From Gallionella sp. (GTDB lineage Bacteria > Pseudomonadota > Gammaproteobacteria > Burkholderiales > Gallionellaceae), in assembly GCA_028689145.1 (NCBI GenBank), contig JAQTWT010000001.1, positions 310,001-374,000 of the forward strand: 64,000 bases of DNA. The letters run 5' to 3'. Position 1 is the stretch's first letter, and every line of letters begins with the position of its first letter. This document shows positions 1-64,000 of the stretch, one piece after another. Under the pieces are notes generated by a model. It ran no database searches and had not been told where the DNA came from. It worked only from the letters and a program-made list of their open reading frames with translations. Made by a program: the position numbers and the translations under genes.

Positions 1-1393
1 AACGCAACAACTGCTCGCGGTCAAACGCCAGCTCTTCCTGCAACTGCACCACACGCTGCGCGGCGCGCAAGCGCGCAAAGAATATCTTTTGCGTAAGCGG
101 CTTGATCATACAATCGTCCGCACCCGCTTCAAAAGCTTCAATGAGCTTGTCCGAACTCCGTTGCGCGGTGAGAATGATGATGTACATGTTGCGCTGATCG
201 TAATTTTCGCGCAGTTTTTTGCACAAAGCGATACCATCCATCTGCGGCATCAGCCAATCGCTGATTACCACTTGTGGCTGCTGCTGCGCAATTACTTTCA
301 GCGCTTCCACGCCGTCGCGAGCCGTCTGCACGCTATGTCCGGCTGCCACCAGCATCGATTTGAACAGGTCAAGCATATTCAGGTCGTGCTCTACCACCAG
401 CACGCGCATCTTGTAATTATCCTGATCGGCATGCGGCCATTGCGGCACCTCTACTTCCGGAGCAATGGCATCGGGCTGCTGGGTCAGCAGTTCGACAAAT
501 GAGGGCATATGCGCAGCCCCCATGTTCATCAGCGCCAGCCAATCCAGCCAATCCACCGCGCAGGCATCGCCAATTTCGATGAGCTCGGCCACCTCGATCG
601 CCACACTTGCCGCCTGCCGCCTGATTTTTGTCACCAGTTTTCCGCGCTCCGCCGGACTCGCCAGGCAAACATCCGCGATCAGTGCCGCGAGGTGCAGCAG
701 ATGCAGCAGCCGCCAGTCGCGCGAACCTTCGGTTACCTTGGCGGTTTCGGGCTGGCGGAAATGCCGCGCAATCATCTGATAAATTTTCGGGAAATGCATA
801 TCGGCAAGCATCGCCTCGCCCAATTCTGCCTGATCACAGCCGAACCTGTCGTGCTCCAGCTTGAGCAACTCCTCCACTGCCTTGCCTTTGGTCTGTGTGA
901 GCAGCTCCCCGTATTCCTTGTGGTGCACCGTGGATAAAGCCAACTGGCCGATATTGCTGAGCAAGCCCAGCACAAAAACTTCCTCTGCGGCCGCTAAACG
1001 CGCATGCGCCGCCAAATGCCGCGCGGCGATTCCGGTCAGCAATGAATGAGTCCAGAAATGCTGGTAGTCGAACTGTTTGCAGGGGCCGTGGCGATAATCC
1101 GCGATGAGCGCAATACCGAGCACCAATTGGCGCAATGCACGCGCACCCAGCACCGTAACGGCATCGGTGATAGTGACGACCGGCCTTGAGGCATTGGCGA
1201 GCAACACATTGGCCGCTCTAATGACCCGCGCACTCAGTGCGGGATCGGCACCGATCAGGCGAACAATATCTTGATTGGATACGTCCTCGCGCTGCGTCAG
1301 ATTAATAACTTCTAGCGCCACACCTTTCGGCGTGGGCAAACGCCCGCTGCTTTTTAGATGCGTCAGTATTGATTGTTCCGCGATGTCTACCAC
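1..1393 (-). CDS. HDOD + receiver-domain regulator, C-terminus cut by window edge
   Basis: Reading the minus strand from a GTG at 1393 gives 464 open codons that run off the window. An AGGGG ribosome site lies about 9 nt upstream of the GTG. The first ~280 residues look like an HDOD domain (IGADPALSARVIRAAN, then LLTGIAARHLA). It is followed by a receiver domain starting near MRVLVVEHD, with phospho-acceptor Asp in VISDWLMPQMDG and the conserved Lys in MIKPL. The protein continues into a helical linker (RVVQLQEELAFDRE) that in related proteins leads to an output domain such as GGDEF, but that part is outside the window. The role is probably signal transduction; the output is unknown. The gene is divergent from the prepilin gene across about 180 nt. 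Confidence 0.8.
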   Translation of the reverse strand, partial: MVDIAEQSILTHLKSSGRLPTPKGVALEVINLTQREDVSNQDIVRLIGADPALSARVIRAANVLLANASRPVVTITDAVTVLGARALRQLVLGIALIADYRHGPCKQFDYQHFWTHSLLTGIAARHLAAHARLAAAEEVFVLGLLSNIGQLALSTVHHKEYGELLTQTKGKAVEELLKLEHDRFGCDQAELGEAMLADMHFPKIYQMIARHFRQPETAKVTEGSRDWRLLHLLHLAALIADVCLASPAERGKLVTKIRRQAASVAIEVAELIEIGDACAVDWLDWLALMNMGAAHMPSFVELLTQQPDAIAPEVEVPQWPHADQDNYKMRVLVVEHDLNMLDLFKSMLVAAGHSVQTARDGVEALKVIAQQQPQVVISDWLMPQMDGIALCKKLRENYDQRNMYIIILTAQRSSDKLIEAFEAGADDCMIKPLTQKIFFARLRAAQRVVQLQEELAFDREQLLR

Positions 1394-1574
1394 GCCACTA
1401 CCCCTAAAGAGTGCTTTTTGATATTTGTAACATTTTACCGCAAATAAGCGCAATAAGTGTGATGCGTCGCGAGAGAAGCATTATACGAATCATGGCGCAC
1501 ATCTGGCCGCACAGTTGCTGTATGCTCCGTGCGGCATCCACCGGCAGGCACGCCTGCAAATAGGAGATCGGCAA

Positions 1575-2282
1575 ATGAAACGCAATCAATCCGGTTTTAC
1601 CCTGATCGAAATCGCAATTGTGCTGGTAATTATCGGCCTGTTGCTGAGCGGCGCGTTGAAGGGGCAGGAACTCATCAACAGCGCGAAGGTCAAGAACTTC
1701 GCCGCTGATTTCAAAAATATTCCGGTATTCCTCTATGGTTATCAGGACAAGTTCAGGGCATTGCCGGGTGATGATTCGACTATCGGTACAGCCAATACCC
1801 ATGTTGCCGGCGCATCAACCTGCAGCCCGGCAGCGGCCGCAAAGTGTGTTGCGGGTAACGGTATTATAGATGGGGCGTGGAACACGCATGGCATTACCGA
1901 CGAAAGCTACCTATTCTGGCAACAAGTACGATTGGCCGGGTTGGCTCCCGGAACTACCACCATTCCCGGCGCGCCCGCCATCGGCGACGGATACCTGCCC
2001 ACCAATGCGGCCGGCGGAGAGATTGGCATCCAGAGCAACGTCAATTTTACGACCATCACAACCAACGCGGCCGGTACCGCCGGCACAGCCATGACGGGTA
2101 CCTATGTGATTTGTTCGCAGGGCATTCTGGGGAAATTTGTCAGGCAACTGGACATCACACTGGATGACGGCAACACCGACGCGGGCTCGATGCGTACGCT
2201 TGATCCCGCTGCCGCGGGCAAATCCATCATCATCGGCGGGGTTCAGGACGGCCAGACCTATACCGTCTGCATGGGGGTTTAA
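1575..2282 (+). CDS. Type IV prepilin-like (pseudopilin) protein
   Basis: The 235-residue product begins with a classical type III (prepilin) signal: short basic MKRNQSG, cleavage before FTLIE with Glu at +5, then a hydrophobic helix (IAIVLVIIGLLLSGAL). An AGGAG ribosome site 9 nt before ATG 1575 decides the start. The rest of the protein is a globular domain rich in Ala, Gly and Thr, with four scattered cysteines (two in the 80s, one in YVICSQG, one in YTVCMGV) that could form disulfides. The family is assembled by type IV pilus or type II secretion machinery at the inner membrane. No assembly genes are nearby, so whether this is a major pilin, a minor pilin or a pseudopilin cannot be decided. 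Confidence 0.8.
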   Translation: MKRNQSGFTLIEIAIVLVIIGLLLSGALKGQELINSAKVKNFAADFKNIPVFLYGYQDKFRALPGDDSTIGTANTHVAGASTCSPAAAAKCVAGNGIIDGAWNTHGITDESYLFWQQVRLAGLAPGTTTIPGAPAIGDGYLPTNAAGGEIGIQSNVNFTTITTNAAGTAGTAMTGTYVICSQGILGKFVRQLDITLDDGNTDAGSMRTLDPAAAGKSIIIGGVQDGQTYTVCMGV

Positions 2283-2298
2283 TTCCAACAGGAATCAC

Positions 2299-2349
2299 GT
2301 AGGGTGCGTTCACGCACCGGTTAGCAATGGTGCGTAGAACGCACCCTAC
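2299..2349. repeat. GTAGG...CCTAC palindromic intergenic repeat
   Basis: A 51-bp inverted repeat with arms GTAGGGTGCGTT and AACGCACCCTAC lies between the convergent prepilin and antiporter genes. The ends match the other GTAGG/CCTAC elements of the window. It could act as a bidirectional transcription stop, but there is no clear T-run. Confidence 0.7.
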
Positions 2350-2358
2350 GAAATTTTC

Positions 2359-4329
2359 TCATCCTTTTTGTAGTCTTGCTTCAGCCTGCTGCAACGCCTC
2401 CGGCAAGCCGAGCAATACCAGCACGTCGCCAGCCTGCAATAGCATTTCCTCGCTCGGTTTGGCTCCGCGTACGCCATGCCGCCGCACCGCATTGACATCG
2501 ACACTCAGCGTATCCAGGCCAACCTCGCGCAGTCTTTTGCCGACTGCAGCGGAGTCTTTTTTAAGCAGTACGCTCAGGAAGCGCGACTGCAGTCTTTCGC
2601 TGGTTTCCTCCGCCTCGTGTTGCGCGGTGCGGAAATAACCGCTAAAGACCGAATAACGGCGCGCACGGCTTTCCTGAACACGGCGAATCACGCGGCTAAG
2701 CGGTACCCCCGCCATCAGCAGCGTCTGCGAGGCAAGCATGACACTGCCTTCCAATACCTCGGCGACCACCTCGGCTGCACCGGCTTCTTTTAATGCCTCC
2801 ACATGCGTGTCGTCATTGGTGCGCACCACTACCGGCAAATCCGGACGAAGCTCCTTGACATGGCGCAGGATTGCCAGCGAAGAATGCTTGTCCTTGTAGG
2901 AAATCACCAGTGCCTTGGCGCGCATCAAACCTGCCGCGATCAGCACTTCGCGTTTGGCGGCGTTGCCGTACACCACCTTCTTTTTGGCTTCAAGGGCAAC
3001 ACTGACGCGGCGCGAATCCAGGTCCAGCGCAATGAATTGCAAATGCTCCTCTTCCAGGAATCGCGCCAGCGTGCCGCCGCTGCGGCCATAGCCGCAAATG
3101 ATGACATGACCGTTGCTGCCCATACTTTGAACGGCGATCTGGTGTATCTGCATGGCGCGGTCGGTCCATTCGGCGGACGAAAAACGTCTGGCAATGGCTT
3201 CGCCGTGCTGTATTAAAAATGGTGCGGCCAGCATGGAAAGCAGCATCGCCGCCAGAGCGATTTGCATGGTCGCGTCATTGAGCAGGTGCGCGCCGTCCGC
3301 CAGCGTCAACAGCACGAAGCCGAATTCACCGGCCTGTGCCAAGCCGATCGCGCTGCGCAACGCCACCCCCCATTCGCCTTCAAATGCCTTTGCCAGCAGT
3401 GCCACGACCAGAGCCTTGAACAGGATCAGTGCCAGCAATGCCAATAGTATCCAGCCGAAATCTTCCACCACCAGCCCCAAATTTAGCTTCATGCCGATGG
3501 TGACGAAAAACAGACCGAGCAGTACATCGCGGAACGGTTTGATGTCCTCTTCAACCTGATAGCGGTATTCTGTTTCCGAGATCAGCATGCCCGCGACAAA
3601 TGCCCCCAGCGCCAGTGAAAGCCCCGCCAATTCGGTGAAAAATGCCAAACCCAGCGTGATGAGCAACACGTTGAGCATGAACAATTCGGAGGATTTTTGC
3701 CGCGCCACAACGTGGAACCATTGGCGCATAATGTGCTGGCCGAACACCAGCAGTACCAGCAAAACTATTGCCGCCTTGAGCGTCGCATAACCGAGCGTGG
3801 CGTAAAGATCGTCCGGATTGGAAGCCAGCGCGGGGATAATAATCAGCAGCGGGACGACGGCCAGATCCTGAAACAGCAGCACCCCCATCATTTGCTGGCC
3901 GTAAGGCAGATTCAGTTCGGCGCGTTCGACCAGCATCTTGCTGACAATGGCCGTGGAAGACATCGCCAGTACACCGCCCAACGCCAGACCGGCACGCCAA
4001 TCCAGGCCGAACGCGGAAGCGGCTGCGACAACCAGCAATATGGTTACAATTACTTGCGCGCCGCCCAATCCGAATACGGTGCGCTTCATCGCCATCAGGC
4101 GTGTCAGGCTGAATTCCAGACCGATGCTGAACATCAGGAACACCACTCCGAATTCGGCGAGATGCTGCGTCTCCACCGCATCGGGTATCCAAGCCAGCGC
4201 GTGCGGGCCGATCAGGATGCCAACCGCGAGATAACCCAGCATCACCGGCAGATGCAGGATACGGCACAACACCACCACCACCACGGCGGTGGCCAGCAGA
4301 ATAAGAACCAAAGAGAGCGAGCTTTCCAT
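2359..4329 (-). CDS. KefB/KefC-type monovalent cation:proton antiporter (CPA2)
   Basis: About 656 residues. An N-terminal Na+/H+-exchanger domain of roughly twelve membrane segments (to about residue 375) is followed by a TrkA-N nucleotide-binding fold with the glycine motif IICGYGRSGG near residue 405, and a C-terminal TrkA-C domain (DVLVLLGLPEAL near the end). Family members exchange K+ or Na+ for H+ across the inner membrane, gated by the cytosolic domains. ATG 4329 was chosen because MESSLSLVLILL matches the usual family start; a TTG at 4401 would add 24 residues with no better ribosome site. It lies downstream of spoT on the same strand. The transported ion cannot be told from sequence. 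Confidence 0.85.
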   Translation of the reverse strand: MESSLSLVLILLATAVVVVVLCRILHLPVMLGYLAVGILIGPHALAWIPDAVETQHLAEFGVVFLMFSIGLEFSLTRLMAMKRTVFGLGGAQVIVTILLVVAAASAFGLDWRAGLALGGVLAMSSTAIVSKMLVERAELNLPYGQQMMGVLLFQDLAVVPLLIIIPALASNPDDLYATLGYATLKAAIVLLVLLVFGQHIMRQWFHVVARQKSSELFMLNVLLITLGLAFFTELAGLSLALGAFVAGMLISETEYRYQVEEDIKPFRDVLLGLFFVTIGMKLNLGLVVEDFGWILLALLALILFKALVVALLAKAFEGEWGVALRSAIGLAQAGEFGFVLLTLADGAHLLNDATMQIALAAMLLSMLAAPFLIQHGEAIARRFSSAEWTDRAMQIHQIAVQSMGSNGHVIICGYGRSGGTLARFLEEEHLQFIALDLDSRRVSVALEAKKKVVYGNAAKREVLIAAGLMRAKALVISYKDKHSSLAILRHVKELRPDLPVVVRTNDDTHVEALKEAGAAEVVAEVLEGSVMLASQTLLMAGVPLSRVIRRVQESRARRYSVFSGYFRTAQHEAEETSERLQSRFLSVLLKKDSAAVGKRLREVGLDTLSVDVNAVRRHGVRGAKPSEEMLLQAGDVLVLLGLPEALQQAEARLQKG

Positions 4330-4470
4330 CGGATTGAATGCGTTATTGATTTCTACCGTGATAATGCCGCACAAAAGCGCGATATGCAAAATTTTCGGCA
4401 AGCGGCTGCAAGGAAAATTAAAACCGGCGTTCCAATCAACCCGGTAACGGGCCGGACAAATTCAGAAGGG

Positions 4471-6570
4471 CTAGCGGATGATGCGCATTACTTCCGGTAT
4501 TTTACGCAGGCTGCGGATGACATTGGCGAGATGCAGGCGGTTATTCACCTGCAGGGTGAAATGCAAAGCGGTGTAGGCACCTTCGTTGGTGAAATTGACG
4601 TTCTCGATATTGGATTCCGCCTCGGCAATCGCGGCGGCAACTTTTGCCAGCACCCCGCGCTGGTTGGCGACCACCAGCTTGATGCTGACATCGAAGGGGC
4701 GGGTAATATTTTTGTCCCAGATTACATCCAGCCATTGCTCGCCGCTGCCGCGTCCTTTGCGCAATGCAGGACAGTCGTGGGTATGCACCATCAGGCCCTG
4801 ACCGCTCTTGATCACACCGATGATCGGGTCGCCCGGAATCGGTCGGCAGCATTTTGCAAATTGCACTGCCATCCCTTCCGTGCCCTGTATCGTGATGACG
4901 GCATTGGCCGCCGTTTCACTCGCTACGGTTTCGCCGACGCGCGCCAACTGCCGTGCCACTACCATGTTGAGGCGACGCCCCAACCCGATATCGGCCAGTA
5001 TGTCCTGGCGCGATTTTGTGCCGGTATCCTTGAGCAATTTATCCCAGTGCGCCTCATCCATCTCCTGCGGATTGATCCCCAAGGCGTGCAAGGCCTGATT
5101 GAGCATGCGTTCGCCGAATTGCGCGGATTCTCCGGATTGCATGGTCTTGAGAAAATGGCGGATATGGCCACGCGCCTTGCTGGTGGTAACGTAACCCAAC
5201 CATGCCGGATTCGGCTTGGCGTAAGGTGCGGTGACGATTTCCACGCGGTCACCGTTTCTGAGTTCGGTGCGCAGCGGCACCATTTCATGATTCACCTTGA
5301 CGGCAATGCAATGGTTGCCAATGTCGGTATGCACGCTGTAAGCAAAGTCCACCGCCGTCGCGCCACGCGGCAACGAGAGTATCTTGCCTTTGGGCGTGAA
5401 CACATACACCTCGTCGGGGAACAGATCCACCTTGAGGTGCTCCAGGAATTCAGAGGAATCGCTGCTCTGGCTCAAGCTTTCCAGCAGCTCCTGCAACCAT
5501 TGGTGGGTCTTCTTGTGCAGGTCATTGATCGAAAAGTGCCCGCTCTTGTACAGCCAATGCGATGCCACACCGGCAGCGGCGATCCGGTGCATCTCGTGGG
5601 TGCGTATCTGAATCTCGATGGGCGTGCCGAACGGTCCGAATAGCGTAGTATGCAGCGACTGGTAGCCGTTCACTTTCGGGATCGCGATGTAATCCTTGAA
5701 CTTGCCGGGAATCGGTTTGTACAAGCCGTGCAGCACGCCCAGCGCCACATAGCATGAAGCGAAATCGTCCACCAGCACGCGAAAACCGTAGATATCCAAC
5801 ACTTCGGCAAAGGCCAGCGATTTGCTTTGCATCTTTTTGTAGATGCTGTAGATGTTCTTTTCGCGACCGGTAACATCCGCTTGGATGTGCTGCTCGGCGA
5901 GCCGCAGCCGTACCGCATCAAGTATCTTGCCGAGCACTTCGCGGCGGTTGCCGCGCGCGACTTTGAGCGCCTTGGAGAGCACCGCATAGCGGTTGGGATG
6001 CAGGTATTTGAAACTCAAGTCCTGCAGCTCGTGGTAGATATCGTTCAGACCGAGGCGATTGGAGATCGGCGCGTAGATTTCCATAGTCTCGCGGGCGATG
6101 CGTTCGCATTTGTCGTGCGGCATAGCTCCCAGCGTGCGCATGTTGTGCAGGCGATCCGCCAGTTTGATAAGGATGACGCGCACATCGCGCGCCATTGCCA
6201 GCAGCATCTTGCGGAAATTTTCCGCGTCAGCATCTTCGCGGGTTTCAAAGCGGATCCGTTCCAGCTTGCTCAGCCCGTCTACCAGTTCCGCGACCGGCTT
6301 GCCAAATTTTTCGGCGACCTGCTCCGGGGTTACCTCGGTGTCTTCCACCACATCGTGCAGCAATGCGGCAATGATAGCTTGCACATCGAGGTGCAGCGTG
6401 GTGAGAATGCGCGCTACAGCAATCGGATGGGAAATGTACGGGTCGCCGGACTGTCGCTTTTGCCCCTGATGGGCGGCACAGCTGAATTCAATCGCTTCGC
6501 GGATGTGTTCGACATCCTGCGGTTTAAGATAGCCGGATACTTCCCCGATGAGCAGTTCTGCGTCGGCCAT
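4471..6570 (-). CDS. spoT: Bifunctional (p)ppGpp synthetase/hydrolase SpoT
   Basis: The 699-residue protein has the full RelA/SpoT layout. An N-terminal HD hydrolase domain carries an intact LLHDVVEDTE motif near residue 70. The nucleotidyltransferase domain contains GREKNIYSIYKKM, the KFKD (RXKD-type) segment of bifunctional enzymes and EIQIRT. A TGS domain begins at VYVFTPKGKI, and a C-terminal ACT domain ends in RSLRKIPEVMRIIR. The intact HD box together with the RXKD-type loop supports both ppGpp synthesis and degradation. It is downstream of rpoZ and gmk, the usual proteobacterial order, but a 192-bp element separates it from rpoZ. Confidence 0.95.
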   Translation of the reverse strand: MADAELLIGEVSGYLKPQDVEHIREAIEFSCAAHQGQKRQSGDPYISHPIAVARILTTLHLDVQAIIAALLHDVVEDTEVTPEQVAEKFGKPVAELVDGLSKLERIRFETREDADAENFRKMLLAMARDVRVILIKLADRLHNMRTLGAMPHDKCERIARETMEIYAPISNRLGLNDIYHELQDLSFKYLHPNRYAVLSKALKVARGNRREVLGKILDAVRLRLAEQHIQADVTGREKNIYSIYKKMQSKSLAFAEVLDIYGFRVLVDDFASCYVALGVLHGLYKPIPGKFKDYIAIPKVNGYQSLHTTLFGPFGTPIEIQIRTHEMHRIAAAGVASHWLYKSGHFSINDLHKKTHQWLQELLESLSQSSDSSEFLEHLKVDLFPDEVYVFTPKGKILSLPRGATAVDFAYSVHTDIGNHCIAVKVNHEMVPLRTELRNGDRVEIVTAPYAKPNPAWLGYVTTSKARGHIRHFLKTMQSGESAQFGERMLNQALHALGINPQEMDEAHWDKLLKDTGTKSRQDILADIGLGRRLNMVVARQLARVGETVASETAANAVITIQGTEGMAVQFAKCCRPIPGDPIIGVIKSGQGLMVHTHDCPALRKGRGSGEQWLDVIWDKNITRPFDVSIKLVVANQRGVLAKVAAAIAEAESNIENVNFTNEGAYTALHFTLQVNNRLHLANVIRSLRKIPEVMRIIR

Positions 6571-6586
6571 GTGAAATCACGGTATT

Positions 6587-6778
6587 AACAGGGGGTTGAA
6601 AAACGTAGCGAGCGACGGAAGAGCAAGGCGCGAAAGGGCGAAGTGGGTCTGGCAGGGATGTGCGGCCCGCCGTTGCCGCACAACTCGCAAAAAGCGGAGT
6701 TTACTTTCGGGTAAAGAGCATTTTGAGTCCTTGAGCAACGCAGCTATTCCGAGCGCAGTAGTTTTTAAACCCCCTGTT
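6587..6778. mobile_element. 192-bp MITE-like element with terminal inverted repeats
   Basis: The rpoZ-spoT gap begins with AACAGGGGGTTGAAAAAC (6587-6604) and ends with GTTTTTAAACCCCCTGTT (6761-6778). These are inverted copies matching at 17 of 18 positions. The inner sequence encodes nothing convincing. One end abuts the rpoZ stop codon directly. Size, perfect-looking ends and lack of a gene suggest a non-autonomous miniature transposable element, but no clear target duplication was recognised. Confidence 0.5.
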
Positions 6779-6985
6779 TTATGCTTGACCGCGGTTGAGA
6801 ATTTCCTTGCCCACCTTGCCTTCGCTGATTTCACGCAGCGCGACGACGGTTGGTTTGTCATTGCTCTCCCCGACCAGGTGGTTTGCACCGTTGGACAACT
6901 GGCGCGCGCGATAAGCGGCAACCAGCGTCAGTTCAAAGCGGTTCGGGATTTGGGTGAGACATTCTTCGACGGTGATACGGGCCAT
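6779..6985 (-). CDS. rpoZ: RNA polymerase omega subunit
   Basis: The 68-residue protein starts [10 protein letters not shown] and contains the omega signature [16 protein letters not shown] followed by [10 protein letters not shown]. Omega helps fold and retain the beta-prime subunit of RNA polymerase and forms part of a ppGpp site, consistent with its position between gmk and spoT. A GGAG ribosome site lies about 8 nt before ATG 6985, and gmk ends only 3 nt upstream, so the two are probably co-transcribed. The stop codon touches the MITE-like element. Confidence 0.95.
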
Positions 6986-6988
6986 GAT

Positions 6989-7606
6989 TTACTCCGGGTG
7001 TTGTAACTGGTTAATTAATTTCTGATGGCGGGTCAATTGCGAGGTACAGCGCAGTTTGGTGGAAAGCACCACGGCATCCAGTTCGCGCAATGCCTGATTC
7101 AGATTGTCGTTGATAATAACATAATCAAATTCCGCGACATGGGCAACATCGCCATGCACCGCTGCCAGACGCTTGGCAATCACCTCCTCGTTGTCCTTGC
7201 CGCGCCATTTCAGTCGCTGTTCCAGCGCCTCCATGGACGGCGGCAGGATAAAAATGCTGATGCACGCCGGGAATAGTCGGCGTACTTGCGCGGCTCCCTG
7301 CCAGTCTATTTCCAGCAGCACATCGCGCCCCTGGGTATTTCTCTGGCTGATCCAGGCTTGCGATGTGCCGTAAAGATTGCCGTAGACTTCCGCGCTTTCC
7401 AGAAATTCGCCGCGTTCCGCCATCGCGAGAAAAGTTTCGCGGCTGACAAAATGATAATCCTTGCCATCGGTTTCTCCCGGACGCGGCGCGCGCGTGGTAA
7501 AGGAAATCGACAGGTCGATCTGCGGATTGATGTTAAGCAGGGCATGCACCAAGCTGGTTTTCCCCGCACCGGAAGGCGCGCTGATGACAAATAAATTTCC
7601 CGACAT
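6989..7606 (-). CDS. gmk: Guanylate kinase
   Basis: The 205-residue product converts GMP to GDP with ATP. The P-loop SAPSGAGKTSL is at residues 9-19, followed by the GMP-binding segment FTTRAPRPGETDGKDYHFVS. Length and motifs are typical of the family. The start is supported by a CAGGAG ribosome site before ATG 7606. It is closely packed with yicC upstream (15 nt) and rpoZ downstream, the conserved proteobacterial arrangement. Confidence 0.95.
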   Translation of the reverse strand: MSGNLFVISAPSGAGKTSLVHALLNINPQIDLSISFTTRAPRPGETDGKDYHFVSRETFLAMAERGEFLESAEVYGNLYGTSQAWISQRNTQGRDVLLEIDWQGAAQVRRLFPACISIFILPPSMEALEQRLKWRGKDNEEVIAKRLAAVHGDVAHVAEFDYVIINDNLNQALRELDAVVLSTKLRCTSQLTRHQKLINQLQHPE

Positions 7607-7621
7607 ATTTTACTCCTGGGT

Positions 7622-8500
7622 TTACTCCAGATTTTGAATTTGCTCGCGCATCTGCTCGATGAGTATTTTCATTTCCATCGCGCTGCGCGAGACTTCCGCA
7701 TCCACCGATTTTGAACCGAGGGTATTGGCTTCCCGGTTCAGCTCCTGCATCAAAAAGTCCAGCCGTTTACCCACCGCGCCGCCTTGCGCAAGTATCCGGC
7801 GCATTTCGGTAAGGTGGCTGGCCAGCCGCGACAATTCTTCATCCACATCGATCTTGCCGGCAAACAGCGTGATCTCCTGACGAACGCGCTCGTCCCATGC
7901 GTCATTTGCCGGTGCGTTTTGCATCGCATCGCGCAGCCGCGCAACCAGTTTTTGCTCGTAAGCGGCAATTGCGGCGGGGACATGCGGCATTACGCCGGTG
8001 CGCAACGCTTCGATTTTGTCCACGCGCTGCAACAAAAAGTCTTTGAGTTTTTCGCCTTCGCGGGCGCGTGATGCGGAAAACTCCTGCAACACTTCCTGCA
8101 GCAGGCCGAGCAGCGCGGCGCGCAATTCATCGGCGGAGGCTGTCGGTGTTTCGAGCACGCCATTCCAACGCAGCACATCGGCCACGCTCAACGAACGGGC
8201 ATCCGGCAGCGCGTCCTGCACTTCCCTGCTCCAAGCGGCGAGCTGTTTTAGCAGATCGCGATTCAACGCCGCGCCGCTTTGCGCACCGCGCGCCGCGTAA
8301 TTGATGCGGCATTCCACCTTGCCGCGCTGCAACGGTGCGGTGATCGCTTCGCGCAACGCGCCTTCGAAACCGCGCAGTTCGTCCGGCATGCGCAACTGGA
8401 TATCCAGATAACGGTGGTTAACGGCGCGCAGTTCCAGCGTCAGCGAGCCGCTGTCGAGTTCCGCGCTGGCGGTGGCATAACCGGTCATGCTTAAAATCAT
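7622..8500 (-). CDS. yicC: YicC/YloC family endoribonuclease-like protein
   Basis: 292 residues from ATG 8500, which is preceded by GGAGCGG; the start MILSMTGYA is the family signature. The C-terminal half carries the conserved block GKRLDFLMQELNREANTLGSKS. Family members are reported RNases involved in sRNA/mRNA turnover. The gene is next to gmk, as in many proteobacteria. An upstream ATG at 8542 would add 14 residues that do not fit the family. It diverges from the phosphatase gene across about 80 nt. Confidence 0.9.
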   Translation of the reverse strand: MILSMTGYATASAELDSGSLTLELRAVNHRYLDIQLRMPDELRGFEGALREAITAPLQRGKVECRINYAARGAQSGAALNRDLLKQLAAWSREVQDALPDARSLSVADVLRWNGVLETPTASADELRAALLGLLQEVLQEFSASRAREGEKLKDFLLQRVDKIEALRTGVMPHVPAAIAAYEQKLVARLRDAMQNAPANDAWDERVRQEITLFAGKIDVDEELSRLASHLTEMRRILAQGGAVGKRLDFLMQELNREANTLGSKSVDAEVSRSAMEMKILIEQMREQIQNLE

Positions 8501-8582
8501 GGTAGAACCGCTCCAAATAAAAAGGCTGTGCTGGAACGGCACATTATATTACGATTGCGGCCCGCAAGTTTCCAGTTAGCCC

Positions 8583-9380
8583 ATGAATTTCTCGATATAC
8601 CAGGCCAGCCACATCGGCAACCGCAAATACAACCAGGATCGCGCCGCGTACGCATACAGCAGCGAGGCTGTGCTATTGCTGCTGGCGGACGGCATGGGCG
8701 GGCATTTGCACGGCGAGCTGGCGGCAGAATCGACCATCGGTTTTTTTGCCGAAGCATTCGAACGGGATGCGCAGCTGCGCATTGCCGATCCGGAGAAATT
8801 TCTCGCGGAAACCATGCGTCATGCGCACGAGTTCATCATGGCGATCCCGCATGACAAAACGCTGGGCAAAGGCATGCCTGGCACCACCTGCGTGGCCGCG
8901 CTGATCCAGGATGGCACAATATACAGCGGGCACGTCGGCGATTCGCGTCTCTATGTGCTGCGCGATGGCGCGGTATTGGCCAGAACACGCGACCACTCGA
9001 TGGTGCAGCAATGGCTGGATTGGGGCATGATTACCGCCGAGGAAGCGCGTGTTCATCCGCAGCGCAACCGGATCACCAATTGTCTCGGTGGTCTCGATAC
9101 CCTGTTTTATATGGAGCCCGGCAAACCCGTCGCGCTGCAATCCGGCGATGTGCTGCTGCTCGCCAGCGACGGTCTGTGGGGGCCGTTCCTCGATGAGGAG
9201 CTGATTAAAGCTTTCGCCGCAAAACCCGTTTCCGGGGCGCTGGATAGCCTCATCGCACTGGCGCTGGAGCGCGAAGACGGCAAATCAGACAATGTCACCG
9301 GCGTGGCGATGCGCTGGGGGGACAGCGAGACCGCCCACGACACCGCGCAGCCGGTTTGCCATATTCTGGAAATCACCTAA
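8583..9380 (+). CDS. PP2C-type serine/threonine protein phosphatase
   Basis: The 265-residue cytosolic protein carries the metal-binding and core motifs of the PPM/PP2C family: NQDR near residue 18, LLADGMGG, GTTCVAAL, GHVGDSRLYVLR and KSDNVTGVAM. All metal-coordinating aspartates appear present, so it is probably an active Mn2+/Mg2+-dependent phosphatase. No partner kinase is adjacent. It is divergent from yicC and upstream of rph. Confidence 0.9.
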   Translation: MNFSIYQASHIGNRKYNQDRAAYAYSSEAVLLLLADGMGGHLHGELAAESTIGFFAEAFERDAQLRIADPEKFLAETMRHAHEFIMAIPHDKTLGKGMPGTTCVAALIQDGTIYSGHVGDSRLYVLRDGAVLARTRDHSMVQQWLDWGMITAEEARVHPQRNRITNCLGGLDTLFYMEPGKPVALQSGDVLLLASDGLWGPFLDEELIKAFAAKPVSGALDSLIALALEREDGKSDNVTGVAMRWGDSETAHDTAQPVCHILEIT

Positions 9381-9484
9381 GATTCGGGAAGTAGGGAGTA
9401 GAACGGCACTTTGTGCCTCAGTGGTAAGCAAAAAACCCACTCCCCACTTGCTACTAAACACTATCCACTAACCAGGAATTCACC

Positions 9485-10204
9485 ATGCGGCCCAGCCAGA
9501 GAACACCAAACCAATTACGCGAGATACGCATCACCCGCAATTACACCAAACACGCAGAGGGTTCGGTGCTGATCGAGTGCGGCGGTACCAAAGTGATCTG
9601 TACCGCCAGCGTTGAAGAGCGCGTGCCGCCGCACAAGAAGGGTAGCGGCGAGGGCTGGGTGACGGCGGAATACGGCATGCTGCCGCGTTCCACCCACGAG
9701 CGCATGGGGCGCGAAGCAGCCAAGGGCAAACAGTCCGGGCGCACCCAAGAGATTCAGCGCCTGATCGGCCGTAGCCTGCGCGCGGTGGTCGATCTCGGCA
9801 AACTCGGCGAGCGTACTATCCAGATCGACTGCGACGTGATCCAGGCCGACGGCGGCACCCGCACCGCCAGCATCACCGGCGCATTCGTCGCGCTGCACGA
9901 CGCAGTCAGCGGCCTGCTCAGTCAGGGCAAAATTCCAGAAACCCCGCTCAAGGATTTTATCGCCGCGATCTCGGTCGGTATCTATCAGGGCACACCGGTA
10001 CTTGATCTTGATTATGTTGAAGACTCCGCCTGCGACACCGACATGAATGTGGTAATGCTCGGCAGCGGTAATTTCGTCGAAGTGCAGGGCACCGCCGAAG
10101 GCCACGCTTTCTCGCGTCAGGAAATGGACGAATTGCTGGAGCTGGCAAAGTCCGGCATCGAACAGCTGATCGGCATGCAGCGCGCGGCGTTGGCGAAGAA
10201 TTAA
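9485..10204 (+). CDS. rph: Ribonuclease PH
   Basis: The 239-residue enzyme trims tRNA 3' ends phosphorolytically. It begins [20 protein letters not shown] and includes the catalytic-site region [11 protein letters not shown] followed by [10 protein letters not shown]. The family C-terminal block [20 protein letters not shown] is complete. It is followed by rdgB, a common pairing; the two genes are separated by a palindromic repeat. Confidence 0.96.
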
Positions 10205-10210
10205 TCATTT

Positions 10211-10280
10211 GTAGGGGCGCGATTCATCGCGCCCTTTTCAATACATAAATAAACCCGGGCGCGATGAATCGTGCCCCTAC
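10211..10280. repeat. GTAGGGGCG palindromic repeat, copy 1
   Basis: A 70-bp inverted repeat (arms GTAGGGGCGCGATTCATCGC and its near complement GCGATGAATCGTGCCCCTAC) fills the rph-rdgB gap and ends 3 nt before the rdgB start codon. Confidence 0.75.
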
Positions 10281-10283
10281 GAT

Positions 10284-10874
10284 ATGAACAAACTCGTCAT
10301 CGCCTCCAACAATCCCGGCAAGCTGCGGGAATTCCAGTTCCTGCTGCAACCGCTCGGCATCGAAGTCTTGACGCAGGCGCAGCTCGGCATATCCGAGGCC
10401 GAAGAGCCGCATGTCACCTTCGTCGAGAACGCCCTCGCCAAAGCGCGCCATGTCAGCCGCCTGAGCGGCTTGCCCGCGCTGGCGGACGATTCCGGCATCT
10501 GCGTCAGCGCGCTGAACGGCGCGCCCGGCGTATTCTCTGCGCGTTATGCCGGCGATGCCCCGAAGTCCGATCAGCACAACAATGAAAAATTATTACAGGA
10601 CATGCAAGGCGTGACCGACCGGCGCGCGCATTACTACTGTGTGCTGGTGCTGCTGCACCACGCCGACGATCCGCAACCGCTGATCGCCGAAGGCGAATGG
10701 CACGGCGAGATCGCGCATCAGGAACGCGGCGACGGCGGCTTCGGCTACGACCCGCTGTTCTGGTTGCCGGAACTCGGCAAAATGAGCGCAGAGCTGGAGC
10801 GCGAACAGAAACACGCCATCAGCCATCGCGGCAAGGCACTGAAAGTGCTGCTGGAGAAGTTGAAAGTTTTGTAG
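10284..10874 (+). CDS. rdgB: XTP/dITP pyrophosphatase (RdgB/HAM1)
   Basis: The 196-residue house-cleaning enzyme hydrolyses non-canonical purine triphosphates. Visible motifs are the N-terminal ASNNPGKLREF, FVENALAKARH, LADDSGICV near residue 70, and the C-terminal GGFGYDPLFWLPELGKMSAE with SHRGKAL. The stop codon TAG is the first in-frame triplet of a GTAGGGGCG repeat, so the extreme C-terminus was set by that repeat. There is no clear ribosome site; the upstream repeat comes almost up to the ATG. Confidence 0.95.
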   Translation: MNKLVIASNNPGKLREFQFLLQPLGIEVLTQAQLGISEAEEPHVTFVENALAKARHVSRLSGLPALADDSGICVSALNGAPGVFSARYAGDAPKSDQHNNEKLLQDMQGVTDRRAHYYCVLVLLHHADDPQPLIAEGEWHGEIAHQERGDGGFGYDPLFWLPELGKMSAELEREQKHAISHRGKALKVLLEKLKVL

Positions 10875-10940
10875 GGGCGTGATTCATCGCGCCCTGAACT
10901 GTTCGTATGCCAAAAAAGGCGCAATGAATCGCGTCCCTAC
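10871..10940. repeat. GTAGGGGCG palindromic repeat, copy 2
   Basis: A 70-bp inverted repeat related to copy 1. Its second to fourth bases (TAG) are the stop codon of rdgB. Confidence 0.75.
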
Positions 10941-11187
10941 AGGAGTAACACCAATAACCACCCACCCCTGAATACTATCGGCCTTAAATTGCAAGCCGTA
11001 AATTTTCAGGCATTGCTCCCGGCAAAGCATGCTACTGACAGTGTGAATTATCAGGCGGCTAACTTTCTCCGCATCGTGAAAAGTGCCGGGTTCAATAAGC
11101 TGGAGTTGAGGTCGGCATAACAGAGGGAGTAGAATTACCGGATTGCGCAGTTTGGTCAATCAGCGGGGCGGAGGAAAAACAAGCAGG
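10941..11187 (+). other. Leader region of the hyf-like operon
   Basis: About 250 nt with no convincing gene, between the repeat after rdgB and the first hyf-like gene. The only visible signals are a possible promoter near 11106-11135 and a GGAGGA ribosome site near 11170. Confidence 0.4.
11106..11135 (+). promoter_or_regulatory. Possible sigma-70 promoter for the hyf-like operon
   Basis: TTGAGG (11106-11111) and TAGAAT (11130-11135) are separated by 18 nt, about 50 nt before the hyfB-like start. Both hexamers match four to five positions of consensus. Recognised by eye only. Confidence 0.3.
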
Positions 11188-13197
11188 ATGGACATTGTCG
11201 GTGTATTGCCGCTGGATGCGGCAGGCGCGCTTGTCGTGCTTTGGCTGGTACTGGGACTGCTGGGCTTGGCCATGCAGCACAGGCCGCACATCATCACCAA
11301 TGTCATTTTTCCTGTTGGCGCATTTGTTTCGCTGGCAGTCGCCGCCACCGGTTTGTGGGCGCTCGGCGAGGTTGCCAGCGTCGCCACTCTGCCTCTCGGG
11401 CTACCGGATTTACCTTTTCACCTTCGTCTCGATCCGCTCTCCGCTTTATTCCTGATTCTGCTCGGTGGTGCATCGTTCGGTGTGTCGCTGTTCAGTGCCG
11501 GCTATTTCAAATCCATGCAGGGCGATACGCTGGGTTTGCTGTGTCTGGAATATCATTTGTTCCTCGCCAGCATGGCGCTGGTGCTGCTCGCCGACGATGC
11601 CTACATGTTCATGGTGGCGTGGGAGACGATGGCGCTGTCTTCCTATTTTCTGGTTACCACCGACCATCATGTTCCCGACATCCGCAAGGCGGGTTATTTG
11701 TACCTGCTGGTTGCGCATGTCGGGGCGATTGCCATTTTGCTCGGATTCGGCGTAATGCAGGGCGGGCATGGCATCGGCGCATACACTTTCGCGGCGATGC
11801 GCGAGGCGCACCTGTCGGCATTCTGGTCGTCGGTGGTGTTCTTGCTGGCGTTGTTCGGTTTTGGCGCAAAAGCCGGTTTGCTGCCCCTGCACGTCTGGTT
11901 GCCGGAAGCGCATCCTGCCGCGCCCTCGCCGGTTTCCGCATTGATGAGCGGCATCATGCTGAAAACGGCGATCTACGGCATATTGCGCGTCACTTTCGAT
12001 TTGCTGGATACCCAGCTGTGGTGGTGGGGTGTGCTGGCGTTGGCGCTGGGGCTGATCACCGCAATTTTCGGCGTGATGTTCGCCGCCGTGCAAGTCGATA
12101 TGAAACGCCTGTTGGCGTATTCCTCGATCGAGAACATCGGACTGCTGCTGGTGGGTATCGGCCTGACCATTATCTTCCACGCTTACGACAAGGATGCGCT
12201 GGCGGCTTTGTCGCTTACCGCGACGCTGTACCACAGCTTGAACCACGCTGTCTTCAAGAGCCTGCTGTTTATCGGTACCGGTTCGATTTTGCACTCGACC
12301 GGCGAGCGCAACATGGGACGCATGGGCGGCCTGATCCATGACATGCCTTGGGTTGCGGCGCTGATGCTGGTCGGCGTGCTGTCCATCTCCGGCCTGCCGC
12401 CGTTTAACGGGTTCGTCTCGGAATGGCTGTTGTTGCAGGCATTTTTGTTGTCGCCGGGCTTGCCCAACAGCTACATCAATATGCTGATACCGGTGGCGGC
12501 GGCGGTGATCGCACTGGCCGCCGCATTGGCAGCATATGTGATGGTGAAATTCTACGGGATTATTTTTCTCGGACAGCCGCGCGGGGAGGCACGCAATCCC
12601 CCGCATGATGCGGGCATTTGGAAACGTATCGGAATGGGTTGGCTGGCGCTCGGTTGCGTGACGCTCGGGCTGGCACCGGTTTTTGTCGTGCAGCAACTCG
12701 ATCATGTAACACAAATGCTGGTTGGACGGGGACTGGGTAATGCCGCCGCCGGTTGGTTGTTCCTCGCGCCGGTCGATATCGAGCGCGCCAGCTACAGCCC
12801 GGTGTATTTCCTGTTGGCGGTGGTGGGCGTGATGCTGCTGACCGCATTGGTGGTGCACCGTTATTATCACGGACGGCTGCGCCGCGGCCCGGCCTGGGAC
12901 TGCGGTTTTCCGGCGCAAACTTCGCGCATGCAGGATACCGCCGAAGGCTTCGGCCAGCCGATCCGGCGCATCTTCGAGCCGTTCTTCCGCATCGAAAGCG
13001 AGTTGCCCAGTCCGTTCGATACGCATCCGCGCTATCACGGCCGCAGCGATGACCGCATCTGGTTCGCGCTGTATCTGCCGATCAAACACCTCACCGAAAA
13101 ACTCTCGTCCCTTGCGTCATTGTTGCAGCATGGGCGCATCCATTTGTATTTGAGTTATACCTTTGTCACGCTAGTCGTGTTGCTGGCGTTCGTGTGA
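11188..13197 (+). CDS. hyfB: HyfB-like proton-translocating membrane subunit (NuoL/M type)
   Basis: About 669 residues, mostly hydrophobic, with the antiporter-module core KAGLLPLHVWLPEAHPAAPS and LLAYSSIENIGLLLVG. The C-terminal tail (GPAWDCGFPAQTSRMQDTAE) is typical of HyfB/HycC rather than of complex I NuoL. In the family this subunit forms a proton channel in the membrane arm. ATG 11188 was chosen because a purine-rich GGAGGA lies upstream and the residues encoded before it are not membrane-like. It is the first gene of the six-gene set and overlaps the next by one base (TGATG). Confidence 0.88.
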   Translation: MDIVGVLPLDAAGALVVLWLVLGLLGLAMQHRPHIITNVIFPVGAFVSLAVAATGLWALGEVASVATLPLGLPDLPFHLRLDPLSALFLILLGGASFGVSLFSAGYFKSMQGDTLGLLCLEYHLFLASMALVLLADDAYMFMVAWETMALSSYFLVTTDHHVPDIRKAGYLYLLVAHVGAIAILLGFGVMQGGHGIGAYTFAAMREAHLSAFWSSVVFLLALFGFGAKAGLLPLHVWLPEAHPAAPSPVSALMSGIMLKTAIYGILRVTFDLLDTQLWWWGVLALALGLITAIFGVMFAAVQVDMKRLLAYSSIENIGLLLVGIGLTIIFHAYDKDALAALSLTATLYHSLNHAVFKSLLFIGTGSILHSTGERNMGRMGGLIHDMPWVAALMLVGVLSISGLPPFNGFVSEWLLLQAFLLSPGLPNSYINMLIPVAAAVIALAAALAAYVMVKFYGIIFLGQPRGEARNPPHDAGIWKRIGMGWLALGCVTLGLAPVFVVQQLDHVTQMLVGRGLGNAAAGWLFLAPVDIERASYSPVYFLLAVVGVMLLTALVVHRYYHGRLRRGPAWDCGFPAQTSRMQDTAEGFGQPIRRIFEPFFRIESELPSPFDTHPRYHGRSDDRIWFALYLPIKHLTEKLSSLASLLQHGRIHLYLSYTFVTLVVLLAFV

Positions 13198-14156
13198 TGG
13201 AAAATACAAACCAGGCTCTCGGTCTGCTGTTCCAGTTTTACCAGTCGCTGCTGGTGGTGCTGCTTGCGCCGCTGCTGACCGGCTGGGTTAACCAGTGCCG
13301 CGCATGGTTGCAAAACCGCTCCGGCCCGGGCCTGTTGCAACCCTACCGCACGCTGCGCAAGCTGTTTCACAAGGATGCGGTCATGGCCTTTAACGCCTCG
13401 CCGCTGTTCCGCGCCACCCCCTATATCCTGTTCGGCTGCATGTGGCTGGCCGCAGCCATCATTCCGATCATTGCGGTGAATTTGCCCTTCTCGCCCGCCG
13501 CCGATGTGATCGCGCTGGTCGGGGTGTTCGCGCTGGCGCGGGTGTTCATCGCGCTCGCCGCGATGGATATCGGCACCGCATTCGGCACGCTCGGCGCGCG
13601 GCGCGAGATGCTGGTGTCGTTTCTCGCCGAACCGGCCTTGTTGATGGTGCTGTTCACCGCGTCGCTGATCAGCCACTCGACACAGCTGCCGCGCATCGTT
13701 GAAGCGCTTGCGCTGCAACAGTTCGTTTTGTATCCCAGTCTGGCCTTTGCCGGTCTGGCTTTTGTGATCGTGCTGCTGGCCGAGAACGCGCGTATTCCGG
13801 TGGACAATCCCGGCACGCATCTGGAATTGACCATGATCCACGAGGCGATGATTCTGGAATATTCGGCGCGCCATTTGGCGCTGGTGGAGTGGGCCAGCAG
13901 CCTCAAGTTGTTTGCCTATATTTCCATCGGCATCGCCCTGTTCGTTCCCTACGGCATCGCGGATGTCGGCAATTGGGGCGCGTTGCCGCTGGCTATTGTC
14001 GCGCTGCTGGTCAAACTGGCGTTGGCCGGAGCCGCGCTGGCACTACTGGAAACGCTGCTCGCCAAGATGCGTATCTTCCGCGCGCCGGAATTTATGGGTA
14101 CGGCATTTCTGCTGGCAGTTTTAGGGCTGTTGATCCATTTCTTATTGGGCGCGTGA
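13197..14156 (+). CDS. hyfC: HyfC-like membrane anchor subunit (NuoH/HycD type)
   Basis: 319 residues with about eight membrane segments. The family motifs LLQPYRTLRKLFHKD near residue 45, ARVFIALAAMDIGTAFGTLG and the acidic loop NPGTHLELTMIHEAMILEYS are intact. In group 4 hydrogenases and complex I this subunit joins the electron-transfer arm to the membrane ion-pumping modules. The start ATG 13197 overlaps the hyfB stop, and the next gene begins 1 nt after this stop, so translation is likely coupled. Confidence 0.88.
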   Translation: MENTNQALGLLFQFYQSLLVVLLAPLLTGWVNQCRAWLQNRSGPGLLQPYRTLRKLFHKDAVMAFNASPLFRATPYILFGCMWLAAAIIPIIAVNLPFSPAADVIALVGVFALARVFIALAAMDIGTAFGTLGARREMLVSFLAEPALLMVLFTASLISHSTQLPRIVEALALQQFVLYPSLAFAGLAFVIVLLAENARIPVDNPGTHLELTMIHEAMILEYSARHLALVEWASSLKLFAYISIGIALFVPYGIADVGNWGALPLAIVALLVKLALAGAALALLETLLAKMRIFRAPEFMGTAFLLAVLGLLIHFLLGA

Positions 14157-14157
14157 T

Positions 14158-14826
14158 ATGCAAATGACTTACAGCCTCCAATTCATCTACCTGCTGGCAT
14201 CCATGCTGCTGTTGATCGCGTTTGCCATGCTGTCGCAACGGCGCATCCTGTCGCTGATTAATCTGTTTGCCTTGCAGGGGTTGGTATTGTCGCTCAGTAC
14301 CTTTGTGGTGGCGTTCTCGACGAATCAGCAACATTTGTATTATTCCGCCGGATTGACGCTGCTGCTCAAGGTGCTGGTTTTGCCGTGGCTGCTGCATCGG
14401 CTGATCCGCAAGCTGAACGTAAGGTGGGACGTGGAAACGCTGATCAATATTCCCACCACCATGCTGGTCGGCATCGCACTGGTGATTTTCGCTTTCAATC
14501 TGGCCGCGCCGATCTCGCAACTTTCCGAGAGCATCACGCGCGGCCTGATCGGCATCGCGCTGGCCAGCGTGTTGTTGTCGCTGCTGATGATGTTGACACG
14601 GCGCAAGGCCGTCCCGCAGGTGGTAGGTTTTCTGGCGATGGAAAACGGGCTGTTCTTTGCCGCGACCAGCGCCACGCACGGCATGCCGCTGGTGGTGGAG
14701 TTGGGGATTGCGCTGGACGTACTAGTGGCAACATTTATTTTTGGTATTTTCTTTTTCCAGATCCGCGAGACCTTCGACAGCCTCGACATCTCCAACATGG
14801 AGAAGCTCAAAGATGACAACACCTGA
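14158..14826 (+). CDS. hyfE: HyfE-like membrane subunit (NuoK-related)
   Basis: 222 residues with about seven hydrophobic segments. The block VVGFLAMENGLFFAATSATHGMP resembles the Glu-containing NuoK/MrpC helix, and the tail ends IRETFDSLDIS as in HyfE proteins. An in-frame ATG two codons later is an alternative start. It lies between hyfC and hyfF in the order usual for hydrogenase-4 operons. Confidence 0.85.
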   Translation: MQMTYSLQFIYLLASMLLLIAFAMLSQRRILSLINLFALQGLVLSLSTFVVAFSTNQQHLYYSAGLTLLLKVLVLPWLLHRLIRKLNVRWDVETLINIPTTMLVGIALVIFAFNLAAPISQLSESITRGLIGIALASVLLSLLMMLTRRKAVPQVVGFLAMENGLFFAATSATHGMPLVVELGIALDVLVATFIFGIFFFQIRETFDSLDISNMEKLKDDNT

Positions 14827-14848
14827 AAATTGTCGTGCGCGCAAGACT

Positions 14849-14894
14849 GTAGGTCGGGCTTTAGCCCGACATGTCGGGTTGAAACCCGACCTAC
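14849..14894. repeat. GTAGGTCGGGC palindromic repeat
   Basis: A 46-bp double palindrome (GTAGGTCGGGCTTTAGCCCG, then CGGGTTGAAACCCGACCTAC) sits in the only sizeable gap of the hyfE-hyfF junction. It belongs to the GTAGG/CCTAC class. Confidence 0.75.
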
Positions 14895-14916
14895 GCCACG
14901 TGGAAAATAGGTGCCT

Positions 14917-16377
14917 ATGATTGATTTACAACTACTGGCGCTGTTGCTCACCCCGCTGTTGGGCGGGTTGCTGCTGGCCGCCTTCGGCTCGCGCAGCTGG
15001 GCGGCGGAACTCAATTCGCTGATGAGTTTCTGTACCTTTGTCGCGGCGGTGGTGCTGACCATGCGCGTGATCGACTCGGGGCCGCAGGTCGCGTTCAACG
15101 AGCAGTTTTTCATCGACCAGTTCAACGTATTTCTGGTCGCGCTGACCGCATTCGTGGCATTTACCACCTCGCTGTTTTCGCGGCCTTACATGCGCATCGA
15201 GCAGCATCACGGCAAGCTCACCACACCGATGCTGCACCTGTACTACAGCATGTACCAGATGTTTACGCTGGCCATGCTGGTGGCGTTGACATCCAACAAT
15301 ATGGGCATAATCTGGGTGGCGATGGAGGCTGCCACATTGACCACCGTGTTGCTGGTCAGCCTGTATCGCACCCCGGCCAGCATCGAGGCGGCGTGGAAGT
15401 ATTTCATCCTGTGCGGCGTGGGTATCGCGCTCGCCCTGTTCGGCACCATCCTGCTGTATTTCGCCGCCGAGCGTGTGCTAGGCGAAGGCGGTACCGCGTT
15501 GCTGTGGACGCATTTAAACGAGGTCAAAGGCAGTCTCGAACCCACGGTACTCAAGCTGGCGTTTGTATTTTTGCTGGTGGGCTACGGCACCAAGATTGGG
15601 CTGGTACCGCTGCACAGCTGGTTGCCGGATGCGCACGCGGAAGGCCCCACGCCGGTATCTGCGGTGCTTTCCGGTCTGCTGCTGAACGTCGCATTGTGCG
15701 CGGTGATGCGCAGCAAAGTCTTGGTGGACGGTTCGCTGGGCACGCATTTCGCGGGCAACCTGATGATGGGTTTCGGCCTGTTGTCGGTGGTGGTCGCCGC
15801 ATTGTTCCTGTCGCGACAGAAGGACATCAAGCGCATGTTCGCCTATTCCTCCATCGAACACATGGGGCTGATTACCTTTGCATTCGGCATGGGCGGTCCG
15901 GTTGCCACCTTTGCGGCGATGCTGCATATGACCGTGCATAGCCTGACCAAGTCAGCGATCTTCTTTGCGGTCGGGCATGCGGTGCAAAAAGCCGGCACGC
16001 AGCAAATGGAAAATATCCGCGGCATGCTGCAGATCAGCCCGACCGTGGGATGGGGGCTGATGCTCGGCACGCTGGCGATTCTCGGTATGCCGCCGTTCGG
16101 CGTATTCGCCAGCGAGTTCCTGATCATCACCACCGCCATGCACGACTATCCGTGGACCACACCGATCCTATTGATATCGCTGGGCATCGCGTTTGCAGCG
16201 ATCTTCGGCAAGGTGCAGCCGATTGTGTTCGGCGAGACCACAGCGCGCCGCCTGCCGCATCAGCCGGCGCTGGTTCCGGTATTTGTACACTTGCTGCTGG
16301 TGCTGGCATTGGGGCTGTACATGCCGCCCTATCTGGCTGACTGGTACCGCCAGGCGGCGGCTTTGCTGGGGGGGTAA
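14917..16377 (+). CDS. hyfF: HyfF-like proton-translocating membrane subunit (NuoL/N type)
   Basis: 486 residues, a second antiporter-like module. Diagnostic segments are GLVPLHSWLPDAHAEGPTPV, MFAYSSIEHMGLITFAFG and MLHMTVHSLTKSAIFFAVGH, with the lysine/histidine residues used for proton relay in the family. ATG 14917 follows an AGGTG ribosome site; a GTG six bases earlier is an alternative. With hyfB, the complex would have two pump modules, fewer than the three of canonical Hyf, where HyfD is also present. Confidence 0.88.
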   Translation: MIDLQLLALLLTPLLGGLLLAAFGSRSWAAELNSLMSFCTFVAAVVLTMRVIDSGPQVAFNEQFFIDQFNVFLVALTAFVAFTTSLFSRPYMRIEQHHGKLTTPMLHLYYSMYQMFTLAMLVALTSNNMGIIWVAMEAATLTTVLLVSLYRTPASIEAAWKYFILCGVGIALALFGTILLYFAAERVLGEGGTALLWTHLNEVKGSLEPTVLKLAFVFLLVGYGTKIGLVPLHSWLPDAHAEGPTPVSAVLSGLLLNVALCAVMRSKVLVDGSLGTHFAGNLMMGFGLLSVVVAALFLSRQKDIKRMFAYSSIEHMGLITFAFGMGGPVATFAAMLHMTVHSLTKSAIFFAVGHAVQKAGTQQMENIRGMLQISPTVGWGLMLGTLAILGMPPFGVFASEFLIITTAMHDYPWTTPILLISLGIAFAAIFGKVQPIVFGETTARRLPHQPALVPVFVHLLLVLALGLYMPPYLADWYRQAAALLGG

Positions 16378-16398
16378 AAAATGACGTTGAACCATATT

Positions 16399-16499
16399 GT
16401 AGGATGGGTGGAGGCCGCAGGCCGTAACCCATCAAAGCCAAAACGATGGGTTGCGCGGAGTTTATCCAGAGCGGAGCCGAAGGGCTCCACCCATCCTAC
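16399..16499. repeat. GTAGGATGGGTGGAG palindromic repeat, copy 1
   Basis: A 101-bp inverted repeat with ends GTAGGATGGGTGGAG and CTCCACCCATCCTAC occupies the space between the hyfF stop and the hyfG-like start. A second member is at 32116-32199. It creates a 43-codon ORF (16381-16512) that ends 2 nt before the hyfG-like ATG; this is probably a by-product. Confidence 0.75.
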
Positions 16500-16514
16500 A
16501 CAAAGCATATAACG

Positions 16515-18125
16515 ATGCCGATCACTCATCCCAATCTGCGATTGAGCAAACTTCCCAGCGCGATTCCCGCGTGGTCGGGTGAAATTGCATCCGACGACTT
16601 GCAACCGGTTTGCCAGAATGTGCAGGACGGCGGCGGGCGGCTGGTGGCATTGTGGGGTAGCGATGCACGTTTCCCTCTCCCCAACCCTCTCCCGCAAGCG
16701 GGCGAGGGGGCAAACGAATCGCTGCGCGAATCTCAAGTAGACGGTTTTGTGCTGCATGTCGTACTGGTCAATGAGGCAGGATTGATTTGTCTGAGCGTAC
16801 CCTTGCCCGCCGACCAGCCCAACTATCCCGACATCAGCCGGATTTTTCCGGCGGCTAACCGCATGCAACGCGCGGCGTATGACCTGCTGGGTATTTATGC
16901 GCACGAAGGGCATGACCACCGCAAATGGTTGCGTCATGCTGCTTGGCATGGCGGCAGTTTTCCGCTGCGCAAGGATTTCGATGCTGTTCAAAGCCGAACT
17001 GATGAACCTGACTCCTACCCTTTCGTGCAGGTCGAAGGCCAAGGGGTACATGAGATCGCGGTCGGGCCGGTACACGCGGGCATTATCGAGCCGGGACATT
17101 TCCGTTTTTCCGTGGTCGGCGAAAAAACACTGCGCCTCGAAGAGCGTTTCGGCTACAAACACAAGGGTATCGAAAAACGCTTCGAGACTATGAGCGTGCA
17201 GCAGGGCGCCAAACTCGCCGGGCGGGTGAGCGGCGACAGCACGGTTGCTTATGCCTGGGCGTATGCGATGGCGGCTGAAAGCATCGCCGCCGTCACGCCG
17301 CCGGATCGGTCGCTGTGGCTACGCGCGCTGTTTCTGGAGCGCGAACGCATCGCCAACCATCTGGGCGATCTGGGTTATCTAGGCAACGATGTCGCGTTAT
17401 CGTTCGGCTTTGCGCAGTTCTGGATATTAAAAGAGCAAGTGCTGCGCAACAATGCCAAATTATTCGGACATCGCTATTTGATGGACAAAGTTATTCCGGG
17501 CGGCGTAACGGTGGATTTGGCGGAATCCGGCAAGCAAGTCCTGCTCGAAGAATGCGCGATGCTGGAACGCGAAGCGAGCGTGCTGCGCGGTATCTACGAC
17601 GAACATGCCGGGGTGCAGGATCGCTTCATCGGTGCGGGGCGCATTGAGCCGAAACTCGCCGCGCAGCTCGGATTATGCGGGCTGGCAGGGCGCGCCAGCG
17701 CGCAGTCCTGGGATGCGCGCGTGCAGTTTCCCTGCGCGCCCTATGACAAGCTGGACGTACAGATGGCGACCTACCGCAACGGCGATGTTGCCGCGCGTGT
17801 CATCGTACGCTTCGACGAGCTGTTCGAGTCGTTGCGTTTGCAGCGCGAAATTATGGTTCATCTGGTGCACGGCGACGATCTGGCTATACCGCTGGAAAAA
17901 CTCCCCGCGCACGGTTTCGGTGTGGGCATGGTGGAAGGTTGGCGCGGCGAGGTGCTGGTGGCGACACACACCGATGCACAGGGCAATCTCACGCGCGTGC
18001 ATCCGCATGACCCATCCTGGCAAAACTGGCCGGTGCTGGAGCATGCCGTCATAGGCAACATCGTGCCGGATTTTCCGCTGATCAATAAATCGTTCAACCT
18101 CAGTTACTCGGGGCAGGATCTCTGA
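16515..18125 (+). CDS. hyfG: HyfG/HycE-like large subunit lacking all NiFe-ligand cysteines
   Basis: 536 residues. An N-terminal NuoC-like domain (to about 180) contains YDLLGIYAHEGHDHRKWLRH, and a NuoD/hydrogenase-large-subunit domain begins near EIAVGPVHAGIIEPGHF. The first Ni-binding motif RVCGICG is RVSGDST (residues 237-243). The C-terminal DPCxSC motif is replaced by SFNLSYSGQDL, after which the protein ends, so the maturation peptide is also absent. All four metal-ligand cysteines are therefore gone. This fits the energy-converting hydrogenase-related (Ehr) class rather than an active hydrogenase. Its electron acceptor is unknown. A GC-rich palindrome is read in frame near residues 54-66. 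The start ATG 16515 follows a repeat, and the stop overlaps the next gene (TGATG). Confidence 0.85.
   Translation: MPITHPNLRLSKLPSAIPAWSGEIASDDLQPVCQNVQDGGGRLVALWGSDARFPLPNPLPQAGEGANESLRESQVDGFVLHVVLVNEAGLICLSVPLPADQPNYPDISRIFPAANRMQRAAYDLLGIYAHEGHDHRKWLRHAAWHGGSFPLRKDFDAVQSRTDEPDSYPFVQVEGQGVHEIAVGPVHAGIIEPGHFRFSVVGEKTLRLEERFGYKHKGIEKRFETMSVQQGAKLAGRVSGDSTVAYAWAYAMAAESIAAVTPPDRSLWLRALFLERERIANHLGDLGYLGNDVALSFGFAQFWILKEQVLRNNAKLFGHRYLMDKVIPGGVTVDLAESGKQVLLEECAMLEREASVLRGIYDEHAGVQDRFIGAGRIEPKLAAQLGLCGLAGRASAQSWDARVQFPCAPYDKLDVQMATYRNGDVAARVIVRFDELFESLRLQREIMVHLVHGDDLAIPLEKLPAHGFGVGMVEGWRGEVLVATHTDAQGNLTRVHPHDPSWQNWPVLEHAVIGNIVPDFPLINKSFNLSYSGQDL
16673..16710. repeat. REP-like palindrome inside the hyfG-like coding region
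   Basis: A CCCTCTCCCC tract followed by a stem CCCTCTCCCGC / GCGGGCGAGGG. In the reading frame of the large subunit it is translated as PLPNPLPQAGEGA, the usual protein echo of this intergenic repeat type. It leaves the frame open. Confidence 0.7.
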
Positions 18126-18673
18126 TGTATCAACTTCTCAAACAAATCATCAAGACCGGCATCAAGACCGAAGCCGCGCCGCTGCCGGACGAGTCCATGC
18201 GCGTCGGAACGCAGCGGCTGCAACAGGAAATTCTGCGTGTGTTCGGCGGTGCGCTGAATATCCGCCATGTCGATGCCGGGTCGTGCAACGGCTGCGAATT
18301 GGAAATACACGCGGTCAACAACGCCTATTACAACATCGAAGGGCTGGGCATCAAATTCGTCGCCAGCCCGCGCCATGCCGATCTGCTGCTGGTCACCGGC
18401 CCGGTGTCGCGCCATCTGGCAACCGCTCTCAAGCGCACTTACGATGCGACACCCGAACCCAAGCTGGTGGTGGCGATAGGCGATTGTGGCTGTACAGGCG
18501 GAATCTTTTCTCCCGATGGCGGTGGCGAGAGCTATGCTAGCTGCGGAAAAGTTGCCAATGTGATTCCGGTCGATGTGGCGGTAAGCGGTTGTCCGCCGAC
18601 CCCCACCGCGATACTGCAAGGCATACTGACCGCGATCAGTGCGCCCCAAAAAACGGGTGATAAAACCGGTTAA
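18125..18673 (+). CDS. hyfI: HyfI-like small subunit with complete 4Fe-4S site (NuoB-like)
   Basis: 182 residues. C54 and C57 (GSCNGCELE), C121/C123 (GDCGCTGG) and C156 (SGCPPTP) supply the four ligands for the proximal [4Fe-4S] cluster, equivalent to N2 of complex I. The small subunit therefore seems redox-competent although its large partner has no NiFe site. The conserved block HADLLLVTGPVSRHLATALKR is present. It overlaps the hyfG-like stop by one base and is the last gene of the set; the next 257 nt hold no gene. Confidence 0.9.
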   Translation: MYQLLKQIIKTGIKTEAAPLPDESMRVGTQRLQQEILRVFGGALNIRHVDAGSCNGCELEIHAVNNAYYNIEGLGIKFVASPRHADLLLVTGPVSRHLATALKRTYDATPEPKLVVAIGDCGCTGGIFSPDGGGESYASCGKVANVIPVDVAVSGCPPTPTAILQGILTAISAPQKTGDKTG

Positions 18674-18930
18674 ATAACACGACTCTTTTGTCGGGTAAAA
18701 TGTACGCAGCAACACGCTGCCCCCACGCTTCCACAAATTACCCCAAACTCCGCGTGGATCAGTCCGGTATAAAATACTGCCAATTGGGTTAATTCGGTGT
18801 AGCCTGAACAGGCACGGCATCAGACTCTGCAATTTGGGCCAATTGCCCGCCGTTTTCACTATGCATGCTCGACCCGGTACGGTGTAACAATAAAACGTAC
18901 CGCCGAAAATTGATATGAAGGAGGCGTGGA
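18674..18930 (+). other. Intergenic leader of the signalling island
   Basis: 257 nt with no gene recognised. It ends with a strong AAGGAGG ribosome site 8 nt before the lipoprotein start. A promoter for the downstream cluster should lie here, but no convincing hexamer pair was found. Confidence 0.4.
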
Positions 18931-19872
18931 ATGAGAAATCTCTGGATGATGTTTTTTGCGTTTGCTCTGGTTGCGTGCGGCCAGCACGAATCAGGCAAAA
19001 CGACCGAACCACAGTTCGCCAACAAGACACCCGAGGTTGGCAAAGAATATGTTTTCGCCCCTCACCCGCTGCATAATCCGGCACGCCTGTTTGAAATCTA
19101 TGGCCCGGTGATCGACTACCTGAACCGGAATATTTCAGGCGCAAAATTCCGACTGGAAGCCTCGCGCAATTACGAGGAATTTGAAAAAAAGCTGTACGCG
19201 CGCCAAGTTGATTTCGCCTTGCCCAATCCTTATCAGACACTGAATTCGCTGAACCACGGTTATCACGTCATCGCCAAGATGGGGGATGACTACAAGTTTA
19301 CCGGTGTCATTCTGGTCAGACGCGACAGCGGCATCAACAAGGTTACCGACCTCAAAGGCAAAAAAGTATCGTATCCAGCCCGCACTGCGCTGGCAGCCAC
19401 CATGATGCCGCAATATTATTTTCAGACCCACGGCCTGGACGTAAATCGCGACATCGAGAACCTGTACGTCGGTTCGCAGGAATCGTCAATTATGAACGTG
19501 TATTTGGGTAACGTGGCGGCGGGTACGACCTGGCCGCTGCCGTGGGAGGCTTTCCAGAACGAGCATCCCGAGATGGCACGCGAGCTGGAGCTCAAATGGG
19601 AAACCGAGCCGATGATCAACAATGGCGTGGTGGTCAGAGACGATGTGCCCGAACAGCTTGCCAGACAGGTGGCACAGCTTCTTGATACCCTGCATGCCAA
19701 TCAAGAAGGGAAAGCCATGCTGGCGCGTATGCCATTATCCCGTTTCGAACTGGCCGATGATAAACGTTACCGGGTGATCGAGGATTTCTTGCGCCAATTC
19801 AGCCGAACCGTGTATCCCATAGATGTTCCTGGCGGGCATGCTGTCAAGAAACCGGATGCGCAAAAAAAATGA
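18931..19872 (+). CDS. PhnD-like periplasmic binding lipoprotein
   Basis: 313 residues. A short signal peptide ends in a lipobox LVAC with lipidation Cys16, so the protein is probably membrane-anchored in the periplasm. The body resembles phosphate/phosphite/phosphonate-type solute-binding proteins (PhnD/SsuA class), with [20 protein letters not shown] and [15 protein letters not shown]. An ideal AAGGAGG precedes ATG 18931. No ABC permease or ATPase is near. Its last codons overlap the start of a sensor kinase (ATGA, 19869-19872), so it probably presents a ligand to that kinase rather than to a transporter. The ligand is unknown. Confidence 0.8.
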
Positions 19873-22800
19873 AATCACTTCCGTCCTTAATCGCAACACG
19901 AGGTTCATTCAAACGCCAGATTATTCTGGCCTTCGCGGTCGGCTTCTTTTTTCTGGCAGCTGCTTTTAGCGCTTATCAGGTAAAAACTGAAAAAGCCTAC
20001 CTGTATCTGGGCAGCACCGATGAAACGATCAGCCTGGCGAAATCACTTGCGGTCAGCTCCCGTTCCTGGCTGCTGGCGTACGATTTAAATGGCATGCAGG
20101 AAGTTGTCCACTCTTTCCAGAGTCATCCCGAGTTGCGTTATGCGATGGTTATTTCCCCCTCGGGCCGGGTGCTCGCGCACACTGATACAACTAAAATTGG
20201 GCAGTTTGTCTCCGATGAAGCCAGCCTGACCCTCATCAAATCGCCGCCCGAGAACAGAGTCATGATCGATGACGAATCCCTGTCCGATATTGCGGTGCCG
20301 ATCATGATGGATCACCGGCATATCGGATGGGCGAGGGTCGCGCAGGGGCGTGAAGGGATTGCGGACAATTTGCACAAGATGATATTGAGCAGTGCTCTGT
20401 TCGTGCTAATGGCAGTGATTTTATCCCTGTTTGCCGCGCTGCTGATCGCCAAGCGGCTGGGATATCGCGTCGGATATCTGGTGCGGGTGGCAGAGCAAGT
20501 TCAGGCCGGAGATTATGCCACGCGCGCGGACATTTCCGGCGTGGACGAAATTGCCAGACTGGCCAGCAGTTTCAACCATATGCTGGATGTATTGGCACGG
20601 GACGAGGCGCAGCTGCGGGAGAGCGAGGCGTTGTTGCAAGCCACCATGAAAATCCTGCCGGTGGGTATCTGGATTTTTGACGCGGATGGAAAAATTATCT
20701 TCAGTAACGATGCCGCACAGCGTATCTGGGCTGGGGCACGCTACGTCGGCATAGAGCAGCTCGGCGAATACAAGGGCTGGCGGCTTGACAGCAAAAAGCA
20801 GATAGAACCCCATGAATGGGCAGGTGCGCGGGCTCTCGAGAAGGGTGAGACATCCATCGAGGAGGAGATCGAGATCGAATGTTTCGACGGCACGCACAAA
20901 ATTATCCTCGACTCCGCTGTACCCCTCCGTAGCAGCGACGGGAGCATCCGTGGTGCCATCACTATCAACCATGACATCACCGAGCGCAAACGGGCGGAAT
21001 TGGAACGTGAACAGTATTTCAAGTTTTTCAGCACGTCTACCGACCTGATGTGCATTGCCGATCCCAATGGTTGTTTCAAGAAGATCAACCCCGTTTGTAC
21101 ACAAATGCTCGGGTATGCCGAGGAGGAACTGCTGGCAAAACCGTTCATCGAATTCGTCCACCCCGATGACCGTCAATCTACTCTCGATGAAATGGCAAGG
21201 CAGATGCAGCTTGGTTTTTCGCTCAAATTCGAAAATCGCTATCTGTGCAAGGACGGCTCATTCCGCTGGCTGTCGTGGAACGCCAATTATATTAAAGACG
21301 AGGGCATCACCTATGCCACGGCGCGCGACATTACCGAGAGCAAGGCGGCGAAAGATACGCTAAGGGAAAAAGAGGAGCGTCTCGCATTGGCCACCGTCAA
21401 TAATGGCGTGGGAATCTGGGATTGGAATCTGCAAACCCAGCAATTGATCTGGGATGATTCGATGTATGCGCTCTACCATATTCGCCGCGAAGACTTCTCG
21501 GGTACAGAGGAGGCCTGGCGCGCGTCCCTGCATCCGGATGACCTGAATCGCGGGGACAAGGAAGTGGCGGATGCGATCGCGGGCAAGAAGCCTTTTGAAA
21601 CGGAATTTCGCGTGGTCTGGCCAAACGGCGAAATTCGCCACATCAAGGCCGTGGCGAAGGTATTTCGCGACGCTCAGGGAACGCCGTTGCGGATGCTCGG
21701 TATCAATATGGATGTTTCCGAGCGCAGAAAGGCTGAAATGGAGCTGCGTCGTAGCGAGCGGGGCCTGTCCGAAGCGCAGCGCATTGCCCACCTTGGCAAC
21801 TGGGAACTTGATCTGACCAGTAATATGCTAATTTGGTCGGACGAGATTTACCGCATCTTTGAAATTGACCCGGAAAAGTTCGGCGCGTCCTACGATGCTT
21901 TCCTGAACGCGATCCATCCCGATGACCGCGAGCTGGTGAACAACGCCTATAGCGAATCGGTCAAGAGCAAAATTCCTTACGATATAGTGCACCGGCTGCT
22001 GATGCAGGACGGGCGGGTGAAATACGTGAACGAGAAATGCGAGACGCATTACGGCGAGGACGGCAAGCCATTGCGTTCGGTTGGCACAGTACATGACATC
22101 ACAGAGCGCAAAAAAATCGAGATGGAGCTGCGCGAGCTTAACAACGACTTTGTCACCCTGCTCGATAATACCGGCGACTTCATCTATTTCAAGGACAAGG
22201 ATAGCCGCATCCGTTTTTGCAGCCAGACGCTTGCCAATATCACCGGTCACTCCAGCTGGCACGATATGATCGGCAAACATGATCTGGAAATTTTTCCGGC
22301 AGATACGGCAAAAATTTACTACGAGGAGGAACTGCCGGTGTTCCGGGAAGGCAAGCCGCTGCTAAATAAGACCGTACCCTATTATGACGAACAGGGCAGA
22401 CCTGGCTGGGTGAACACCAACAAGTGGCCGGTATTCGGTGATGACAAGAAGACCGTGGTGGGCATCTTCGGCATCAGCCGCGATATTACCGAACTCAAGG
22501 AGGCAGAGGACGAGATCAATGAACTCAACCGCGACTTGGAGCGGCGGGTGGTCGAGCGAACCGCAGAACTCGAAGCGGCCAACAATGAACTGGAGGCATT
22601 TTCCTATTCGGTTTCACACGACTTGCGCACACCGTTGCGCGCCATCGACGGATTCTCGCGCATCCTGCTGGACGACTACACCGATAAGCTGGATGACGAA
22701 GGTAAGCGGTTGCTCAACGTGGTGCGCAATAATACCGAGCGCATGTCACAGCTGATCGATGACATCCTGCGTTTCTCGCGTATCGGTCGCGCTGAAATAT

Positions 22801-23258
22801 CCTTTGCTGAAGTAGATATGTTCGGATTGGTACGCGATGTTCTCGATGAGCTCGGCACGCTGATCGCCGGTCGCAAGATACAAATTAATTTTGGCGAGCT
22901 TCCCAAAGCCATGGGTGACCGCGCCATGCTTCATCAGGTTATTGAAAACTTGCTGAACAATGCCATCAAGTTCACCGGAAAAAAAGACGAAGCACGCATA
23001 GATATTGGGGGCAGGATTGATGGCGATAGGGCCGTCTATTCTGTGCGGGACAACGGTGCCGGTTTCGACATGCAGTATGCCGACAAGCTGTTCGGCGTGT
23101 TCCAGCGCCTGCATGCCGTGAATGAATTTGAAGGCACCGGTATCGGGCTCGCCATTGTCAAACGCATCGTCAGCCGTCACGGCGGCCGCGTGTGGGCAGA
23201 GGGCAAGGTCAACGAAGGAGCGACGATTTATTTCGCGTTACCAATAAAAGGGGAATGA
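19869..23258 (+). CDS. Multi-PAS sensor histidine kinase (HK1)
   Basis: 1129 residues. A membrane helix near 18-40, a periplasmic region to about 170, a second helix ([20 protein letters not shown]) and a HAMP domain to about 250 are followed by a chain of about five PAS domains marked by DITERK-type ends. The kinase core has phospho-acceptor H917 in [11 protein letters not shown]-box LLNNAIKF, and G-boxes DNGAGFDM and [11 protein letters not shown]. It has no receiver of its own, so phosphate must pass to a separate regulator. It is translationally coupled to the PhnD-like lipoprotein. It is the largest of five kinases in this cluster, all sharing the [14 protein letters not shown] linker. 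Confidence 0.9.
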
Positions 23259-23315
23259 GCGTCAGCAGCGAATAGCTGTCCGGGATATTTTTCCCCGAAA
23301 TAAAGGAGTAGCGCT

Positions 23316-24833
23316 ATGGCAATATCATCTTCACCCCGTAGTTCCTTATCACTACTGCGGCACAATGCCGCGCTGGCTTTGCTGTTGTGGTCGGTTGGCG
23401 CGGGTTTGTCGTGGTGGTGGAGCTATAACACCCACCAGCAACGTGTGCTGGAACTTGCCAAGGTCGAAGCAGCCACCAATATTAACAAGGACTGGTCGTT
23501 CCGGCTGTGGGCCACCTCGCATGGCGGAGTCTATGTCCCACCCGATGAGAAGACTCCTCCCAATCCTTATCTGGCGAATCTTCCAGACCGGGACATTATC
23601 ACTGAAAATGGCAAGCGTCTGACTCTCATGAATCCCGCATATGTGCTGCGCCAGATCATGCAGGGTTATTCAGATCTTTACGGGGTCAAGGGGCATATCA
23701 CCAGTTTGAATCTCACTAATCCGGTCAATGAACCCGATGCATGGGAGGTCGCCGCGCTTAAGTCATTCAAGCTAGGCGTGAAAGAAGCCGTGACCGTTGC
23801 CGATATCGACGGCAAACCCTATTTGCGGATGATACGTCCGATACTGATGGAGAAAGGATGCCTGAAATGCCATGCGAATATCGGCATCAAAGTGGGCGAG
23901 ATTCGCGGCGGCATCAGCACGGCAATTCCAATGGAGCCCCTTTATGCCGCTTTCAAACCCGACTTTCAGGGGGCCAGCCTGATTCACAGCATGTTTTGGC
24001 TGCTTGGTGTTGGCGCAATTGTTTTTATGGCATGGCGCGCCAAACGGGAGGCCGATGAGATTGACCGTTATCAGGGAGAAATCAATCATCTCAACCGTGA
24101 TTTGGAGCAGAGGGTGGCTGCGCGAACTGGCGATCTGGAGGCTGCCAACCAGGAGCTGGAGGCATTTTCCTTCTCAGTCTCGCATGATCTGCGCGCCCCG
24201 TTGCGCGCCATCGACGGTTTTTCCCGTATCCTGCTGGATGACTATACCGACAAGCTGGATGAAGAAGGTATGCGGCTGCTCAACGAGGTGCGGGACAATG
24301 CCGGCCGAATGGAGCAGCTCATTGACGACATGCTGAAATTTTCCCGTGCGGGGCGGGTGGAAATATTTTTTTCAGAGATTGATATGGAAAAATTGGCCCG
24401 CGAAGTTGTGCAAGAACTCCAGCCGGCTGTTGGCGACGGCAAGTTGCAAGTGGAAATAGATGCTATCCCCCCTGCAAAGGGAGACCGCGCCATGCTGCAT
24501 CAGGTATTTTTCAACCTGCTGTCCAACGCCATCAAGTTCAGCCGTACCAAAGAAACACCCCGAATTAAGTTGGGCTGCTCTATTGAAGGTGATGAAGCCG
24601 TTTACTTTGTGCGGGACAATGGGGTCGGTTTCGATATGCAGTATGCCGGCAAGCTGTTTGGTGTATTTCAGCGGCTGCACGGAGTGGATGAGTTCGAAGG
24701 CACCGGTATCGGTCTGGCCATCGTCAAACGCATCGTCACCCGCCATGGTGGCCGGGTGTGGGCCGATGGCCAGGTCAACGGGGGGGCAACTTTTTATTTT
24801 ACGTTGCCGGTTAAGGGGGCTGCTCAAAGATGA
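23316..24833 (+). CDS. Sensor histidine kinase with c-type haem-binding periplasmic domain (HK2)
   Basis: 505 residues. An N-terminal membrane helix is followed by a periplasmic DUF3365 (Tll0287-like) domain ending RMIRPILMEKGCLKCHANIG, with the haem attachment motif C182-L-K-C185-H186. After a second membrane helix (about 225-245) come the coiled linker and the kinase core, with H290 in SVSHDLRAPL, N-box LLSNAIKF and [11 protein letters not shown]. Covalent haem implies sensing of redox state or a small gas in the periplasm; the actual signal is unknown. An AAGGAG ribosome site precedes ATG 23316. There is no HAMP or receiver domain. Confidence 0.9.
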   Translation: MAISSSPRSSLSLLRHNAALALLLWSVGAGLSWWWSYNTHQQRVLELAKVEAATNINKDWSFRLWATSHGGVYVPPDEKTPPNPYLANLPDRDIITENGKRLTLMNPAYVLRQIMQGYSDLYGVKGHITSLNLTNPVNEPDAWEVAALKSFKLGVKEAVTVADIDGKPYLRMIRPILMEKGCLKCHANIGIKVGEIRGGISTAIPMEPLYAAFKPDFQGASLIHSMFWLLGVGAIVFMAWRAKREADEIDRYQGEINHLNRDLEQRVAARTGDLEAANQELEAFSFSVSHDLRAPLRAIDGFSRILLDDYTDKLDEEGMRLLNEVRDNAGRMEQLIDDMLKFSRAGRVEIFFSEIDMEKLAREVVQELQPAVGDGKLQVEIDAIPPAKGDRAMLHQVFFNLLSNAIKFSRTKETPRIKLGCSIEGDEAVYFVRDNGVGFDMQYAGKLFGVFQRLHGVDEFEGTGIGLAIVKRIVTRHGGRVWADGQVNGGATFYFTLPVKGAAQR

Positions 24834-24860
24834 TGAACAGCGGCCAATGGTAAAGAATAA

Positions 24861-27056
24861 ATGTTCAGCAACGCTACAACGCATTTCCGGAATTTGGCGA
24901 CATCCACCTCTTCTTTTGTGAGGTGGGTGGCGACAGGTGTTGCGCTGCTCAACCTGTTCGTTTTCGGCATGGTGGCCTTTTCGCTGTATCAAAGCTATGG
25001 AGAGGTTGTGGAAAACGTCGAAGTCACGGCGCAGAATCTGGCGCAGATTCTGGCACAAGACATCGGTGCCGACATCGGCAAGGTTGACTTGGCACTGCTC
25101 GCAACGGCTGACGAGATCGAACTGCAATACGCGAGCGGCGGTATCAAAGCGCATGCCCTGAATACCTTCATGGCGCGGATGCAAGGGCGCGTGCCAGAGG
25201 TGTTCAGTCTGCGCATGTCCGATACACAGGGGAATGTACGTTATGGTACAGGTGTAAATCCAGACGCTCGTGTGACAAATTTCGACCGCGAGTACTTTAT
25301 TCGCCAGCGCATCAATCCCAACGCCGGGTTGGTGATCGGCCAGCCGATATTTACGCGCATTGACCAACGCTGGGCCATTCCCCTTTCCCGTGCTATCCAT
25401 CTGCCGGATGGCTCATTCGGCGGCGTGGTCTATGCGAACTTGTCGATTGATCGTCTCACGAATATTTTTGCCAAACTGAATGTCGGCCCGCGCGGGTCCA
25501 TCTCGCTACGCGATGCGGAACTGAGGATTTTCGCCCGCTATCCGGTGCCCGGAGATATCCCCCGCGTTCTTGGCGAAAAACTAGCCGTACCCGAGTTGCA
25601 GGAAATGATCGGGGCGGGCCGCGTCTCCGGAGCCTACGTTACCAGTCACACGCTCGACGGCATCGAAAGGAAATTCGCAGTCCGAAAGATTAGCGGTTAT
25701 TCCCTCTATGCCGTGATTGGCAGAGCCACCGACGAATATATGGCGCGCTGGAAGGATCAAGCCGTCAAAACTTCAATATTGGCTGTGCTGTTCTTTTTGA
25801 CTACCCTGATATCGTCGTGGCTGCTCTACCGCAGCTGGAAGTATCAGCTGGCCGCCACGCTGGAGCTGGCGCGCGAAGAGGAAAAATTCCACACCGTGGC
25901 CGACTATACCTACGATTGGGAATACTGGGAGGGGGCGGGGCGCGAAATACTCTTTATGTCCCCTTCGTGCGAGCGTTTGACGGGATATTCGCAATCCGAG
26001 TTTATGTCCGATCCGGAATTGCTCTACCGCATTATCCATCCCGACGACCGTCATCTGATGGAGGCGCATCGGATTGATGCCGCGCATGAAGATGAAGCAG
26101 GTGCGGATTTTCGCATTGTGCGGCGCAATGGCGAGATTCGCTGGATCGCGCATGGTTGCTGTTCCGTATATGGGCGCGACGGCACGTTCAATGGGCGGCG
26201 GGCCTGCAACCGCGATATCACCGAACGCAAGCAAGCCGAGGCGGAGGTGCTCACGCTCAATGCCGAACTCGAACAACGGGTGGCACAGCGTACCGCCCAG
26301 CTGGAAGCCAACAATAAGGAGCTCGAAGAGTTTTCCTATTCGATGTCCCATGACATGCGCACCCCATTGCGTGCGCTGGATGGTTTTTCGAAGATACTGC
26401 TGGAGGAACACGCTGCCGGTCTAGATGACGAGGGCAAGCGCATGCTGAAGGTGCTGCGCGACAATGCCCGGCGCATGGGGCGGCTGGTCGACGATATTCT
26501 GCTGTTCTTGAGTATGGGGCGGCGGAAGATAGCGTATGTCGCTGTCGATGTCGCCAAACTGGTGCCGGAAATTTTTGCGGAGTTGCAGGCTGTGACTCCC
26601 GCGCGCCGCCTGCGTTTGGTACTTGGCACACTCCCGCCCGCTTGGGGCGACCGCGACATGATCCGCGAGGTATTGCAGCACCTGCTGTCGAATGCCGTCA
26701 AGTTTTCGCCGAACGATGGTGAAGTGCTAATCGAGGTTGGCTGCACAAACGAAGAAGAGGGAAATTGTTATTATGTAAAAGACCGCGGTGTAGGATTCGA
26801 TATGCGCTATGCGGACAAGCTGTTCAAAGTGTTTGAACGTGTGCATCCGACCGGCCAGTTCGAGGGCTCAGGCATCGGTCTGGCCATCGTCAAGCGCATC
26901 GTCACCCGCCACGGCGGGCGGGTGTGGGCGGAGGGCAAGGTCAACGGAGGCGCGACGATTTATTTTGCATTGCCAGCAAAGGACGAGAGCGCAATCAGTT
27001 CCGGCAATCAGCTTCACGAGCGCCCGCTTCAAGGTGATGCAAATGATAAAAATTGA
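24861..27056 (+). CDS. Cache-type sensor histidine kinase (HK3)
   Basis: 731 residues. Membrane helices near 24-45 and 300-320 bracket a periplasmic sensor domain of dCache/PDC character (TNFDREYFIRQRINPNAGLV, then GGVVYANLSIDRL). One PAS domain follows (about 340-460, ending DITERKQAE). The kinase core has H497 in SMSHDMRTPL, LLSNAVKF and [11 protein letters not shown]. Such Cache domains usually bind small organic ligands; none can be named. The kinase core is almost the same at DNA level as that of the next gene, indicating recent duplication or gene conversion. Confidence 0.88.
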   Translation: MFSNATTHFRNLATSTSSFVRWVATGVALLNLFVFGMVAFSLYQSYGEVVENVEVTAQNLAQILAQDIGADIGKVDLALLATADEIELQYASGGIKAHALNTFMARMQGRVPEVFSLRMSDTQGNVRYGTGVNPDARVTNFDREYFIRQRINPNAGLVIGQPIFTRIDQRWAIPLSRAIHLPDGSFGGVVYANLSIDRLTNIFAKLNVGPRGSISLRDAELRIFARYPVPGDIPRVLGEKLAVPELQEMIGAGRVSGAYVTSHTLDGIERKFAVRKISGYSLYAVIGRATDEYMARWKDQAVKTSILAVLFFLTTLISSWLLYRSWKYQLAATLELAREEEKFHTVADYTYDWEYWEGAGREILFMSPSCERLTGYSQSEFMSDPELLYRIIHPDDRHLMEAHRIDAAHEDEAGADFRIVRRNGEIRWIAHGCCSVYGRDGTFNGRRACNRDITERKQAEAEVLTLNAELEQRVAQRTAQLEANNKELEEFSYSMSHDMRTPLRALDGFSKILLEEHAAGLDDEGKRMLKVLRDNARRMGRLVDDILLFLSMGRRKIAYVAVDVAKLVPEIFAELQAVTPARRLRLVLGTLPPAWGDRDMIREVLQHLLSNAVKFSPNDGEVLIEVGCTNEEEGNCYYVKDRGVGFDMRYADKLFKVFERVHPTGQFEGSGIGLAIVKRIVTRHGGRVWAEGKVNGGATIYFALPAKDESAISSGNQLHERPLQGDANDKN

Positions 27057-27075
27057 TTCTTAATTGCGGCTGATA

Positions 27076-28752
27076 ATGGCAGTTATGTCTCCAAGCAACG
27101 AGTTATCCAGATTTTCCCGCAGCCTCTTGCTGACGATAGGCATGTTTGTCGTGCTCGTCATCGCCTTTGCCATTTACGTTCGTGCAGAGAAGCAAATTGA
27201 TCGTGCTTATGAATTGCATCATCAATCCTATCTGCTGGCTGACGAGTTGCGCCAGTCTTCAGATGATCTCACACGCATGGTGCGTACCTATGTGGCGACT
27301 GGCGACATCATCTATAAAAAACGCTATCAGGAAATTCTGGATATTCGCGACGGCAAGAAGCCTCGCCCGGTTGAATACGAGAATATCTATTGGGATTTGG
27401 TGCTGGCCGACGACCTGCGTCCCCGCCAGAATGGCCGTGCAATTGCATTGCTGGAACTGATGCGGCAAGCCGGTTTTACCGAGGCGGAATTTGCCAAATT
27501 GGCGCAAGCCAAGGCTAATTCTGACACGCTGACCAAGCCGGAATTCGCCGCCATGGCACTGATAACCTCCACCGCCCCGCCCACTGAAGCCAACCGGCTC
27601 AAGGCAACCCGGATGCTGAACGATGCTTCCTATCACCATGCCAAGGTCGGCATCATGCGGCCGATCAGCGAGTTTTATCAGATGGTAGATCAGCGCACGC
27701 TGGAGGCCGTCCGTGAGGCTGAGGAAGCAGCAATGCTGGTGCGCGCAACCCTCATTGCATTGGGTTTGCTGCTGGCATTCTCGCTGTGGAATGCTTATCG
27801 GGCATTGCATGCCACACTGGGTTGTTCGGTGGATGAGCTGCAAGGGCACATCTTCCGCCTCGGCAGCGGGGATTTTTCATCTCCAGTTGCAGTTCCCAAG
27901 AACATGGGAGACAGCGTACTGTCTTGGCTGTCTGAAACGCAAATCAACCTCGCCCGGATTGATGCCGAACGCAAGCACGCCGAAGCGGCGGTGCTCAAAC
28001 TCAATGCCGAGCTCGAACAACGGGTGGCTAAACGTACCGCCCAACTGGAAGCCGCCAACAAGGAGCTCGAAGAGTTTTCCTATTCGATGTCCCACGACAT
28101 GCGCACCCCATTGCGTGCGCTTGACGGTTTTTCAAAGATACTGCTGGAAGAACACTGCACCCGCCTCGACGGTGAAGGCAGGCGCCTGCTGAAGGTGCTG
28201 CGCGACAACGCCCAACGTATGGGGCGGCTGGTCGACGATATCTTGCGGTTTTTGAGTATGCGGCGGCGAAAGATGGAATATATCGCTGTCGATATCGCCA
28301 AACTGGCATCGGAAATTTTTACGGGGTTGCAGGACGCGACTCCCGCGCGCCACCTGCGTTTGGTTATCGGCACACTCCCGCCCGCTTGGGGCGACCGCGA
28401 CATGATCCGCGAGGTATTGCAGCACCTGCTGTCGAATGCCGTCAAGTTTTCGCCGAACGATGGTGAAGCGCTAATCGAGGTTGGCTGCACAAACGAAGCA
28501 GAGGGAAATTGTTATTATGTAAAAGACCACGGTGTAGGATTCGATATGCGCTATGCGGACAAGCTGTTCAAGGTGTTTGAACGTGTACATCCGACCGGCC
28601 AGTACGAGGGCTCAGGGATCGGTCTGGCCATCGTCAAACGCATCGTCACCCGTCACGGCGGACGGGTGTGGGCCGAGGGCAAGGTCAACGGGGGCGCGAC
28701 TTTTTATTTTTCAATTCCAGCATCAGCCACAATTAAAAAGAACACACAATGA
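27076..28752 (+). CDS. Sensor histidine kinase with helical periplasmic domain (HK4)
   Basis: About 558 residues. A membrane helix near 15-35 and another near 220-240 enclose a helical periplasmic domain containing SDDLTRMVRTYVATGD and the segment RDGKKPRPVEYENIYWDLVL. A HAMP-like linker and the kinase core follow (H340 in [21 protein letters not shown]). Start choice is uncertain: ATG 27076 is used, with TTG 27064 and ATG 27085 as alternatives and no clear ribosome site. Its stop overlaps the TonB receptor start (ATGA at 28749-28752), suggesting the receptor and kinase are translated together. Confidence 0.85.
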   Translation: MAVMSPSNELSRFSRSLLLTIGMFVVLVIAFAIYVRAEKQIDRAYELHHQSYLLADELRQSSDDLTRMVRTYVATGDIIYKKRYQEILDIRDGKKPRPVEYENIYWDLVLADDLRPRQNGRAIALLELMRQAGFTEAEFAKLAQAKANSDTLTKPEFAAMALITSTAPPTEANRLKATRMLNDASYHHAKVGIMRPISEFYQMVDQRTLEAVREAEEAAMLVRATLIALGLLLAFSLWNAYRALHATLGCSVDELQGHIFRLGSGDFSSPVAVPKNMGDSVLSWLSETQINLARIDAERKHAEAAVLKLNAELEQRVAKRTAQLEAANKELEEFSYSMSHDMRTPLRALDGFSKILLEEHCTRLDGEGRRLLKVLRDNAQRMGRLVDDILRFLSMRRRKMEYIAVDIAKLASEIFTGLQDATPARHLRLVIGTLPPAWGDRDMIREVLQHLLSNAVKFSPNDGEALIEVGCTNEAEGNCYYVKDHGVGFDMRYADKLFKVFERVHPTGQYEGSGIGLAIVKRIVTRHGGRVWAEGKVNGGATFYFSIPASATIKKNTQ

Positions 28753-30863
28753 ACAGTTCGATTTCACGTATCACGATCGCCGTGCTGGCAACCACATGGA
28801 GTGTTGGCACCCCGGCTGCGCCGGGATCCGAGGAAGAGGATCTGGCACTGATCTACGGCGACAAGTCCACCATCAGCATTGCCACCGGTAGCCCGCAGAC
28901 GTTACGCCGCGCCCCGGCTGTAGCATCGGTAATCACCGCTGAGGAAATCGCCGCAATGGGCGCGACGAATCTGGATGAAGTGCTGGAAACCGCGCCGGGC
29001 ATCCACGTAACCCGCACCTCAATACGCTACGCATCGACCTACGTTATCCGTGGCATAGATAAAGGTGGGCTATTTAACTCGCAGGTCTTGCTCCTGCAAA
29101 ACGGCATCCCCTCCACTACCATGTACGCTGGTGACAAGGGTTACGCCTGGGTCGGCGTGCCGGTCGAAAACATCGCGCGCATCGAAATCATCCGCGGCCC
29201 CGGTTCGGCACTCTATGGAGCGGATGCCTATGCCGGCGTGATCAATATCATCACCAAAACCGCAGCCGACACGCCGGGAACGGAATTTGGCGTGCGCGCC
29301 GGTTCCTTCAACACCCGAAATGCCTGGGTACAGCACGGCGGAAAATGGGGGGCGATGGACGTGGCGGCTTACCTGAATGTTGGCGCCACCGACGGCATCA
29401 GTAAAATCATCCAGGCCGATGCGCAGACAACCAATGACACACGCTTCGGCACCGATGCCAGTCAGGCACCGGGGCCGGTCAACGCCGGCTACAACTCGAT
29501 TGACGGCAGCCTCAACCTCTCTTACGACAAATGGCGTGCACGCGCCGCCTACAAGCTGCGCGACAAGCTGGGAACCGGTGCCGGCATTTCCTCGGCACTG
29601 GATCCCAACAGCTTTGGACGGGCCGAAGTCCTCAATGGAGATGTCTCGTGGAATGCCCCTCAATTTACCAGAGACTGGAGCATGGGAATCACGGCATCCA
29701 TGCAATATTACGCCTCCACACAGCCGAACAATGTACAGCTCTACCCTGCCGGAACCAGATTGGGTGCAAATACTTTTCCCAACGGTCTGATCGGCGGCCC
29801 CAACTCATGGGATAAACAACTCAGGTTATCGGGCAACGCCATCTACTCCGGTTTTGACGACCACAGCCTGCGCCTCGGCATGGGGCACGACATTCTCGAC
29901 CTGTACAAAACCAAGACCATCAAAAATTACCTGTTGACAGCAGGAGCACCGGACCCCGATTTAGCGTTCAACGGCGGTGCAGCCGTTGACTATTCCGGCA
30001 GGCAACCTTTCATCACACCGCATCAGCGGCAGGTTCACTATCTTTATGCCCAGGACGAATGGACATTCGCCCGCGACTGGGCGATCACCGCCGGGGTGCG
30101 CCACGACAGTTACTCTGATTTTGGCGGCACCACCAACCCGCGCCTGGCGCTGGTGTGGGATACCGCTCTCAACTTCACCAGTAAGTTGCTTTATGGTCGG
30201 GCATTCCGTGCACCGTCCTTCAGCGAGCAATACAACATTAACCCGGTAGCCAACGGCAACCCGAACCTAAAGCCGGAAACTATCCAGACGCTGGAGGCGG
30301 CTTTTTCCTGGCAGGCATACAGCGACACCCAGATCAACCTGAGCCTGTTCCGCTATGACATGCAGGATGTCATCCGTCTGGTCAACAATACGGCACCTGC
30401 GCTGGGTGCCACCTATCAGAACATCGGCAAGCAGCATGGCAGCGGTATGGAGCTGGAAGCCGCGTGGGATGCCAGCCGCACCCTCCGTTTCACGGGCAAT
30501 TATTCCTACCAGCAATCCATTGATGATGCCTCGGGAAAAGATGCCGGTTACGCGCCGCACCACCATCTTTATCTGCGCGGCGATTGGCGTTATCCAAGCG
30601 GCTGGTTCGTCAGCACCCAGCTCAACCGGGTGACGGATCGTATGCGCCCTGTCGGCGATGTCCGGGCTCAGGTTCCGAACTACTCCACGGTGGACATGAC
30701 CGTGCGCAGCCCGACCCATAGCCACTGGGGCTTCTCTACTTCCGTGCGCAATCTGTTTAATGCCGATGTCCGCGAACCAAGTCAGGCACCGGGTACCGCC
30801 ATCCCCAACGATTTGCCGATGGCACCGCGCTCGCTGTGGTTGCAAGTGACGTACAAACTGTAG
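28749..30863 (+). CDS. TonB-dependent outer-membrane receptor
   Basis: 704 residues. A signal peptide is followed by a plug domain (about 45-165: VASVITAEEIAAMGATNLDEVLE, then VENIARIEIIRGPGSALYG, DAYAGVINIITK). A beta-barrel ends in WLQVTYKL with the terminal aromatic/hydrophobic pattern for outer-membrane insertion. The family imports siderophores, cobalamin or other ligands using TonB energy. The substrate cannot be told. It lies among sensor kinases and a binding protein with no inner-membrane transporter, so a sensory role is plausible. The stop TAG is supplied by a GTAGGGGCG repeat. Confidence 0.92.
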   Translation: MNSSISRITIAVLATTWSVGTPAAPGSEEEDLALIYGDKSTISIATGSPQTLRRAPAVASVITAEEIAAMGATNLDEVLETAPGIHVTRTSIRYASTYVIRGIDKGGLFNSQVLLLQNGIPSTTMYAGDKGYAWVGVPVENIARIEIIRGPGSALYGADAYAGVINIITKTAADTPGTEFGVRAGSFNTRNAWVQHGGKWGAMDVAAYLNVGATDGISKIIQADAQTTNDTRFGTDASQAPGPVNAGYNSIDGSLNLSYDKWRARAAYKLRDKLGTGAGISSALDPNSFGRAEVLNGDVSWNAPQFTRDWSMGITASMQYYASTQPNNVQLYPAGTRLGANTFPNGLIGGPNSWDKQLRLSGNAIYSGFDDHSLRLGMGHDILDLYKTKTIKNYLLTAGAPDPDLAFNGGAAVDYSGRQPFITPHQRQVHYLYAQDEWTFARDWAITAGVRHDSYSDFGGTTNPRLALVWDTALNFTSKLLYGRAFRAPSFSEQYNINPVANGNPNLKPETIQTLEAAFSWQAYSDTQINLSLFRYDMQDVIRLVNNTAPALGATYQNIGKQHGSGMELEAAWDASRTLRFTGNYSYQQSIDDASGKDAGYAPHHHLYLRGDWRYPSGWFVSTQLNRVTDRMRPVGDVRAQVPNYSTVDMTVRSPTHSHWGFSTSVRNLFNADVREPSQAPGTAIPNDLPMAPRSLWLQVTYKL

Positions 30864-30925
30864 GGGCGTATGGCAATGCGCCCTATTCATTGGTTATCAA
30901 AGGGCGTATTGCCATACGCCCCTAC
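30860..30925. repeat. GTAGGGGCG palindromic repeat, copy 3
   Basis: A 66-bp inverted repeat (GTAGGGGCGTATGGCAATGC and its near complement ending CGCCCCTAC). Its TAG is the stop codon of the TonB receptor gene. Confidence 0.75.
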
Positions 30926-30943
30926 GATGGTTTTATTTTTGAA

Positions 30944-32089
30944 ATGGAAATTGAACAATCTCAGTCGCCGCAACGCTTTTGGCCGGGTATCCGGGCACAG
31001 AATGTTTCCGCGTGGGCAGAGCGTGTGCTGTTGGTGATTTATCCCCTTACAGCCACGGCCTACTCCTTGCGGGTACAAAGGCGTGCCCACCCTGCCGGTG
31101 CAGGTCGGCGAAGCCGGGGCTGGCTAGCGGTCTTGCTGGGCTTTGTACTGCTGATAACTCATGCCGGTACGGTCAGCGCCGATGCCGCCGGGAATCCTGT
31201 GCAAAGGATTGCGCCGGCACCGGTAAAAAGTCCGATCGCGGTAATTTATCCGGATATAGGCGAGCCGTATCGCACGGTGTTCACGCAGATCATCGGGGGC
31301 ATCGAGGACAATACTAAAATACCGGTTGCCAAATATACAGTGGGACAAAACACGGACATCGCTGAACTGAAAAACAGTTTGCGGCAGCAAAATATCAAGG
31401 TGGTAATTGCACTGGGACGGCAGGGAATGAAGATCGCCACTACTCTGGATCGAAATATCGGTGTGGTTGTCGGCGGCGTAATCGCGTCACCGGAAGAAGA
31501 AATGCGCGATCTGCCGGTGAACAGTCTGTCGCCAGATCCGGTGCTGATGTTTTCGCACCTGAAGGTGTTGATGCCTGATGCGCGGCGTGTATTCGCCGTG
31601 TACGATCCGCGCCAGAACGGCTGGCTGATGCGGCGTGCAAAAGAGGCCGCGCACGCCCAAGGTGTGGAACTGGTGACTTACGAGGTGCAGGATTTGCGCG
31701 GCGCGGTGCGTATTTATCAGGATATTTTCGCCGCCGCCGACAACCGCCGGGATGCGTTATGGTTGCTGCCGGATTCCACTACAGCAGAGGAGAGTTCGGT
31801 GCTGCCGCTGGTGCTGCATGAATCATGGAACCGCAAGCTGGCGGTGTTCTCCAGCAGTTTCGGCCATGTCAGGCGCGGCGTGTTATTTTCGCTGTATCCG
31901 GATAATGCCGGGCTGGGTCGCCACCTCTCCGCATCGGCGCTGGAGTTTCTGGCTTCAGGCAAATATGAAGAGCGCGGCATGATTTTATTGCGCGACGTGC
32001 TGGTGGCAATCAACCTGCGCACCGCCAATCACCTCGGGCTCAAGGCCATGCGTCGGCAGGATTTCGATATGGTGTTCCCGGAGCAATGA
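30944..32089 (+). CDS. ABC-type (TrpX/ABC_sub_bind-like) periplasmic binding protein
   Basis: About 381 residues from ATG 30944; the true start may be further in, because the export signal appears to be RGWLAVLLGFVLLITHAGTVSADA, about 60 residues downstream. The mature part has the ABC substrate-binding fold seen in TrpX-like proteins (SPIAVIYPDIGEPYRTVF, VVIALGRQGMKIA, FAVYDPRQNGWLMRRAKEAA). No ABC permease or ATPase is encoded nearby. Placed between the TonB receptor and HK5, it probably acts as a periplasmic ligand carrier or co-sensor. The ligand is unknown. Confidence 0.75.
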   Translation: MEIEQSQSPQRFWPGIRAQNVSAWAERVLLVIYPLTATAYSLRVQRRAHPAGAGRRSRGWLAVLLGFVLLITHAGTVSADAAGNPVQRIAPAPVKSPIAVIYPDIGEPYRTVFTQIIGGIEDNTKIPVAKYTVGQNTDIAELKNSLRQQNIKVVIALGRQGMKIATTLDRNIGVVVGGVIASPEEEMRDLPVNSLSPDPVLMFSHLKVLMPDARRVFAVYDPRQNGWLMRRAKEAAHAQGVELVTYEVQDLRGAVRIYQDIFAAADNRRDALWLLPDSTTAEESSVLPLVLHESWNRKLAVFSSSFGHVRRGVLFSLYPDNAGLGRHLSASALEFLASGKYEERGMILLRDVLVAINLRTANHLGLKAMRRQDFDMVFPEQ

Positions 32090-32115
32090 CATGCGCAGAT
32101 ATATTTTCAGTGGTC

Positions 32116-32199
32116 GTAGGATGGATGGAGCGCAGCGTAACCCATCGGAATTGTTGGGTTGCGGCAATGATGGGTTGCACTACGCTCCACCCATCCTAC
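32116..32199. repeat. GTAGGATGGATGGAG palindromic repeat, copy 2
   Basis: An 84-bp inverted repeat with ends GTAGGATGGATGGAGCG and CGCTCCACCCATCCTAC, lying between the binding-protein gene and HK5. It is related to the element at 16399-16499. Confidence 0.75.
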
Positions 32200-32230
32200 T
32201 TTTTTATTTCGGCTCGCCCGGCTTAGAATC

Positions 32231-33769
32231 ATGAACAAGATATTTAATGCCTTTCTGCTCAAATTCACATTCCAACGCCAGCTTGGAATCACGATTGCGC
32301 TCGGCATTCTCGTGCTGGCGCTGTTTTCTTCTGTGGTGGGATCATGGCAGGCCAACCAGCGGGTGCAAGGCAATCTGCTTGAACAGGGGTTGCACATCAC
32401 CGAGAGTCTGGCGCGCCAGAGCGCGCTGGCGCTGATTTACGTTTCGCCCGATAACGCCGCCGAGGCGGCGGCCGCCACTCTGGATTTCCCGGGCGTAGTC
32501 GGTGTGGAAATACGCGATGCCAACCGGCGTGTTTTATTGCGGCGCGGTAATACCGATCCCGCCGAATTCCCGCTTCAAATGAAACGGGCAGACGGGGCGG
32601 ACAAGAACGGCACAACAAACACCGCCGTTCTCGATGCGGAAAGTCAAAATGCGTGGCGCTTTGTCGCGCCGGTGTATTCGCAACCTGCCAGCTCGCCATT
32701 TCAGGAGGAGGCGGCACCCGAGTTGCTCGGCACTGTAACGGTGGTGGTGAGCAAGGCGGAGTTGATCCAGATGACCACCGGTATTTTTGTCGCCAACCTG
32801 ACTACCTCGTTTTCTTTCGCGCTGCTGATCCTGTTGCTGATCCGTTTTCTGACCAACCGCATGACGCAACCGCTCAACCAGTTATCGTCCATCATGGGGC
32901 GTGCCGAGGCTGGCGAATCGCAGGTGCGAGCCGTGTTGGCCGGGCCGAAAGACATTGCCAATATGGCCCATGCGTTCAACAGCATGATGGCGGTGCTGGA
33001 AGAACGCGCGGCGGAAATCAGCCAGCTAAATACCGATCTGGAAAGGCGCGTGGCCGAACGGACCAACGAACTGGCCGCCGCCAACCAGGAGCTGGAATCC
33101 TTTTCCTATTCGGTTTCGCACGATCTGCGCACGCCGTTGCGCGCCATTGACGGATTCTCCCGCATCCTGCTGGAAGACTATGCCGGCAAACTGGACGATG
33201 AAGGCACGCGGCTGCTCAACGTGGTGCGGGACAATACCAGCCGGATGAGCCAGCTCATCGACGATATCCTGAACTTTTCCCGCACCGGACGATTGGAGCT
33301 GACATTTTCCAGGATCGACATGGAAAAACTGGCTCATACAGTTTTGGCAGAGCTACCGCCCGAAGTTACCGGCGGCAATCTGCAAGTGGAAATCGAAGCT
33401 ATCCCGCCAACCAAGGGGGATAGTGCCATGATGCACCAGGTATTCGTCAACCTGCTGTCCAACGCCATCAAATTCAGCCGCGTCAAAGAGACCGCCAGCA
33501 TCAAGGTTGGCGCTTACACCGGGGGGGGCGAAACAGTTTATTATGTGCAGGACAACGGTGCCGGTTTTGATATGCAGTACGCCAACAAGCTGTTCGGTGT
33601 GTTCCAGCGCCTGCATGGCGTGACCGAGTTTGAAGGCACCGGTATCGGGCTGGCCATCGTCAAACGCATCGTCAACCGTCATGGCGGGCGGGTGTGGGCC
33701 GAAGGCGAAGTCGGCAAGGGCGCAACTTTTTATTTTGCACTACCGACCCCGCCTCAACAACAATCATAA
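32231..33769 (+). CDS. HAMP-containing sensor histidine kinase (HK5)
   Basis: 512 residues. A membrane helix near 18-40, a periplasmic domain to about 175 ([20 protein letters not shown]) and a second helix are followed by HAMP (about 200-260: [15 protein letters not shown]). The kinase core has H297 in [18 protein letters not shown] and [11 protein letters not shown]. It has no PAS or receiver domain. It is followed after 11 nt by a stand-alone receiver with a good ribosome site, its most likely phosphorylation partner. The periplasmic region resembles the variable sensor domains placed beside TonB receptors and binding proteins. Confidence 0.88.
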
Positions 33770-33780
33770 GGAGATATGAC

Positions 33781-34239
33781 ATGACTAACAACAATGGAAT
33801 CGTGGAAATTCTCTTGGTGGAAGACAACCCTACAGATGCCGAACTGGCGATCCGGTCACTCAAGAAAAGCGGCTTGGCCAATAATCTGGTATGGGTCAAG
33901 GATGGCGCGGAAGCGCTGGATTTTCTGTTTTGCAAAGGAAGCTATGCGGGGCGTGATACCGGCTGTATTCCTCGCGTCATCCTGCTTGACCTGCGCCTGC
34001 CCAAGGTGGACGGCATGGAAGTTTTGCGCACAATAAAAAGCAATGACCACACCAAACATATCCCGGTCGTGGTGCTGACCTCTTCCAAGGAGGACCGGGA
34101 TATTACCGAGAGCTACGAGTTGGGGGTGAACAGTTTTATCAGTAAACCGGTGGAATTCGAGGCTTTTGCCAAGACCGTTGCGGAACTCGGGATGTACTGG
34201 CTACTGATCAACCACCCACCTGTTATTACTGGAAAATAA
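33781..34239 (+). CDS. Single-domain response regulator (Rcp/CheY-like)
   Basis: 152 residues consisting only of a receiver domain: acidic pair E14-D15, phospho-acceptor D70 in [13 protein letters not shown], the switch Thr in VVVLTSS and the Lys in FISKPVE. The extended form with the loop [15 protein letters not shown] matches the Rcp1 type that partners phytochrome-like kinases. AAGGAG precedes ATG 33781. With no output domain it must act by protein contact or as a phosphate shuttle between the five kinases and the two following receiver proteins. Confidence 0.92.
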
Positions 34240-34242
34240 ACT

Positions 34243-35982
34243 GTGGACGAACTCAGGATATTGTTGCTGGAAGACAATCCCTCCGATGCCGAGCTGCTGG
34301 AATACCAGTTGCGCAAGGGAGGGCTGGTATTTTCCGCCCTGCGCGTTGACACGGAACCCGCCTTTCAACTGGCATTAAGTGACTTCAAACCCGATATCGT
34401 GCTGGCGGATTACAACCTTCCGTCCTATAACGGTCGCGCGGCGCTCGATTACATACAGCAGGTTTATCCGGACATTCCGGTCGTCATGGTCACCGGTGCC
34501 ATCGGCGAAGAGAAAGCGGTTGAACTATTGAGGAGCGGTGCCAGAGATTACCTTCTGAAAGACCGGTTGACGAGGTTGTCTGCCGCCATCCAGCGCGCGC
34601 TTGATGAACAGGAAAAAATCAGGACACGCCGTGAATCCGAACAGAGGCTGAGGGAAGCGGAGAGCAAGTTCAGGACGCTGTTTGAAGCGGCCAACGACGG
34701 AATATTTCTCTTGGATGCGACCGGATTTGTGGACTGCAACCAGCGTGGGGCCGACATGTACGGGCGGGTGAAACGGGACATTATCGGCCATTCGCCCGCC
34801 GAGTTCTGCCCGGAAAAGCAGCCCGATGGGCGGTTATCCACCGAAGTGGCGGCGGAAAAAATACAGGCCGCCCTGCGCGGCGAAACACAGCATTTTGAAT
34901 GGCGCTCGCTTTGTTCCGACAACACGCCATTTGATGTCGATATCAATCTGAATGGAATCGAGCTTGGCGGTCAGGTTTATCTGCAAGCCGTGGTGCGCGA
35001 TATTACCGGACGCAAGCAGGTGGAACAGGCCTTGCGTGCCAGCGAAAGCCGGTTCCGCTTGCTCGTCGAAAACGCTCCCTTGTGTATCCACGAGATAGGT
35101 TTGGATGGCAGGATAAGCTCCATGAACAGGGCGGGCTTGTCCATGATGGGAGTCGAGCATGAATGCCAGGTACAGGGATTCCTTTATCTTGATGCGGTAT
35201 GCGATGCCGACCGTGAACGGATCGCGGAATTGCTCGCCAGCGCATATACCGGTGAGGCAAGTCACTTCGAATTCAAAGCCAGCGGGGTGCGCGAACAGTT
35301 TTTCAAGTCGTGTTTTGTTCCCATCAGGGACCAGGACGGCGCTGTTGGAAAACTGATGGGCATAACGGAGGATATCACCGAGCGCAAACAAGCCGAGAAG
35401 CAAATCCATAGCTTTGCTTTCTATGACGCATTGACGCAACTTCCCAACCGCCGTTTGCTGCTGGATCGCATGGGGCAGGCAATGCTGGCCAGCAAGCGCA
35501 ATGGCCGTTATGCCGCGCTGATGTTTCTGGATCTGGATAACTTCAAGCCGCTCAATGATACGCACGGGCATGATGTGGGCGACCTGCTGTTGATTGAAGC
35601 GGCGCGCCGCATCAGCAGTTGCGTGCGTGCGGTAGACACCGTGGCACGTTTTGGCGGCGATGAGTTCGTGGTGATGCTCAGCGAGTTGGATGCGGATAAA
35701 GAACTGTCCGTTGCCATGTCCAACAGTATCGCCGAAAAAATTCGCGCCATTCTGGAGGAACCTTACCTGCTGGCAATTCAGTCGGGGGGCGAAATAAAAA
35801 ACACGGTGGAGCACCGCTGCACATCGAGTATCGGCGTGGTGCTGTTTATCAATCACGAAGCCAGTCCGGAGGATATTCTCAAGTGTGCCGATCTGGCGAT
35901 GTACCAGGCGAAAGAGGGCGGGCGCAATACGATTCGTTTTTTCGATCCTCTATCCGGGGAGGATGGGAGAGTAACATCATGA
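34243..35982 (+). CDS. REC-PAS-PAS-GGDEF diguanylate cyclase
   Basis: 579 residues starting at GTG 34243. The receiver domain has phospho-acceptor D56 in VLADYNLPSYNG. Two PAS domains (about 140-260 and 265-385, each ending in a DIT-type box) are followed by a GGDEF domain. The catalytic motif GGDEF is intact at 471-475, and the inhibitory I-site RAVD lies five residues upstream, so product-inhibited c-di-GMP synthesis is expected. It is 3 nt downstream of the single receiver and overlaps the HD-GYP gene (ATGA at 35979-35982). Confidence 0.92.
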   Translation: MDELRILLLEDNPSDAELLEYQLRKGGLVFSALRVDTEPAFQLALSDFKPDIVLADYNLPSYNGRAALDYIQQVYPDIPVVMVTGAIGEEKAVELLRSGARDYLLKDRLTRLSAAIQRALDEQEKIRTRRESEQRLREAESKFRTLFEAANDGIFLLDATGFVDCNQRGADMYGRVKRDIIGHSPAEFCPEKQPDGRLSTEVAAEKIQAALRGETQHFEWRSLCSDNTPFDVDINLNGIELGGQVYLQAVVRDITGRKQVEQALRASESRFRLLVENAPLCIHEIGLDGRISSMNRAGLSMMGVEHECQVQGFLYLDAVCDADRERIAELLASAYTGEASHFEFKASGVREQFFKSCFVPIRDQDGAVGKLMGITEDITERKQAEKQIHSFAFYDALTQLPNRRLLLDRMGQAMLASKRNGRYAALMFLDLDNFKPLNDTHGHDVGDLLLIEAARRISSCVRAVDTVARFGGDEFVVMLSELDADKELSVAMSNSIAEKIRAILEEPYLLAIQSGGEIKNTVEHRCTSSIGVVLFINHEASPEDILKCADLAMYQAKEGGRNTIRFFDPLSGEDGRVTS

Positions 35983-37982
35983 GTGTATCCAAGGCAGACA
36001 ATTCACCGCAGCCGGAAAGCGCTGCGAAGTTGGCGCAGCCGCTGCGTATCCTAATGCTGGAAGACACTCCCGCCGATGCCGAGCTGAATGAACGGATGCT
36101 GCGCAAGGCGGGTATGGTTTTCGATTCATTGCGCGTTGAGACATTGAATACATTTGTCGCGGCGCTGGACTCATTCCATCCCGATCTTATTTTGGCTGAC
36201 TATCATCTGCTGGGTTTCGACGGCATGGCGGCGCTGTCCCTCGTGCGTACCAGAAATCTGGAAATACCTTTTATTTTCGTCACCGGCGCGATGGGTGAAG
36301 AATTGGCGGTGGAGAGCATCAAGCAGGGTGCTACCGACTATATCCTCAAGGATCGCCTGAGCCGCCTGCCTGCCGCTGTGCAGCGTGCCTTGGCGGAGAA
36401 GCAGCAACAACAGCAGCTGAAGCGCCGGGAAGATGAATTGCTGGAGAGCGAAGCACGCTACCGGCGCATTACCGAGGGGCTCACGGATTATCAATATACC
36501 GTGCGTATCGAAAACGGGCGCGCTGTTGAGACCAAGCAAAGCCCTGCCTGTGTGACAGTGACCGGATATACGGCGGAAGAGCTGGTTGCCGATCCCTACC
36601 TGTGGATACAGATGGTTGCGCCGGAGGATCGTGATCTGGTCAGGGCGCGTGTGAGCCAGATACTGACGGGCAATGATGTGCCGTCGCTGGAACATAAAAT
36701 CATCCGCAAAGACGGGGCGATCCGCTGGGTGAGAGATACGACCATCCTGTTCAAAGACGCTGCCGGGAAGCTGCTGTCCTATGACGGCGTGATTAAGGAC
36801 ATTACCGAGCGCATGCAGGCGGTAATCGCGCTCAATCACGCCAACCGCGCCCTCGCCACTTTGAGTGTGGTAAACCGCAACCTGGTGCGCGCCACAAATG
36901 AGGATGAACTGTTGCAGACAATCTGCCAGGCTATCGTGGAGCAGCGCGGTTACCGGATGGCCTGGGTGGGTTATGCGCAACAGGATGCGGATAAGACTAT
37001 CAAGGTCATGGCACATGCCGGCCATGACGAAGACTATTTGGAGGCATTGCAGCTTACCTGGGCTGAGGCCGTGCGGGGAATGGGGCCGTGCGGGCGGGCC
37101 ATCCGCGGCGGGACGACCCAGTTGTGCCAGGATATTGCCAATGATCCGCATTATCCGCCGTGGCGCGATGCGGCGCTCAAGCGCGGCTATGCGGCCAGCA
37201 TTACGCTGCCGCTGGTTGACGGTGACGGCAAGGTATTCGGCATCCTCACCGTGTATGCCGAAGAAGTGAATGCCTTCAGCTCCACCGAAGTCGATCTGCT
37301 GGAAGAAATGGCCGGGGATCTGGCGTTCGGCGTGCGCGGCCTGCATATACGCCATGAACGCGATCTGGCGCAGGAACAGAACCAGAAGCAGCTGGTGCAA
37401 CTGCAAAATAGCCTTGAGGACACGGTGCGGGTAATTGCCACTATCGTGGAAAAGCGCGATCCCTATACCGCCGGACATCAGGCCAGAGTGGCCGACCTGG
37501 CTGCGGCGATTGCCCGGCAAATGGGGCTGCCCGACGAGCGGGTGCATGCCATCCAACTGGCGAGCGTTGTGCACGACTTGGGTAAGATTCAGATTCCGGC
37601 GGAAATACTGAGCAAACCGGGACGGCTAAATGAAATCGAATACAGTTTTATCAAAACCCATCCGCAAGCGGGTTATGACATTCTGAAAAACATCAGTTTC
37701 CCGTGGCCGCTCGCGCAGATGGTGTTGCAGCACCATGAACACTTTGACGGTTCGGGTTATCCGCTAGGGAGCAATGGCGATCAGATTATTCTCGAAGCGC
37801 GGATTATCAGTGTGGCGGACGTGGTCGAAGCAATGTCCTCGCACCGCCCCTATCGGGCCGGTTTGGGCGTGGAAGCAGCACTGGCGGAAATCACCTGCCA
37901 ACGCGGTATCTTTTTTGATCCGCAAGTGGTGGATGCGTGTTTAACCCTGTTCCGCGAACTGAATTACACTTTGCCGACTTAG
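35979..37982 (+). CDS. REC-PAS-GAF-HD-GYP cyclic-di-GMP phosphodiesterase
   Basis: 667 residues. The receiver domain (phospho-Asp in LILADYHLLGFDG) is followed by PAS (about 155-275), GAF (about 295-440: RGYRMAWVGYAQQ, SITLPLVDGDGKVFGILTVY) and HD-GYP domains. H532-D533 in VVHDLGKIQIP and HHEHFDGSGYP (GYP at 593-595) are intact, predicting hydrolysis of c-di-GMP. The start ATG 35979 overlaps the stop of the diguanylate cyclase gene. The pair gives this cluster opposite c-di-GMP activities, each under a receiver domain. Confidence 0.92.
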   Translation: MSVSKADNSPQPESAAKLAQPLRILMLEDTPADAELNERMLRKAGMVFDSLRVETLNTFVAALDSFHPDLILADYHLLGFDGMAALSLVRTRNLEIPFIFVTGAMGEELAVESIKQGATDYILKDRLSRLPAAVQRALAEKQQQQQLKRREDELLESEARYRRITEGLTDYQYTVRIENGRAVETKQSPACVTVTGYTAEELVADPYLWIQMVAPEDRDLVRARVSQILTGNDVPSLEHKIIRKDGAIRWVRDTTILFKDAAGKLLSYDGVIKDITERMQAVIALNHANRALATLSVVNRNLVRATNEDELLQTICQAIVEQRGYRMAWVGYAQQDADKTIKVMAHAGHDEDYLEALQLTWAEAVRGMGPCGRAIRGGTTQLCQDIANDPHYPPWRDAALKRGYAASITLPLVDGDGKVFGILTVYAEEVNAFSSTEVDLLEEMAGDLAFGVRGLHIRHERDLAQEQNQKQLVQLQNSLEDTVRVIATIVEKRDPYTAGHQARVADLAAAIARQMGLPDERVHAIQLASVVHDLGKIQIPAEILSKPGRLNEIEYSFIKTHPQAGYDILKNISFPWPLAQMVLQHHEHFDGSGYPLGSNGDQIILEARIISVADVVEAMSSHRPYRAGLGVEAALAEITCQRGIFFDPQVVDACLTLFRELNYTLPT

Positions 37983-38028
37983 CGGCTTTGCAACTACTGA
38001 CTACACCATTCCCGCTGACTTTATTGCG

Positions 38029-39288
38029 CTATTCAATTTTCCGTTCCAATACCGCCGCAAAGAATCCGTCGGTGGCATGCAGGTGCGGGCGCAGTTCCAG
38101 ATATTCGCCCATCTCCAGCGCGATCTTCTGCTGCTGCAATATTTCGCCGGCCGGGCGCAGCACGAAATCGGGATGCGCGGCGAGGAAGGCTTGCACGATC
38201 TGCTGGTTTTCATCCGGCAGGAAGCTGCAGGTCGCATACACCAAACGCCCGCCTTTTTTCAGCAGGCGGCTGGCGGAGGCGAGGATCGCGGCCTGCTTCT
38301 GCGTGAAGTCCTCGATGCTGCCGGGCGACTGGCGGAATTTCAGGTCGGGGCTGCGGCGCAGCGTGCCGAGGCCGCTGCACGGCGCATCCACCAGCACGCG
38401 ATCGATCTTGCCGGAGAGGCGTTTTACCTTGAGGTCGTTTTCATGCGAAATCAGCATCGGCTGGATGTTGCTGGCGCCGGAGCGTTTCAGACGCGGCTTG
38501 AGATTGGCGAGGCGCTTTTCGGCGGTGTCCATCGCGTACAGACGGCCCTGCGAATTCATCAGCGCGGACAGCATCAGCGTCTTGCCGCCCGCCCCGGCGC
38601 AGAAATCCACCACCATGTCGTTGCGCTTCGGCGCGAGCAGGAAGCCGAGCAGCTGGCTGCCTTCGTCCTGCACTTCGATCTTGCCTTCGGTAAACAGCGC
38701 GTCCTTGTTCAGCGGGATCTTTTCCCTGAGGCGGATGCCAATCGGCGAGTAGGGCGTGGCGGCGGCTTCGATATTCTGGTCATGAAGTTGCTGCAGGATG
38801 TCGTCGCGTTTGGCGAGCAGGGTGTTGACGCGGATGTCCAGCGGCGCACCCTGCTGCATCGACTGGCCGACGGCTAGGATGTCGGTATCCGAATAGGACG
38901 CGCGCATTTTCTCCACCAGCCAGTCCGGCAACTCGGCCTGCACCGCCAGCGACTGTTCTTCAAGCTTGACACCCTTTACCGTGGCGAGCCAATCCTTTTC
39001 GTCGCGCTTCAATACCGGCTCGATCTCGCGCAGGTTGTAGCCGCCGAACCTGACCAGCCAAGCCAGCGCCATGCGGCGCGGCGTGGCGTTTCCGGCACAG
39101 GTAATCTCCAGCAGCAGGCGGTGGCGCAACACGCCGAACGCGGTCTCGGCGACCAGTTCGCGCTCGTTGGAACCGATGCGCTCGTTCTTGAAAAAGTAGC
39201 GCAGCGTGGTGTCGGCGGGATGCGCCAGCGGCAGGATGGTGCGCAATGCCAGGGTGACGAGTTCGATACGGTATTCGGTGATCAGCAT
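38029..39288 (-). CDS. RsmB/NOP2-family RNA (cytosine-5-) methyltransferase
   Basis: 419 residues. A NusB-like N-terminal helical part is followed by a SAM-dependent methyltransferase domain with MVVDFCAGAGGKTLMLSALM, the catalytic VLVDAPCSGLGTLRRSPD and the second Cys in YATCSFLPDEN. These are the two cysteines used by m5C RNA methyltransferases. The substrate is probably rRNA, but the N-terminal domain is shorter than in RsmB proper, so the exact target is open. It is upstream-adjacent to nothing on its strand; the DUF3108 genes lie to its 5' side. It is convergent with the HD-GYP gene. Confidence 0.88.
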   Translation of the reverse strand: MLITEYRIELVTLALRTILPLAHPADTTLRYFFKNERIGSNERELVAETAFGVLRHRLLLEITCAGNATPRRMALAWLVRFGGYNLREIEPVLKRDEKDWLATVKGVKLEEQSLAVQAELPDWLVEKMRASYSDTDILAVGQSMQQGAPLDIRVNTLLAKRDDILQQLHDQNIEAAATPYSPIGIRLREKIPLNKDALFTEGKIEVQDEGSQLLGFLLAPKRNDMVVDFCAGAGGKTLMLSALMNSQGRLYAMDTAEKRLANLKPRLKRSGASNIQPMLISHENDLKVKRLSGKIDRVLVDAPCSGLGTLRRSPDLKFRQSPGSIEDFTQKQAAILASASRLLKKGGRLVYATCSFLPDENQQIVQAFLAAHPDFVLRPAGEILQQQKIALEMGEYLELRPHLHATDGFFAAVLERKIE

Positions 39289-39349
39289 GGAAAATTCGGC
39301 TTCTAAAATTCAGGTGCGCAGTTTAACAGGGTTGATGGGGCAGGATCGG

Positions 39350-39402
39350 GGATTGAGGATCGAGTGAAAAACGGTGCAGTGGGTATTCTCGATCCTCAAT
39401 CC
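39350..39402. repeat. Inverted repeat between DUF3108 gene and methyltransferase gene
   Basis: Arms GGATTGAGGATCGAG (39350-39364) and CTCGATCCTCAATCC (39388-39402) pair perfectly over 15 bp around a 23-nt loop, close to the DUF3108 stop at 39421. There is no T-run in either direction, so terminator function is uncertain. Confidence 0.6.
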
Positions 39403-39420
39403 TCGCTCCTCGATCCTGCC

Positions 39421-40398
39421 TCACTCGTCCGCCACGCGTATCTCTGAAATAACCATCTCGCCTGCAATCTGGCCGCTGCGGTCGATCTGGCGGATCTTCA
39501 CCGGAAGCAGCCGGTATTCGATACCCAGCCAGATATCCAGCCCTTCTTCGCCCTGTGCGTGGATTTTGCGCAATGGCAGCGCGCGCAGTCTGCCGAAGAC
39601 TGTCTGGATATATTCCTCTGCGCCGACTTCCAGTTCATAGCGTTCCAGTTTTTTGCCGTTGCTGATATAGACCGGCAGTATTCCTTCACCAAGCGGTAGC
39701 TGAGAAAGCTGGTACAGGAAACTGATGATGTCCTGCGCCTGCTCCGGTAGCCGCGAGCTGCTGCCGTTTGAGAAAGACAGGTATTTTTCTTCCCAAGCAA
39801 ATTTTGCTTCAAGCGTTTCTTTGCCATTGGAGGTGTTTTTTGTCTCGCTATATTGGTTCGGGCGCAGCCCTTGTGCGGTCAGCGTGCCGCTGCTTTGCTG
39901 GTCCAGTTCAAAGCTTTTGAATATGCTCGCCAGACCGGTAGTATTCATGCCGACTTTCAGCAGGTAATTTTTGTCGGCACCAATCTCCAAAGTATGACGC
40001 GCCTCGCCGACTTTGAAGTCGGTTCCCTTGTAGGCGAAAAAAGTCAGCTGCGCGTGTTTTGGAAGCGGGTGTGCAGGTTTTGTTTCCTGCTCTGCATTGT
40101 CAATCACAGGAGGTAGGGGTTCAGCTTGCGGAGTTTCATCCTGGCTGGCGGTGACCGGCTGGTTATCGGGTATTTCCGCAACCGCGGCAGGTTGTAGTTT
40201 TGGCCTGACTTTTTTTGCCGGAGCGGGCTTGGCGGCAAGAATTGGCAGCGGTTCCAGTTTGGCCGTAAGGATCGGCAGCGGCGGTTCGACCGGCGGCAAT
40301 TTTACCAGCGGTGCGAACAGTACGACGGCATGTGCTATCAGCGACAGGCAGATGGCCAGAGCGATTCTTCCGATCGGCGTGTGCGGCAAGGCAATCAC
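39421..40398 (-). CDS. DUF3108 protein with N-terminal membrane anchor
   Basis: 325 residues starting at GTG 40398, which overlaps the stop of the preceding gene (GTGA). A single N-terminal hydrophobic segment (IALAICLSLIAHAVVLFAPL) is followed by a long Pro/Ala/Lys-rich spacer (to about 110), as in TonB-like proteins. A C-terminal DUF3108 beta-rich domain follows (VGMNTTGLASIFKSFEL, then YISNGKKLERYEL). The anchor plus spacer suggests a periplasm-spanning envelope protein. The function of the family is unknown. It is tandem with a second, secreted DUF3108 protein. Confidence 0.75.
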   Translation of the reverse strand: MIALPHTPIGRIALAICLSLIAHAVVLFAPLVKLPPVEPPLPILTAKLEPLPILAAKPAPAKKVRPKLQPAAVAEIPDNQPVTASQDETPQAEPLPPVIDNAEQETKPAHPLPKHAQLTFFAYKGTDFKVGEARHTLEIGADKNYLLKVGMNTTGLASIFKSFELDQQSSGTLTAQGLRPNQYSETKNTSNGKETLEAKFAWEEKYLSFSNGSSSRLPEQAQDIISFLYQLSQLPLGEGILPVYISNGKKLERYELEVGAEEYIQTVFGRLRALPLRKIHAQGEEGLDIWLGIEYRLLPVKIRQIDRSGQIAGEMVISEIRVADE

Positions 40399-41135
40399 GG
40401 CTTGATGTCGAGTTTGCTCAATACCTGGGTGAGTTGATCGCCGTTGGCATCCGTGACGATCATCTTGCATGGCAAGTTGTTGCGCTGCATGGACAGCCAG
40501 ATTTCGGTGCGGCTTTCGCCGGGTTTCGCCTGACTGTCGAGATACAGGGTGTTAAATTCACCGGCCGGCGTTTTGAGTTTCTGGCCGCGGGTGATCGCGT
40601 AGTGGTAGCTGTCCAGCTTGTTGCCGTTGGTCATCGGGAAGTCCAGCGAGGACGGGGAGCGCAGCGGCAGAAACATGAACTGGTACATCGCGCTCAGGCG
40701 GTCCTGCGTGCCGTCCGGCAGCGTGACCGCAGTGTGTTGCTCCTGGTGGATCAGGATAAGCTGTCCGGCGTTCCAGTCGAATTCGGCGCGGCTGGCTTTG
40801 CTGTCGTCGCGTTCGCGCCGGTGGTTGAATAGCTGCGGCTGCAAGCCTTGTTTGCCGACCAGTCCGCTGCTGTCGATGAAAATCTTTTCCGGTTTGAACA
40901 CCGCCAGCAAACCGACCGGGGTGGTTATGCTGGTCAGAGTGTAACTGTCCTTGTCGCGCTTGTAGTTTTCTTCGATTTGCCCGACCTTCAGGCTGCCTTT
41001 ATAAACATCGTAAACGGCTTGCACACTACCGGGAGGGGCGGCAAATGCGGGGATGGAACAGAGCACGAACGACAGCGCGGCGACGCGACAGAGCAGCGCC
41101 AGTATTCCGTTCGGTTGTCTGACGTTTACGGTCAT
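40395..41135 (-). CDS. Secreted DUF3108 protein
   Basis: 246 residues with a signal peptide (LCRVAALSFVLCSIPAFA, cleavage after AFA). The DUF3108 domain then occupies the whole mature protein: YDVYKGSLKVGQIEENYK, NGNKLDSYHYAITRG and a C-terminal LTQVLSKLDIKP. Family function is unknown; a periplasmic or envelope location is likely. It overlaps the following DUF3108 gene by four bases and lies just downstream of purN, an association frequent in betaproteobacteria. Confidence 0.8.
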   Translation of the reverse strand: MTVNVRQPNGILALLCRVAALSFVLCSIPAFAAPPGSVQAVYDVYKGSLKVGQIEENYKRDKDSYTLTSITTPVGLLAVFKPEKIFIDSSGLVGKQGLQPQLFNHRRERDDSKASRAEFDWNAGQLILIHQEQHTAVTLPDGTQDRLSAMYQFMFLPLRSPSSLDFPMTNGNKLDSYHYAITRGQKLKTPAGEFNTLYLDSQAKPGESRTEIWLSMQRNNLPCKMIVTDANGDQLTQVLSKLDIKP

Positions 41136-41156
41136 TTTTTATGCGGGCATCGGTGG

Positions 41157-41795
41157 TTATTCAAGGCCGGGTGAAAACAGTGTGTGGCTGGTTTGTTTGC
41201 GATTGTGGAATACGACCTTGCCGCTTTCATTTAGTTCGATCTGGCCTTTGCACAACCAGCGCATGGCCTGGGGATAGATGCGGTGTTCTTCGTTCAGCAC
41301 GCGCGCGGCAAGCGTTTGTTCAGTGTCGTGATACAGCACCGGCACGGCAGCCTGAATGATGATCGGGCCGTGGTCGAGATCGGGTGTGACAAAATGCACA
41401 GTACAGCCGTGTATCTTTACCCCATCGTGCAGCGCGCGCGCATGGGTGTTGAGGCCGCCGTACGACGGTAGCAGCGAAGGATGGATGTTGACCAGCCTGC
41501 CGCGATAGTGCGCCACAAAATCGGCGGTCAGGATGCGCATGAATCCGGCCAACACCACAAAATCGGGCCGATAAGCGTCAATCGCTTTGGTCAGTGCGAT
41601 ATCGAAACTGCCGCGATCCGCATAGTCGCGATGTGACACAACAGCGGTGGATACGCCATGCTCTTTTGCGATGTCCAGACCTTCGGCATCGGCGCGATTG
41701 CTGATCACCGCTGCGATACGGCAAGGCAGCTGTGCTTCCAGCAGCGCCTGCATGTTGCTGCCGCGCCCGGAAATGAGGATGACGATATTTTTCAC
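41157..41795 (-). CDS. purN: Phosphoribosylglycinamide formyltransferase
   Basis: 212 residues. The enzyme transfers a formyl group from 10-formyl-THF to GAR, step three of purine synthesis. Visible are the N-terminal VILISGRGSNMQALL, the catalytic N-x-H in VNIHPSLLPSYGG, the His in HGCTVHFVTPDLDHGPII and its essential Asp. It lies next to purM on the same strand; a palindromic repeat separates the two. Confidence 0.96.
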   Translation of the reverse strand: MKNIVILISGRGSNMQALLEAQLPCRIAAVISNRADAEGLDIAKEHGVSTAVVSHRDYADRGSFDIALTKAIDAYRPDFVVLAGFMRILTADFVAHYRGRLVNIHPSLLPSYGGLNTHARALHDGVKIHGCTVHFVTPDLDHGPIIIQAAVPVLYHDTEQTLAARVLNEEHRIYPQAMRWLCKGQIELNESGKVVFHNRKQTSHTLFSPGLE

Positions 41796-41839
41796 TGGGT
41801 ATCCAAACGTAAATCGTTTGTCCGTAAATTAATCAATGC

Positions 41840-41898
41840 GTAGGGGCGTATGGCAATACGCCCTTGTTGTGCGTGGGCGTATTGCCATACGCCCCTAC
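41840..41898. repeat. GTAGGGGCG palindromic repeat, copy 4
   Basis: A 59-bp inverted repeat (GTAGGGGCGTATGGCAATAC and its complement) sits in the purM-purN gap, immediately after the purM stop on the minus strand. Confidence 0.75.
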
Positions 41899-41903
41899 AA
41901 TTT

Positions 41904-42944
41904 TTATCGAACCTGCGTTTGATGCTCGTCGCCGTTGCGTGCGCGGATCGTGCCGATGATTGTGGCGATCTCTCCGGCGGCGTTTAGCTGCGCCAGCGCC
42001 GCATCCGCATCGTTGCTGTCCACGATCACCACCATGCCGATGCCGCAGTTGAAGGTGCGGTACATCTCCTGCTGCGCGACGTTGCCCATCTCGCGCAGCC
42101 AGTCGAACAGCTTGGGTGTTTGCCAGGCCTTACCGTCCAGTTGCGCGACGACATTCTCCGGCAGTACGCGCGGCACATTTTCCAGCAGGCCGCCACCGGT
42201 GATATGCGCCATGCCTTTCACGGTCAGCGCTTGCATCAGCGCCAGCAGCGGCTTCACGTAGATGCGCGTCGGGGCCATGATGCAATCGGCCAGCGTGCGC
42301 TCGCCGTCGAACTTGGCGTTGAGGTCGGGGGCGGAGCGTTCGATGATCTTGCGCACCAGCGAGTAGCCGTTGGAATGCGCGCCGTTCGACGCGAGGCCGA
42401 TCACCGCATCGCCCGGCTTGATGTTCGCGCCGCTGATAATATGGGCCTTCTCCACCACGCCCACAGCGAATCCCGCGAGGTCGTATTCGCCCGCCGGATA
42501 CATGCCCGGCATCTCGGCGGTCTCGCCGCCGATCAGCGCGCAACCGGCCTGTTCGCAACCGAACGCGATGCCCTTAATGACTTCGGTAGCTGCTTCCACG
42601 TCGAGTTTGCCGCAGGCGAAATAGTCGAGGAAGAACAGCGGTTCCGCGCCCTGCACCAGAATGTCGTTGACGCTCATGCCGACCAGATCGATGCCGACTG
42701 TGTCGTGGCGGTTCAGCTCAAACGCGAGCCGGAGCTTGGTGCCCACGCCGTCGGTACCGGATACCAGCACCGGCTCGCGGTATTTTTTGGAAATCTCCAC
42801 CAGCGCGCCGAAACCGCCGATGCCGCCGAGTATTTCCGGGCGCATGGTGCGTTTGGCGAACGGTTTGATGTTCTCGACCAGACGGTCGCCCGCGTCAATA
42901 TCGACACCGGCATCGCGGTAAGACAGGGAATTAGATGGGCTCAA
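41904..42944 (-). CDS. purM: Phosphoribosylformylglycinamidine cyclo-ligase
   Basis: 346 residues. AIR synthetase closes the imidazole ring in purine synthesis. Typical segments are [47 protein letters not shown] and [13 protein letters not shown] cofactor regions. TTG 42944 is chosen as start because it gives the standard family N-terminus and length; reading further upstream adds a low-complexity extension that runs into the divergent permease gene. The promoter region shared with that permease is only about 60 nt. Confidence 0.93.
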
Positions 42945-43005
42945 GTTGAGTTCTCGCTTTCTTAAAGGTAAAGTGCTGCACGTTTTTCCGCGAATTTTAC
43001 CCGAA

Positions 43006-44064
43006 ATGACCCTATCCCGCTTTGCCGCCGTACAGTGGCTGTCCTTCGCCGTCGTTGCCGCCGCGCTGCTGTATCTGCTCGGTCCGATCCTGACACCGTT
43101 CGTCGCGGCGGGCATCCTCGCCTACATCTGCAACCCGCTGGTGCGGCGGCTGACTGCCCGCAAGGTGCCGCGCACGCTGGCGGTGGCGCTGGTGATGACC
43201 GGCTTGCTGCTGCTGTCCGGGTCGCTGCTGCTGATTATGCTGCCGCTGCTGGAAAAGGAGCTGGGCCTGCTCGTGACGCGCCTGCCGGACTGGATCGAGG
43301 CGGCACGCACCCATCTGCTGCCGCAGATGCAGCAATGGTTCGGCGCTGAGCTGCAATGGGACAGCCAGGCGCTGAAGAATCTATTGCTCAGCCACTGGCA
43401 AAGCGCCGGCGGGGTCGCGGGCAAACTTCTGCCGTGGCTCGGCAGCGGCGGCGGTGCCATCGTCGGGGCGCTGGTCAACCTGGTGCTGATCCCGCTGGCG
43501 ATGTTCTATCTGCTGCGCGACTGGGATACGCTGGCGAAACAACTGGACGAATTGATTCCGCGCCATTGGCACACCAAGGTCACGGAGATCGCCGCCGAGG
43601 TGGATGGCGTGCTGGCAGAATTCCTGCGCGGCCAGATTTCGGTGATGCTGCTGATGAGCGTCTATTACGTGGTGGTGTTGTGGCTGGCCGGGCTGGAATT
43701 CGCGCTGCCGATCGGCATTCTCGCCGGGATGCTGGTGTTCGTGCCTTATCTCGGCATGATCATCGGCCTGTCGCTGGCGACGCTGGCGGCGGCGATGCAA
43801 TTTTCCGACTTCGGCGGCTTGCTGTGGGTGTGGGCGGTGTTCGTTGCCGGGCAACTGATCGAAGGCATGCTGGTCACCCCCAGACTAGTCGGTGAACGCG
43901 TCGGCCTGCACCCGCTGGCAGTGATCTTCGCGCTGCTCGCTTTCGGGCAACTGTTCGGCTTTTTCGGCCTGCTGCTGGCGTTGCCGATGTCCGCTATCCT
44001 GCTGGTCGCGCTGCGCCACGGCAAGGCGTGGTATCTCGCCAGCAGCATGTACACCAAGCCATGA
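43006..44064 (+). CDS. AI-2E/PerM family membrane permease
   Basis: 352 residues with about eight membrane segments. The family signature [22 protein letters not shown] and the C-terminal [14 protein letters not shown] are present. Homologues include PerM and proteins proposed to export autoinducer-2 or act as Na+/H+ antiporters; the real substrate is unknown. It is divergent from purM and overlaps hda by four bases (ATGA at 44061-44064), the standard betaproteobacterial purM/permease/hda neighbourhood. Confidence 0.88.
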
Positions 44065-44720
44065 GCCAGTTATTGCTCGACATCGCCCCGACTACCCGGC
44101 CGACTCTGGATAATTTCGTCGCGGGGCGCAATCCGGAATTACTTTTGGCGTTGCGCCATGCTTTTGCCGGCGGCAGCGAACGGTGTTTTTATCTGTGGGG
44201 CGAAACCGGTAGCGGCAAGAGCCATCTGTTGCAAGCCTGTGTGCGTGCCGCAGTGGAGGCGCAACTCAGTGCGGCCTATGCGCGGGGCAGCGTGCCGCAG
44301 TTTGCCGAAATGGTGGCGATGGACGATGTCGAGTGTCTCGACGATGCCGCGCAGATCGGTTTGTTCGATCTCTACAACCGGATGCGCGATAGCGGCGGGA
44401 TGTTGCTGGTCAGCGGCAAACAGGCACCGCTGCATCTCCAATTGCGCGACGATTTGCGCACCCGTCTGGGCTGGGGGCTGGTGTATCAGGTGCACGGCCT
44501 GAACGATGATGAAAAAGCCGAAGCGCTGTCGCAACACGCGCAGGCAAAAGGCTTTGCCCTGCCGCCGGAAGTCGCGCAATACCTGCTGCGCCACGGCAGC
44601 CGCGACCTGCCCAGCCTGATGGCGGCGCTGGACGCGCTGGACGAGCATTCGCTGCGCCTGCACCGCGCCCCGTCGGTGCCGCTACTCAAACAAGTATTGC
44701 AACGGGAAACGAAGGCGTAG
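44061..44720 (+). CDS. hda: DnaA regulatory inactivator Hda
   Basis: 219 residues of DnaA-like AAA+ fold: Walker A GETGSGKSHLLQ near residue 45, Walker B-like MDDVECLDD, sensor segment GMLLVSGKQAP and the arginine region DDLRTRLGWGLVYQV. The N-terminus MSQLLLDI resembles the clamp-binding motif through which Hda contacts the beta clamp to promote hydrolysis of DnaA-ATP. ATG 44061 overlaps the permease stop. There is no DNA-binding domain IV, which separates it from DnaA. Confidence 0.92.
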   Translation: MSQLLLDIAPTTRPTLDNFVAGRNPELLLALRHAFAGGSERCFYLWGETGSGKSHLLQACVRAAVEAQLSAAYARGSVPQFAEMVAMDDVECLDDAAQIGLFDLYNRMRDSGGMLLVSGKQAPLHLQLRDDLRTRLGWGLVYQVHGLNDDEKAEALSQHAQAKGFALPPEVAQYLLRHGSRDLPSLMAALDALDEHSLRLHRAPSVPLLKQVLQRETKA

Positions 44721-44756
44721 ATACCTGCAAGCGATGCTTTGCGGAAATGGGGGTTT

Positions 44757-45851
44757 CTACGCGGATGTCACCAGCAACTGCACGAATAGCTGGATTTTCA
44801 TGTTGGTTTCGGGACTGACCGAGGTAAATTCAAACCCCGCGAGATAGCGGTTCCCGGTGCATTTCAGTTTGACGACTTTCGCATAAATATCCGCGGCCTT
44901 AAAGTCGACCGACGGCAAATCGAATTCAAGCTTGATATCATCGAGCGTATTGAGCGGGTGATCGGTTTCGATCAGCACGCCGTGATAGCCGATATCGCGA
45001 ATCGTTGCGCTGATCATTTTCGGCATCACGAACTTGTTCTGAATCAGGCTGAAGGCGCAGGGGAGATCGACCTCCACGCGATGGCTGCGGCGGATTTCCT
45101 TGCGTGGCACCTCGATGTTCAGTGAGGGGATCGCGTACAGCTCGCGCAATTTGACCGGTTGGGACTTGCCTTTGACAAACACCTCCATCGGGTCGCTGAC
45201 GGAAACAAAATCGCGGCAGTGATCAAAGGTATTTTCGCTGATCAAAACTTGGCCGCGCAGGCTGAAAGCCTCGATGCGCGAGGCCAGATTAACTTCATCG
45301 CCGATCACCGTGTATTCGGAATAGAAATTCGACCCGAACCTTCCCGCCATGACGCTGCCGGTGTTGATGCCGATACCCATGAACAGCTCGGGTATCCCGT
45401 CCGTGTGGTATTGATTGTTGAGCTCGACCATCGCGAGTTGCATCTCGATTGCGCAAGTCAGCGCACGCTGCACATCATCCGGATGTTCGACCGGCGCGCC
45501 GAATAACACCATGATGGAATCGCCCATGAATTTATCGATGACACCGTTATGGCGAAACACGATTTCGTTCATTCTTCCCAGACAGCGATTGAGTATGGCA
45601 ATGACCGTTCCGGCAGGAAGCGCAGCGGAGATAGAGGTGAAACCTCTCAAGTCGGCGAGCAGAATGGTGACTTCGCAGCGCACGAAGGAATGCTCTACTC
45701 CGGTCTCGCTGTTATCTTCCGGAATGCCGCATACGCGCTGGATGATGGATTTCATCTCCGCTTCCGCCGCCTGTTTTAAAGGCGCGCCGGTTTCGCGGGC
45801 AATCAATGCCTGCAGGTGACGTACCGCTTCTTTGCTTGAATCGTCTTTCAT
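44757..45851 (-). CDS. Class III adenylate/guanylate cyclase fused to probable PilZ domain
   Basis: 364 residues. The cyclase domain (about 55-235) has both metal aspartates (LLADLRGFTSIS; DKFMGDSIMVLFG) and the transition-state Asn/Arg in GDEVNLASRIEA, so it looks active. The C-terminal ~105 residues resemble PilZ: an RRSHR (RxxxR) motif followed by a degenerate DxSxxG as DIGYHG. PilZ domains bind c-di-GMP, so the protein may couple cyclic-nucleotide production to c-di-GMP level. Whether it makes cAMP or cGMP is not decidable. ATG 45851 is the start. Confidence 0.82.
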   Translation of the reverse strand: MKDDSSKEAVRHLQALIARETGAPLKQAAEAEMKSIIQRVCGIPEDNSETGVEHSFVRCEVTILLADLRGFTSISAALPAGTVIAILNRCLGRMNEIVFRHNGVIDKFMGDSIMVLFGAPVEHPDDVQRALTCAIEMQLAMVELNNQYHTDGIPELFMGIGINTGSVMAGRFGSNFYSEYTVIGDEVNLASRIEAFSLRGQVLISENTFDHCRDFVSVSDPMEVFVKGKSQPVKLRELYAIPSLNIEVPRKEIRRSHRVEVDLPCAFSLIQNKFVMPKMISATIRDIGYHGVLIETDHPLNTLDDIKLEFDLPSVDFKAADIYAKVVKLKCTGNRYLAGFEFTSVSPETNMKIQLFVQLLVTSA

Positions 45852-45987
45852 GCGCAATCAATCGAGCTATTAAAATTTAACGCGGGGGTAAATCCAGCCG
45901 CCCAAATATATGTTTAATTATACAAACTCTTGCACGGGTTGGGCCCGGCAAATAAATTATCCGCTACCTGCCGTCGGTATTCGTCAG

Positions 45988-47178
45988 TTACGGAACAGCT
46001 TTTAACAAACGGCTCATCAAAGCTGCGGGCAAGCGCAAAATCCAACTCAAGGGCACAGGCTGCACAGCAGCTTGGCTTGGCGGACTGCCATCGCATACCA
46101 CCCGATTGCGACCGCCATGTTTTGCCTGATAGAGAGCCTTGTCCGCTGACGCAACCATTCGCTCGGCTAATTGGCCATTTTCCGCGGCGGCATCTTCGCC
46201 GGGCAACATGGATAGTCCGATCGAAATGGTAAGGTTGATCGGATCTCCGGCATGCGCCTGCAATTGTTCTTCCTCAATGCGGCTGCGAATCCGCTCGGCG
46301 ATTTGGCGGGCATGATGCAGATCGGTTTGCGGCAGCAGCACGACAAATTCCTCGCCGCCGTAGCGGGCAATCGTTTCGCACTCTCTCAACTGCGACTGAA
46401 TAATTTTTGCCACGCGCTTCAGCACCTCATCGCCTGTCTGATGCCCGTATGCGTCATTGATATGTTTGAACTTGTCGATATCGAGGAACATGCAGGCCAG
46501 CGGATGTTTGTAGCGGCGAGCCTGACTGATCTCCGCCTGACAGCGGTGTTCGAAATAGCGGCGATTCTGCACGCCGGTTAGTGCATCGGTCAGTCCAAGC
46601 AACTTCAAGCGCTCCTGCGAGAGCGCGCTTTCCAGACAAATGGCGATGATTTCGGCCAGCCGCTCGAGGAAGTCCGTCCCGCAACCGGTGACATAACGAT
46701 CCGGATCGGCGCTGCCGAAATGCAGGCTGCCGATCAGTTCGCCATGACGCGTAAGCGGCAGCAAAGCAACCGATGCGATTGCATCCGGCTGGGCATTGAA
46801 TAGTGTTTGGTGCGGCAACTCATCAAAGGCTCCCAGATAGGGGGCGCGTTTCCCGCGGTACAGTGCCTCAAGCGTGGCTGGCGATTGCAGCAGGGTAAGA
46901 CCGCTGCAGGCTGTGTCGTTGGCGATACTGTTTTCCAGAATTCGGGTAACCTCATATTCCTGATCAACCAGCGCGAGAGTAACGAATTCCACCCCGAACG
47001 CCAGCTTGTACTCGGAAAGCAGCAGACGAATCAATTCCAGCAGCGAGTCCGCGCCGATCAGTTGGCGCTGCAGCTGATCGAAGCGGCGCATCTTGTCTTC
47101 ATTTCGCCGCGCTTCGGACAGCAAACTTTCCAGTTGCTGGCGCAGTGAATAATTCTCTGATTGGAGATGGCGATTCAT
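45988..47178 (-). CDS. GAF-like sensor + GGDEF diguanylate cyclase
   Basis: About 396 residues from ATG 47178; a TTG at 47253 would add 25. A coiled start (LRQQLESLLSEARRNEDKM) leads to a DUF484/GAF-like domain (about 40-210: FGVEFVTLALVDQE, LLPLTRHGELIGSLHFG), then a GGDEF domain with the intact active motif YGGEEFVVLLP. The I-site position reads RECE instead of RxxD, so product inhibition may be weak. No membrane segments: a soluble c-di-GMP synthase. The extra C-terminal tail beyond GGRNRVV is Pro-rich and of unknown role. Confidence 0.88.
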   Translation of the reverse strand: MNRHLQSENYSLRQQLESLLSEARRNEDKMRRFDQLQRQLIGADSLLELIRLLLSEYKLAFGVEFVTLALVDQEYEVTRILENSIANDTACSGLTLLQSPATLEALYRGKRAPYLGAFDELPHQTLFNAQPDAIASVALLPLTRHGELIGSLHFGSADPDRYVTGCGTDFLERLAEIIAICLESALSQERLKLLGLTDALTGVQNRRYFEHRCQAEISQARRYKHPLACMFLDIDKFKHINDAYGHQTGDEVLKRVAKIIQSQLRECETIARYGGEEFVVLLPQTDLHHARQIAERIRSRIEEEQLQAHAGDPINLTISIGLSMLPGEDAAAENGQLAERMVASADKALYQAKHGGRNRVVCDGSPPSQAAVQPVPLSWILRLPAALMSRLLKAVP

Positions 47179-47338
47179 TTTCACGTTATCGGCTGTCAGG
47201 TCAGGTTCTTTAGAAAAACGGTCCGAACCCGCAATCCTGACAAATACTGACAATTAATTAAGCCGAAATATATAGATATTTTGACCTATACCGCATTCGC
47301 CGGAATCTGCGTATAAAGCAGCTGTGTATGCAAAATGA

Positions 47339-47767
47339 ATGGGGTGCATCTTGCCATTTTCGAAAAAGTTGAGCGTTGGGAACAGAATCCTGGATTCTGA
47401 GCACGCAAAACTGCACAGCTTGATCAAAGAGGTTGACCGTGCGATTGCAGCACGGGACTTTGCCGCGCTCACAGAGATGGTGGAGCTGATTGAAGAGAAT
47501 TTATGCGTCTACTTTTCGGTGGAAGAAAAGATTGCACAGGCACTCAATTTTGATTTCTCACAACACAGGTTGGCGCATCAGGATTTATTGCGCGAGTTTC
47601 AGCGCATGAAAGACGAGATAACGGTTCAAAATGATGCGGTGCCTAAATCCGGCGAAAAGAGCTGCATCAAAAACTTGATGGATTGCCTGATTCTGCACGT
47701 TCAGGAGGATTCCAAACCGCTGAAAATCTTGCTGGATACTAATTTTTACGATTTCAAACCGAACTGA
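47339..47767 (+). CDS. Hemerythrin-like protein with altered metal ligands
   Basis: 142 residues of helical hemerythrin fold. The start SVGNRILDSEHAKLHSLI (H22) is typical, followed by E62/E63, H76 and H80 (SQHRLAH), and a final HVQED (H120, D124). The canonical first His of the HF..EE motif is Tyr58, and the spacing between the last His and Asp is one short. Family members bind O2, NO or iron at a di-iron site; here the site may be incomplete. The gene is divergent from the GGDEF gene (85 nt between the neighbouring reading frames), which suggests a shared control region. Confidence 0.75.
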   Translation: MGCILPFSKKLSVGNRILDSEHAKLHSLIKEVDRAIAARDFAALTEMVELIEENLCVYFSVEEKIAQALNFDFSQHRLAHQDLLREFQRMKDEITVQNDAVPKSGEKSCIKNLMDCLILHVQEDSKPLKILLDTNFYDFKPN

Positions 47768-47839
47768 ACTTTGCGCTTCTTCCGTTTTGGCAGGCCAAAA
47801 AATGCAACTATCCGGAGGTGAATCACATGCCTGCATTCG

Positions 47840-49399
47840 TCAGGCTCCGGCTTTATCCTCACTCTTGTTAGTCAACGCCAACAGCGCGCACAGGCCGCCC
47901 AGCAGCAGGTAGCCGCAGGCGAGGCTGTATACCAGCGACGGCATATCCGGCTGCCAGGGGAAAAAGATGCGGCCGTCGGCGTAGGGCGAATGGATCAGTC
48001 CGACCAGCGTCATCGCGGCGGCAATGGCGCAAATCAGCGCCGCCTGGCGCAGGCGGTGATCGATTATCCAGATCAGCCAGGTGGCCCACAGCATCGAGGT
48101 GATGATGAAGCCGTTGCCCAGCATGGTCAGCACCTGCAAGCCGCGCCGGGTTTGCTCATCCAGTGCGGCGACATCGATGTGCGCGGCACCGATCAGACCG
48201 CCCAGTTCGATATTGATCAGATAGGCCAGCGCCGGTATCAGCGCCAGCCCCAGTGCCTTGACGTGGCGCGGCCGGGTAATCAGCACCGCCTGCCCGCTCA
48301 TCTCCATACCGATAAACACCAGCACCGGCACTACCACCGATTCCGGCAGCGCGGCGATCAGCGCACCGATCAGACCGGTAGCGGCACCGATGCCGATGAA
48401 AAGTCCGGTCGCCAGCGTGTAGCCGGCGCGGCTACCCATGTCCTTGTAGGCGGGATGTCCGATATACGGCGTGTTCTGGATCACGCCGCCGCACAGCGCC
48501 GCAGCCAGCGTGGCACCGCCCTCGACCAGCAGGATCGAACGCGTGGCGTAACGATCACCGGCAACCGCCGCCGATTCGGTGTTGTCGATGCCGCCGATCA
48601 CCGTCGCTACCGCGACCGGAATCGCCAGCGGGATGTAATGCCAGGCAAGATTCAGCCCCTCGATAAAAGCCAGCGACGGCAGCGGCAGCATCAGTCCCGG
48701 CAACGCCTCGCCGACCGGCGAGAGCGGCGGCTGATAACCGAATTTGATCGCCACATGGTAGACCAGCAGACCCGCGATGACCGAGGCCACTACGGCGGGC
48801 ATCCGCCACGGAAGTTTTACCCCGCCGACCAGCACCAGCAACACCAGCCCCAGCGCAACCAGACCGCCGATGGGTTCGGCCAGTATTTTGGTGAATGAAA
48901 AAAACATGATCAGCGCGATTGCCGCAGCACTCAACGCGCCGAGCAATGCTGTACTCGGCAGCGCGCGGCGTATCGCCTCGCCGAAGAATGCCGCGACGAT
49001 TTTTGCCGCTCCCATGAGGAACAGCACCGCCATGCCCACCACCCAAGCCTGATGCGCGTCGTGGCTCAGCAGATAGGCTGGGCCGACCACGCCGAATGTC
49101 AGCGCAAACATCGACGGCGTATCGATGCCCAGCGGCATTGCGCAGACATCCTGGCGGCGCTCGCGGCGTGCCAGCCTGAATGCCAGCCAGGTATAGAGCA
49201 GATCGCCGACCAGCACCCCGAATGCCGTGCCCGGCACCATCTGTTTGAGCACGATATCCGCGGGCAGATGGAAGATGCCGATGAGTATGCCGCTCATGCC
49301 CGCCAGCAACGCGAGATTATCGATGCTGAGCGCGAAGAAACCGTTGATGTCGCCGCGCGCAAACCAGCGGTAGCGGAAATTGGCAGCGGAGGAGGGCAT
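47840..49399 (-). CDS. NCS2/xanthine-uracil-type permease
   Basis: About 519 residues with twelve or more membrane segments. Family features are RWFARGDINGFFALSIDNLA near the N-terminus, MPLGIDTPSMFALTFGV, and the acidic substrate-site motif GGIDNTESAAVAGDRY. An ATG at 49450 would add 17 residues; neither start has a clear ribosome site. Homologues move purines, pyrimidines or other solutes with cations; substrate unknown. Its 3' end faces the hemerythrin-like gene. Confidence 0.85.
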   Translation of the reverse strand: MPSSAANFRYRWFARGDINGFFALSIDNLALLAGMSGILIGIFHLPADIVLKQMVPGTAFGVLVGDLLYTWLAFRLARRERRQDVCAMPLGIDTPSMFALTFGVVGPAYLLSHDAHQAWVVGMAVLFLMGAAKIVAAFFGEAIRRALPSTALLGALSAAAIALIMFFSFTKILAEPIGGLVALGLVLLVLVGGVKLPWRMPAVVASVIAGLLVYHVAIKFGYQPPLSPVGEALPGLMLPLPSLAFIEGLNLAWHYIPLAIPVAVATVIGGIDNTESAAVAGDRYATRSILLVEGGATLAAALCGGVIQNTPYIGHPAYKDMGSRAGYTLATGLFIGIGAATGLIGALIAALPESVVVPVLVFIGMEMSGQAVLITRPRHVKALGLALIPALAYLINIELGGLIGAAHIDVAALDEQTRRGLQVLTMLGNGFIITSMLWATWLIWIIDHRLRQAALICAIAAAMTLVGLIHSPYADGRIFFPWQPDMPSLVYSLACGYLLLGGLCALLALTNKSEDKAGA

Positions 49400-49474
49400 G
49401 GTTGTTAGCGGGATAATTGGGTTAGGAACACCATATTTTGACGCACGCATTATGCTTTATCAAAGCACAAATGC

Positions 49475-49504
49475 AAAAGCCGCAGGTATCACCTGCGGCT
49501 TTTT
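49475..49504 (-). terminator. Rho-independent terminator downstream of hemE
   Basis: An inverted repeat AAAAGCCGCAGGT / ACCTGCGGCTTTT with a tiny loop, flanked by A and T runs, lies about 30 nt after the hemE stop and before the permease start on the minus strand. It would stop hemE transcripts from entering the permease gene. Confidence 0.75.
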
Positions 49505-49535
49505 AACTTTTGGGGTTCGTTCCTACAACAATTTC

Positions 49536-50600
49536 TTAATGATATTTCCTGCTTAATTCATGCACTGCCGCGACCAACGCAGCAGCATGTTCCGGGTTGG
49601 TATGTTGCGAGATGCCGTGGCCGAGGTTGAACACGTGGCCGCTGCCGTAACCGTAGCTGCCGAGCACGCGCTCAACCTCGGTGCGGATCGCTTCCGGCGA
49701 CGCGAACAATACCGCCGGGTCGATGTTGCCCTGCAGCGCGACCTTGTTGCCGACCTTCTGCCGGGCGATGCCGATGTCCATGGTCCAGTCCAGGCCGACC
49801 GCGTCGCAGCCGGTGTTGGCGATGCTTTCGATCCACAGGCCGCCGCCTTTGGTGAAGACGATGCTGGGGATGCGCACGCCGTCTTTTTCCTTGATCAGGC
49901 CGTCGATGATGCGGTGCGTGTAGGCCAGCGAGAATTCATGGAACGCCGCATGCGACAGTACGCCACCCCAGGAGTCGAACACCATCACCGCCTGCGCACC
50001 GGCTTCGATCTGCGCGTTCAGGTAGGCGATCACCGCCTGGGTGGTCACTTCGAGGATGTGGTGCATCAGCTTCGGCTCGTTGTACATCAGGGTTTTCACC
50101 TTGGCGTAATCGTCGCTGCCGCCGCCTTCAACCATGTAGCAGGACAGCGTGAACGGGCTGCCGGAAAAACCGATCAGCGGCACGCTGCCGTCCAGCGTCT
50201 TGCGGATCTGCGATACAGCATCGGTGACATATTTCAGGTCTTTGCCGATGTCCGGCACGCGCAGCGCCTTGATTGCCGCTTCGTCGCGCAGCGGGTGCTT
50301 AAACTTCGGGCCTTCGCCATCGGAAAAATACAGCCCCAGACCCATCGCGTCCGGCACGGTGAGGATATCGGAAAACAGGATCGCGGCATCCAGCGGGAAG
50401 CGCTCCAGCGGCTGCATCGTCACTTCTGTGGCGAAGTCAGGGTTCTTGCACAGACCGAGAAAACTTCCCGCGCGCTTGCGCGTGTCGCGGTATTCCGGCA
50501 GGTAGCGTCCGGCTTGGCGCATCATCCACAGCGGCGTGTAGTCGGTAGGCTGACGCAGCAGCGCGCGCAGGAAAGTGTCGTTTTTCAGTTTGAAGTTCAT
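49536..50600 (-). CDS. hemE: Uroporphyrinogen decarboxylase
   Basis: 354 residues. The enzyme decarboxylates uroporphyrinogen III to coproporphyrinogen III in haem synthesis. It shows the signature [16 protein letters not shown] near residue 22 and the second family motif [20 protein letters not shown], with the conserved Asp in [13 protein letters not shown]. Length is normal. A palindrome-like terminator follows, so it is probably a single transcription unit. Confidence 0.97.
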
Positions 50601-50767
50601 GTTTAACCTATATCAAAAATTCTATACTTAACAACTGTAGGGTGGGCTCTGCCCACCATGTTGGATTTAAGAAAAATCCGTTCGCCCTGAGCTTGTCGAA
50701 GGGCACTTGGTGAGTAGCCGGTGGTTCGACAGGCTCACCACGAACGGTTGAGCGAATATCACTGGGA
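50601..50767. other. Repeat-filled gap between gltD and hemE
   Basis: No gene. Holds a small hairpin GTAGGGTGGGCTCTGCCCACC (50637-50657) and a longer element (50680-50747) that starts GTTCGCCCTGAGCTTGTCGA and returns as TTCGACAGGCTCACCACGAA. Related pieces of the second type occur at 58463-58529 and 62121-62167. Confidence 0.7.
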
Positions 50768-52230
50768 TTAACGGGGCAATACGGTGCTGCCCATCAAAAA
50801 CTCATCTACCGCACGAGCGCACTGGCGGCCTTCGCGGATCGCCCATACCACCAGCGATTGGCCGCGGCGCATATCGCCCGCAGCGAACACTTTTTTCACG
50901 CTGGTCTGGTAACAGCTCGTGCCGTCGGTCGTCGCCTTGACGTTGCCGCGCGCGTCCTTGTCAACGCCGAACGCATCCAGCACTTGCTGCAGCGGGTTGG
51001 TGAAGCCCATCGCCAGAAATACCAGATCGGCTTTGAGTTCGAATTCGCTGCCCGGTATTTCGTTCAGCTTGCCGTCCTTGAATTCGACGCGCATGCACTT
51101 CAGCCCGGTGAGCTTGCCGTCCTTGCCGATGAATTCCTTGGTGGTGACCGCCCAGTCGCGGACGCAGCCTTCCTCGTGCGAGCTGGAAGTGCGCAGCTTG
51201 AGCGGCCAGTTCGGCCAGGTCAGCGGGCGGTTTTCCTGTTCCGGCGCGCGCGGCATTACTTCGATCTGGGTGACCGAGGCCGCGCCGTGACGGTTGGAAG
51301 TGCCCACGCAATCGGAGCCGGTATCGCCGCCGCCGATCACCACCACATGCTTGCCCTTGGCATTGATCGGGTTCTTTGTATCGCCCGCCACTTCCTTATT
51401 TTGCGGGATCAGAAATTCCAGCGCGTAATGCACGCCCTGCAAATCGCGGCCCGGCACCGGCAAGTCGCGCGGCTGTTCCGCACCGCCAGCCATGACCACG
51501 GCATCGAATTTATGCAGCAATTCCTTAGGCGCGACGGTCTTCTTCGCGTCGTTCGCAATCCCCTTGCCCGGCGCAACATTGCCAATGAAGGTGCAGGTCT
51601 GGAACTTCACGCCTTCCGCCTGCAACTGCGCCACGCGCCAGTCGATCAGGCGCTTGTCGAGTTTGAAATCGGGAATGCCGTAACGCAGCAGACCGCCGAC
51701 GCGGCTGTTCTTTTCAAACACCGTCACCGTATGCCCGGCGCGCGCCAGTTGCTGCGCAGCCGCCAACCCGGAGGGGCCGGAACCAACGATGGCGACCTTC
51801 TTGCCGGTTCTCTTGGCCGGCGGTTGCGGCACAACCCAGCCATTTTCGCCGCCCTTGTCGATGATTGCATGCTCGATGGACTTGATGCCCACCGCGTCGT
51901 TGTTGATGTTCAGCGTGCAGGCTGCCTCGCATGGCGCGGGGCAGATGCGCCCGGTGACTTCCGGGAAGTTGTTGGTGGAATGCAGCACTTCCAGCGCCTT
52001 TTTCCAGTCGCCGCGATACACCAGATCGTTCCAGTCCGGGATAATATTGTTGACCGGGCAGCCCGAGGTGCAGAACGGGATGCCGCAATCCATGCAGCGC
52101 GCGCCCTGCGTCTTGGCCTGTTTGTCGTTCAGGTGCGCGACGAACTCCTGATAATTCTTGACGCGTTTCGCTACCGGCAAATAGGCCTCGCCCAGCCGCT
52201 GAAACTCGATGAATCCGGTTGGCTTACCCA

Positions 52231-52231
<1 letters not shown>
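50768..52231 (-). CDS. gltD: Glutamate synthase small (beta) subunit
   Basis: 487 residues. An N-terminal Fe-S domain ([28 protein letters not shown]) is followed by an FAD fold ([17 protein letters not shown]) and an NADPH fold ([15 protein letters not shown]). The subunit feeds electrons from NADPH to the large subunit, which makes glutamate from glutamine and 2-oxoglutarate. ATG 52231 overlaps the gltB stop (TAATG), so the two are translated together. Confidence 0.96.
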
Positions 52232-56952
<4,721 letters not shown>

Positions 56953-57103
56953 GGAATTCCTTAATCAGTTCATTAAAGCAAAAAGCGGCTCAACATGCCG
57001 CCGCATCAAATACAAAAGCGAAAGGGCGCGAATCTTACATTGTCTCGGGGAGATGGGCAACCGCGAGGTTCTCCAAGGGGGTATTTAAAAGCCCGGTTTA
57101 TCG

Positions 57104-57131
57104 TTGTCAATTATTCCAATATGGGTATAAT
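57104..57131 (+). promoter_or_regulatory. Strong sigma-70 promoter for the HigBA-like pair
   Basis: TTGTCA (57104-57109), 16-nt spacer, perfect TATAAT (57126-57131). The ATG of the toxin-like gene begins at 57138, about where transcription should start, so the mRNA may be leaderless. Confidence 0.6.
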
Positions 57132-57137
57132 AAAAAG

Positions 57138-57503
57138 ATGAGCAGAGCAATCGTCAAGCCGCTGGAATGGGTTGCATCATCCAGAAAAGATTTGCTTTCC
57201 ATGCCGGAAGAGGTGGTCGATGTGTTCGGGTATGCGCTTCATCTGGCGCAGCATGGGGGAAAACACCCGCAGGCAAAACCGCTCAAAGGATTTGGTTCGG
57301 CTGGCGTGCTTGAAATCGTGGAGGATGACGACGGCAATACCTATCGGGCGGTTTATACCGTCAAGTTTGCCAATGCGGTCTATGTCCTGCATTGTTTTCA
57401 GAAGAAATCGAACAAGGGCATTGAAACACCCAAACAGGATATTGATTTGATCCGCGACAGATTGAAGCTCGCGGTGAAACATGCGGAAGGAGAAAAGAAA
57501 TGA
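57138..57503 (+). CDS. HigB/RelE-like toxin (Gp49 family)
   Basis: 121 residues. The pattern KPLEWVASSRKDLLSMPEEV, then HPQAKPLKGFG, YRAVYTVKFANAVYVLHCFQKKS and GIETPKQDIDLIRDRL is that of phage-Gp49/HigB-like toxins, which cleave mRNA on the ribosome. The toxin is upstream of its antitoxin, as in HigBA. It overlaps the antitoxin by four bases (ATGA). It is divergent from gltB and starts the accessory stretch. Confidence 0.88.
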   Translation: MSRAIVKPLEWVASSRKDLLSMPEEVVDVFGYALHLAQHGGKHPQAKPLKGFGSAGVLEIVEDDDGNTYRAVYTVKFANAVYVLHCFQKKSNKGIETPKQDIDLIRDRLKLAVKHAEGEKK

Positions 57504-57820
57504 GCGACATCCAGCGTGGTAGCACCAATGTATATGCCGATCTCGGCATGGCCGATGCCGAAGAAATGCTGGTCAAGGCACAACTGGCCAGCAAGATTGC
57601 AGGCATCATCAGGCAACGAAAATTAACGCAAACTCAGGCTGCCGAATTGTTGGGCATCACCCAGCCCAAACTGTCCGGATTGCTGCGCGGGCAGTTTCGC
57701 GGCATCTCGGAAACCAAGATGCTGGAATGCCTGACCCGTTTGGGACGTGATGTTCAGATTGTTGTTAAAGCGACTCCGCGCTCCCGTGCGGAAGGACATG
57801 TATCGGTTGTTTTTGCATAA
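57500..57820 (+). CDS. HigA/XRE-family antitoxin
   Basis: 106 residues. The N-terminal part leads to a helix-turn-helix: RKLTQTQAAELLGITQPKLS, then GLLRGQFRGISETKMLECLTRLG, the arrangement of HigA-type antitoxins. It should bind the toxin and repress the pair's promoter. The start overlaps the toxin stop. The C-terminal tail (ATPRSRAEGHVSVVFA) is unstructured-looking. Confidence 0.9.
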   Translation: MSDIQRGSTNVYADLGMADAEEMLVKAQLASKIAGIIRQRKLTQTQAAELLGITQPKLSGLLRGQFRGISETKMLECLTRLGRDVQIVVKATPRSRAEGHVSVVFA

Positions 57821-57861
57821 CCTGCCCAAGCCAGCCGATGACTCTGACGGCAGCGTAAACC

Positions 57862-58392
57862 ATGACCAACGAATCCGACAATAATCCGCGTGCGGCAAAA
57901 TGGCGCAACCGCGCCTTTAACGTGCTGCTGTTCTGCGTGTGCGTCGCCATCGTTCTGGGTATCCGCGCCTGGCAGAAACGCGATACGGTCAGCGGCCAGG
58001 CACCCGCCTTGCAGGGCATCACTCTTGCGGGCCAGAACTACAGCCTGCCCGCGCATCCCGGACATCCCGTGCTGGTACATTTCTGGGCGACCTGGTGTCC
58101 GGTCTGCCGCGCCGAGCAGGGCAGCATCGCCGCGATCGCCCATGACAATCCGAACGTCATCACCGTTGCGATGCAGAGCGGAAAATCGGAAGAAATCGCC
58201 AAATACATGAAGGAACAGGGGGTCGATTTTCCGGTGGTGAACGATGCGGACGGCAACCTTTCAAGCGCATGGGGCATCACCGGCGTACCCGCCAGCTTCA
58301 TCATTGCGCCGGATGGACAAATACGCTACGTCGAGGTCGGCTATACCACCGGGATCGGACTCAGGCTGCGGCTTTGGCTGGCGGGGAGATGA
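57862..58392 (+). CDS. Membrane-anchored thioredoxin-fold oxidoreductase
   Basis: 176 residues. A single N-terminal membrane segment (AFNVLLFCVCVAIVLGIRAW) anchors a periplasmic thioredoxin domain with active site WATWCPVCRAEQ and the cis-Pro loop GVPASFIIAPDG. This is the layout of TlpA/ScsD-like protein-disulfide reductases. No partner DsbD or cytochrome-maturation gene is adjacent, so the substrate is unknown. The start is 41 nt after the antitoxin stop with no clear ribosome site. Confidence 0.88.
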   Translation: MTNESDNNPRAAKWRNRAFNVLLFCVCVAIVLGIRAWQKRDTVSGQAPALQGITLAGQNYSLPAHPGHPVLVHFWATWCPVCRAEQGSIAAIAHDNPNVITVAMQSGKSEEIAKYMKEQGVDFPVVNDADGNLSSAWGITGVPASFIIAPDGQIRYVEVGYTTGIGLRLRLWLAGR

Positions 58393-58747
58393 GGAGGTAT
58401 GGTTCGAAAGAGCTGAAAATGAATTGCGAGGCTAGCCAAAATAATTCTCTAATAAAGTATCACGTTCGCCCTGAGGTATCGAAGGGTGAGCACAGCAAAC
58501 AAGGGGCTTCTATACCTCAGCCCGAACGGAAATGGAAAGATTATTCGTACCGGATCAATAGCTGCTTATCAGTGCCGGTAGATGGGTTGAGCGAAGCGAT
58601 ACCGAACAATTGCAACGATGCTGACCCGCTCTCTACTGCGATTGTTCGTTGCGATGCAGAACCACGTTAATTCCGTTTGAATCCGTGGCCTGAGCTAACC
58701 ATTTTATTGATGTCAACAAAATGGCCAATAATCCCAAATCAAGCAGC
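58393..58747. other. 355-nt gap: repeat fragments, no gene
   Basis: Contains an inverted element at 58463-58529 (CGTTCGCCCTGAGGTATCGA ... CCTCAGCCCGAACG) and a copy of the short motif TTGCAACGATGCTGACCC at 58610-58627. The open frames here only translate these repeats. Nothing else was recognised. Confidence 0.6.
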
Positions 58748-59134
58748 CTATTCCAGCGCCCCCTGCCAGAGCATGTCGTAACCCAATTCCTTGCTCTCGA
58801 CACACAGCTTGGCCAAGGCCGCGAATTTATCCTTGAATGCCTTGTCTGCGTGCGACCGTTCATGCTCCTCGAAAGACTTCCAGTACGTCACGATCGCAAT
58901 ATGTTTTTCCGCCGATCTCGAATCGCTTAACGAGCCTTCGTCCGAAACGAAGCCGGAGAATTCATAAACCTGGCCGGCAATGAAGCCGCCCTTGTCGCCG
59001 CCGTAAGTATCCTTTACCACATTGCACATCTCGGCCAATGCCACTTCGACATCTTCGAAAGCCACACCGGGTTTGATCGTGGCCGTATTGAAAAGCATCT
59101 TCGCCCCGAAAGGGATAGTGACAGGTGAAAACAT
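58748..59134 (-). CDS. Small protein, possibly dimeric alpha/beta-barrel (ABM-like)
   Basis: 128 residues, soluble, with no signal or membrane segment. A GGAGG ribosome site 8 nt before ATG 59134 makes it a credible gene. The segment HIAIVTYWKSFEEHERSHAD resembles the central part of antibiotic-biosynthesis-monooxygenase-like ferredoxin folds, in which a strand ending TYWKS is followed by an F-E-x-H helix. The N-terminal half is less typical. Function is not recognised; catalysis should not be assumed. It stands alone among repeat-rich gaps. Confidence 0.6.
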   Translation of the reverse strand: MFSPVTIPFGAKMLFNTATIKPGVAFEDVEVALAEMCNVVKDTYGGDKGGFIAGQVYEFSGFVSDEGSLSDSRSAEKHIAIVTYWKSFEEHERSHADKAFKDKFAALAKLCVESKELGYDMLWQGALE

Positions 59135-59411
59135 GATAAACCTCCAGTTGAAGTGAATCAGGTTAAAAGGAACCGCTCAAGCCAACCACATGCGTTGCAC
59201 TTTGTACCTATGCAGGCAATCCTTCAACCATTTTTCAATCAGTGTCATTGCAACACTGAATAGACTTCCGCAGCGCAAGAACAACGTGAAACCACGGTTT
59301 TCACACTACTGCTTCTGAAACCGTGGCTGTCCCTGAGGTTTCCCAATTTAAAAAATCATTGGGATGCTGAGCTAACTCCATTAGCTCTATTTTTTATCAG
59401 GGCGAACGGTG
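59135..59411. other. 277-nt gap with a hairpin and a repeat motif
   Basis: No gene. A 9-bp stem CCACGGTTT / AAACCGTGG (59292-59326) and a copy of the recurring short motif (ATTGGGATGCTGAGCT, 59354-59387) are visible. Confidence 0.5.
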
Positions 59412-59576
59412 TTACTCCTGCTTTTCAGTCTTGGCGGTAGGCGCGGATGGATGACGCACGACAAAGCGCGTACCGGTTTGTTTGGCGAGTTGACGCGCTT
59501 TCTCGGAAGCGCGCATCAATGCCTGCGGAGCCTTTTGCAGGTCGGGGTCTTTCAAATGCGAAACGGGGGCTTTCAT
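59412..59576 (-). CDS. 54-residue partner protein of the zeta-like kinase
   Basis: A small basic protein starting MKAPVSHLKDPDLQKAPQAL and ending TAKTEKQE. Its ATG overlaps the stop of the zeta-like gene (ATGA at 59573-59576), strongly suggesting co-translation. The middle (RASEKARQLAKQTGTRFVV) is a helix followed by a strand, like many small antitoxin or toxin-partner proteins. An antitoxin role is inferred from position only; no DNA-binding motif is visible. Confidence 0.65.
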   Translation of the reverse strand: MKAPVSHLKDPDLQKAPQALMRASEKARQLAKQTGTRFVVRHPSAPTAKTEKQE

Positions 59577-60103
59577 TTGTACTGCCTTTCATCAAGCAAC
59601 ACGGGAGGCGCGCCGGAATTATCGTACAGTTGCCAGCTATCCACCAGCAGCTTGTAGCGCTCAAAATTTGCAATGCCATGCGCAAAGCGGCGGCGAATAA
59701 CCTCTTCGGGGACATTATGGCCGCCCTGAATCACGCGCGTTGCGACACGCTCGATGGCGATCTCGACATCCGGCAAGGACAGGAAGACCAGCTTCACCGC
59801 GTAGCCCGATGAGCGCCAGGCTGGAATCATCTGCGCATAGGTCAGGCCGGAAAGCGTCGTCTCGAAAGAAAAGCTTTCGCCGTGCTTCACGTACTCCGCA
59901 ATCGTTTCCAGCATTATCCGCCCGGCTTTAAATGCTGCCACGTCGGGTGCGAAAGGCGACAACCCGGCGGCGATCAGATCGGCATTCACGAAGTTGGGCA
60001 ACTCCGCATCGGTCGGCAAGAACTCGCGCGCAAAGGTCGTCTTTCCCGCGCCGTTCGGGCCGGCAATGATGACGATACGTTTGTTGTGTGCCGAGGTACT
60101 CAT
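59573..60103 (-). CDS. Zeta-toxin-like P-loop kinase
   Basis: 176 residues. It has Walker A GPNGAGKTTFAREFLP near residue 14, the segment FVNADLIAAGLSPF typical of zeta-like kinases, a Glu-containing SFETTLSG and an Arg-rich lid (EEVIRRRFAHGIANFERY). Zeta toxins phosphorylate UDP-N-acetylglucosamine; many chromosomal relatives are uncharacterised, so the substrate is open. It is followed by a four-base-overlapping small gene. No epsilon-type antitoxin gene precedes it. Confidence 0.8.
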   Translation of the reverse strand: MSTSAHNKRIVIIAGPNGAGKTTFAREFLPTDAELPNFVNADLIAAGLSPFAPDVAAFKAGRIMLETIAEYVKHGESFSFETTLSGLTYAQMIPAWRSSGYAVKLVFLSLPDVEIAIERVATRVIQGGHNVPEEVIRRRFAHGIANFERYKLLVDSWQLYDNSGAPPVLLDERQYK

Positions 60104-60143
60104 GATTTCCTTCTAACACCAAACTATTGCGATGCTGATCCCA

Positions 60144-61352
60144 TTAGCTCCGCTTATGAGATCGATCAACAAATTTTCTATAATCTTCACCAATAAATCC
60201 TATAGGCCCCATTCCTGGTAAGAATTTATCTAGAAAGAAATCCGCTGCACTTACAAGAGTGCCAGTAATTGGTTCTAGAGAGCCTGCTCCCGTTGATGCA
60301 AGCCATCGCATCCCTTTCGCATTTTTTGTTTTTAACATCCCACCGAGTTTGTTCCTCCACCCGGATAGAAGCTCTTTAATTTCATCATCATCCAATTCCT
60401 TGGAGCTCTGAAGCCAGTCGCGAAAAGCATGAGCTTCATCACTATTTCTTAGTAGAAGTAATTCAGATACGTTAATTGATGACTGAGGTTCTAACGAAGG
60501 CACTTTCGCAATTTCGATGACTCTGGTTAGCTCAGGTCGAATATCGGATTGCGTATGAAGTCTTGAAAGAAAATCTAGGCGTCTTGCGATGATATTTGAC
60601 TGTGCTTCCGAAAGGCCTGCGGCAGCTTCAACAGCTCTCATTCTGAGAATTTGCAGGTTAGTGCCAGTAACCTCAAAAAAAGGTTTTTTAAACAAATCAT
60701 GCAGCTTTTCATTTGGGATATTTAGGATTCCTCCTAAATTTGTGTTGATTTGAAAAACTTCCCCATAAACTTCCTCAATTGAAATATGGAAATTCATAAC
60801 ATGAATTGGCAATTCTTTTTCTAGAGAATCGACGAATAATCCAATAAGCAAATCTTGCTTATGTTTTATATCAGTTCGAAATTCCTCACTTGCTCTAAGT
60901 ATGCTTCCATCAATAATTCGCATAGTCGGAAGAATAGCTGCGTGAATTTCCTTTATTTGTTTCTTGTTCACCTTTGCTAAGTTCTCGGCAGCTTCTAAAT
61001 CACGGGCTAGCCGAGCATCAATAGGAAGGTTTTCGGGGTGTTTTGGATCAACATAAATTGTTTCAAACCCAAATCTAAGCGGCTGATTCAAAGGTTTGTT
61101 GCTAAAGAAGCCGGGACTCTTGTAATCGTAAGTTGCTTGTGCACTCGGGCCGCCTCCAACAACGGCGATCTGCTTTTCTTCCAGTAAACGAAGAAATCCA
61201 CTTGCTCCAGTTGAGCGAATAAGCTCAGGAAGAATCGATGGATTTGCGATAAGGACACTATCAAAAAGCAATATAGCTTCCACAAACTTGCCAGCATCAA
61301 AGTGCCCATCGCTAGTGGTAAAACCATCGTATATTGTCCGGAATATTTTCAT
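60144..61352 (-). CDS. A+T-rich orphan protein of unknown function
   Basis: About 402 residues from ATG 61352. Not recognised. It has no signal peptide and no obvious catalytic motif. The first third (FVEAILLFDSVLIANPSILPELI) looks globular; the middle and end are helical and charged; a short hydrophobic stretch near the C-terminus (ITGTLVSAADFFLDKFLPGM) is the only membrane-like part. Codon use is visibly more A/T-rich than every neighbour, indicating recent transfer. Copies of the short motif GATTGCGATGCTGACCCC abut its 5' end and one lies beyond its 3' end. It sits between the zeta-like and VapC-like genes. Confidence 0.7.
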   Translation of the reverse strand: MKIFRTIYDGFTTSDGHFDAGKFVEAILLFDSVLIANPSILPELIRSTGASGFLRLLEEKQIAVVGGGPSAQATYDYKSPGFFSNKPLNQPLRFGFETIYVDPKHPENLPIDARLARDLEAAENLAKVNKKQIKEIHAAILPTMRIIDGSILRASEEFRTDIKHKQDLLIGLFVDSLEKELPIHVMNFHISIEEVYGEVFQINTNLGGILNIPNEKLHDLFKKPFFEVTGTNLQILRMRAVEAAAGLSEAQSNIIARRLDFLSRLHTQSDIRPELTRVIEIAKVPSLEPQSSINVSELLLLRNSDEAHAFRDWLQSSKELDDDEIKELLSGWRNKLGGMLKTKNAKGMRWLASTGAGSLEPITGTLVSAADFFLDKFLPGMGPIGFIGEDYRKFVDRSHKRS

Positions 61353-61383
61353 GTGCCACAAATCAAAGGGGTCAGCATCGCAA

Positions 61384-61458
61384 TCATTTCCCAAATGGAT
61401 TCCGAATCGTCATCACACCTTCAATAACCTGCCCATGCTGCATATCTTCGCGAGCAAA
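61384..61458 (-). pseudogene. Remnant of a VapC-like gene (C-terminal end only)
   Basis: Translated, this stretch gives AREDMQHGQVIEGVMTIRNP followed by FGK and a stop, nearly the same as the last residues of the intact VapC-like protein (TEDMQHGQFIEGALTIRNP FAK). The remainder of the gene is absent; the upstream boundary is followed by unrelated sequence. Both copies are followed by the same TGATTGCGATGCTG motif. Confidence 0.75.
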
Positions 61459-61475
61459 CAGGGGCAGCATCGCAA

Positions 61476-61886
61476 TCATTTTGCAAACGGATTGCGAATT
61501 GTTAGAGCGCCTTCGATGAACTGACCGTGCTGCATATCTTCGGTGGCTAGTGTCCCGCACCCAGCCGACAAAGCTGCCGCCAAGATCAAGCTGTCGTAGT
61601 AGGAGTATCGGTACTTTTGCGCCAAGCCTAAAGCTTGTGCGATAGTATCCGGCATAACAGGGACGACCGTGCAGGCATAGCGGACTTCAGTAACTGCTTG
61701 CGCCACCACGTCATAAGACAAACCGAACTTGCGGCTCAACGTATTGGCAAGTTCGCTCAGGACTTGTGTGCTGACAACGGTATTGTTTTGTTCTATGAGT
61801 GCGAGTGCTGCGGCGCGTTTTTCCGGCTCGTCGCCGGAATAGAGATACACCACGATGTTGGTGTCGAGAAAAGTCTTAGCGCTCAT
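61476..61886 (-). CDS. VapC-like PIN-domain toxin
   Basis: 136 residues. PIN-domain acidic residues are in FLDTNIVVYLYSGD near the start, LSELANTLS in the middle, and YYDSLILAAALSAGCGTLATEDM at the end. Together they form the metal site of an RNase. ATG 61886 overlaps the upstream antitoxin by 11 nt. Its stop codon lies within a copy of the short repeated motif. A typical VapC toxin; cleavage target unknown. Confidence 0.88.
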   Translation of the reverse strand: MSAKTFLDTNIVVYLYSGDEPEKRAAALALIEQNNTVVSTQVLSELANTLSRKFGLSYDVVAQAVTEVRYACTVVPVMPDTIAQALGLAQKYRYSYYDSLILAAALSAGCGTLATEDMQHGQFIEGALTIRNPFAK

Positions 61887-62079
61887 TGGCGGCATCGCGA
61901 TTGAAGCGGTAGCCGCGTGTGAAGATGGTCGCGGCCTTGAACTGGGCTTTGCGGTTGGCTGCTTCGTTGACAGCTTCTTGCAAAATCACCCGCACGTTCT
62001 TGCCGTTCCAGCCTTGATACTCGCTGGGCAAGTCCACTACCCCGTCATGAGCCTTGCTGACAAATTCGATTGCTTGCAT
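61876..62079 (-). CDS. VapB-like antitoxin
   Basis: 67 residues starting MQAIEFVSKAHDGVVDLPSE, with an AAGGGA ribosome site about 9 nt upstream that selects ATG 62079. The N-terminal half is strand-rich, as in DUF2281/AbrB-like antitoxins; the C-terminal half would wrap the toxin. Position directly upstream of, and overlapping, the PIN-domain gene defines its role. No strong helix-turn-helix is visible. Confidence 0.8.
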   Translation of the reverse strand: MQAIEFVSKAHDGVVDLPSEYQGWNGKNVRVILQEAVNEAANRKAQFKAATIFTRGYRFNRDAANER

Positions 62080-62120
62080 GGTCAATTCCCTTCGTTAATG
62101 GGGGTATTCTAGAGAGAAGT

Positions 62121-62167
62121 GAGGCCGTGAGCAAACACCCTTCGACAGGCTCAGGGTGAACGGCCTC
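62121..62167. repeat. Inverted repeat downstream of ettA
   Basis: Ends GAGGCCGT / ACGGCCTC enclose TTCGACAGGCTCAGGGTGAA, a piece shared with the elements at 50680-50747 and 58463-58529. Lies just after the ettA stop on the minus strand. Confidence 0.6.
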
Positions 62168-62176
62168 AGTATTGCA

Positions 62177-63841
<1,665 letters not shown>

Positions 63842-64000
63842 TTGAATTTCGCCATGCGGTTTTGGAAAGCGCGTAGCTTACCGCAAAGGGCGGGGAACGA
63901 GAAATTCGTCAGCGGTAGGGGCGAATTCATTCGCCCGGGCAACCGATTGCGGGCGAATGAATTCGCCCCTACAAAAGCAGTGCGTAGCGTGCGCTGTGCG
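63842..64000. other. Intergenic end of window
   Basis: No gene recognised. Contains GTAGGGGCG repeat copy 5 and the window edge. Confidence 0.5.
63915..63972. repeat. GTAGGGGCG palindromic repeat, copy 5
   Basis: A 58-bp inverted repeat with arms GTAGGGGCGAATTCATTCGC and the complement ending GCGAATGAATTCGCCCCTAC, in the gap upstream of ettA. Confidence 0.75.

Follow-up and report, generated by a model that had tools for sequence, protein, structure and literature searches.

The window analysed here, a stretch of 64,000 nucleotides from Gallionella sp. (GCA_028689145.1, contig JAQTWT010000001.1, positions 310,001–374,000 of the forward strand), harbors six genes running in the same direction at 11188–18673 on the + strand, in the order HyfB-, HyfC-, HyfE-, HyfF-, HyfG-, and HyfI-like. 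The fifth of them, ehrL, is the subject of this analysis.

11188–13197, + strand: ehrA, HyfB-like, ND5-type antiporter-like subunit (NCBIfam PRK06521, 922.8 bits, cut-off 667)
13194–14156, + strand: ehrB, HyfC/NuoH-like membrane anchor (Pfam NADHdh, 5.7e-35)
14158–14826, + strand: ehrC, HyfE-like membrane subunit (NCBIfam PRK11492, hydrogenase 4 membrane subunit)
14911–16377, + strand: ehrD, HyfF-like antiporter-like subunit (NCBIfam NF005045, 878.4 bits, cut-off 543)
16515–18125, + strand: ehrL, HyfG/HycE-like large subunit without NiFe cysteines (Pfam, PDB alignment, tree)
16663–16738, + strand: dispersed repeat, in frame within ehrL at about codons 50–75 (blastn)
18125–18673, + strand: ehrS, HycG/MbhJ-like small subunit with one [4Fe-4S] site (Pfam Oxidored_q6, 3.8e-31)

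The start of ehrA, ATG at 11188, was chosen within an ORF spanning 11143–13197, and the scans ran from 11185. The match of ehrC to PRK11492 (E = 9e-25, 87.8 bits) is below the cut-off of 136, and its Pfam scan gave no match. Pfam places a NuoC-like domain at residues 24–158 and a NuoD-like domain at 301–453 of EhrL, with no match to NiFeSe_Hases. Among the six genes, neither a counterpart of hyfA, hyfD, hyfH, hyfJ, or hyfR nor, by Pfam and NCBIfam, NuoE, NuoF, or NuoG is found. Upstream of the operon lie putative RNase PH and HAM1/RdgB family genes, as read from their translations; downstream, at 18931–27056, are a PhnD-like binding protein (Pfam) and then three large ORFs that by eye are putative PAS/histidine-kinase sensors. 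The host genome (2.74 Mb in 23 contigs) has a single copy of main-type EhrL and a RuBisCO-large-family gene, and its two PF00374 matches, one at C7:34951, point to a NiFe-hydrogenase family gene elsewhere in the genome.

The repeat within ehrL, about 75 bp long, translates to PLPNPLPQAGEG. Blastn detects copies of 63–79 bp at 92–95% identity at five further places in this genome, and a protein search gives twelve further matches in the genome, most of them in open frames. It is missing from the 28 other EhrL proteins that cover the site among the 30 scoring >600 bits. The EhrL proteins of L017, L023, L036, and L037 are 547–562 aa in length, compared with 512–522 aa in others (one incomplete), and L017 carries an unrelated insert in the same N-terminal position; the loop may thus be prone to insertions.

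An earlier note on this DNA had described a hydrogenase-4-like large subunit in which all four NiFe cysteines are replaced and which ends without a maturation peptide, and the description is borne out in each of its parts. Translation of 16515–18125 (+) gives a protein of 536 aa with RVSGDST at residues 237–243 and LSYSG at 529–533, followed by Q534-D535-L536 and the stop. The best PDB match of EhrL by phmmer is E. coli HycE (7z0s_E, E = 1.4e-50, query residues 91–534); in the alignment, RVCGICG and SLDPCYSC of HycE lie on RVSGDST and SFNLSYSG, both ungapped, and the four ligand cysteines fall on Ser239, Ser242, Ser530, and Gly533. The tail past the aligned end is 0 residues in EhrL vs 32 in the Hyc/Hyf rows. 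Thus both hallmarks of group 4 [NiFe] hydrogenases, namely the four Cys ligands (CxxC, DPCxxC) and the C-terminal peptide removed by a protease, are lacking from EhrL, and EhrABCDLS, as judged from its sequence, is no hydrogenase.

The ligand cysteines are missing from both motifs in all of the 30 EhrL proteins scoring >600 bits, that of the window included. A wider alignment of 114 rows (the window, 80 named rows, and 33 others; 112 distinct, as L060/L082 and L048/L147 are identical) gives the same picture: the column of Ser239 is occupied by Ser in 100 rows, Ala in 7, Cys in 6, and Val in 1; that of Ser242 by Ser in 87, Thr in 23, Ala in 2, and Cys and Asn in 1 each; that of Ser530 by Ser in 98, Ala in 9, and Asn in 4, with 3 gaps; and that of Gly533 by Gly in 108 and Ala in 3, with 3 gaps. 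A single Cys occurs at the four positions in 7/114 rows and two in none. Small residues occupy these columns, with a degree of drift, and the former ligand positions have thus escaped the constraint expected of metal ligands. A sequencing error or frameshift is ruled out by the relatives likewise without cysteines, both among the 30 proteins and the 114 rows. A supply of ligands from nearby residues is also ruled out, since the Cys-richest column of EhrL, at residue 251, has Cys in only 61 of 114 rows.

The protein is no oddity: main-type Ehr forms a large family, which within the host family is found in 47 of 100 genomes, and both the operon and the loss of the ligands have been published before. 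With EhrL (P0001) as a query, 49 of these 100 genomes match at E ≤1e-20; the count of 47 includes the own genome and leaves out G020 and G063, which have distant types only. Across the class, the count at E ≤1e-40 is 35 of 274 genomes, the own genome again included. The nearest named relative is a Gallionella MAG (L078; 84% identity in one comparison and 87% in another). In one genus of the host family (g9), an EhrL match is found in 0 of 19 genomes and DabA in 14 of 19.

In a midpoint-rooted tree of 56 hand-chosen rows, 54 of them different, main-type Ehr forms one group (100/99), apart from Hyc/Hyf (100/100) and NuoD (100/100). A second Cys-less type, E31, makes a group of its own (99/97) and stands together with main-type Ehr (100/99); whether the Cys-less types form a single clade depends on this choice of root. 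The E31 type is about 30–33% identical to P0001 and has the gene order BCDLSA. At the E31-type loci (L067–L072 and L077), an N-terminal ferredoxin-like motif is present in four of the seven small subunits listed. MAG rows from Nitrospirae, “Deltaproteobacteria” (Myxococcota), and Acidobacteriaceae fall within main-type Ehr, which therefore seems spread over phyla, with the caveat of MAG binning. The exact order ABCDLS is found in 74 of 114 loci, and the other loci are ended by the contig, reordered by overlapping ORF calls, or supplied with further copies. At L093:1-3428 and L111:2-2588 the main-type operon adjoins a second complex-I-like cluster, and L105:3792-18521 holds two ABCDLS operons in tandem. 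The dN/dS values are 0.05–0.19 in 42 comparisons (six genes with seven relatives each; simple Nei-Gojobori, dS 0.6–1.7). On the strength of these sequence comparisons all six operon genes are under purifying selection, and decay into a pseudogene is ruled out.

The remaining subunits are those of a membrane complex. EhrS, which has 182 aa in the window and no N-terminal ferredoxin-like motif, matches MbhJ (6cfw_J, 2.2e-34) and HycG (7z0s_G, 4.7e-31) with CNGCE ungapped, and 105 of 107 EhrS sequences have the four-Cys pattern CxxC...C...C. The full CxxC, aligned ungapped with MbhJ and HycG, is not the shortened three-Cys proximal-cluster motif that marks MBS. Among sequences of usable length, Glu147, Lys229, and Glu413 are present in 89/89 EhrA, Glu139, Lys228, and Glu402 in 92/92 EhrD, and Glu146 and Glu222 in 65/65 EhrB, while the position of NuoH Glu218 is occupied by His209 in all 65 EhrB. 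The NuoH, NuoL, and NuoM positions picked for comparison are those we take to be the relevant ones, and the residues found there were checked. Taken together, the operon encodes a large subunit homologous to that of group 4 [NiFe] hydrogenases without the NiFe cysteines, a proximal-cluster small subunit, a NuoH-like anchor, a HyfE-like subunit, and antiporter-like subunits, and this is the composition of an Ehr complex, which is reportedly defined in a paper by Marreiros et al. The loss of the NiFe ligands and the Hyf-like six-gene operon support an Ehr-type complex, to which the earlier note pointed. Its pumping complex finds backing in the charged pump residues kept in EhrA and EhrD; pumping and any redox reaction are inferred.

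No electron wire was found in the operon. Searches with HyfA, HycB, HyfH, HycF, and NuoI, covering ORFs of at least 80 aa in the 114 loci, added nothing to the main operon, and NuoI, a mark of complex I, had no match among them. The matches to these queries were DmsB-like proteins off the operon (L058, L078) and small subunits of the second clusters (L093, L111); ORFs with a 4Fe-4S motif within 3 kb are three in number. No electron-donor gene was found in the Ehr operon, nor any redox partner of the sort that the earlier note had in mind.

The former active site has kept some of its residues and changed others. In HycE, passages of PMC9474812 describe Asp192/Glu193 as substrate-proton residues, Arg478, Asp529, and Ser283 as a canopy, and His284, Glu437, and Arg395 as a proton path; the chain numbering is taken as the gene's +12, deduced from 581 vs 569 residues. 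Asp192/Glu193 correspond to Ile191/Glu192 of EhrL, and Glu192 is found in 114/114 rows. The proton path corresponds to His282 (114/114), Glu435 (113 rows, one gap), and Arg393 (106 Arg, 7 Lys, one gap), and the canopy to Arg477 (112 rows, two gaps), Asn528, and Asn281. Hence the proton path and one loop acid are kept and the canopy Asp is now Asn. A passage of the same paper (PMC9474812) calls this Asp strictly conserved, and all six Nuo rows as well as the 11 Hyc/Hyf rows have Asp at position 528. The quinone ligands of complex I, described in PMC7684303 as His38 and Tyr87 of Nqo4, are likewise gone: Ile191 (114/114) and Gly240 (112/114, two Ala) stand at their positions. Ile191, Glu192, His216, Arg237, Asp241, His282, and Asp285 are invariant in 114/114 EhrL rows, and Asn524, Lys525, Ser526, and Tyr531 in 111/111, with Asn528 in 110/111. 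Six of these, Ile191, Asp241, Asp285, Asn524, Lys525, and Asn528, are not seen in any of the 11 Hyc/Hyf rows (nine distinct). An AlphaFold model of EhrL alone (mean pLDDT 79.2, pTM 0.85) has 7z0s_E as the top Foldseek match (E = 1.6e-31); the pLDDT is <50 at residues 166–217 and 512–536, where the active site lies, so the cavity is not visible in the model.

Much of this kind of complex is already known. Ehr complexes without ligands and with no known function appear in passages of PMC10284858, PMC6349859, and PMC4378227, and charge translocation by them is suspected in print. Ehr is reported in several chemolithotrophs (PMC10284858, PMC4378227, and PMC5596200, in part), including Nitrospira (PMC10284858). 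A hyfBCEFGI operon is described in passages on Nitrospira, in one case adjoining CO dehydrogenase (PMC5596200), and on C. metallidurans and the laboratory strain Cupriavidus necator H16 (PMC2864759), and its six-gene content is the same as here (PMC5596200, PMC2864759, PMC10284858). For H16_A2196-2201, the literature search found no paper but PMC2864759, and Ehr goes unmentioned in the passage on hydrogenases of a Gallionellaceae pangenome paper (PMC10734462). The Ehr kind, the missing ligands, and the hyfBCEFGI operon are therefore known. The published Ehr complexes of Geobacter, Nitrospira, and Cupriavidus, likened here by description, also lack NiFe ligands where their descriptions state it and have a membrane arm of HyfE, HyfF, and HyfB type; that of Geobacter (GSU0739-45) differs in having EhrA-1 and EhrA-2, whereas the window operon has one EhrA (passages of PMC7894505 and PMC13194489). 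With E. coli Hyf/Hyc, the operon shares the fold and domain plan of EhrL, the cluster motif of EhrS, the proton path, and the pump residues of HyfB/HyfF, but EhrL has neither the four NiFe cysteines nor a C-terminal tail of 32 residues. With the Q-module of complex I (NuoCD/B/H), it shares the superfamily, the lack of a NiFe site, and a canopy Asn, Asn281, where NDUFS2 has Asn185 (according to a passage of PMC9474812), while it differs in having no quinone His/Tyr, CxxC instead of CC in EhrS, and no NuoI found. Like EhrL, the large subunit of Pyrococcus MBS is Cys-poor and without His38/Tyr87; MBS differs in its shortened three-Cys cluster motif, two Cys in the large subunit, and MbsN (passages of PMC7684303).

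The neighborhood of Ehr operons offers a further lead. A SulP gene flanks 15 of the 114 Ehr loci, upstream on the same strand in 14 of the 15 and within 160 bp in ten, although that of L123 is a fragment of 160 aa at the end of a contig and that of L107 lies inside an over-long ORF. From a PF00916 background of 0.53–0.84 matches per Mb in 147 genomes, a rate inflated by split genes, the 1.05 Mb of flanks should hold 0.6–0.9 SulP genes, vs the 15 observed (Poisson P ≤7e-14, shared descent ignored). The statistic ignores shared descent, yet the SulPs are unlike in kind (20–53% identity among five compared) and the hosts differ, including Gallionellaceae, Thiobacillus, Sulfuritalea, Rhodocyclaceae, and Methylobacter, which runs counter to shared descent. 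A first clustering of neighbors gave 16 SulP loci and the recount with SulP queries gave 15/114, the sets differing in L075, L097, and L117. In a Pfam scan of 89 same-strand neighbor ORFs (the first two per side, ≤450 bp, 110–899 aa), Sulfate_transp PF00916 came top with 9/89 and its STAS domain with 8; Spermine_synth PF01564 was the second commonest neighbor kind (7/89), and the rest had at most three among the best 25 of 71 families. Spermidine-synthase-like genes lie beside Ehr at L082:12094-12927, L117:3048-3875, L049:11195-11971, and other places. The literature search found no paper on SulP beside Ehr among the matches listed.

Other neighbors occur in single cases: RuBisCO 249 bp downstream of Ehr in Thiomonas (L124), and a putative Chr transporter beside Ehr in L063. 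A weak CsoSCA-like protein (37 bits, cut-off 241) is encoded downstream of EhrS at L091:11334-12392, and a homolog at L055:7632-8765, with a gap of 5 downstream of EhrS, has no PDB chain match. As a fixed partner the CsoSCA-like gene is rejected, being present in 3/274 genomes, only one of these with Ehr. DabA as a complementary system is also rejected: in the host family it is present in 2/47 genomes with Ehr vs 17/53 without (P = 0.0003), and the difference vanishes (P = 0.64) when one genus is dropped. At two SulP loci (L058, L078) the SulP gene neighbors a DmsABC-like cluster that may be SoeABC, and ATP sulfurylase is near Ehr in L038 and L075; with sulfur-oxidation-like genes near these four loci, anions, not carbon, may be the common thread. 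Beside the window's operon, none of RuBisCO, CsoSCA-like, Chr-like, and SulP genes is present.

The reading that we favor, to which we give about an even chance, is a redox-coupled cation pump, probably acting on quinone, with an unlinked partner. A soluble partner would dock on EhrS, at the face that the absent NuoI/HycF subunit leaves exposed, and electrons would move between it and a substrate in the remodelled EhrL/EhrS/EhrB cavity. The substrate would most likely be quinone, protonated via Glu192 and the His282/Glu435/Arg477 path, with Asp241, Asn524, Lys525, and Asn528 replacing the metal and the usual quinone His/Tyr. Loop movements of EhrL and EhrB, in which His209 stands for the Glu of NuoH, would then drive cations through EhrD and EhrA. 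In an iron oxidizer, the cycle may run backwards, with the proton motive force spent on uphill electrons; indeed, passages on other lithotrophs propose reverse electron flow via complex-I-like pumps (PMC9040806, PMC6606698). Since both quinone ligands of complex I are gone, quinone binding would need a new mode, and the charged nature of the conserved EhrL pocket counts against quinone. Asn528 in place of the canopy Asp, the failure to find a donor gene in the operon, and the low confidence of the EhrL model at the active site, which hides the cavity, also speak against this reading. None of the cited passages reports an experiment that addresses the reaction of an Ehr complex.

Several other readings have to be weighed against the quinone-linked pump. 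Passages of PMC7684303 report that MBS, too without His38/Tyr87, reacts at its proximal cluster, and an MBS-like reductase, in which polysulfide or another small hydrophobic oxidant meets the EhrS cluster, would suit the sulfur-oxidation-like genes near L038, L058, L075, and L078. It is distinctly unlikely, however, because MBS has one cluster iron open and a Cys motif three residues shorter and receives its electrons via MbsN (same passages of PMC7684303), whereas EhrS keeps the full CxxC and no such subunit is found in the Ehr operon; moreover, MbsL keeps two cysteines and EhrL none or one. There is also a slim chance that Ehr passes electrons of formate to the membrane with a formate dehydrogenase as the partner: such an FDH-Ehr is proposed in a passage on Margulisbacteria (PMC6349859), and in Geobacter sulfurreducens all Ehr subunits are described as reaching higher levels on formate than under conditions with hydrogen (PMC7894505), but the HyfA, HycB, HyfH, HycF, and NuoI queries gave no main-operon match in ORFs of at least 80 aa. 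A non-functional relic of a hydrogenase, as a passage of PMC13194489 calls the Geobacter Ehr for its want of a NiFe site, is very improbable in view of the dN/dS values of 0.05–0.19, the new invariant residues, and the exact gene order in 74/114 loci though many loci are incomplete.

The SulP genes suggest a different role, in which Ehr would supply or draw on a local proton or sodium gradient so that SulP can import bicarbonate (or sulfate), an idea modelled on the inorganic-carbon systems DAB and cyanobacterial NDH-1. Bicarbonate can be a substrate of SulP and Chr members (a passage of PMC10880623), and PMC13144422 describes DAB as a CO2 hydratase that is driven by PMF and contains a complex-I-like subunit. 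Such a role would agree with PF00916 as the top neighbor family and SulP at 15/114 loci, with the single cases of RuBisCO (L124), CsoSCA-like (L091, L055), and putative Chr (L063) genes, and with the RuBisCO-large-family gene of the host. We nevertheless consider it unlikely, as SulP is absent beside the window's operon and from 99/114 loci (some of them incomplete), and SulP also carries sulfate, so that a sulfur reading fits L058, L078, L038, and L075. The CsoSCA-like gene, with one Ehr genome among its three of 274 and no PDB match, and the exclusion between Ehr and DabA that vanishes once one genus is dropped (P = 0.64) count against it as well. Ehr also occurs in genera that are not known as autotrophs, which is a further point against bicarbonate. 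In its more specific form the proposal is quite unlikely: a former hydrogenase, now a pump driven or gated by redox chemistry, would work with SulP as the energy module for acquiring anions (bicarbonate, perhaps sulfate). If true, DAB and cyanobacterial NDH-1 would be joined by another device derived from complex I, one in which a new charged site (Glu192, Asp241, Lys525, Asn524, and Asn528) lies at the former NiFe center.

To what was known of Ehr, the present analysis adds its position in the tree, the residue set of the cavity, the single [4Fe-4S] site with no NuoI/HycF wire found, and the association with SulP. The selection and residue data argue that Ehr complexes work, against the claim of non-function made for Geobacter in a passage of PMC13194489. 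Furthermore, the conserved residues name targets for mutation, and the association with SulP gives a phenotype to seek.
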